From: Acidobacteriota bacterium
GTDB lineage: Bacteria; Acidobacteriota; Terriglobia; Terriglobales; Acidobacteriaceae
Length of the DNA: 38,067 nt
Assembly: GCA_019510535.1 (NCBI GenBank)
Contig: JAEKKE010000077.1
Span: 1-38,067, forward strand
Direction of reading: 5' to 3'
Part shown: positions 1 to 38,067 of the stretch, piece after piece
Layout: each line of letters opens with the position of its first letter
Numbering within the stretch: the stretch's first letter is position 1
Notes under the pieces: generated by a model
Told to the model about the DNA's origin: nothing
Databases searched by the model: none
The model's input: the letters and a program-made list of their open reading frames with translations, nothing else
Program-made: the position numbers and the translations under genes

Positions 1-198
1 ACGACCCTCGAAGTACGCCAGGGACTCACGCTCGCCGAGTACGCCGCACACGGCGGCGGATTCCCTCTCACGTTGCGCGGCTCAGGATGCCTGGGAGCCA
101 TTGTCCTCAGCGGCCTGACCCAGCCGGAAGACCACGAGATCGTGGTCACCGCGGTAGCGGAGATTCTCGGCGTGACTGTCCCCCGCCTGGAAATATAG
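1..198 (+). CDS. C-terminal part of a heme-degrading domain / UPF0303-like protein (truncated by window start)
   Basis: Frame 1 is open from base 1 to TAG at 196-198: ...EVRQGLTLAEYAAHGGGFPLTLRGSGCLGAIVLSGLTQPEDHEIVVTAVAEIL...; resembles the C-terminus of the UPF0303/HbpS-like family. Confidence 0.65.
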   Translation, partial: TTLEVRQGLTLAEYAAHGGGFPLTLRGSGCLGAIVLSGLTQPEDHEIVVTAVAEILGVTVPRLEI

Positions 199-238
199 AC
201 AGCCCATACACTGCATAACGAACCCACACACCGGGTGC

Positions 239-283
239 CCCGGGTCCCGCTTCTGGGACCTGGGAGTTCGCGCAAAGCGCGAA
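239..283. terminator. Two adjacent hairpins between convergent genes
   Basis: CCCGGGTCCC-gcttct-GGGACCTGGG (239-264) and TTCGCGC-AAA-GCGCGAA (267-283) followed by ttgttttg, between the first gene (+) and arsR (-). Confidence 0.55.
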
Positions 284-294
284 TTGTTTTGCCT

Positions 295-693
295 TTACTC
301 CGCTGCCCGCGCCGGAACCGGCGCACCTTCCAGCGTGACAAACTTCTGCGGAGAGCAACAGGCCGTCTCCAGTTGCCGCAGATCCGCCTGCATCTTCCTG
401 TCATCTTCCAACGCCCGCAAGGCCGCACTCAGCGCCTTCCGAAGATCCTTCTCCTCAGGCCAGGCGATGCTGTAGTGCACCCACTTACCCTCTTTTCGAG
501 TCGCCACCATGCCCGCACTTCGCAGATACGCCAGATGCCGCGAGATCTTCGGCTGCGGTTCCTTCAGAATCTCCACGAAGTAGCAGACACAGACCTCTCG
601 CCCGTTCAAAAGATTGAGGATGCGCAGGCGCGTCGGGTCAGAAAGCGCGGTAAAGATCTGCGCCAGTTGCTCCGTTCTCCCTTTCGCCGTCAT
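295..693 (-). CDS. arsR: ArsR/SmtB-family metalloregulatory repressor
   Basis: 132 aa wHTH protein; LSDPTRLRILNLL, the As(III)-site-like EVCVCYF, KISRHLAYLRSAGMV; divergent from arsM. Confidence 0.93.
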   Translation of the reverse strand: MTAKGRTEQLAQIFTALSDPTRLRILNLLNGREVCVCYFVEILKEPQPKISRHLAYLRSAGMVATRKEGKWVHYSIAWPEEKDLRKALSAALRALEDDRKMQADLRQLETACCSPQKFVTLEGAPVPARAAE

Positions 694-716
694 GCAGAAT
701 TCATTATATCCGGCTT

Positions 717-756
717 GACATATATGTCCCCACCAGATACATCTGCTTAAGCAGAT
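717..756. promoter_or_regulatory. Candidate ArsR operator region with two perfect palindromes
   Basis: GACATATATGTC (717-728) and ATCTGCTTAAGCAGAT (741-756), both perfect palindromes, in the arsR/arsM divergent intergenic region. Confidence 0.6.
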
Positions 757-771
757 ATGTCAGGAGGCTCT

Positions 772-1584
772 ATGGATACTACCTCTGCCGTGAAGGACAA
801 GTACGGCGCTCTTGCGGTCGCCGTCAAGCAAAACGAACCTGCGTGCTGCGACCCGCTGATGCAGTGCTGTGACCCCATCACCCGCAATCTGTACACGGCA
901 GACCAGCACGGCGTTCTGCCCGAGAAAGCGGTGTTGGCCTCACTTGGTTGCGGGAATCCCACGGCACTGATCGATATCAAGCCGGGTGAGACCGTCCTGG
1001 ACCTCGGGTCCGGCGGAGGCATCGATGTATTGCTCTCAGCGCAACGCGTCGGCCCTACCGGCAAAGCCTACGGCCTCGACATGACCGACGAGATGCTGGA
1101 GCTCGCGCGCGAGAACCAGCAGAAGGCAGGCGTCACCAATGTCGAGTTTTTGAAGGGCAACATCGAAGCGATTCCCCTTTCGGATGCGAGCGCAGACGTC
1201 ATCATCTCCAACTGCGTGATTAATCTCTCCAGCGATAAGGACCGGGTATTACGCGAGGCCTTCCGCGTTCTCAAACCCGGGGGTCGTTTTGCTGTCAGCG
1301 ACGTTGTTGTCCGTGGACACGTCCCGGACGAGATCCGGCAGAGCATGCTGCTCTGGGTCGGCTGCATCGCCGGAGCTCTGGAAGAGCAGGAGTATCGCGG
1401 GAAGCTAGCCGCCGCAGGCTTCAGCAGCATCGACCTCGAAATCACACGCGTCTATCGCATCGAAGACGCTCGCCACTTCCTCACCGAAGCCGGTGTCGAT
1501 GTGGACTCCATCGCCTCGCAGGTGGAAGACAAATTTGTCAGCGCCTTCGTGCGTGCCACCAAACCAACGGAAGCTCGCCCATGA
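772..1584 (+). CDS. arsM: Arsenite methyltransferase (SAM-dependent)
   Basis: SAM motif [11 protein letters not shown]; conserved cysteines in [27 protein letters not shown]. Start set to ATG 772 because AGGAGG is at 762-767; the ORF-track start at 757 overlaps the palindrome. Confidence 0.93.
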
Positions 1585-2045
1585 TCAATGTTCTTTTCCT
1601 GTGCACGGGAAACTCGGCGCGATCCATCCTTGCCGAAGCCTTGTTAAATCACCGTGGAGCCGGTCGTTTCCAGGCCTTCAGCGCCGGCAGCCAGCCAGCC
1701 GGGCTGGTGCGCGAAGGTGCGCTACGCCAGCTCCGGAAGGAAGGCATCGCCACCGAGGGTCTGCGCAGCAAGAGCTGGGACGAGTTCACACAGCCCGGCG
1801 CGCCGCAGATGGACATCATTCTGACCGTTTGCGACAACGCTGCAGCGGAGCCCTGTCCCCTCTGGCCCGGCCATCCCGCAACCGCGCACTGGGGTCTTGC
1901 CGATCCCGCAGCAGTAGAAGGCGGTGAAGAGGCTATTGCGCACGCTTATACGGAAACCTTCGACACGCTCGATCGGCGCATCCACCGTCTGCTCGACCTG
2001 AAGACCATTACGCCTGAAGCTCTATCCGAAGCAGGTTCTTTGTGA
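1581..2045 (+). CDS. arsC: Arsenate reductase, low-molecular-weight phosphatase type
   Basis: N-terminal [24 protein letters not shown]; overlaps arsM by ATGA. Confidence 0.92.
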
Positions 2046-2752
2046 ACACAACTCTCGGCCGCCGCGCCGTTTCAGAATTTCTCAGTACCACTCTTCTGCT
2101 GGCCGTTGTTGTCGGCTCCGGAATCATGGGTCAGAGGCTGGGTGAGGGCAATGAGGCAATAGCACTACTCGCCAACTCGTTGGCTACAGGCGCAGGTCTG
2201 GTTGCCCTGATCCTCACCTTTGGCGATCTCTCGTCTCACATGAATCCAGTCGTGACGATAGCAGCCGTCCTCGACCGCTCACTGCCACGCAGAGACGCTG
2301 CACTCTACGTCCTCGCACAGTCCGCAGGCGCCTGCTGCGGCGTTGTTCTGGCGCATGCCATCTTCGGCCTGCCTCTATTGCAGCATGGAACCCATATCCG
2401 CAGCGGACCTGCATTGCTGCTCTCGGAGTTCGTAGCTACCTTCGGTCTTCTGATGGTCGTGCTCAGCTGCTCTCGTGTGCGTCCGGCAGCAACTCCGTAT
2501 GCCGTCGGTGCGTACATCATCTCCGCATACTGGTTCACCTCATCGACATCCTTTGCCAATCCAGCGGTCACCCTTGCCCGTTGCCTGACCGATACCTTCG
2601 CCGCAATTCGCCCGGCGGACGTTCTTCCCTTCATCGTTGCTCAGATGGTGGGAGCGGTGGCAGCTCTCGGCGTGCAGCAGTGGCTTTTTCAATCGTCTGC
2701 AGCAGTACCTGCCGCCACTCCTCAGGAAGAACTCACAGTTTCAAACACATAG
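2042..2752 (+). CDS. MIP-family aquaporin/aquaglyceroporin, arsenic-associated (AqpS-like)
   Basis: Two MIP half-motifs, HMNPVVT and FANPAVT; GTG start overlaps the arsC stop by 4 nt. Confidence 0.88.
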   Translation: MNTTLGRRAVSEFLSTTLLLAVVVGSGIMGQRLGEGNEAIALLANSLATGAGLVALILTFGDLSSHMNPVVTIAAVLDRSLPRRDAALYVLAQSAGACCGVVLAHAIFGLPLLQHGTHIRSGPALLLSEFVATFGLLMVVLSCSRVRPAATPYAVGAYIISAYWFTSSTSFANPAVTLARCLTDTFAAIRPADVLPFIVAQMVGAVAALGVQQWLFQSSAAVPAATPQEELTVSNT

Positions 2753-2870
2753 TCAACAATTAATCGCTATCTCCTTTCCGGATCGCAACCTCTGCCCAGC
2801 TTTCGTGTCATCTTCAGGATGCCGCTGTTCTCCTGGCGGTATTCGGCAACACACGACAGAGGTGACACCG

Positions 2871-4487
2871 ATGCGACCGATGCTTTGGGCTGCTGTTCTG
2901 GCAACAGCGGTGACGATCTCCGTTGGGCAGGAGCCCTCCGGTACCAACACGCAATCCACTCAGGAACAGACTCCATCCACGCAACAAACGGCGCCCCAGC
3001 CTTCTGCCGCTGGACAGTCGCCGTCTTCGCAGCAAGCTCCGGTCACCGCCCAGCAGCAGAACGGCGCTTACACGATTCAGCGCAATGCGCGTCTGGTGAT
3101 CCTTGATGCCGTCGTCGTCGATAGCAAGGGCAATCCTATTCCAGACCTCAAGAAGGAAGACTTTTCTGTCTCCGAGATGGGCGAACCGCAGACGGTCCTG
3201 AACTTCGAGCAGGCAGGCGCGACCATTCCGCCGCCTTCCGTCACCATTAACTCGACCGGTGAGCTTGATAAGCTGACGCCGCGCGCGCCTGTGAACATCA
3301 TCGTTCTCGACGAGTTCAATACGCGCTTCGAAGACATGGCCTTCGCGCGCTACTCGCTGAAGAAGTTCCTTGAGAAGCAGCCGGACAAGCTCGAGGTTCC
3401 GACCATGCTGCTCGCCGTGGACCTGCAGCACTTCACCGTATTGAAGGACTACACCCAGGACAAGCAGGCTATCCTGCAGTCCCTGGACAAACACTTCGTC
3501 GCGTATCCATGGCAGACACACAACTATTCCTGGATCGGCGAACGTTACGCTACCGCCTTCATCACCCTGCGCCGCGTCGCGCAAGCCACCACCGGTCACT
3601 TCGGCCACAAGAATATGATCTGGGTCGGTCGTGGCTTCCCGCCCTTCAACTTCGTCAATGCCCCGGTCGATCAGCAGCACCGCGTGGATAATGCAATACA
3701 AGACGCGGTCAACACACTGCGCGATGCGCGGATCACGCTCTACACCATCGATCCCGCAGGTGTGATGGTAGATCCCGGCAAGTATGGCAACGCCGCTGCG
3801 TTCAACGATCCGTTGGGCGGCAATTACCAGTTCTCCGCTCTGGCAAAGGCAACCGGTGGGGCGGCGCTCTATGGCCGCAATGATGTCGACACCGAGATTG
3901 GTACCGCCATCAAAGACGGCGCCGCCTTCTATACCCTCACCTACCGGCCGACCGACACCTCGCGTGACATGCAGAAGTTCCGCAAGATCGTGGTCACCGT
4001 GAACCATCCAGGAGCAAAGGTCCTTACCCGCGAAGGCTACTATCTCTCCTACGGTCCGGGTCGCGTGGATCCTACGAATCCCTCCCGGCGACTGCTCTCG
4101 GACCTGGTAGCCGCAGAAAACAGCCAGATGGTCTACGACGGCATCCCTGTGGCGCTGGAAAAAGATTCGACCGAGACCAACACTTACCTGCTACACGTGG
4201 ATGCACGCGGTGTCGCCTGGAGCTATGCCACCGACACAGAGCCGCGGCACGCGGAACTCATCCTGATGTGTACGCAGTTCGACAAGAAAGGCAAAGAGAT
4301 CGACCGTGACGCTCGTAGCATGAAGATCTCAGCCGGAAGCGATGTTCCACCCACCGGTCCTCTGGTGCGCCCGCTCAATCTGCGTTACCACATGAAACGC
4401 AACGACAAAGCTGTGCGCGTCCGCTTCACACTGCGCATGGCCGCGACAGGGCGCATTGGAACCGCTGACGCGGAACTGAATAATTGA
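2871..4487 (+). CDS. VWFA-related acidobacterial domain protein (secreted)
   Basis: Signal-like MRPMLWAAVLATAVTISVGQ, Q/S/T-rich linker, then LVILDAVVVDSKGNPIPDLKKEDFSVSE... and NIIVLDEFNTRFEDMAFARYSLKKFL. Start set to ATG 2871 with an upstream GAGGTG. Confidence 0.8.
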   Translation: MRPMLWAAVLATAVTISVGQEPSGTNTQSTQEQTPSTQQTAPQPSAAGQSPSSQQAPVTAQQQNGAYTIQRNARLVILDAVVVDSKGNPIPDLKKEDFSVSEMGEPQTVLNFEQAGATIPPPSVTINSTGELDKLTPRAPVNIIVLDEFNTRFEDMAFARYSLKKFLEKQPDKLEVPTMLLAVDLQHFTVLKDYTQDKQAILQSLDKHFVAYPWQTHNYSWIGERYATAFITLRRVAQATTGHFGHKNMIWVGRGFPPFNFVNAPVDQQHRVDNAIQDAVNTLRDARITLYTIDPAGVMVDPGKYGNAAAFNDPLGGNYQFSALAKATGGAALYGRNDVDTEIGTAIKDGAAFYTLTYRPTDTSRDMQKFRKIVVTVNHPGAKVLTREGYYLSYGPGRVDPTNPSRRLLSDLVAAENSQMVYDGIPVALEKDSTETNTYLLHVDARGVAWSYATDTEPRHAELILMCTQFDKKGKEIDRDARSMKISAGSDVPPTGPLVRPLNLRYHMKRNDKAVRVRFTLRMAATGRIGTADAELNN

Positions 4488-4500
4488 ATGATGGAATAAA

Positions 4501-4570
4501 TGAATAAGTGAATGACTGAGTCGTTGAAGCGAGACTGCATTCTTCAATGATTCAATCATTCACTTATTCA
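4501..4570. terminator. Inverted repeat between convergent genes
   Basis: TGAATAAGTGAATGA (4501-4515) is the exact reverse complement of TCATTCACTTATTCA (4556-4570); the right arm contains the stop codon of the downstream minus-strand gene. Confidence 0.55.
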
Positions 4571-7123
4571 ATTCGCTTCCAGCCACCGCGACAACTCACC
4601 CTGCTGACTCTTGCGTAGCGCAATGCACGCGTCGATCGACTCCAGCGATTTCTTCAGCGTGCGCTCGGAGGCATCGACCTTATGTTCGGCGAAGAAATGT
4701 TCCACCTGGGTTCGCTCATCCTGGGTGCAGAAGCTACCGACGGCGGAGACGATGCGTGCACCGGAGCTCTCTGTCAGCGTCGCCTGTACTTGCTTCCAGT
4801 TCTCCTGAATGAAAGCCCACGTCTGCGCATGCGTCTCGGGACGCGAGAGCAGAATCGCCAATAGCACCCAGCTATCCTGCGTCCGCACCTCGCCGGAGAT
4901 GGCGTACTTCAGGGTCGCCTCGACCAGCGCAGGATTGGTAAAGCGAGCCAGCGTGTGCAGAAAGTCGGTCTTCAGTCCTGGATCTCTCACGACCTGCGAG
5001 GCCTTCCGTATCTTTTCGTAGAGCGATGGATCTCCGTTACGCGCCGCGATGGCCAGGGCGGTACCGGTCATCGCCGGATCGATGGAGAGCTTGCCACGGA
5101 AGAGCTGATTCATGAACCCGCTCGCCTCGGCGATGATCGCTTTGTCACCTGCAAAGCCCAGCAGACCAAAGAGCGTAGCCCGCAGGCCCTGTTTCTCAAA
5201 GCTGTCGTGCTTCGATGGCTTGCCCAACGCGTCGTAGACAGGACGGTACTGCATACAGATCCAGGCCTGCAGCCGCGCACGATCCTCTTCGGACGCGATG
5301 CGAGCATCCACACCCAAAAGGCCGCCGGCTGCCGTCTCCAGAACCGCAGCACTATCGTCTTTCTTCACCATGCGCAGCAGGTTCAGGTAATCACTCACCT
5401 GGATCAGCCCTGCCCGCATCAAAGCCTCGCGTTCCCCCAGAAACAACATCCGCTCTGCCGGAGAGAAGCGTGTCTCCAGCAACTGCAGAATGGTGCTGTA
5501 CTGATGCTGCGAATAGGTCGCGCGATAGTAGCCGGTAGCTCCGGCGTTTGCGAAGAAGAACGGCTCCGGGATCGTCGTACTCGCTCCCCCTGGCTCCATC
5601 GCACGGCAGAGATCGGCGGCGACACCTTTGAGGCACGTCGGTGCGTCCCAAGCCTGCGTCTGCTCAGCCTCCGACGCACGCATCGTCAGCGGTGAGAGAT
5701 AGAAGCGGCTCTGCGCTGCGTCCATCGCCTTGTCGGTAAAATGCAGCAGCGGAACGCCAGGCTGATTGACGAAGCTCTCCATGATGCGATCAACCGGCTG
5801 GTGACTCACCTCAGTCTGTGCTGTCCAGAAATCTTCCGCAGTGGCATTGGCATAGAGATGAGCGGCGAGATAGTTGTGAACTCCCTGACGAAACACCTCA
5901 GGGCCGATGTAGTGCTCCACCATGGCAAGCACAGCGCCCGCTTTGCCATAGGCGATGCCATCGAACATCTCGTTGATCTCATCAGGAGTATTCGCCGTAG
6001 CCCGGATGGGCCGTGTCGCAGAGTCTGAATCGTAGTTGAGCGTTTCGTTCAGCTCCGCCGCGCGCTCCTGCTGCATGTTCCACTCCGGATGCCATGCCGC
6101 CAGCGGCTTCTTCTCCATCCAGGTGGCGAAGCCTTCGTTGAGCCACAGGTTGTCCCACCACTGCATGGTTACCATGTCGCCGAACCACTGATGCGCCATC
6201 TCGTGTGCAACCACCTCGGCGACATTCTTCTTCGCCGGCACAGAACCGTTCTTCGAGTCCACCAGAAGGTCGGTCTCACGGTAGGTGATGCAGCCGAAAT
6301 TCTCCATGGCGCCTGCCTCGAAGTCTGGCAGCGCGATCATGTCGAGCTTTGGCATCGGATACGGAATACCGAAGTACTGATTGTAGTAATGCAGGATGTA
6401 CTGAGCCGCATCCACCGCATACTTGGTGTACTTCACCTTGTCAGGCGTGGAGCAGGCGCGGATGGGCACACCATCTGCCTTTCCGGTCGAGCATGCAAAC
6501 TCGCCAACCAGAAACGCCACCAGGTACGTGGACATCCTGGGCGTCGTAGCAAACTTCACACGATGTTTCTCGCTGCCGAACGGCGTATCGCTGACCATCT
6601 GCGTATTCGAGATCGCGGTATCACCCTCGTCGAGCACCAACTCGATATCGAAAGTCGCTTTCATCGCCGGCTCATCGAAGCTGGGAAACGCACGCCGGGC
6701 ATCGGTCGGCTCGAACTGGGTTACGCCGTAGCCGCGCTGCTGCGTCTTCGAAAGATAAAACCCACGAAGCTTATCGTTGAGGATACCCGTATAGCGGATC
6801 TGCAACGTAACCGGCCCCGCGGGCAGCGCATGCTCGAAGGTAAACGTCGCCTGTTCTTTCGCATCGTCCAGAGACACGCCGGCAACCTGCCCGGCGGCGC
6901 GTACGGAGGTAAATGTGATCTCCGCAGCATTCAGCGTGATCTCTGTCGCGGGAGCATCCAGCGTGAGATCGATGCTCTCCTCACCCGCAAAGGTCGCTGC
7001 CTTCAGGTCAGGCGTAATGGTCAACGCGTAATGCGTTGGACGGGCATTCGACGGGAGACGCTGAGCCTGTGCAGAGGTGATGAGAGAAAGTGCTGCAACA
7101 AAGAGGGAAAGCCAAAATCGCAT
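4568..7123 (-). CDS. M1 family aminopeptidase (PepN/ERAP-like), secreted
   Basis: GAMENFG and HEMAHQWFG...NEGFATW zinc-peptidase motifs; N-terminal signal peptide MRFWLSLFVAALSLITSAQA. Confidence 0.93.
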   Translation of the reverse strand: MRFWLSLFVAALSLITSAQAQRLPSNARPTHYALTITPDLKAATFAGEESIDLTLDAPATEITLNAAEITFTSVRAAGQVAGVSLDDAKEQATFTFEHALPAGPVTLQIRYTGILNDKLRGFYLSKTQQRGYGVTQFEPTDARRAFPSFDEPAMKATFDIELVLDEGDTAISNTQMVSDTPFGSEKHRVKFATTPRMSTYLVAFLVGEFACSTGKADGVPIRACSTPDKVKYTKYAVDAAQYILHYYNQYFGIPYPMPKLDMIALPDFEAGAMENFGCITYRETDLLVDSKNGSVPAKKNVAEVVAHEMAHQWFGDMVTMQWWDNLWLNEGFATWMEKKPLAAWHPEWNMQQERAAELNETLNYDSDSATRPIRATANTPDEINEMFDGIAYGKAGAVLAMVEHYIGPEVFRQGVHNYLAAHLYANATAEDFWTAQTEVSHQPVDRIMESFVNQPGVPLLHFTDKAMDAAQSRFYLSPLTMRASEAEQTQAWDAPTCLKGVAADLCRAMEPGGASTTIPEPFFFANAGATGYYRATYSQHQYSTILQLLETRFSPAERMLFLGEREALMRAGLIQVSDYLNLLRMVKKDDSAAVLETAAGGLLGVDARIASEEDRARLQAWICMQYRPVYDALGKPSKHDSFEKQGLRATLFGLLGFAGDKAIIAEASGFMNQLFRGKLSIDPAMTGTALAIAARNGDPSLYEKIRKASQVVRDPGLKTDFLHTLARFTNPALVEATLKYAISGEVRTQDSWVLLAILLSRPETHAQTWAFIQENWKQVQATLTESSGARIVSAVGSFCTQDERTQVEHFFAEHKVDASERTLKKSLESIDACIALRKSQQGELSRWLEAN

Positions 7124-7210
7124 CTGTTAAATGAGTTGACGATACTAAAGATCGGCAGGTTTCGCTCGATCTATTAGTCTGGTGGCGAATTTTCAGTATT
7201 TTGGGTAGAG

Positions 7211-7361
7211 AAGCAGATCCCTTCGGGATGACAAACAAAGTGCTTCGGACGATTCGGTGGCGAAGCATCAGGAGTTCGAGCGACCACGATCCTTTTGTCA
7301 TTTCGGAGCCCTCGGGTCCCCGGCCAGCTCGCTGGCTGGGGTGAAGCAAAGCGGAGAAATC
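7211..7361. repeat. Dispersed repeat family 2, rearranged copy
   Basis: AAGCAGATCCCTTCGGGATGACAAA (7211-7235), TTTGTCATTTCG (7294-7305) and GCGGAGAAATC (7351-7361) are all shared with 37287-37373, in a different order. Confidence 0.6.
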
Positions 7362-7428
7362 CGATGTTCTGCCCGAACTTTAAAAGGAAAAAGCGGATCC
7401 CCATCGGGAATCCGCCATTCAACCGTTC

Positions 7429-8466
7429 TTACTGATGCCGCGAAGCCGCGCGCTCGCTCATTCCGGAGAACTCAGCCGCCCGCGACTCCGCATACGCTGC
7501 TGCTCCCAGAAGCGCACAGCTCTGATCCAGAATCACGCGCACCGTAATCGTCTCGAGCAGGGGCGAGAGCCGTCCCTTATCCAGAAATGCCTTACGGAAC
7601 GTGCCGTTCTGCAGCGTCTTCAGCAGCTTGGGCGACATACCTCCACCTAGGTACACACCGCCACGCGCCAGCACCTTCAGCGCGATATTGCCTGCTTCCG
7701 CACCGTAGACACCCGCGAACAGATTCAGGGTCTCCGCGCAAAGCTCGCTCGAACCGTCTTCGCCGCAGGTTCCGATCACGAAGTTTGGATCTTCCTTCGC
7801 CATGCGGTCCTTCAGCCACTGCGGCTCGTCCATCTTCTTTACGTCGCGGAAGAACTCATAGATGTTGATCAAGCCGAGCCCTGAGATCACACGCTCGTAG
7901 CTGACGCGGCCGTTCAGCTTCTTTGTCAAATGCTGCAGCAGCGCAATCTCGTCCGGCGTGCGGGCTGCAAAGTCGGTATGGCCGCCTTCGCTGGCGACGG
8001 GGATATGCCTCTTTCCGTTCCAGACCAGCAGCGCCTCTCCCAACCCGGTACCGGCGGAGATCAGACCGGCATTGCCCACCGCCGATGGATCGCCCTGGTA
8101 AAGCGTAATCAGGTCCTTCGGCTCCAATTCGGGGATGCCGTACCCATTGGCTTCCAGGTCATTCAGCAGCAGCACATGAGGAATATCGCAGGTGCGCGAA
8201 ATGACGCGCGCATCCAGCTTCCAGGGCAGGTTCGTGGGCTCCATACGCTGATCGCTCACTGGGCCAGGAGCGCCGAAGCACGCTGCGGTAATGCCGTGCG
8301 TGCCACCCGTGCTGTCCTGGGCGATGAAGGCCTTCACGACCTCCTCGACCGAGGTGAAGTCGCGCGACGCGAACTTATGCTCGCGGAGCATATGCAAGCG
8401 TCCACTCGTGAAATCAAAGAGCGCTAAATGTACTTTGGTACCACCGACGTCGCCTGCAAGAATCAT
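7429..8466 (-). CDS. glk: Glucokinase
   Basis: MILAGDVGGTKVHLALFD, LLLNDLEANGYGI, SAGTGLGEALL, SEGGHTDFA; ATG overlaps the pgl stop by ATGA. Confidence 0.92.
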   Translation of the reverse strand: MILAGDVGGTKVHLALFDFTSGRLHMLREHKFASRDFTSVEEVVKAFIAQDSTGGTHGITAACFGAPGPVSDQRMEPTNLPWKLDARVISRTCDIPHVLLLNDLEANGYGIPELEPKDLITLYQGDPSAVGNAGLISAGTGLGEALLVWNGKRHIPVASEGGHTDFAARTPDEIALLQHLTKKLNGRVSYERVISGLGLINIYEFFRDVKKMDEPQWLKDRMAKEDPNFVIGTCGEDGSSELCAETLNLFAGVYGAEAGNIALKVLARGGVYLGGGMSPKLLKTLQNGTFRKAFLDKGRLSPLLETITVRVILDQSCALLGAAAYAESRAAEFSGMSERAASRHQ

Positions 8467-9245
8467 CCAACCCACTCCATGGTGCCGCCATGCGGCGAGG
8501 GTAGCTTGGCTGCCGCAGCCGTATCCAGTAAGAAGAGCAGCTTACCATTTGCAGGCCGAATCAATTGCGAGGGTAGCGTTTCCAGATCCTTCGGACCGGT
8601 CAACACACGCGCCAGGACCTCGGTTTTGGCGGCACCCTCTATCAGGAAAACTACCTCGCGGGCAGCGTTGATTACTGGCCACGAGAGGGTGATGCGCCAC
8701 GTATTCTTCTGCGGCACATGGTTCGCAAAGGCGATGCGGCCCAGCTCATCGATGCCCTCGGTATGCGGGAACAGCGATGCGGTGTGACCGTCGTCCCCCA
8801 TCCCGAGCTGCACCAGGTCAAAAACCGGAGTTTCGGCACCCTCCAGCTTGAAGGTATTGCGGATCAGGGCCTCGTAACGGGACGATGCCTCCTGAGGATC
8901 GAGCTCTCCTTCCATGCGGTAGACCTGAGAGGCCGGCAGCGGGACCTTATCCAGCAGCAGTTCCTTGGTCACACCGTAGTTGGACTCCGGATGCGACGGT
9001 GGAACACAGCGTTCATCCACCCAGTACAGATGGAGCTTCTCCCAGGGAAGATCGCTGAGAAACGGCTCCTGTGAGAGCACAGCGAACATGCGTTTCGGGG
9101 TCGATCCGCCGGAGATAGCGACGCGCGCCATTCCGCGCGCCGCTACCGCCTGCTTAACTGTTGCGGCGAAGTGCTCCGCCGCCTTCTTTGCCACAGCCGC
9201 CGCATCCGGCGAGACATCCAACGTTACCAGGGTCGTACGAGCCAT
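8463..9245 (-). CDS. pgl: 6-phosphogluconolactonase (DevB/Pgl)
   Basis: VAISGGSTPKRMF, LYWVDERCVPPSHPESNYG, GMGDDGHTASLFP. Confidence 0.93.
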   Translation of the reverse strand: MARTTLVTLDVSPDAAAVAKKAAEHFAATVKQAVAARGMARVAISGGSTPKRMFAVLSQEPFLSDLPWEKLHLYWVDERCVPPSHPESNYGVTKELLLDKVPLPASQVYRMEGELDPQEASSRYEALIRNTFKLEGAETPVFDLVQLGMGDDGHTASLFPHTEGIDELGRIAFANHVPQKNTWRITLSWPVINAAREVVFLIEGAAKTEVLARVLTGPKDLETLPSQLIRPANGKLLFLLDTAAAAKLPSPHGGTMEWVG

Positions 9246-9268
9246 TCAGTTCCTTCTACTCAGGGTTG

Positions 9269-9379
9269 GAGCATTTTTCCTGTTGCTAGGTATCTCGGGA
9301 GGAGCGTGCAGCGGCGTTTTCATTGCGAAAACGCCCATGGATGCACAAGCCCTGCACTACACCTACAGGAAAAATGCTC
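9269..9379. repeat. 111-bp TIR element, copy A
   Basis: Perfect 15-bp TIRs GAGCATTTTTCCTGT / ACAGGAAAAATGCTC; inner hairpin GGCGTTTTCattGCGAAAACGCC and GTGCAG/CTGCAC stem; right end abuts the zwf stop. Confidence 0.9.
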
Positions 9380-10917
9380 TAGCAGCTCTTCCAGCAGCGG
9401 CCGTCGCGCGCCAGCAGCTCATTCGACGCTTCGGGACCCCAGCTTCCCGCTTCATAGTTCGGGAAATCGGAAACCGGAGTCTCAGCCCACTTCTCCAACA
9501 GCGGGGTGAACAGCGCCCAGGTCGCCTCGACACCGTCGCGGTGCGCAAACAGCGTCGCATCGCCCAGCATGGCGTCAAGCAGCAGACGCTCGTAGCCGTT
9601 GGCCGTGGACTTGCCGAAGGCGTCGGCATACTTGAAGTTCATGGTCACTGGAGCGATGTTGGTCGTCGGTCCAGGAACCTTGGCGCCGAACCGCAGACTG
9701 ATACCTTCATCCGGCTGGATACGCATGGTCAGGATGTTCGGCGTGACCTGCGTGCCGCAGTCATTAGTCGTTCCCTTGAAGATATGCAGCGGCGGCTGCT
9801 TGAAGGTGATGGTCACCTCGGTCTCACGCTTGGCCAGACGCTTGCCGGCGCGGATGTAGAACGGAACACCCGCCCAGCGCCAGTTCTCGATCTCGAGCTT
9901 CAGCGCTCCAAAGGTCTCCGTCTGCGAGTTCGGATCGACACGATCTTCCTGGCGGTAGCCGATCACCTTCTGGCCGTCGACGGTGCCAGGGCCGTACTGA
10001 CCACGCACCGTATCCTCCATCTCGATCGGCGCGATGGCTCGCCATACCTTCAGCTTCTCGGTACGGATAGTGGAGGCCTCGAAAGAGTCAGGCGGCTCCA
10101 TCGCAACGTAGCTCAGAACCTCCATCATGTGGTTCTGCAGAATGTCTCGCGATGCGCCGGCCTTCTCGTAGAACGGTCCGCGCCCTTCAATACCGATCGA
10201 CTCCGCTGCGGTGATCTGCACGTTGTCGATATACGTACGGTTCCACACCGGCTCGAAGATGCCATTGCCGAAGCGGAAGACGAGGATGTTCTGCACCGTC
10301 TCCTTACCGAGGTAGTGATCGATACGGAAGATCTGGTCTTCGTCCAGCACCTGGTTGACCTCGTCGTTCAGCTCGCGCGCCGACTGCAGGTCATGGCCAA
10401 AGGGCTTTTCGATGATGACGCGTACCCAGGCATCGCTCTCGGGCTTGGCCATCTTGTGCTTGCCCAGCCGATGAATGATGTCGGAGAAGTACTCAGGCGC
10501 CACTGCCAGATAGAACAGGCGGTTGCCCTTGGTCCCGTACTTTGTATCGAGATCAGAGAGAGTCGCGTTCAGGTTCTGGAAGCCCTGATCGTCATCGAAG
10601 TTTGTGGTGAAGTAGTGGACGCGGTCGACGAACTCCTTCAGCTTCGGGTCATCGTCATCCACACCTCCGCCCTTGAGGATGCCATCACGCATGTCTTTCG
10701 CAAAGGTGGCCGACAGGTCGCGACGGGCTACACCCACCACCGCGAACTCTTCCGCCAGAAGACCTTCCTGTTCCAGGTGGAACAGCGCCGGCAGCAGTTT
10801 ACGTTTGGTCAGGTCGCCCGACGCGCCAAAGATGACCACGATACATGGGTCAGGCTTGCGCTCGTTGCGCTGTTCATTCACGGTCGCGGGAGATACAGTT
10901 ACTTCGGCAGTCGCCAT
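9379..10917 (-). CDS. zwf: Glucose-6-phosphate 1-dehydrogenase
   Basis: VIFGASGDLTKRKLLPALF, RIDHYLGKETVQN; C-terminus YEAGSWGPEASNELLARDGRCW. Confidence 0.96.
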   Translation of the reverse strand: MATAEVTVSPATVNEQRNERKPDPCIVVIFGASGDLTKRKLLPALFHLEQEGLLAEEFAVVGVARRDLSATFAKDMRDGILKGGGVDDDDPKLKEFVDRVHYFTTNFDDDQGFQNLNATLSDLDTKYGTKGNRLFYLAVAPEYFSDIIHRLGKHKMAKPESDAWVRVIIEKPFGHDLQSARELNDEVNQVLDEDQIFRIDHYLGKETVQNILVFRFGNGIFEPVWNRTYIDNVQITAAESIGIEGRGPFYEKAGASRDILQNHMMEVLSYVAMEPPDSFEASTIRTEKLKVWRAIAPIEMEDTVRGQYGPGTVDGQKVIGYRQEDRVDPNSQTETFGALKLEIENWRWAGVPFYIRAGKRLAKRETEVTITFKQPPLHIFKGTTNDCGTQVTPNILTMRIQPDEGISLRFGAKVPGPTTNIAPVTMNFKYADAFGKSTANGYERLLLDAMLGDATLFAHRDGVEATWALFTPLLEKWAETPVSDFPNYEAGSWGPEASNELLARDGRCWKSC

Positions 10918-10958
10918 GGGCTTACACCAGCTCCTTACTACTTCAAGGCTAAACGAGG

Positions 10959-11867
10959 TTAAGACTTCTTGACGGCATGGCCGCCGAATGCATTGCGCAT
11001 GATGGAGAGCGCGCGGTCCGTGTAGTTGTTGTCCTCACGGGAACGCAGGCGGCGAATCAGCGCCTCCGTAATCACCGGAGCGGAGATATTCAGGTCGATC
11101 GCCTCGAAAACCGTCCAACGGCCCTCGCCGGAGTCCGGAACATACGCGGCCAAGCCCTCCAGGTTGGGGTTCTCCTTCAACGCTTCTGCGGTGAGGTCGA
11201 GCAGCCACGAGCGGACAACCGAACCGTGACGCCAGATCTCGGAGATCTGCGCCAGGTCAAGATTCAAGCTCTCTTTGGCCTTCAGAATCGCAAAACCCTC
11301 AGCAAAGGCCTGCATCATGCCGTACTCGATACCGTTGTGCACCATCTTGGTGAAGTGGCCGGAACCGGTGGGTCCGACGTGGCCCCAGCCCTTATCGGGA
11401 GCCGGAGCGAGCGCCTCAAAAATAGGCGAGAGATACTTCACCGGAGCCTCATCGCCACCGATCATCAGCGAGTAGCCCTCCTGCAGCCCCCAAACGCCGC
11501 CCGAGGTGCCGACATCCACAAAATCAAAGCCTTGCGGCTTTAGCTCATCGTGCCTGCGGATGGTGTCCTTGTAGTTCGAGTTGCCGCCGTCGATAAAGAT
11601 GTCGCCCTGCTTCATCAGCGGCTTCAGCTTAGCAATGGTCTCGTCCACCGGATCGCCGGCCGGAACCATGATCCATATGGCGCGCTTTCCGGTCGTCAGA
11701 TTCGCTGCCAGATCTTCCAGAGAATTCACGCCGACCGATCCGGTCGCCGTCAGCTTGGCGGTTGCCTGTGGGTTAAAGTCGAATCCGACTACTTTATGGC
11801 CGGCAAGGCGAAGACGTTCCGCCATGTTGCCACCCATCTTTCCCAGACCAATGAGGCCGATTTCCAT
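10959..11867 (-). CDS. gnd: 6-phosphogluconate dehydrogenase (decarboxylating), short ~300-aa type
   Basis: MEIGLIGLGKMGGNMAERL, FIDGGNSNYKDT, GTSGGVWGLQEGYSLMIGG, MVHNGIEYGMMQA. Confidence 0.92.
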   Translation of the reverse strand: MEIGLIGLGKMGGNMAERLRLAGHKVVGFDFNPQATAKLTATGSVGVNSLEDLAANLTTGKRAIWIMVPAGDPVDETIAKLKPLMKQGDIFIDGGNSNYKDTIRRHDELKPQGFDFVDVGTSGGVWGLQEGYSLMIGGDEAPVKYLSPIFEALAPAPDKGWGHVGPTGSGHFTKMVHNGIEYGMMQAFAEGFAILKAKESLNLDLAQISEIWRHGSVVRSWLLDLTAEALKENPNLEGLAAYVPDSGEGRWTVFEAIDLNISAPVITEALIRRLRSREDNNYTDRALSIMRNAFGGHAVKKS

Positions 11868-12003
11868 CTCGACTCCTAACGTAGCTTTATTTTTATATGT
11901 TTCTGTAAAACCAGTACGACGAATTCACAACCATTAAGACGTTTTTGAATTATCCCCAGTCGCACCTGTCGTTACGTTCGATGCTCTGCGTCTGCAGGAC
12001 GGT

Positions 12004-12019
12004 TCAAGAGGCCTCTTGA
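12004..12019. promoter_or_regulatory. 16-bp perfect palindrome upstream of gnd-zwf
   Basis: TCAAGAGGCCTCTTGA in the gnd/tkt intergenic region, about 137 bp upstream of the gnd start. Confidence 0.35.
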
Positions 12020-12152
12020 TGAACCCCATCCACCATTCCGAACAATGGCGGTCTTTGCGGCACAGTTTGTATTCCGGAGGAGGCGGAGGTCGCAGCGGTC
12101 TTCAAAGAACCTGAACCAGCCGGAAGGCAATGCCCGTTTGCCTGTCTTGCGA

Positions 12153-12178
12153 AAGGGCCTCCGTTCCCGGAGGCCCTT
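12153..12178. terminator. Hairpin downstream of tkt
   Basis: AAGGGCCTCCG-ttcc-CGGAGGCCCTT, 11-bp perfect stem just past the tkt stop. Confidence 0.65.
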
Positions 12179-12186
12179 CCCTTCTT

Positions 12187-14160
12187 TTACTTACCGGTGA
12201 GCTTCTTTGCGTGCTCAACGATGTTTGCGGTGTTGAAGCCTAACTTCTCGAAGACAATTGGCGCCGGGGCCGATGCGCCGAACCGGTCGATACCGATGAC
12301 AGCGCCGTTGCCGCCGAGGTACTTGTACCAGCCCATGGTAGCGCCGGCCTCGATGGCCAGCTTGGGCAGATTGGCGGGAAGAACGCTGGCCTTGTAGGCC
12401 TCGTCCTGCTCGTCGAAGAGGCGGAAGCTCGGCATGGAGACAACCTTCGCCGAGATGCCTGCAGCCTTCAGTTCCGGCAGCGCCTTCAGCGCCAGCGAGA
12501 CCTCCGAACCGGTCGCGATGAGCACGATCTGTGCGTCAGCGGCGTCTTCCAGAACGTACGCACCCTTGCTGGCGCCCGTGGCCTTCTCAGGGTCCAGAAC
12601 GGGCAGGTCCTGACGCGAGAGAGCCATGAAGCTAGCCGACTTCCGCTGCAGAGCGATCTTCCAGCACTCAGCGGTCTCATTGGCGTCCGCCGGGCGGAAG
12701 TCAGTGAGCTGCGGAATGGCGCGAAGGCTCATGAGCTGCTCCACCGGCTGATGGGTTGGACCGTCTTCGCCCAGGCCGATCGAGTCGTGCGTGAAGATGA
12801 ACAGCGAGTGCGTGCTCATCAACGACGCCAGACGGATCGCGTTCCGCATGTAGTCGGAGAAGACGAAGAAGGTCGAGCCGAACGGAATCAGACCGCCGTG
12901 AGCAGCCATACCATTGACGGCGGCAGCCATACCGAACTCGCGAACGCCGAAGAAGATGTTGCGGCCGTTCGGGTCGATGTGGAAGTTGGTCGACTCCTTG
13001 AAGATAGTCTTGGTGGAGGCGGTGAGATCGGCGGCGCCGCCGATCAGCTCCGGAACCGTCTTGTACAGAGCCTGCATCACAACCTGGCCGGCGTTACGGG
13101 TCGCAACCGGCTTGTCGGTTGGGAAGGGCTTGATCTCCTTGGCGAAGTCAGCAGCCAGCTCAGCCTTGATGGTGCGCTCGAACTCGTTGGCCAGGTCAGG
13201 ATGCGCGACCCTGTACTTGGCGAAGAGAGCGTTCCACCCTTCCTGGATCTTCTCGCCCTTAGGCTTGATGGAGCCCCAGTCGGCCGCAGCGCACTCAGGA
13301 ATGTAGAACGACTCCTCCGGCGGGAAGCCGAGAGCTTCCTTGGTCTTCTTGGTGTTCTCAGCGCCCAGAGCCTCGCCATGCACCTTGCTGGTGCCGGCGT
13401 GCGGGCTGCCGTAGCCGATGACCGTGCGCACACGCACCAGGGTCGGCTTCTCGGTCTCAGCCTGAGCTTCCTTGATGGCCTTGCGCAGGGCGTCCAGATC
13501 GTTGCCGTCGGCAACGTGCAGCACCTGCCAGTGATAGCCCTCAAAGCGCTTGGTCACATCTTCGGTGAATGAGAGCTCGGTTGGCCCGTCCAGCGAGATC
13601 AGGTTGTCGTCATAGAAGACGATCAGCTTACCCAGCTTCAGCGTTCCGGCCAGTGACGCGGCCTCGTGCGAGACACCTTCCATCAGGTCGCCGTCACCGC
13701 ACATCACATAGGTGTGGTGATCGACGATCTTCATCTCCGGCTGATTGAAACGAGCAGCCATGTGCTTCTCAGCGATCGCCAGACCGACGGACATCGCAAG
13801 GCCCTGGCCCAGGGGACCGGTGGTGACTTCAACGCCGGGGGTCTCGCCGTACTCCGGGTGACCTGGAGTGATGGAGTGCCACTGACGGAAGCTCTTCACC
13901 TGATCCAGCGGAACGTCGTAGCCGGAGAGATGCAGCACGCTATACAGCAGCGCCGAGGCATGGCCGTTCGACAGCACAAAGCGGTCACGATCAATCCACT
14001 TGTGGTCCGAGGGGTTGTGCTTCATCACATCGTGGTACAGCAGGTAGGTCAGCGGCGAAAGCGCCAGCGGCGCACCGGGATGGCCGCTCTTGGCCTTTTC
14101 AACGGCATCAACTGCGAGAAGACGAAGTGTATTGATGGACTTCTGAACCAGGTCGCTCAT
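12187..14160 (-). CDS. tkt: Transketolase
   Basis: MSDLVQKSINTLRLLAVDAVEKAKSGHPGAPLALSPLTYLLYH, GDGDLMEGVSHEAASLAG, EDGPTHQPVEQL. Start set to ATG 14160 (GAGGA upstream) rather than 14175. Confidence 0.95.
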   Translation of the reverse strand: MSDLVQKSINTLRLLAVDAVEKAKSGHPGAPLALSPLTYLLYHDVMKHNPSDHKWIDRDRFVLSNGHASALLYSVLHLSGYDVPLDQVKSFRQWHSITPGHPEYGETPGVEVTTGPLGQGLAMSVGLAIAEKHMAARFNQPEMKIVDHHTYVMCGDGDLMEGVSHEAASLAGTLKLGKLIVFYDDNLISLDGPTELSFTEDVTKRFEGYHWQVLHVADGNDLDALRKAIKEAQAETEKPTLVRVRTVIGYGSPHAGTSKVHGEALGAENTKKTKEALGFPPEESFYIPECAAADWGSIKPKGEKIQEGWNALFAKYRVAHPDLANEFERTIKAELAADFAKEIKPFPTDKPVATRNAGQVVMQALYKTVPELIGGAADLTASTKTIFKESTNFHIDPNGRNIFFGVREFGMAAAVNGMAAHGGLIPFGSTFFVFSDYMRNAIRLASLMSTHSLFIFTHDSIGLGEDGPTHQPVEQLMSLRAIPQLTDFRPADANETAECWKIALQRKSASFMALSRQDLPVLDPEKATGASKGAYVLEDAADAQIVLIATGSEVSLALKALPELKAAGISAKVVSMPSFRLFDEQDEAYKASVLPANLPKLAIEAGATMGWYKYLGGNGAVIGIDRFGASAPAPIVFEKLGFNTANIVEHAKKLTGK

Positions 14161-14171
14161 GTATTCCTCGG

Positions 14172-14195
14172 GCACTAGGGCAAAAGCCTTAGTGC
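14172..14195. promoter_or_regulatory. Hairpin immediately upstream of the tkt ribosome-binding site
   Basis: GCACTAGGGC-aaaa-GCCTTAGTGC, 10-bp stem with one wobble pair. Confidence 0.4.
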
Positions 14196-14263
14196 GCTCG
14201 TGTTAGTAAGGGTTTTCGTTATTCACTTCCAGTGTACAGGTTCCATTAACTGGCCCTGGGTGG

Positions 14264-16687
14264 TCAGCCCACTTGCACCGTGAAGTTATAGCCGAGCCAC
14301 CGATGTTGCAGCGGCCAGTAGAGGGTGAATTCGATGTTGCCCTGTTGTCCTGATTGGGTTGTAATCTCAGCGAAGAAACCCGGATAGCCCGCCGATTTTG
14401 AATCGGCGGCCTGACGAGTGGTCCAACCATCTGTTGTCCAGATCACCTGGAATTGGTCGCGATCCACAATTCTGAGCCGCTTTCCTGCACCGACGGTGTG
14501 CACCGGACGGATGATCTTGAAGATCTCGATCTGGCATCCGCCCCTGCGCTGCTCACATGGCGCTGCATAACGCTCGGCGACACATGAGATGCGATCGAAG
14601 ACCTGACCGTCCGTTGTGGATCGCAATAATTTCAGATATTCCGAGTGCGCCCACACCAGCGGCTGCGCCGCGCCGGCGGACCGGCCGAAGAACAGCCCTT
14701 CTTCGGGGAGATCGTGGTAGTCCCAGATCTGCTCCGGCAACATGCCGCCGAAGCTTGAGAAGCGTTCCAGAGCGGTAATGTACGGGGTCACGTCTTTGCC
14801 CGCCGCCAGTTCATAGTGCGCGCGTTCGCCGGTCAATAGAGGCCAGGCGCGTCCCTGTCCGTAATGCAGGAACGGGCCTCCATCCTTCTGCTGACCGTAG
14901 CCATCATGGTTGTAACGTCGCCAGCAGGGGCCGTAGGGCGTATCGATACGCAATACCTTGTCGATGACCTTCAGCGAATTAACGATCAACGGATCGTCCG
15001 CGCGGCGGACACCGTAACGCACAAGCTCCAGGAAGCCGGCGTCCACAATCTCGTTGGCAGCGAAGTTGTACTGCTCCCCCGGAGTGCGATTAGCCAGGTT
15101 CAGGCGTCCTTCGCCGATCGCCGAGTTGTAGAAAGGATCTCCGGGATAAGGAGGAACAACACGGACGTAGTGATATTTCACGTCCGGATGCAGGACACCG
15201 TTGGTCGTCGTCGTCCACTCTTCCAAATGCGACTCAATCCAGTCGGCGTAGACCTCGAGGAACTCCGCCAGCTCCGGCGCTTTATGGCCACGCGCGATAT
15301 CGGCGGCGCAGATGAGGCCGCTGATGACCGCGGCCAGTGTCGATGGAGAATAGCCGGCGTTCTCTTCCCAGCGCTCCTGCTGCGTCACCGGAGCATAGTG
15401 CACAAGGAAGGCCGCGGCATTTTCGACAAACGGAAAGACATCGAAGCCGCCCAGTCCACCCAGCTTCCACAAACGCCACGCAAGGATGATGGGGAACGCA
15501 ACTTCATCCAACTGAATGCCGGTCCAGTAGGGTGTTCCATCGATCCAGAAGTTCTGCGGGAAGCTGCCATCAGGCCGCTGAGAGCAGGCCAGATAAACCA
15601 GTGCCCGGCGCGCTGTATCGACGCGTCCACAGGCCAGCAGAGCGCTGGCAGACTGCACCATATCGCGCGTCCAGACCAGGTGGTAGCCGCCGAGGTCATC
15701 GTCACCTTTCGATGCACCCCAGGGAATGGAGGCGGAAGCGATAAATGCTCCGGTATAGGTCTTATCTTCGTGCGCCAGCACAACGTTGTGACTGATGCGC
15801 ATCAGCCGGCCACCGTCGGTCGACTTTCCGGCCAAATATTCGGGAGCGGGAGCGCGGTACCACTGCTCGATAAAGCGCTTCATGTGCGCTTCATAAGGTG
15901 TCGAGAGCGACTGCATCATTCCGGCGAGAGCAGCGTGATGCCCCTCTCCCAGGGCGATGGCGACGGTGAACTCACGGTTGCGGGCGACATCGATCTCGCC
16001 CATCAGGGCGATATTGCCGTTCAACGCCTGCCCGAACTGCCAGTCCATCTTCATGTTCTGGATCAGATCCTGATAGCCGTCTGAGGAACCGACAAAACCG
16101 CAGGAAGAACGCGTGAATCCGCATGAGGCGCCCATCGACAGCGACGTCCCGTTCTTCCAGGCAATCAGGGCGCGCTGACCGGCGACCTCAATCGAACGGC
16201 CGGAGTTCCCTGCACCACCGCCTTCAATGTGCGGCGCCAGCAGGGCATAACACTTTAGCCGCTGCAGCAGGTCCTCTTCACCGTCAATATTCACGCGGAC
16301 CAACACCACCGGGTGGTGAGGATCACAGAGAAATTCCTTCGTCACGCGATATCGGCCCTGAAGGTCGGTGGCGACGACGCGGACCGCAAGCGCATCCGGA
16401 TCCACATAGTGGAAGTCGTACTCAAAGTCACGCTTCTCTTCGTGGAAGAAGGTTTCTCCATCCGTGAACAGAAACTCCATGTCACGAATCTGCGGACGAT
16501 CGATGGTGGGGTAATACACCTCATTCAGCGTGCCGTGAGAGACAGTGAACCAGACTCGCGACGAGGCAGCATACGCCGTACAGACTGCGTCTTTTTTTGA
16601 GGAAGTCCAGCGAGGTTCCAACCCCGGCGCGCCAAAAGCCATGCCCTGGTCGTCCAGCCAACGATACGCAGCGGATAAAGCGTTCAT
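14264..16687 (-). CDS. Glycoside hydrolase family 15 glucoamylase (glucan 1,4-alpha-glucosidase)
   Basis: SHGTLNEVYYPTIDRPQIRDMEFLFTDGETFFHEEKR, GYHLVWTRDMVQSASALLA, LACSQRPDGSFPQNFWIDGTPYWTGIQLDE. Confidence 0.93.
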   Translation of the reverse strand: MNALSAAYRWLDDQGMAFGAPGLEPRWTSSKKDAVCTAYAASSRVWFTVSHGTLNEVYYPTIDRPQIRDMEFLFTDGETFFHEEKRDFEYDFHYVDPDALAVRVVATDLQGRYRVTKEFLCDPHHPVVLVRVNIDGEEDLLQRLKCYALLAPHIEGGGAGNSGRSIEVAGQRALIAWKNGTSLSMGASCGFTRSSCGFVGSSDGYQDLIQNMKMDWQFGQALNGNIALMGEIDVARNREFTVAIALGEGHHAALAGMMQSLSTPYEAHMKRFIEQWYRAPAPEYLAGKSTDGGRLMRISHNVVLAHEDKTYTGAFIASASIPWGASKGDDDLGGYHLVWTRDMVQSASALLACGRVDTARRALVYLACSQRPDGSFPQNFWIDGTPYWTGIQLDEVAFPIILAWRLWKLGGLGGFDVFPFVENAAAFLVHYAPVTQQERWEENAGYSPSTLAAVISGLICAADIARGHKAPELAEFLEVYADWIESHLEEWTTTTNGVLHPDVKYHYVRVVPPYPGDPFYNSAIGEGRLNLANRTPGEQYNFAANEIVDAGFLELVRYGVRRADDPLIVNSLKVIDKVLRIDTPYGPCWRRYNHDGYGQQKDGGPFLHYGQGRAWPLLTGERAHYELAAGKDVTPYITALERFSSFGGMLPEQIWDYHDLPEEGLFFGRSAGAAQPLVWAHSEYLKLLRSTTDGQVFDRISCVAERYAAPCEQRRGGCQIEIFKIIRPVHTVGAGKRLRIVDRDQFQVIWTTDGWTTRQAADSKSAGYPGFFAEITTQSGQQGNIEFTLYWPLQHRWLGYNFTVQVG

Positions 16688-16925
16688 TGTTACTGATTAA
16701 AAACCATCGGCAGGCAGGTAACCGCAAATCGAGGAAAAATGTCGACCGGTTTGCGTGCGAGTCGCACTATTTCTGAGGCATATTGCTGCAACCCTCTCCG
16801 ACTTCGCGCGGAGCAAACCTTCCATTCGCTGCGATATCATCAGAGTCCGTGACGTACTGCAGCATCGCAGTGCGCAATCGCCGCATCCTAACCCTGAACC
16901 GAAACGACCCGACAGGAGATCTCAC

Positions 16926-17537
16926 GTGGCCTACGAACTACCCCCTCTTCCCTACGACTACGCCGGCCTGGAGCCCCATATTGATGAGGCAACCATGAAG
17001 CTGCACCACGACAAGCACCACCAGACTTACGTGACGAATCTGAACGGCGCGATTGAGAAGCATCCGGAGCTGGGTTCGAAGTCGCCGGAAGATCTGATTG
17101 CCGGTCTGGCCAGCGTACCGGAGGACATCCGCACGGTGGTCCGCAACAATGGCGGCGGCCATGTCAACCACACCATGTTCTGGGAGATCATGAAGCCGAA
17201 CGGCGGCGGAGCTCCGACCGGCGCCATCGCCGACCAGATCACCAAGGACTTCGGCGATTTTGAGACCTTCAAGAAGACCTTCAATGAGACCACCGCGAAG
17301 CAGTTTGGCTCCGGCTGGGGCTTCCTGGTGTACAAGGGCGGCAAGCTCGAGATCGTCACCAAACCCAACCAGGATTCACCGCTGACCGACGGTCTGTTCC
17401 CGATCCTGGGCAACGACGTATGGGAGCACGCCTACTACCTCAAGTACCAGAACAAGCGCCCGGATTACCTGGCCGCCTGGTGGAACGTCGTCAACTGGGA
17501 CGAGGTCAACAAGCGTTTCGAAAAGGCCAAGAAGTAA
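16926..17537 (+). CDS. Superoxide dismutase, Fe/Mn family
   Basis: [65 protein letters not shown] start with AGGAG upstream, instead of the 16755 ORF start. Confidence 0.95.
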
Positions 17538-17559
17538 ATTTGGTTGGATAGTTGAAGAA

Positions 17560-17591
17560 CAGAAGAGCCACCCTGACGGGTGGCTCTTCTG
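17560..17591. terminator. Strong hairpin terminator after the SOD gene
   Basis: CAGAAGAGCCACCC-TGAC-GGGTGGCTCTTCTG followed by TTTG. Confidence 0.85.
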
Positions 17592-17634
17592 TTTGGGTTG
17601 AATGGTTGAATGGTTCTGTGAGGCGGCGGACGGC

Positions 17635-18084
17635 CTAGATGTACGCAACCAGATCGATCTCAACTGTTGTTCCTCGCGGATTGGCAGCCACGATGGTCGT
17701 CCGTACTGGCGGCTCCTTCGGAAAGCGTGCGGCAAAGATCTCGTTCAGGGCCGCGTAATCCTTGATATCGCTGAGCGCTACGTTCACTTTCAGAACCTTC
17801 TCCATGGACGAACCAGCATTCTTTAGCTCCTTCTCCAACTCGTCGAAGACCCACTTCGCGTCGGCGTGAATCTCTCCCGGCGCGGCGCTACGTGAACTCT
17901 TCCCAGCAAGAAACAGCAGATTCCCATACGCGACCGCGGGCGAATAAACCGCCGGCGGCGTCGATGGCGGGTTCGCGCTGAAGATCTTCTTACGCAAGGC
18001 TGCCTCCGCCTTCGTAAACGGTGCCAGCAGTGCAAGACCGAGAGTAGATACAGAGGCGACCACAGATCTGCGATCGATGTGCAT
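17635..18084 (-). CDS. RidA/YjgF/UK114-family protein with N-terminal export-like signal
   Basis: YSPAVAYGNLLFLAGKS...KNAGSSMEKVLKVNVALSDIKDYAALNEIF...PPVRTTIVAANPRGTTVEIDLVAYI; N-terminus MHIDRRSVVASVSTLGLALLAPFTKAEA. Confidence 0.87.
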   Translation of the reverse strand: MHIDRRSVVASVSTLGLALLAPFTKAEAALRKKIFSANPPSTPPAVYSPAVAYGNLLFLAGKSSRSAAPGEIHADAKWVFDELEKELKNAGSSMEKVLKVNVALSDIKDYAALNEIFAARFPKEPPVRTTIVAANPRGTTVEIDLVAYI

Positions 18085-18096
18085 GGAGCACTCCTA

Positions 18097-18113
18097 TCAG
18101 GAAATTTTCCTGA
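18097..18113. promoter_or_regulatory. Perfect inverted repeat just upstream of the RidA gene
   Basis: TCAGGAAA-T-TTTCCTGA, 12 bp upstream of the RidA start codon. Confidence 0.4.
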
Positions 18114-18233
18114 GCATACCGCCCGCAGCCCGTCAGAGGAAAAAAGAGTTGAATCGTTCTCCCTAAACCCGCCATCCATTTAGACGACTATCGAAACGTC
18201 GAAATGATGACGGGACGATTGAAGGAGAAGATC

Positions 18234-18980
18234 ATGGGACGTCTGGCGAACAAGGTAGCAGTGGTGACGGGAGCTTCCAAAGGCATTGGCGCGGCGATTG
18301 CGAAAGATCTCGCCAAAGAAGGCGCGACGGTAGTGGTGAACTATGCCAGCAGCCGAGAGGGCGCGGAGAAGGTCGTCAATGACATCACCAAGGCCGGCGG
18401 GAAAGCCGTTGCCATCGGCGGGCGTGTTGAGAACAAGGACGACGTGACGAAGCTCTTCGCTGATGTGAAACAGCAGTTCGGCCGCGTCGATGTGCTGGTC
18501 AACAATGCGGGTATCTACGGCTTTGCTCCGATTGAAGCGGTCACCGCGGAGGACTTCCAGAAGCAGTACGGCACCAACGTTCTGGGCCTGCTGCAGGTGA
18601 CGCAGGCAGCCGTGCCGCTCTTCCCCGCTGAGGGTGGAAGCATCGTGAATATCAGCTCAGTCGTCCGCACGGGCGTTCCGAATGGAACTATCTACGCGGG
18701 CACCAAAGGCGCCGTCGACACCATCACCTTCTCCCTCGCCAAGGAGCTTGCACCGAAGAAGATTCGCGTGAACGCAGTAAACCCTGGCCTGGTAGCGACC
18801 GAGGGAACAGCAGACTTCCTGGGCACCGACTTTGAGAAGGACGTGGTTGCAAAGACGCCGCTCGGCCGCATCGGTCAACCGGATGACATCGCTCCGACCG
18901 TCACCTTCTTTGCCTCCGACGACGCCCGCTGGGTCACCGGTGAGACGCTTATCGTCTCCGGCGGCGTGCTGAACGTCTAA
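18234..18980 (+). CDS. SDR-family oxidoreductase (3-oxoacyl-ACP reductase/FabG-like)
   Basis: VAVVTGASKGIGAAIAKDLA, LVNNAGIYGF, YAGTKGAVDTITFSLAKELAPKKIRVNAVNPGLV; GAAGGAG upstream of ATG 18234. Confidence 0.92.
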   Translation: MGRLANKVAVVTGASKGIGAAIAKDLAKEGATVVVNYASSREGAEKVVNDITKAGGKAVAIGGRVENKDDVTKLFADVKQQFGRVDVLVNNAGIYGFAPIEAVTAEDFQKQYGTNVLGLLQVTQAAVPLFPAEGGSIVNISSVVRTGVPNGTIYAGTKGAVDTITFSLAKELAPKKIRVNAVNPGLVATEGTADFLGTDFEKDVVAKTPLGRIGQPDDIAPTVTFFASDDARWVTGETLIVSGGVLNV

Positions 18981-19005
18981 GACAAGGTTTCTCTCCGCAA
19001 TAAAA

Positions 19006-19029
19006 AGGCCCGGCAATTTCGCCGGGCCT
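19006..19029. terminator. Bidirectional hairpin terminator (SDR / tex)
   Basis: AGGCCCGGC-aatttc-GCCGGGCCT flanked by AAAAA and ATTTTTTT. Confidence 0.9.
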
Positions 19030-19035
19030 ATTTTT

Positions 19036-21302
19036 TTATCTTGTCTTCCATTTGCCGCCGAGGGCGGCGAGCTTTTCTTCCATCGTCTGCGGTGGAGCAG
19101 GAGCAGCGGGGCGCGGCTTCCCTGCTGGAGGTCTGGCTCCGCCGGATGTCCGATTCGGTCCGTTTGCGCTGGGGGCTGCACTTCCATTCTTAACCTTCGG
19201 CCCGGCAGGAGCCTCAAGCTGCTTGATCGAGAGCGAGATACGGCGTGTCTTCTCGTCCGCTCCCAGCACCTTGACCTTCACAATCTGTCCGGTCTTCACG
19301 GCTTCATGAGGATCTTTGATGAACTTATTCGAAAGCTCGCTGATGTGAACCAGGCCATCCTGGTGCACGCCAACATCGACAAACGCGCCAAACTTGGTGA
19401 CATTGGTGACGACACCTTCCAGCACCATGCCCTCTTGCAGATCGCTCAACTCGTTGACACCCTCAGCAAAGCTGGGGGCGACAAACTTCTCGCGCGGATC
19501 GCGTCCGGGCTTGCGCAGTTCTTCGAGGATGTCGTTCAGTGTGAATGCTCCCGCATCGAGACGCGAGCGATCGACTTTCTCCAGCAACTGCGGATTCTTG
19601 ATGACATGCTCGATCGGTGTTCGGATCGCCGAAGCAATCTGCTCTACGACCCGATAGGTCTCCGGGTGCACCGCAGTCGAGTCCAGAGGATTCACACTTT
19701 GCCGTTGTTGTCGCGGTGGCTCACGATGCTCTGTGCCGTACGCTCGCTGATTCCGGAGACATAACGCAGCAGGGTCCATGAAGCTGTGTTCAGATCAACG
19801 CCAACGCGGTTCACGCAGCTCTCAATCGTATGCTCCAGCGACTCCTGCAGCGCCTTCTGGTCGACATCGTGTTGATACTGACCGACGCCGATCGCCTTGG
19901 GATCAACTTTCACCAGCTCAGAGAGAGGGTCCTGTAGACGGCGCGCAATCGAGATGGCTCCACGCACCGTCAGATCGAGGTCAGGAAACTCCTGCCGCGC
20001 AACGTCCGATGCGGAGTAAACGCTGGCTCCGCTCTCACTGACCGTAACGGAGAAGACAGTGCTCAGGTGATGTTCGCGAAGGAACTCACGCACAAACTGA
20101 TCGGTCTCGCGCGATGCGGTTCCATTGCCAATGGCGATGGCGCGCACGTTGTGTCCCTTCAGCAGAGCCGCGACCTTCTGCTTGGCCTGTTCCACCTGGG
20201 CTTTTCCGGTGTGCGGATACATCACATCATGCGCCAGGAACTTGCCAGTCTCATCGACGACGGCAAGCTTGCAGCCGGTGCGCAGGCCGGGATCGATACC
20301 GAGCACAGCAAGCGGACCAGCCGGCGGGGCCAGCAGGAGATGATGCAGATTCTCGCGGAAGACCTCGATTGCCTCCTTATCGGAACGGCGCTTCAACTCC
20401 AGGCGAATCTCGCTCTGGATCGATGACTTCATCAGACGCGTCCAGGCATCTTCCAGCGCGAGGGTCACGTGCGACGTCCAGTCTCCCTGGTCGCGCAGAA
20501 CGCGTGCCCGCAACAAAGCCAGAATGCGCTCCTGATCGCTTTCGATCAGGAAGTAAAGCACACCCTCTTCTTCACCGCGGCGGACCGCCAGCATGCGGTG
20601 CGACGGAATCGTCTTCACCGGCTCGCGGTACTCGTAGTACATCTTGAACTTTTCCTGGGGATCCTTCGGAGCATCGCCTTCAAGCTCCATCACCTTACGC
20701 GAGACGATGATGCCCTCATCGAACAGGACCTGACGAAGTTCCTTACGCAGATCGGCGTCTTCGCTAATGCGTTCGGCAACGATGTGACGAGCGCCTTCCA
20801 ATGCAGCTTCCACATCGGCAACACCTTTCTCTGCATCGACGAAGGAGGCGGCGAGAGTGACGAGATCCTGCTCGCCACGCTGCTGGGCCCACAGATACTC
20901 TGCCAGCGGCTCTAGCCCGGCCTCGCGTGCAATGGTTGCCTTGGTACGGCGCTTCGGGCGGTAAGGGAGATAGAGGTCCTCGAGCTCGCTCTTATCCATC
21001 GCGGCCTCGATACGGGCCTTGAGATCGTCAGTGAGCTTGCCCTGCTCCGCAATGGAGGCCAGAATCGTCTCCCGGCGGGAGACCAGCTCACGGAAGTAGG
21101 TCACACGCTCTTCGATCGAACGGATCTGTACTTCATCGAGGTTGCCAGTGGCCTCCTTACGGTAGCGGGCGATAAACGGAACAGTACCGCCATCGTCCAG
21201 CAGTTCGATCACAGCCACAAGGCTGCGCAGCGGAACATTCAGTTCGTTGGAGATGTGTTGCAACAGGGAAAGAGCCAGCGCGGGAAACTTCGATTCAGCC
21301 AT
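19036..21302 (-). pseudogene. tex: tex (RNA-binding S1 transcription accessory protein) split into two ORFs by a probable deletion and frameshift
   Basis: ORF 19692..21302 carries the Tex N-terminus through ...LNTASWTLLRYVSGISERTAQSIVSHRDNNGKV*. ORF 19036..19779 resumes at NPLDSTAVHPETYRVVEQ and has the C-terminal S1 domain. The HhH segment that normally lies between them is missing. Confidence 0.85.
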
Positions 21303-21378
21303 AGTCCTCGACTGATCTTAAAGGAAGTTGCCGTGAGGAAATGTTGGGATCAAAGCTCGACGCAAAAAGATGTTACTA

Positions 21379-21489
21379 GAGCATTTTCCTGTCGCTGGGT
21401 ATCCCGAGAAAAGCGTGCAGCGGCGTTTTCATTGCGGAAAACGCCCATAGATGCACGAGCCCTGCACTACACCTACAGGAAAAATGCTC
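21379..21489. repeat. 111-bp TIR element, copy B
   Basis: GAGCATTTTCCTGT (21379-21392) / ACAGGAAAAATGCTC (21475-21489), inner GGCGTTTTCattGCGGAAAACGCC, flanked by TA on both sides. Confidence 0.9.
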
Positions 21490-22307
21490 TATGGATCGCG
21501 ATATTCACGGCGCTTGAGCTCGCGAACTGCAACTTCGTGTCCCTGCTCAGCAGCCTTTTTTGTCCAATAGCGGGACTGCACGTAGTCATGCTCGACACCC
21601 TGTCCGATGGCATAGAGATGCGCGAGCTGGAACTGGGCCTCGGCGTTGCCCTGATCGGCTGCCCTGCGATACCACGTTGCCGCCTGCGAATAGCTCTGCG
21701 GAACTCCCTGGCCAAAGTAGTAAAGGCCAGCCAGCCGCTCCTGGGCTTCCGGAAAGTTCTGTGTGGCCGCCAGACGATACCAATGGGCAGCTTCAGCGTT
21801 GCTTTGCGAAACGCCCTCCCCTTTCTGATACATCAGGCCGAGGTTGTATTGTGCCCAGGCAAGATTGCTATAAGCCGCGCGCTGACACCATGCAAAGGCC
21901 TCCGCGAAGTCTCCAGCGGAGTAATAACGAAAAGAGAGATTGGCCTGTGCGTAGGCATGACCCTGCTCCGCAGCTTTACGTTCCCACACGGCCGCCTCTC
22001 CATTGTCCTGTGGAAGCCCCTGGCCTTCGTCGTACATGGTGCTGAGCAGATACTGTGACTCAGCATGGCCCTGTTCGGCGGCAAGGCGAAAACCAACTGC
22101 GGCTTCAGTGAAGTTGCCAGCCTTGTAAGCAATGATGCCCTGCTGGTAGTGAGGATTCGCGGCTGCACTGGCAGCATCACGACGGCCACGGGCAATCAGG
22201 CCGGAGCGCGTGGAATGCAGCGACAGCGCAGCTCCGGTGGGGACGTGTTGCAAACCGCCTTTGGTCTTATCTTCCATAAGCATTGATCTGACGGTTGACA
22301 AACTCAA
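21489..22307 (-). CDS. Sel1-repeat (SLR/TPR-like) protein
   Basis: At least five repeats of the GxAEAQxxLAxLYxxGxGVxxxxxxAxxWxxxAAEQGH type. The actual start may be the internal Met at 22277 or 22283. Confidence 0.9.
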   Translation of the reverse strand: MSLSTVRSMLMEDKTKGGLQHVPTGAALSLHSTRSGLIARGRRDAASAAANPHYQQGIIAYKAGNFTEAAVGFRLAAEQGHAESQYLLSTMYDEGQGLPQDNGEAAVWERKAAEQGHAYAQANLSFRYYSAGDFAEAFAWCQRAAYSNLAWAQYNLGLMYQKGEGVSQSNAEAAHWYRLAATQNFPEAQERLAGLYYFGQGVPQSYSQAATWYRRAADQGNAEAQFQLAHLYAIGQGVEHDYVQSRYWTKKAAEQGHEVAVRELKRREYRDP

Positions 22308-23049
22308 AGCGATACTTGGCGTCGGCGATCTGCTCCTGAAGGCTGGTGGCCAGCTCCGTCAGTAGATCGCGATGCTCGCTGGCTGCATTCTCAGCGTCGA
22401 GGAATAGTTGAGCAATCTCACTGGCGAGCAGCGTGTGCCGTTCTGCTTCCAGGGCGGAGATATCGCGCTCCGCGTGCTGGATCTGACGGCTGATGCGAAG
22501 GAGTTCTGATGCAGCGTCTTCGCCGGCGATGGCTGCATTGATCTCGCGATGGTCGTCAAGCATGCGCTGCAGGGTTTCGGTATCGCCGCGGCGATAGGCC
22601 TGGTTGGCACGAGCCATCAGCAAGGTGAAGTGTTGCTGCTCGGCATCATCGCGGGCGAAGTCCGGATGGATACGTTTGGCGACATCGCGAAAAAGGGTCT
22701 TGAGATTGGGCGGCGGATCGAACTCTTCCGCCTCGCGCGCCGCACCGAATGCAGCATCGTGTGTTTCCTGCGCTCGCTGGCGAGCCTCCTGGGCGCGTTG
22801 GCGGGCTGCATCCGAGTCATACAGGGAAACTTCGCGCTCAGCGATGCGCGCCTCCAGATCATCCAGCTCGGCGTAAAGAATGCCAACCTGGCGAAGATAG
22901 CGGCCTTCGAAGGCCTTGAGCTGGGCACGGAGCTGCGCCAGCTCAGATTCGCACTCGGCCAGCCTGACGCGAACACCGGCAAGCTGCTCGCGTCTGTCGA
23001 GCAGTGCGGCGGCGTCTGGAGTTTGCTGGAGGATGATTTCGGCAGACAT
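22267..23049 (-). CDS. Coiled-coil protein with a J-domain-like segment
   Basis: LKTLFRDVAKRIHPDFARDDAEQQHFTLLMARANQAYRRGD contains HPD in J-domain context; coiled-coil regions on both sides; overlaps the Sel1 gene. Confidence 0.7.
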   Translation of the reverse strand: MSAEIILQQTPDAAALLDRREQLAGVRVRLAECESELAQLRAQLKAFEGRYLRQVGILYAELDDLEARIAEREVSLYDSDAARQRAQEARQRAQETHDAAFGAAREAEEFDPPPNLKTLFRDVAKRIHPDFARDDAEQQHFTLLMARANQAYRRGDTETLQRMLDDHREINAAIAGEDAASELLRISRQIQHAERDISALEAERHTLLASEIAQLFLDAENAASEHRDLLTELATSLQEQIADAKYRFEFVNRQINAYGR

Positions 23050-23150
23050 GCAGGTTCCGCGTGCGGAACTTCCAGTTTATCGCCATACGCCACTTTTCTC
23101 TCCTAACCGGCTCAACCGCCGCTTGTCTAAGAGCCACGGGAGAGACGACG

Positions 23151-24235
23151 ATGCCACGTTTGCTGCTGCTGGGAGCGATCCTGTTTATGACGCCATGCCT
23201 TATGGCGCAGGCGACGAAGGCGGATGAGGTCATCCAAAAGGCGATCGCCGCCATGGGTGGCATCGAGAAGATCCATGCTCTCCACAGCCTTATCTATCGC
23301 GGGTTTCATTACGAAGGCAGCTATCAGCAGGAGTACGTGCAGACCAAGACGTCAAGCTCGGTAATGGTGCGCATGCGTCCGGGATTACGCCTCGTAGGGT
23401 GCAGACCGGAGATTCCTGGCTGCCACAGGCAGTGGAGCAGAATCGTCGAAGGCTTCGATGGCCTGCGCGGATGGGAGCTCAACTGGCCGAAGCAACGGCT
23501 GGTGCGCACCGTCAATAAGGCCGAACATGCCCTGCACTGCGGAGCCGCCTTCGACTATCTCTTCATCGACTACAAGGAACGAGGCTTCCATGCCGCCTAC
23601 CTCGGAACGCAGCACGTTCTTGGCATGGATGTCGAAACCATTCAGATTGACAGGCCGGATTGCGGATCGGGCATGCTCTACTACTTCGATCCGCAGACCT
23701 ATGACATTCGCATGACGCGGGCTAAGCTTCCGATTCACGCGCGTGGTGATGCCGTCGACACCGTCGCTGTTTATACGAAAAACCTGGAAGCGTGGAGTGG
23801 ACCTCCATCGAAGCAAATACGCTCAACGATCCTGGAATCTTTCAGGCGCCGGAGGTTCACCCCTCGGGAATAACAGCCGTTGTCCTGAAGATGCTGGAGC
23901 AGGCAAACCATGACACTCCGAGCCAGATGATGGCAACCTACATCGGCTTTCGTCATGGCGCCGAAGGCAAAGATGCCGACGTGGTCTATGACATGAACTG
24001 GCTAGGATACGAGCTTTTGAAGGTCGACAAATACAGCCACGCCTTACCCGTATTTCTTCAGATCGTGCGCGAGAATCCGCAATCAGCGGATGCCTACGAC
24101 AACCTCGGGGAAGCCTATCTCCAGAAGAAGGATCGCAAAAGTGCAATTGCCGCCTTCGAACAGGCTTTGAAGCTGGGAGCAAAAGGAGACGCCGTTCAGC
24201 AAAAGCTGGACCGCCTGCGCAAAGGAGAACGTTAG
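23151..24235 (+). pseudogene. Secreted TPR-containing hypothetical protein, frame-disrupted
   Basis: First frame runs MPRLLLLGAILFMTPCLMAQA...DAVDTVAVYTKN then drifts to a stop at 23873. A different frame continues GSVEWTSIEANTLNDPGIFQAPEVHPSGI... with a TPR (SADAYDNLGEAYLQKKDRKSAIAAFEQALKLG) to 24235. Confidence 0.7.
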
Positions 24236-24307
24236 AAGATCAGTCGGTGACATCTCCCCGCAGCGCGATATCTATAATGACCGCACACGCCACCTTTGGC
24301 CACCAGA

Positions 24308-24862
24308 ATGGAGAAGCCTGTGCGGAAACGACTGATACTGTCCTTGCTCTGCTTTACGATCGCGGCATTTGCCGGAACAGCAACGCAGGTCTACAACTAC
24401 CGTCTGAAGACGATCGATGGGGAGCCGACCTCGCTGGCGAAGTACAAGGGCAAGGTTCTATTGGTCGTGAATGTGGCAAGCGCATGCGGATTTACGCCGC
24501 AGTACACCGCACTGGAAGCCATCTACGAGAAGTACAAGGACAAGGGACTGGTTGTCGTTGGTGTTCCAGCCAACAACTTCGCTAACCAGGAGTCCGGTAC
24601 AGAGGCTGAGATCAAGACCTTCTGCAACCGCAAGTACCACGTAACCTTCCCGATGATGTCGAAGGTTTCGGTTGTCGGCGCCGATCAGACGCCGCTCTAT
24701 CACTATCTGACAGACAAGGCGGCAAATCCCGCTGTCGGTGGAGATATCAAATGGAACTTCACCAAGTTCCTGATCGCACGCAATGGGACACCGGTGAACC
24801 GCTTCGAGCCGGCAATCAAGCCGGACTCGCCGGAAGTGATCAAGCCATTGAGAATGAGCTGA
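24308..24862 (+). CDS. Glutathione peroxidase family protein, exported
   Basis: VVNVASACGFTPQYTALEAIYEKYKDKGLVVVGVPANNFANQESGT, IKWNFTKFLI; N-terminal signal peptide. Start among 24296/24308/24320 is uncertain. Confidence 0.92.
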   Translation: MEKPVRKRLILSLLCFTIAAFAGTATQVYNYRLKTIDGEPTSLAKYKGKVLLVVNVASACGFTPQYTALEAIYEKYKDKGLVVVGVPANNFANQESGTEAEIKTFCNRKYHVTFPMMSKVSVVGADQTPLYHYLTDKAANPAVGGDIKWNFTKFLIARNGTPVNRFEPAIKPDSPEVIKPLRMS

Positions 24863-24890
24863 ACAGGAAGTAACCGATCTCACGTCAACA

Positions 24891-24916
24891 AAGGCGCCCA
24901 TTGCACTGGGCGCCTT
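24891..24916. terminator. Bidirectional hairpin terminator (GPx / GNAT)
   Basis: AAGGCGCCCA-ttgcac-TGGGCGCCTT followed by TTTGTTT. Confidence 0.87.
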
Positions 24917-24925
24917 TTTGTTTGC

Positions 24926-25591
24926 TCAGATGAGTTCTACTTCTTCCGGAAGCTCTCTCAACATAACGTCGATGCGTGGATCGTCCGCGCTCTGTCCATA
25001 GACATCGACATAGATATTCACCAGCCATTGCCGTAACTCTTCCCGCCGAATAGTACTGACCGCTGGAGCGAGGACCATCATCTCCATCGCCGGCGGCAGT
25101 GTCGCGATGACAGGCGGCATGATCCAGCTAAGGTTGCGCAGCTCGAGCGCTCCCAAGGCGCGATAGAAGTGTTTCCGCTTTGTGCGCAACGACTGATCCG
25201 GGCTCTTGACATTGTCAGATTCCACCTCAAGCAGAAGCGTTACCGGTGGGGCGTTAACCGCCCGGGCGGCGGCAAGGACAATCTGACCACCAATCCCCCG
25301 GCGACGTTGCGACGGCGCAACAGCCATGTACTCCAGCAGCGCCGCGGTGCCGCCGGAAAGTACACGCACAATCGCGAATCCGACTGTTACTTCATTCTCC
25401 GTTGCTAGAAGAAAATAGTACTGTTCCACAGCAAGCATGCGACGCAGTACCGCCACCGGTTTACGTTCGGAGCTTGGGAACGCCTCCTCATAGAGGCTGA
25501 GCAGATCGCTGAACTCCGCTTCAGAAGAGAGCTGAAGGCGCTTCAGCACGAGTCCTGAAGGCTTCGTTTCCGCAACGAGCGATCCAACCAT
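24926..25591 (-). CDS. GNAT-family N-acetyltransferase
   Basis: LLEYMAVAPSQRRRGIGGQIVLAAARAV acetyl-CoA binding motif. Confidence 0.82.
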   Translation of the reverse strand: MVGSLVAETKPSGLVLKRLQLSSEAEFSDLLSLYEEAFPSSERKPVAVLRRMLAVEQYYFLLATENEVTVGFAIVRVLSGGTAALLEYMAVAPSQRRRGIGGQIVLAAARAVNAPPVTLLLEVESDNVKSPDQSLRTKRKHFYRALGALELRNLSWIMPPVIATLPPAMEMMVLAPAVSTIRREELRQWLVNIYVDVYGQSADDPRIDVMLRELPEEVELI

Positions 25592-25671
25592 GCTTTATTT
25601 ATAGCTTCACTGGGCTCCCTTGTGGCGCTTGCTGCTATGTCGACAAATTCGGACGCTGTACGCTCTCGTTG

Positions 25672-25964
25672 CCCCATTCTTCGCGGTTTTACCGCGAAGG
25701 GTGGGGTATCGCGCTTTGCGCGACCGTATTTCCAGCTCTCTAACGACAGCTCCAAAAAGATTGTTTCCCTGCTTGGGAAAGTAAAGACCGGGCCCATGTC
25801 CCCGAGGGACACCACCCCAACGAACAAGTTCGTTGGGAACCCCGGACATGGGGCACCCAGTGCATGGGCTAGACCGACTCATCGGTACCCCCCGTTAGTG
25901 CCTTTAGGAGGCACCTGCAAAGCACAAAGGCCGCACAGAATGTGCGGCCTTGTCTTTAGAAGAC
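25672..25964. repeat. Hairpin-array intergenic region (seven inverted repeats in 293 bp)
   Basis: 25672-25706, 25709-25723, 25764-25780, 25793-25852 (nested, with CCCAACGAAC-AA-GTTCGTTGGG at 25816-25837), 25898-25914, 25927-25951, 25952-25964. Confidence 0.75.
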
Positions 25965-25972
25965 AACAACGA

Positions 25973-28012
25973 CTACGGCTTCGCCGTATTATTCGCCCGG
26001 TCTCCATCAGGAATCCGATGTTCCGGATCGATCGTGACCTCGGCGATCTTCTTCGTCGTTGGCAGAGGCATGTTGTACGTCGCTTTCTGCATCCACGTCT
26101 CCGCCGGCAGCTTGATCTTCAGGTCCGTCCCGTCGTCGTACTTCACCTGCACCCACACGGGCAGAACCAACTGTCCGTTCTGCTCCATGGTGACATGGGC
26201 CCCTTTAGAAGGATCAGCCGGATCGTTGTACTTCAGATCTTTCGCTGCCATATCCATCGTCCAGTTGTTCTCATACCAACCCCGCCAGAAGTAGCTGAGG
26301 TCTTCACCGCCCTCACTCTCCATCTCGCGGAAGAAGTCTGATGGCGTGGGATGCTTGAACGCCCAGTCGTTGATGTACTTGCGGAATGCGCGATCGAAGA
26401 CCTGATGGCCGAGGATCTCTTCGCGCAACAGATAGAGTCCCTCTGCCGACTTGAAGTAGGTGATGGGATGGCGATACTTCTCGCGGATGGCGTCAGAGCG
26501 CATCAGGATGGGCGGAGCCTCCGGATCAGCATTGACCTTGGCGATCTCGTCTGCCGGATATCCGCCGCCGGGAGCATATTCGCCATCGCGCTTCGGACCC
26601 CAGACGCCATGGTTGAACTGGTCAGACTCGTAGATATCGATGAAGGTATTGAAGCCCTCATCCATCCAGGCCTCGCGGCGCTCGTTGGACTGCACCACCA
26701 TCGGAAACCAGGTATGACCGATCTCATGAGCGGTAACGACGAAGAGGCCCTTGCTCTTGGAACGGATACCGTCAAAGACCAGGCCGGGATACTCCATTCC
26801 GGAAGAGAAGCCGGCAACGTTGATACCCGCTGGATATGGGTAGACGTACCAGTCCTGCGAGAAGTGCTCGACGGCATCCTTCAGATACTCGGTGCAACGG
26901 CCCCATCCATCGTCACCGGCGGCCTCTGCGGGATAAAAACTCTCCGCCAGCGAGGTCTTACCGCCAGGAAGGTTGATCTTCGCAGCATCCCAGATGAACG
27001 AAGGCGATGCAGAGAAGACAGCATCACGGGTGTGGTCCATGTGATAGTGCCAGGTGAGCGTGCCATCCTTCTTCGGCCGGCTGGCTGGATCGTGCACCTC
27101 TTCCTGTGTGCGGATGAAGATCGTCTTGTCGCTTGTTGCAGCCTGCTTCAGGCGATCCTGTTGCGTCTTGGTGAGCACTTCCGCGCCGTTCACCAGATAA
27201 CCGGTCCCGGCGACCAGATAGTTCGAGGGCACGGTGACGTAGAAGTCATAATTGCCGAACTCGGTATAGAACTCATTGCCGAGGAAGGGCTGCGTGTCCC
27301 AGCCATGGATGTCGTCATAGACAGCCATCCGTGGATACCACTGCGCGATGTCGTAGATCGGCCCGTCCTTCACATCGTCAACCGAGGTGCGTCCACCCCA
27401 GATGCCCGGCACTGTGTAGTGGTACTTGATCAGGATCTTGATGCTGCTTCCATGCGGCAGCGGTGTAGGCAGATCGATCCGTGCCCGGGTGTCGCTGATC
27501 GCATACTCAGCCTTTACCGCCTTGGCGCCCTTCGCCGTAGAGAGCAGCTCCATCGACTCGAAGACGGTGCCGTCAGTGTTGATACTCTCCGGCCGCTGCC
27601 GGCTACCGCCGGAGAAAGCACGCGAACGGGCATCGGCACGATACGTGTTCTGCTCTACCTGCAGCCATAGGCTATTGAGCGCCACCGGGCTGTTGTTGGT
27701 ATAGGTGATGGTCTCGATATTCGAGAGCGTCTTCGTCCCCGGATCGATGGTCGCGTGCATCTCGTAGTCAGCCGAGTTCTGCCAGTACGCCGGGGTCGGT
27801 GCGCCATCGGCGCCACGATAGCTCGTAACCGGCTGCGGCATGGCATAAGGCGCAAAGGTCTTCAACGGATCGTAGGTGGCGGAACGTCCGCCGGTATCCG
27901 GAATCTGCGGACGGCGGCCTTGCCCCTGGGGCGGCTGAGCGGCCATCATGGCAGCGGAAACAAGAAACGTGGCGACGAGAAAGGCGCGGCGCATAGCACA
28001 CACGTGCGTCAT
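25973..28012 (-). CDS. M1-family metallopeptidase, secreted
   Basis: HEIGHTWFPMVVQSNERREAWMDEGFNTFIDIYE; signal peptide MRRAFLVATFLVSAAMMAAQ. Start at 28012 has AGGAG upstream; the ORF track extends further. Confidence 0.88.
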   Translation of the reverse strand: MTHVCAMRRAFLVATFLVSAAMMAAQPPQGQGRRPQIPDTGGRSATYDPLKTFAPYAMPQPVTSYRGADGAPTPAYWQNSADYEMHATIDPGTKTLSNIETITYTNNSPVALNSLWLQVEQNTYRADARSRAFSGGSRQRPESINTDGTVFESMELLSTAKGAKAVKAEYAISDTRARIDLPTPLPHGSSIKILIKYHYTVPGIWGGRTSVDDVKDGPIYDIAQWYPRMAVYDDIHGWDTQPFLGNEFYTEFGNYDFYVTVPSNYLVAGTGYLVNGAEVLTKTQQDRLKQAATSDKTIFIRTQEEVHDPASRPKKDGTLTWHYHMDHTRDAVFSASPSFIWDAAKINLPGGKTSLAESFYPAEAAGDDGWGRCTEYLKDAVEHFSQDWYVYPYPAGINVAGFSSGMEYPGLVFDGIRSKSKGLFVVTAHEIGHTWFPMVVQSNERREAWMDEGFNTFIDIYESDQFNHGVWGPKRDGEYAPGGGYPADEIAKVNADPEAPPILMRSDAIREKYRHPITYFKSAEGLYLLREEILGHQVFDRAFRKYINDWAFKHPTPSDFFREMESEGGEDLSYFWRGWYENNWTMDMAAKDLKYNDPADPSKGAHVTMEQNGQLVLPVWVQVKYDDGTDLKIKLPAETWMQKATYNMPLPTTKKIAEVTIDPEHRIPDGDRANNTAKP

Positions 28013-28219
28013 GAAATCTCCTGAATCAGAGGTGGCGGTGCGGATTGGGCAGACGAAGGCGCGCGAGTTTTTCCCGCGGGGATCGGGGAGCCGATGGACC
28101 TTCTTTTGCACGTGATGAGAAGACGTCTGGAACGCCGAAAAGGACGCAGCAGCATGATGGATCACCCTTAGCAGAGAAGCCGTTCCTCCTCTGTGTTTCA
28201 CACCAACTAGCAACCGGTT

Positions 28220-28256
28220 TGGGAATCCCTACACCGCATCTACAGGAGAGATGCTC
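28220..28256. repeat. Partial copy of the TIR element (one end only)
   Basis: gggaatccctacaccgcatctacaggagagatgctc matches the right third of copy C; joined to copy C through a single shared TA. Confidence 0.75.
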
Positions 28257-28258
28257 TA

Positions 28259-28370
28259 GAGCATTTCTCCTGTTGCTGGGTAGCCCGGAAGGGGAGTACA
28301 GCGGCGTTTTCATTGCGGAAAACGCCCATCGATACGGAATCCCTACACTACACCTAGAGGAGAAATGCTC
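28259..28370. repeat. 112-bp TIR element, copy C
   Basis: GAGCATTTCTCCTGT / AGAGGAGAAATGCTC (one mismatch), inner GGCGTTTTCattGCGGAAAACGCC, flanked by TA on both sides. Confidence 0.9.
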
Positions 28371-28408
28371 TATCGGAATGACAGAACAGCTCGTCGAGTA
28401 TGAATGCT

Positions 28409-29008
28409 CTAGAGGGCCTCACGAAGTTCGCGATAGGCGGAGACAAGTGCGTTTAGCGAAAACGCCCGGTTCAGGCCGCTGGGATTGGGTAACACCCACA
28501 CCGTGGAGCCGGCAAAGCTGAATGACTGCCGTGCCCATGCAACCGTGGGCTTACGAACGATGGCGCTGATGGCAGGTTTTCCAAGGAATGCGATCACTCG
28601 TGGACGGTAGCACAAAAGTTTCCGCTCCAGCTCCGCGCCGGCGGCTCGCAATTCGCGCGGCGACAGGTCACCGGCGCTAACGGTGGGACGGGCTACCGCG
28701 GCGGTGATGCCATAACCGTATTGCAGCAGAGCGCGGTCCTGCGTCGCAGGGATGAGATGTGGCGTGAAGCCTGCGAGATGAAGCGTCCGCCAGAAGCGGT
28801 TGCTGGGATTGGAGAAGTGATGACCAGCGAGAGCGGCACTCAGAGCAGGATTGATGCCGCAGAACACAGTATCAAGATTCTCCGCCAGGATATCGGGGAG
28901 ATGGGGTGCAGTTTCCGTTGCCGCAGGAAGGTTTGCCAAGCTTTGACTGTATCGCAGACGCAAAGATCCGGATGCTGCAGAAATCGGCTTCGTCAATTTC
29001 TGATGCAA
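28409..29008 (-). CDS. mug: Mismatch-specific uracil/thymine DNA glycosylase (Mug family)
   Basis: VFCGINPALSAALAGHHFSNPSNRFWRTLHLAGF and VWVLPNPSGLN motifs. Confidence 0.9.
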   Translation of the reverse strand: MHQKLTKPISAASGSLRLRYSQSLANLPAATETAPHLPDILAENLDTVFCGINPALSAALAGHHFSNPSNRFWRTLHLAGFTPHLIPATQDRALLQYGYGITAAVARPTVSAGDLSPRELRAAGAELERKLLCYRPRVIAFLGKPAISAIVRKPTVAWARQSFSFAGSTVWVLPNPSGLNRAFSLNALVSAYRELREAL

Positions 29009-29170
29009 ATCAAAGTATCCAGATGACTCCTGCCGCCTGATCGAGCATCCATGAGTTCAGATGCCGTTTTACGCCTCATAAAGAGAGCGTCCCCGATGCG
29101 CCGCGCTGTCACTGGATCGCGGAACACTTCACCCTCTCAAACACGAACATTGCACTGGAGGTGAGTATCG

Positions 29171-30040
29171 ATGCCCAACTTACGAGATGTCTTAACCCAG
29201 GCGTCGCAAAATGGAGTAGCAGTCGGCCACTTCAATATCGCTGACTTCTCCCTCTTGAAGGCGGTCTTCGCTGCTGCCTATGAATTGAAGGTTCCCGTCA
29301 TTGTGGGCGCTTCCGAAGGCGAGCGAAAATTCCTCGGTGCTCGCCAACTTGCCGCTCTGGTCCGCAGCCTGCGCGAAGAGTTTGACTTCCCCATCTTTCT
29401 CAACGCCGATCATACGCATACCCTTGCGAGCGCTGTCGAAGCTGCAAAGGCCGGGTATGACGCCATCGTTTTCGATCTCTCCGCATTGCCTCTCGATGAG
29501 AATGCCCGGCAGACCAAAGCGGCCGTCGAGGCGCTGAAAGCGATCAACCCCTCCATCCTGATCGAAGGAGAGATCGGTGATATCGGCACCGGCTCTGAGA
29601 TTCATGATGACGTTCCTGATCTATCGAAAGGCCTTACCGATCCGGAAGAGGCGAAACGCTATTTCGCTGCAAGCAACATCGACATCCTGTCGCCAGCTGT
29701 AGGCAATATGCACGGCATGGTCAAAAGCATGGTGCAGGGCAAAACCAAAAAGCGTCTGGACCTCGCCCGCATCGCAAAGATCAAAAGTGCGACCGGAGCC
29801 CTGCTCACCTTGCACGGAGCCTCCGGAACCGATGATGACGACATGCGCAAAGCCATCGACGCCGGAATCAACATCATCCACATCAATACGGAGCTGCGTA
29901 TCGCCTGGCGGCAGGGGCTCGACGCGAGCCTGACAAAACATCCGCAGGAGGTCGTTCCCTACAAGATTCTTCCGGCAGCGATCGATGCCATCAAAGAGGT
30001 GGCGGCATCACGTCTGAAGCTCTTCAACAAGCTGGCCTGA
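29171..30040 (+). CDS. Class II ketose-bisphosphate aldolase (fructose- or tagatose-bisphosphate)
   Basis: VGHFNIADF, NADHTHTLASAVEAAKAGYDAIVFDLS, LTLHGASGTDDDDMRKAIDAGINIIHINTELR; GGAGGTGAG upstream of the ATG. Confidence 0.9.
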   Translation: MPNLRDVLTQASQNGVAVGHFNIADFSLLKAVFAAAYELKVPVIVGASEGERKFLGARQLAALVRSLREEFDFPIFLNADHTHTLASAVEAAKAGYDAIVFDLSALPLDENARQTKAAVEALKAINPSILIEGEIGDIGTGSEIHDDVPDLSKGLTDPEEAKRYFAASNIDILSPAVGNMHGMVKSMVQGKTKKRLDLARIAKIKSATGALLTLHGASGTDDDDMRKAIDAGINIIHINTELRIAWRQGLDASLTKHPQEVVPYKILPAAIDAIKEVAASRLKLFNKLA

Positions 30041-30082
30041 CATGCGGCAGGCTGAATAAACGATTCGTCCCACGTTGAACCC

Positions 30083-31384
30083 TTATTGCCGTGGGTGCTT
30101 CTTCAGTTTCTCCAGCTTCTCCGCTTCCTTACGCACCCAGCTCTTCTTCTGCGGCTTCGGAGGAGGAGGCGGAGCAAGCTCCGGATGCTCATTCATCTGT
30201 TGCATGCGGATTCGTTCTGGCGTGTAGCCTTCCCACTCCCACGGCGTCACCGTATCGCCCAGCAACTTCTCCAGCAATGGCTTGAAGGCAAACTCGCCGT
30301 TTTCGCTGTTGGTCAGCATGATCATGCAGTCTTCCGTTTTCTCGAAGCAGATCACGTAGTTCTGCGCGCCGTCACCGTGACCCTCTTTGAAGAAGGCCCG
30401 GCCATACTTCGTATTCGTCAGCAAGCCCCATCCCAGGCCATATGCCAGACCTACCTGCATCGGCTCTTCCGAGGTGTCCTCTGCAAGTGTTGGGAACTGA
30501 TGCGCCGTATGGATCTGGACCTGCGGGGAAAGCATCTGTGCCTGCATTGGTCCGCTGAGTAGCTTGCCGGCCAGAAGCGCCTGGGTGAACTTCACCAGGT
30601 CATTGATGTTGGTATCCATCGAGCCCGCGGCACGCGGATTGTTGCGATGCGCATGCGCGACGAGCTTACTGTCAGGGGTGTATCCATCAGCCACATCCGG
30701 AGCAAAGCTATCCTTCCAGCTCATACCGGTGCGTGTCATGCCGAGCGGGATAAACAGGCGCTCCTCCATTAGCTCGCGCAGGCTGCGGCCCGTTTTTTGC
30801 TCGATGGTGAACTGCAACAGGTTCAACCCTTCACCCGAATAGGCAAAGCGCGTCCCCGGGTTGTGGTGGATATGCAGTTTATGATCCGGTTCCAGCGCGG
30901 TAAAGTTAGCAAACCCTGCCGTATGCGATAACAGATGCCGCGGCGTGATCTTTTGCCAGCGGGGATCGTCCGCAAGATCTTTGTACTTCTCATACTCCGG
31001 TAGCGGCTTCGGAAGATAGGTGGCGATGGGCGTATCCAGATCGATCTCATGCGCCTGCACCATCTGCATGACGAAGGTCGCAAAGACACTCTTGGTGATG
31101 GAGGCCGCCCACATCACCGTATCGTTGTCCATGGCCTGCTTCTGTGCCACGTTTCTTAGGCCGAAGCTCTCCACCCATACGGGCCTGCCATGGTTGAGAA
31201 TGGCGATCTGTGCGCCGGGAATATTCCCTGTGGCAAGCGTCGTACGCACCATCGTCTCCGCCTGCGTTGTGGTGAGCGTCGTACCATCCAGGCGATGGAT
31301 GGCGCTCTGCGCTGGAGATGCCAACGGGGCTGCAAGGATGGCAGCCCCGAGAAAACTACGGCAGACGACTAATTCGAATCGCAT
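30083..31384 (-). CDS. Serine hydrolase, beta-lactamase (class C/PBP4*) family, secreted
   Basis: SITKS (S-x-x-K), FAYSGEGLNLL (YSG), signal peptide from MRFELVVCRSFLGAAILAAPLASPAQS. Start set to 31384; the ORF-track extension reads into the repeat element. Confidence 0.9.
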   Translation of the reverse strand: MRFELVVCRSFLGAAILAAPLASPAQSAIHRLDGTTLTTTQAETMVRTTLATGNIPGAQIAILNHGRPVWVESFGLRNVAQKQAMDNDTVMWAASITKSVFATFVMQMVQAHEIDLDTPIATYLPKPLPEYEKYKDLADDPRWQKITPRHLLSHTAGFANFTALEPDHKLHIHHNPGTRFAYSGEGLNLLQFTIEQKTGRSLRELMEERLFIPLGMTRTGMSWKDSFAPDVADGYTPDSKLVAHAHRNNPRAAGSMDTNINDLVKFTQALLAGKLLSGPMQAQMLSPQVQIHTAHQFPTLAEDTSEEPMQVGLAYGLGWGLLTNTKYGRAFFKEGHGDGAQNYVICFEKTEDCMIMLTNSENGEFAFKPLLEKLLGDTVTPWEWEGYTPERIRMQQMNEHPELAPPPPPKPQKKSWVRKEAEKLEKLKKHPRQ

Positions 31385-31405
31385 CGACCCGGACTCGTTT
31401 CCTTG

Positions 31406-31517
31406 GAGTATTTTCCCTGTAGGTATAGTGTAGGGCTTCCGCATCTATGGGCGTTTTCCGTAATGAAAACGCCGCTGCACTCCTCTTTCGGGATACCCAC
31501 CAACAGGGAAAATGCTC
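31406..31517. repeat. 112-bp TIR element, copy D (inverted relative to A-C)
   Basis: GAGTATTTTCCCTGT / ACAGGGAAAATGCTC (one mismatch); reverse complement matches copies A-C along its length. Confidence 0.9.
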
Positions 31518-33253
31518 TAAAAATCGGTGTCAGTGTCTTTGTTCTTGTCTTTATGCTTCTGCTTCGAGGCCGACTTACTGCCATCGCGAACAATCACACC
31601 GTTTTGATTAATGATGACACGGGTGCCGTTCGCGTCTCTGATATCTATCCCCGCGGGAGGAGCCGGAGGTGCAGGCGGCGCTCCGGGCTTTTCCATCGTG
31701 ATCTTCGGCGGAGCCGGCGGTGTAGCCGGAATTGGCGGCAGTGTATTGCGATTGATGGAGATATCGCTCTCAGAGTTGAGGATGCGGATCTGCTTGCCAC
31801 CCCCATTGATAGAGCCTGAGAGCATGTGGCGATCGCCGCTCGAGTTCCGGTCCAGCGGAAGGTCAGTATCGGTCGACCCGTTCTTCGTCTCCGCGGAGAT
31901 CGTGTAGCCAGCCTTCTCCGGCACCGTAAGCTTCACATCGCCGCTGCGATTGGTCACCGTAACATTGCCAACGGGTTGCGCAACACCGATCTCGACCGTG
32001 CCATTCTTGTTGGTTACCGTTACGTCACCGGCAACGCGGTTCATGACGATGTCACGGCTGCGCGTATTCAGAACGACGGGACCCAACACATCTTCCACCG
32101 TCATGTCGTGGTCGGGGTCGATATCGACATGACCGTCCAGGCGGACGAAGCGAAACTCCGTGCGGCTGGTGCGCAGTTGGAACGGCCCCTGGACACGCTC
32201 GATGCGCCCCGCACCGAAGAAGTCTCCATTCATCTGCACCGGCCCATTCACATCGGAGATGCTGAGCTCGTCGATCTTGCCTTCAATATTGAGCGAACCC
32301 GTCAGAGAGTGTGCATTCAGCGACGAATCGTTGTTGTTGATATGCACGTTCGAGGTTCCGGTAATGGCCGAGATATCGACGTTGCCATGATTGGCCGTCA
32401 GATTCACCGGAGCCTTCAGATTGCGGACATGGAGCTCACCATGATTCGCGGTTGCGGTCACAAGGGCCGTGGCCGGAACCGTAATATCGAGGTCGAGCTT
32501 GCATCCCTTCTCTGCCGCGATATTCACCACCACGCTGTTGCCGCTGGCGGAAATATTGGGATCGATCGCCTTCGCCTTGCGCTCAGCCTCCGAGTCGCTG
32601 TCGGAGTAAACCTCTTTATGACCGGTAATGTGCAGCTTGCCGTCGTCGCTGGTGCCGGCAATGGTCAGGTCGCCCCGCGGATTGTCCACGGTAAGCGTTC
32701 CACCCTCGGGGAATGCCTGCTCAACCGGCGTCAAATCGCTCTCATGCTTGTCACCCGTAAACTCGTCCCAGTTATCACTACTGACATGGAAGCTGCGGGC
32801 AACCCATCCGTTGACGCGGCGCGAGTCCGTATAGGCGAGACTGACAAACGCCAGAAGGATCACCAGAAAGACCACGCCGCCTACACTGCGCCGCACCGGC
32901 GGAGCATCACCGGCCCGTAAGTAGCGATCCACAGCCCACTCGGCCAACATCAGCACGCCGATTGCAATCAGCACCAGCGGCCAGAAATGTCCGTACCAGT
33001 TCCAGAACTGATTCGCGGCAATGCGTCCCGTCTGGATCAGTAGAAAAACAATGCCGATGGCCACCAGAAGCAGCGGGCCAACGATGGAGCCCCGGCGATA
33101 CTGCCGCATCTGCCAGCGCATCTGTTCACGCTGCAACCGGGCCTGGGCCCGCCATGCATCACGCTGCGCCTTTGCCTGATCGCGGGCAATACGCTGCTGC
33201 TGACGCCACTGCTCACGTTGAAAACGAGGATCGATTGGAGGAATCGTAGCCAT
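31517..33253 (-). CDS. Membrane protein with LiaI/LiaF-like TM segments and DUF4097-like putative adhesin beta-repeat domain
   Basis: GSIVGPLLLVAIGIVFLL...HFWPLVLIAIGVLMLAEW; then LTVDNPRGDLTIAG..., ANHGELHVRNLKAPVNLTANHGNVDIS repeats. Confidence 0.8.
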   Translation of the reverse strand: MATIPPIDPRFQREQWRQQQRIARDQAKAQRDAWRAQARLQREQMRWQMRQYRRGSIVGPLLLVAIGIVFLLIQTGRIAANQFWNWYGHFWPLVLIAIGVLMLAEWAVDRYLRAGDAPPVRRSVGGVVFLVILLAFVSLAYTDSRRVNGWVARSFHVSSDNWDEFTGDKHESDLTPVEQAFPEGGTLTVDNPRGDLTIAGTSDDGKLHITGHKEVYSDSDSEAERKAKAIDPNISASGNSVVVNIAAEKGCKLDLDITVPATALVTATANHGELHVRNLKAPVNLTANHGNVDISAITGTSNVHINNNDSSLNAHSLTGSLNIEGKIDELSISDVNGPVQMNGDFFGAGRIERVQGPFQLRTSRTEFRFVRLDGHVDIDPDHDMTVEDVLGPVVLNTRSRDIVMNRVAGDVTVTNKNGTVEIGVAQPVGNVTVTNRSGDVKLTVPEKAGYTISAETKNGSTDTDLPLDRNSSGDRHMLSGSINGGGKQIRILNSESDISINRNTLPPIPATPPAPPKITMEKPGAPPAPPAPPAGIDIRDANGTRVIINQNGVIVRDGSKSASKQKHKDKNKDTDTDF

Positions 33254-33258
33254 TGTTC

Positions 33259-34446
33259 TTACCTGGCCTCTCCTTCGTGATCCACAGAGTCCGTACCAGA
33301 AGAAGGCACAATGGGGGTCCCAGCCGGAGCCGCTGCTGACGTACCCGGGGCAGCAGGCTGCGTGTAGTATTGCGCCGCCGCAGCATCAGAGTAGGCGGCA
33401 CGTTCGGCAATCGCCAGCAGACCGACGACGATGAGGAAGATCGGCCAGCTATGTCCCCAGGTCAGCACGTGCACCTGGTTCAGGAAGAAGAGCACGCCCA
33501 CCAGAATGATCCATACTGAGCCGCGGAGCGCACGCAGCACCCGCAGGCGATATCCCAGGCTGCCGTCGTCACCCAGGGTCAGGCCGCTCTCCGTCATCTT
33601 GCGGAGGAAGATCCACACACCGAATCCGATGATGAGGAATGGCCAGAAATAGTTCATGCTCATCTCGCCCAGAATCCCTGAGCTGCCGATCAGGAAGATG
33701 ACACCCAGGCCGATCAGCCAGATCGCGCCGGTGGGGAAACGATTGACCGGGGGAGGCTGCCAGTTCGGGTCATACGCAGGAGCGGCGGGAAACACAGGAG
33801 GTATCGGAGGCACGCTGTAGCTCCCAGCGGGCGGTGTGAAGGGAGAGCTGCTCCAGCCGGAGGGAGGCGGCGGTGGCGCTACAGGTTCCGGAGATGGCGG
33901 CGGAACGGGGTCGACCGGTCCGGTGGCATGATTCGCAGGCCAGGTCTTTCCAAAACCGAATTTCTCGCCGACATCGTTCAAGCCGAAGGGATCGGGCAGC
34001 GGTGTGCCCTCACGGCGGGCCTTCGCTGTCTGGTAGGCATCGAAGACCATGTAGAAGATCCAACCCGCGACAAAGATCCCGAAGAAACCGCTGACATGGT
34101 CACTCATCGAGGCGAGAACGGCAAAGATGGCGAGGTGGACGATGCCCTTGGCAAACTGACCGTTGTACATGGCGCCAACGCCTGGAATCACACCCAGCAG
34201 ACCCGCAAGACCGGGATTCGGCCCGCTGGAAACCGGCGGAACGGCGGTATAGGCCGTGCCGCCTGAGACTGGCTGCCAGCCCGCACCCACAGGTGGCGGG
34301 GGAACAGCGCCGCTCAGCTTGGCCGCCAGGCAGGGCTCACAGAAGACAGCCGAGCCGACGGTACGTGTGCACTCCTGGCAGAGCGGTTTGCCGCAGTTCT
34401 GGCAAAACGCCACGTTTTCACGATCATTATGGTTGGCGCACATCAT
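33259..34446 (-). CDS. B-box-type zinc-finger membrane protein with LiaI/DUF5668-like TM segments
   Basis: CANHNDRENVAFCQNCGKPLCQECTRTVGSAVFCEPCLAAKL; proline-rich middle; C-terminal paired TM segments. Confidence 0.78.
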   Translation of the reverse strand: MMCANHNDRENVAFCQNCGKPLCQECTRTVGSAVFCEPCLAAKLSGAVPPPPVGAGWQPVSGGTAYTAVPPVSSGPNPGLAGLLGVIPGVGAMYNGQFAKGIVHLAIFAVLASMSDHVSGFFGIFVAGWIFYMVFDAYQTAKARREGTPLPDPFGLNDVGEKFGFGKTWPANHATGPVDPVPPPSPEPVAPPPPPSGWSSSPFTPPAGSYSVPPIPPVFPAAPAYDPNWQPPPVNRFPTGAIWLIGLGVIFLIGSSGILGEMSMNYFWPFLIIGFGVWIFLRKMTESGLTLGDDGSLGYRLRVLRALRGSVWIILVGVLFFLNQVHVLTWGHSWPIFLIVVGLLAIAERAAYSDAAAAQYYTQPAAPGTSAAAPAGTPIVPSSGTDSVDHEGEAR

Positions 34447-35351
34447 ACCGTGCCTCTTTCCGTTTTACCGCCCGCGCGGACGGCGTTGGCTACTACACCA
34501 TGGGAGTGATACTGCAAAACTTTTGGATTAAGCTGGTTCGGCTCAATCAGGTTGAGCTCGACCTGGGCCGTCAACACATAACTCGGACGGATATTTTCCT
34601 TCCGACTCGATCCGTTACGCGGCCGCTTCTCTTCGTTCTTCTGCTGCTGCTGATTCTGTTGCTGATTCTGCTGCTGATTCTTCGGCTGAGCGTTGTTCTG
34701 GTTATTGTTGTTACCCGCCGGTGTATCGTCGTTACGCCGCAACTCACCTAAGCGCGACTCCAACTCATAGACGACCCGCAGGTTGTCGTAATAGCGCACC
34801 ACGCGCGCGTTGGTCTGGTAGAGGGTCCGCTTCAGGCTGCTGGGCTTCAGATCGCTTGCCTTGATATCCGTAATTCGGATACCAACCAGGTTCATCGTGA
34901 GAGCAATCGAGAAGAAAGCCATCGCCGCCGTCATTGCCAGCCTCGGCTGCAGAAGCGACTGCCCAAGGTTCTTCAGATTGAACCAGGCCCGTACGCGGGT
35001 CGACCACCGCGCCGCGATCGGAGGCGCCATCGCCGGCTCCACCGCGGCCACGTAGGCCGGCTGAGCCATTTGCGCGCCAGAGGTCTGAGCCAGGATGCGG
35101 GCCATCAGGTCCGCCGTTGGCTGCGGACGATCGCTTTTGAGCATCTCCAGCCAGGCTGCACCTCGCTGGGCGTCTTCGTACGCCATCGCACAGTCTTCGC
35201 AACCCAGCAGATGAAGATCGAACCGAGCCCGCTGCTCTGGTGTAAGCAGGCCGTCGATCGCGTCCGTCAGCATAGCCTCACACTCGGCGCAACTCATCCC
35301 TCCGGCACGGCTTCCCGGGTTCTGCGCTCCGAATTGGTTCATCTCCGCCAC
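34443..35351 (-). CDS. Anti-sigma factor-like zf-HC2 protein with one TM helix and a Q/N-rich segment
   Basis: MSCAECEAMLTDAIDGLLTPEQRARFDLHLLGCEDCAMAYE; LAMTAAMAFFSIALTMNLVG TM; immediately follows the sigma factor gene. Confidence 0.82.
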   Translation of the reverse strand: MAEMNQFGAQNPGSRAGGMSCAECEAMLTDAIDGLLTPEQRARFDLHLLGCEDCAMAYEDAQRGAAWLEMLKSDRPQPTADLMARILAQTSGAQMAQPAYVAAVEPAMAPPIAARWSTRVRAWFNLKNLGQSLLQPRLAMTAAMAFFSIALTMNLVGIRITDIKASDLKPSSLKRTLYQTNARVVRYYDNLRVVYELESRLGELRRNDDTPAGNNNNQNNAQPKNQQQNQQQNQQQQKNEEKRPRNGSSRKENIRPSYVLTAQVELNLIEPNQLNPKVLQYHSHGVVANAVRAGGKTERGTV

Positions 35352-36125
35352 TTACACCACCTGCCTTTCGGTCTTTCCTAGGATTCTTGCCAACTCACCG
35401 CGTCCGCGGTTGATGCGGCTTTTGACGGTGCCCTCGGGCACCTTGAGTACTGCCGCAATCTCTTTGTAATCCATGTCTTCCAGATCGCGCAGAATAACTG
35501 CTTCGCGCAACTCTGGCGACAGCTGTTTCAGCGCCGTCTGGATACGGGTCTTCAGCTCCAGGCCGGCGACATGCTCATGCTGGGTCTTGCGTGTATCGGC
35601 CAGCCGGTCGGCGAAGGTCGGTCCGTCGTCTTCCCCGTCAAAACTTGCGTCCATCGAATCCGAGACCCGGTCCATGCGCGTGCGGCGGAAGTGATCCACC
35701 AGCAGATTGCGCGCCAGCGTCGTGATCCAGGTCTGGAAGCTGCCCTTGAAGGCGTCGAAGCTGTCCAGGTTCCGGTACAGCTTCAGAAAAACATCCTGCG
35801 TTAGATCTTCGGCGTCTGTAGGTGATCCCGTAAAGCGGTAGCAGATGGCGTAAATCCGCCGGTGTTGCGAAGCAACGAGCTGCTGCCAGGCGTGGGAGTC
35901 CCCCGCCATACACTGGCGAACCAGCTTCTCCATCGCCTCCTGCTCGGGCGTGCGCTCCACAATTCGTTCCTCAGCCTGCTTATGTGTCTGATCGAGTGTA
36001 ACTTGCGGCACAGGCGAAGAGGGGGGAACCTGGCCCTTTCGAGGATCCGGTCCCAGCAGCATGGCCCGCTTTACCGGTATGACCGGCAAGCCGTGCGCGG
36101 GAATCGCCATGTGTAAAACGCCCAT
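35352..36125 (-). CDS. RNA polymerase sigma factor, ECF type
   Basis: Region 2 YAICYRFTGSPTDAEDLTQDVFLKLYRNLDSFDAFKGSFQTWITTLARNLLVDHFRR; region 4 LREAVILRDLEDMDYKEIAAVLKVPEGTVKSRINRGRGEL. The start may be 36110. Confidence 0.9.
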   Translation of the reverse strand: MGVLHMAIPAHGLPVIPVKRAMLLGPDPRKGQVPPSSPVPQVTLDQTHKQAEERIVERTPEQEAMEKLVRQCMAGDSHAWQQLVASQHRRIYAICYRFTGSPTDAEDLTQDVFLKLYRNLDSFDAFKGSFQTWITTLARNLLVDHFRRTRMDRVSDSMDASFDGEDDGPTFADRLADTRKTQHEHVAGLELKTRIQTALKQLSPELREAVILRDLEDMDYKEIAAVLKVPEGTVKSRINRGRGELARILGKTERQVV

Positions 36126-36291
36126 ATGTTTCTATACGAAAAACGTAACTGCGCGGTTCCCGGGTACGTTCCGGAAAATCTGACCCAAAAGAGGGACGCG
36201 CGTTGACAGCGGTCGGTTCGCCGGAGTCTGATGCTCCTGCAGCAGAAACCCACTCATTTCCACCGTTTCATCTACCGTTTCAAGGAGACCC

Positions 36292-37278
36292 ATGTCTAAG
36301 GTCCATCTCTCCCTGTCTGCCTGTGCTCTGCTGGCCTGCTCGGCCATCGCCTTTGCTCAGGCGCCGGCGGCCGCCCCAGCCGCACGACCGGCTCCCCCGC
36401 CGCTGGAAAGCCCCAACCCGCACTACGTCTCGTTCGTTCTGATCCAGGATGTCAACGCGTCAGCCGACACGGTCTGGGCTCGGGTGGGCAAATACTGCGA
36501 CATCGGCGAGTGGGGATTTCCGTGCACCATCCTCCAGGGACCAGGGAATGAGATCGGCTCCGTTCGGTCGATCCAGAACGAGGTGATGGTCGGCAAAACC
36601 ACCTCTACCACGCCACCCTGGAGGTGGTTCCGGTGACGGCAAAGACATCCCGGCTGGAGTACAGCTTCCTCTACGACAACTCCATGCTTACAGACGATGC
36701 CGCTCGTAATATCGAGATTGCCACCAGGAAGATGCGCTTTACCGGCTTCCTGAAGACGATGAAGACGCTGTCCGAGGGCGGCAAAGTTGAAAAACCGACC
36801 GCTCCTCCCCCGGTGCTCTCCACCGCGCCATGGCTGGTGCCTGAGCCACACTACGTCACCGTCCCCATGAGCGTCGACGTCAACGCTCCGGCAGATAAAG
36901 TCTGGGCCCGCATCGGCAAGTACTGCGGGCAAAGACGGTGAGCTGGGCACCATCCGCTCTATCGGCAACGAAGTGCTGGTGGGTAAGACGAAGTACAGTT
37001 ACATCTACACTCAGCCCAAACGGGTTGGCAGCAGCTACAACATGTACCACGGCGACCTGGAAGCCGAGCCCCTGACGGCTACCACCACCCGCCTGCACTA
37101 CACCCTGCTCTATGACAACTCCGCACTGCCGGACGATGCCGCAAAGCAGAAGGACATTGAAAACCGCCGCACCCGGTTTACCCAGATGCTCGAAAACATG
37201 AAGCTGCTGGCCGAGGGCAAGCCGTTACCGGAAGGCGCCGTACGCAGGCCTACGCCGCCTCCAACGACGCCACGATAA
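36292..37278 (+). pseudogene. Secreted tandem SRPBCC-like protein gene with two internal out-of-frame deletions
   Basis: Three ORFs (36292..36636, 36624..36941, 36973..37278) form two homologous repeats. Repeat 1 lacks 49 nt present in repeat 2, and repeat 2 lacks 38 nt present in repeat 1. Confidence 0.8.
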
Positions 37279-37286
37279 CCTTTTTG

Positions 37287-37373
37287 TTTGTCATTTCGTA
37301 GCGACCGTAGGGAGCGGAGAAATCTGCTTTCAAATTCAGACAAACGAAAAGCAGATCCCTTCGGGATGACAAA
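37287..37373. repeat. Dispersed repeat family 2, intact hairpin copy
   Basis: TTTGTCAT...ATGACAAA ends; inner ATCTGCTTT / AAAGCAGAT arms; shares a 25-bp exact match with 7211-7235. Confidence 0.65.
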
Positions 37374-37390
37374 AAATGCCCCCAAAGAAC

Positions 37391-37421
37391 GGGGGCTGGA
37401 GACACTACGTCTCCAGCCCCC
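37391..37421. terminator. Strong hairpin downstream of sodC
   Basis: GGGGGCTGGAGAC-actac-GTCTCCAGCCCCC, 13-bp perfect stem. Confidence 0.85.
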
Positions 37422-37447
37422 ATTCTTATTTACCCGTTACTGCCCTT

Positions 37448-37963
37448 CTACATTGCGGGTTTTTCGATCACACCGCAGGCCAGCCGGCTACCGGCGTTTC
37501 CAGCCGGGTCGGTCATCTGGTCGTCAGCCTTCTCATGCACGACCACCGTGTGACCGTAGATGGAGTTCGGCGCCGACGGATCCAGTGACAGGTAGTCCGC
37601 GTCGAAGGTCTTGTGGCCCATGCCCCCGGTCATCGTCACCGACTCTGGGAAGTCGCCATCGTGATGTCCTTCGGGGTTCTTGAAACCGTGGTGCTTGTTT
37701 TCGGGGTTGAAATGACCGCCCGCGGACTGGAAGCTCGGAGCCTCACAGGTCGCACCGGCGTGCACATGCACGGCATGCTCACCGGCGGGCAGGTTCGCAA
37801 GCATGACCATGACCTTCACTCCGCTCTTAGCCGGAGAGAAGGTGACGTAACCGGCGTCCTTGCCGTTCGCGTCCTTCAACATAACCTTGACGGGCTTGGG
37901 TGCGGCAGCAAAAACGGGAACGGCAGCCAGAAGGGCGGCCGCAGCAACGGATGCAAGACGCAT
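37448..37963 (-). CDS. sodC: Cu/Zn superoxide dismutase, periplasmic
   Basis: GEHAVHVHAGATCEAPSFQSAGGHFNPENKHHG, HTVVVHEKADDQMTDPAGNAGSRLACGVI; signal peptide from MRLASVAAAALLAAVPVFAAA. Start set to 37963. Confidence 0.94.
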   Translation of the reverse strand: MRLASVAAAALLAAVPVFAAAPKPVKVMLKDANGKDAGYVTFSPAKSGVKVMVMLANLPAGEHAVHVHAGATCEAPSFQSAGGHFNPENKHHGFKNPEGHHDGDFPESVTMTGGMGHKTFDADYLSLDPSAPNSIYGHTVVVHEKADDQMTDPAGNAGSRLACGVIEKPAM

Positions 37964-38067
37964 AGTGAATCTCCTTGTATCCCGCAGGATACGTATAGGA
38001 TGCGTCACGATGCAAAACGTGGCCTACTGTGCAACCGCCGGAAGCTCCATCTGCTCGCTCTGGTTCT

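Follow-up and report, generated by a model that had tools for sequence, protein, structure and literature searches.

Proteins of the SRPBCC type share a helix-grip fold in which a long C-terminal helix packs on a curved beta sheet. In the Terriglobus group a tandem two-domain form occurs, assigned to family PF10604 (Polyketide_cyc2), and its orthologs are uninterrupted in five of five genomes of this group, complete or isolate ones included (the form is whole in G015, G002, G009, G017 and G005). A shorter form matching the second domain is present in three further genomes (G012, G003 and G013), and a search for the SRPBCC gene in ten other members of the genus gave no match. The ortholog closest to the gene described here lies in the Acidobacteriaceae metagenome-assembled genome Bin6.3 (L019), where a single ORF of 358 codons occupies the same place between the same neighbours. 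In a profile search the protein matched PF10604 in two stretches with 59.6 bits (E 5.5e-16), well above the family cut-off of 27.4.

Draft genomes assembled from metagenomes are known to carry local assembly errors, where the consensus lacks read support, as well as incorrect N gaps, and such errors, when left uncorrected, propagate incomplete or incorrect protein-coding genes (PMC7111523). The locus presented below resembles those cases in the apparently unsupported joins within a scaffold, the wrong N gaps elsewhere in the assembly and the broken protein-coding genes, and it differs from them in that they were diagnosed by read mapping whereas here the diagnosis comes from sequence comparison alone.

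The window, by which we mean the whole stretch of 38,067 nucleotides that was analysed, constitutes contig 53 in an assembly of 4.27 Mb and 724 contigs, which we infer to be a metagenome bin, and the source organism of the gene is a soil acidobacterium (Terriglobus). Reading of the ORFs and comparison with orthologs revealed that positions 36292-37278 hold a tandem two-domain SRPBCC (PF10604) gene which is split into three ORFs. The features of the locus are the following:

35352..36125, minus strand: ECF sigma-70 factor, intact divergent neighbour
36292..36600, plus strand: 5' piece, with a signal-peptide-like N-terminus and the first part of SRPBCC repeat 1 (ortholog residues 1-103)
36292-36636, plus strand: ORF 1 of the split SRPBCC gene
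36600..36601, plus strand: junction 1, where 49 nt of all close orthologs are missing
36601..36927, plus strand: middle piece, read in a shifted frame, with the remainder of repeat 1, the linker and the beginning of repeat 2
36624-36941, plus strand: ORF 2 of the split SRPBCC gene
36927..36928, plus strand: junction 2, where 41 nt of all close orthologs are missing
36928..37278, plus strand: 3' piece, with the remainder of repeat 2 up to the stop, the start-codon frame being regained
36973-37278, plus strand: ORF 3 of the split SRPBCC gene
37448..38008, minus strand: Cu/Zn superoxide dismutase (SodC), intact convergent neighbour

The duplication of the SRPBCC domain, already proposed in the initial annotation, is confirmed by a direct repeat of 106 nt within the gene, with 71% identity and a spacing of 439 nt. 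Domain order is identical to that of the orthologs of T. albidus DSM 26559 (L020), Bin6.3, G002, G017 and G005, and the neighbouring genes are shared with the closest relatives. At the amino acid level the pieces are 93-97% identical to the Bin6.3 protein. All of these orthologs are uninterrupted, whereas 49 and 41 nt are missing from the copy in the window, and at each break site residues that are conserved among the orthologs are removed. The gene measures 987 nt in the window and 1077 nt in Bin6.3, and the difference of 90 nt is made up of 49 nt lost after position 36600, corresponding to KYSYTYAQAPRQGVTYN as read in the ortholog, and 41 nt lost after position 36927, these being the only length differences between the two genes. 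The same two values were obtained with T. albidus DSM 26559 and G002 as references.

The initial annotation had described a continuous two-repeat gene interrupted by two out-of-frame losses, which is right as a description, and it had placed both breaks accurately. Its figure of exactly 49 nt for the first loss agrees with the orthologs, while its 38 nt for the second has to be revised to 41 nt; the lower figure arose because repeat 1 had served as the reference and repeat 2 has by nature an additional codon at this point (FPGCTI as against FPCTI). That neither loss is divisible by three holds for the revised sizes also. The term reciprocal, applied to the deletions at that time, is true only loosely since the losses do not coincide in their position within the domain and do not represent both outcomes of a single exchange; they are independent of each other. 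Nor do the sequences lend support to a biologically meaningful reciprocal pair, because similar losses occur in the same assembly within unrelated genes that carry no tandem repeats. The comparison with orthologs which had been proposed as a check was carried out, and all the two-domain orthologs found were intact; the interruption is not a matter of chance.

Split in this way, the pieces taken alone fall below the PF10604 cut-off of 27.4, with 17.8 and 23.3 bits, in contrast to the two matches of the intact protein. A sequence search against solved structures (PDB) produced weak matches only, the best with E 0.059, and among them was the SRPBCC-fold receptor PYL2 (E 0.55). An AlphaFold2 model, of low confidence (mean pLDDT 57.6, three sequences), showed the order strand-helix-strands-helix in both halves, and in this model the segments missing from the window would correspond to one strand in repeat 1 and to a loop and a strand in repeat 2. 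Judged by eye, the N-terminus resembles a signal peptide, and family knowledge suggests that the intact protein is likely to be exported and to bind a putative hydrophobic ligand. A further two-domain ortholog, with 59% identity, was observed at positions 4746-5855 of L021, on a contig labelled as belonging to a Rhodanobacteraceae metagenome-assembled genome, and reflects horizontal transfer, unless the contig is acidobacterial and was misbinned.

Comparison of the gene with its Bin6.3 ortholog yielded 39 synonymous and 5 nonsynonymous codon differences and, on this evidence, the gene is, breaks aside, under strong purifying selection. Relaxed selection or further decay was sought in the window copy and not found, no other lesion being present, although a very young pseudogene would look alike.

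Similar losses were then found in other genes of the same assembly. The window was aligned to three relatives, the alignments were extended to ten more contigs (about 150 kb in all), and about 375 kb of corresponding sequence in the relatives was treated by identical criteria. Two of the additional breaks lie in the window:

19698..19699, minus strand: loss of 88 nt, as compared with G002 and T. albidus, that breaks a gene with 784 codons in the relatives
23786..23790, plus strand: loss of 67 nt, as compared with three relatives, that breaks a further gene

Both of these losses are out of frame and lie in the interior of genes that the relatives possess intact. Two more interior, out-of-frame coding losses were located on other contigs, of 56 nt (C401) and 142 nt (C378). 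In the 375 kb of the relatives no comparable clean deletion was detected, save that G002 lacks a dispersed repeat some 110 nt in length. Six of the seven deletion events are in the window's assembly (binomial tail ~0.004). The filter also passed a 59-nt insertion in the window's assembly (contig C615) and, in T. albidus, a 23-nt insertion together with a complex difference. Against G002, the affected genes show raw dN values of 0.012-0.043 and dS values of 0.25-0.37, similar to those of other genes; their dN/dS is low and the constraint on them is normal.

It is this recurrence of one kind of defect in unrelated genes of the assembly, with none in close relatives, that favours assembly error, and we consider it very probable that the two losses are local assembly or scaffolding errors of a metagenome-type draft, ordinary rather than biological in origin, and that the SRPBCC gene is probably whole in the organism. 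Assembly error had been named in the initial annotation as the outcome that would overturn its reading, and on balance the evidence favours it. Where support was poor, two ends would have been joined directly by the assembler or scaffolder, with loss of the intervening 49 and 41 nt; the missing segments would then be contained in the reads and an assembly step would be responsible for their loss. Errors of joining are also apparent elsewhere in the draft, in that two other contigs carry N runs 63 and 37 long at places where relatives have 5-6 and about 3 bases, so that scaffold joins in this assembly have been mis-sized by tens of bases.

The sequence at the junctions bears on how such a join could have arisen. 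The shared sequence (microhomology) amounts to only 0-2 nt, and neither flanking direct repeats beyond this length nor a long shared sequence nor a slippery run was found at the SRPBCC junctions. Such limited microhomology is unlike slippage between direct repeats, which was rejected for this reason, as was the collapse in assembly of a repeat of long k-mer size, for which a long shared sequence would be needed. Exchange between the two repeats, by unequal crossing over or conversion, was also discarded because the losses do not fall at the same point of the domain and the sequence on either side agrees all along with the orthologous repeat. The absence of overlap speaks against assembly error too, in that plain de Bruijn assembly joins sequences only over a long exact overlap; it implies that the join was made by a scaffolder or gap filler, or else by real reads. 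The last 139 bases of the window (37929-38067) recur without a difference at the end of another contig of this draft, C1, and this overlap may hint at the use of long k-mers. If the junctions were assembled at long k, spanning reads would be needed and at least a part of the cells would truly carry the deletions. Contig C1 carries the downstream genes in the T. albidus order.

The main alternative, to which we assign a small but appreciable probability, is that the gene is a real and very recent pseudogene, produced by two independent short deletions as part of a fresh loss of several genes. The contig is indeed continuous at both breaks, with no N, and the copy here is interrupted where the orthologs of relatives are intact; moreover, other members of the genus have a single-domain form or lack the gene altogether, which makes it dispensable, and real microdeletions with little microhomology do occur. 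Two lesions in one gene with no further decay would, however, both have to be very young, and four more losses of the same kind would have had to strike constrained genes within about 150 kb of the same assembly. Genuine gene loss would also be expected to generate stop codons and small frameshifts, and no comparable load of interior nonsense mutations or 1-nt frameshifts was seen in genuine genes of the aligned stretches; the remaining matches of this kind, judged from the output overall, came for the most part from shadow ORFs, with dN close to dS or higher, or from the vicinity of gene ends. Pseudogene calls at 19698 and at 23786-23790 are as doubtful as that for the SRPBCC gene.

A more sweeping biological reading is that the deletions are real and that constrained genes of this Terriglobus lineage are being struck by a burst of deletions of 40-140 nt with almost no microhomology, faulty DNA repair or replication being one conceivable cause. 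If true, the genome would exhibit an unusual microdeletion burst, and we regard this as improbable. Still less probable is a mixture of strains, with the deletions confined to a minor strain whose path the assembler took into the consensus. Such a mixture would account for junctions spanned by reads, and the unjoined contig ends with 139 identical bases suggest branching of the graph; it requires, nevertheless, a minor strain with many broken genes, and a search of the same assembly for a second copy of the locus revealed none. Finally, a functional split, whether into three short proteins, by frameshifting that joins the pieces or by phase variation, is scarcely credible, for although the losses sum to 90 nt and bring the last piece back into the start-codon frame, the TGA at 36634-36636 terminates the first ORF ahead of that return and lies between the junctions, which also disposes of a programmed frameshift, the breaks each remove ortholog-conserved residues, and the junctions lack direct repeats and a slippery run.

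With local assembly error as the preferred explanation, the result amounts to a warning about quality, in that the pseudogene counts and split ORFs of this draft genome are unfit to be read as biology. Extrapolated from about 150 kb to the 4.27 Mb of the assembly, the four further losses would scale to well over a hundred, and falsely broken genes in the draft probably number roughly a hundred or more.

A dispersed element some 110 nt long lies in the window at 9269-9373, 21377-21483, 28257-28354 and 31410-31519, and it is found at some 40 or more sites in the assembly and in dozens of copies per relative, sometimes in tandem, and its presence or absence at the same site varies among relatives. 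Another such element, about 270 nt long (L132 9671-9940, contig C701), is present in some ten copies per relative which share about 75-92% identity.
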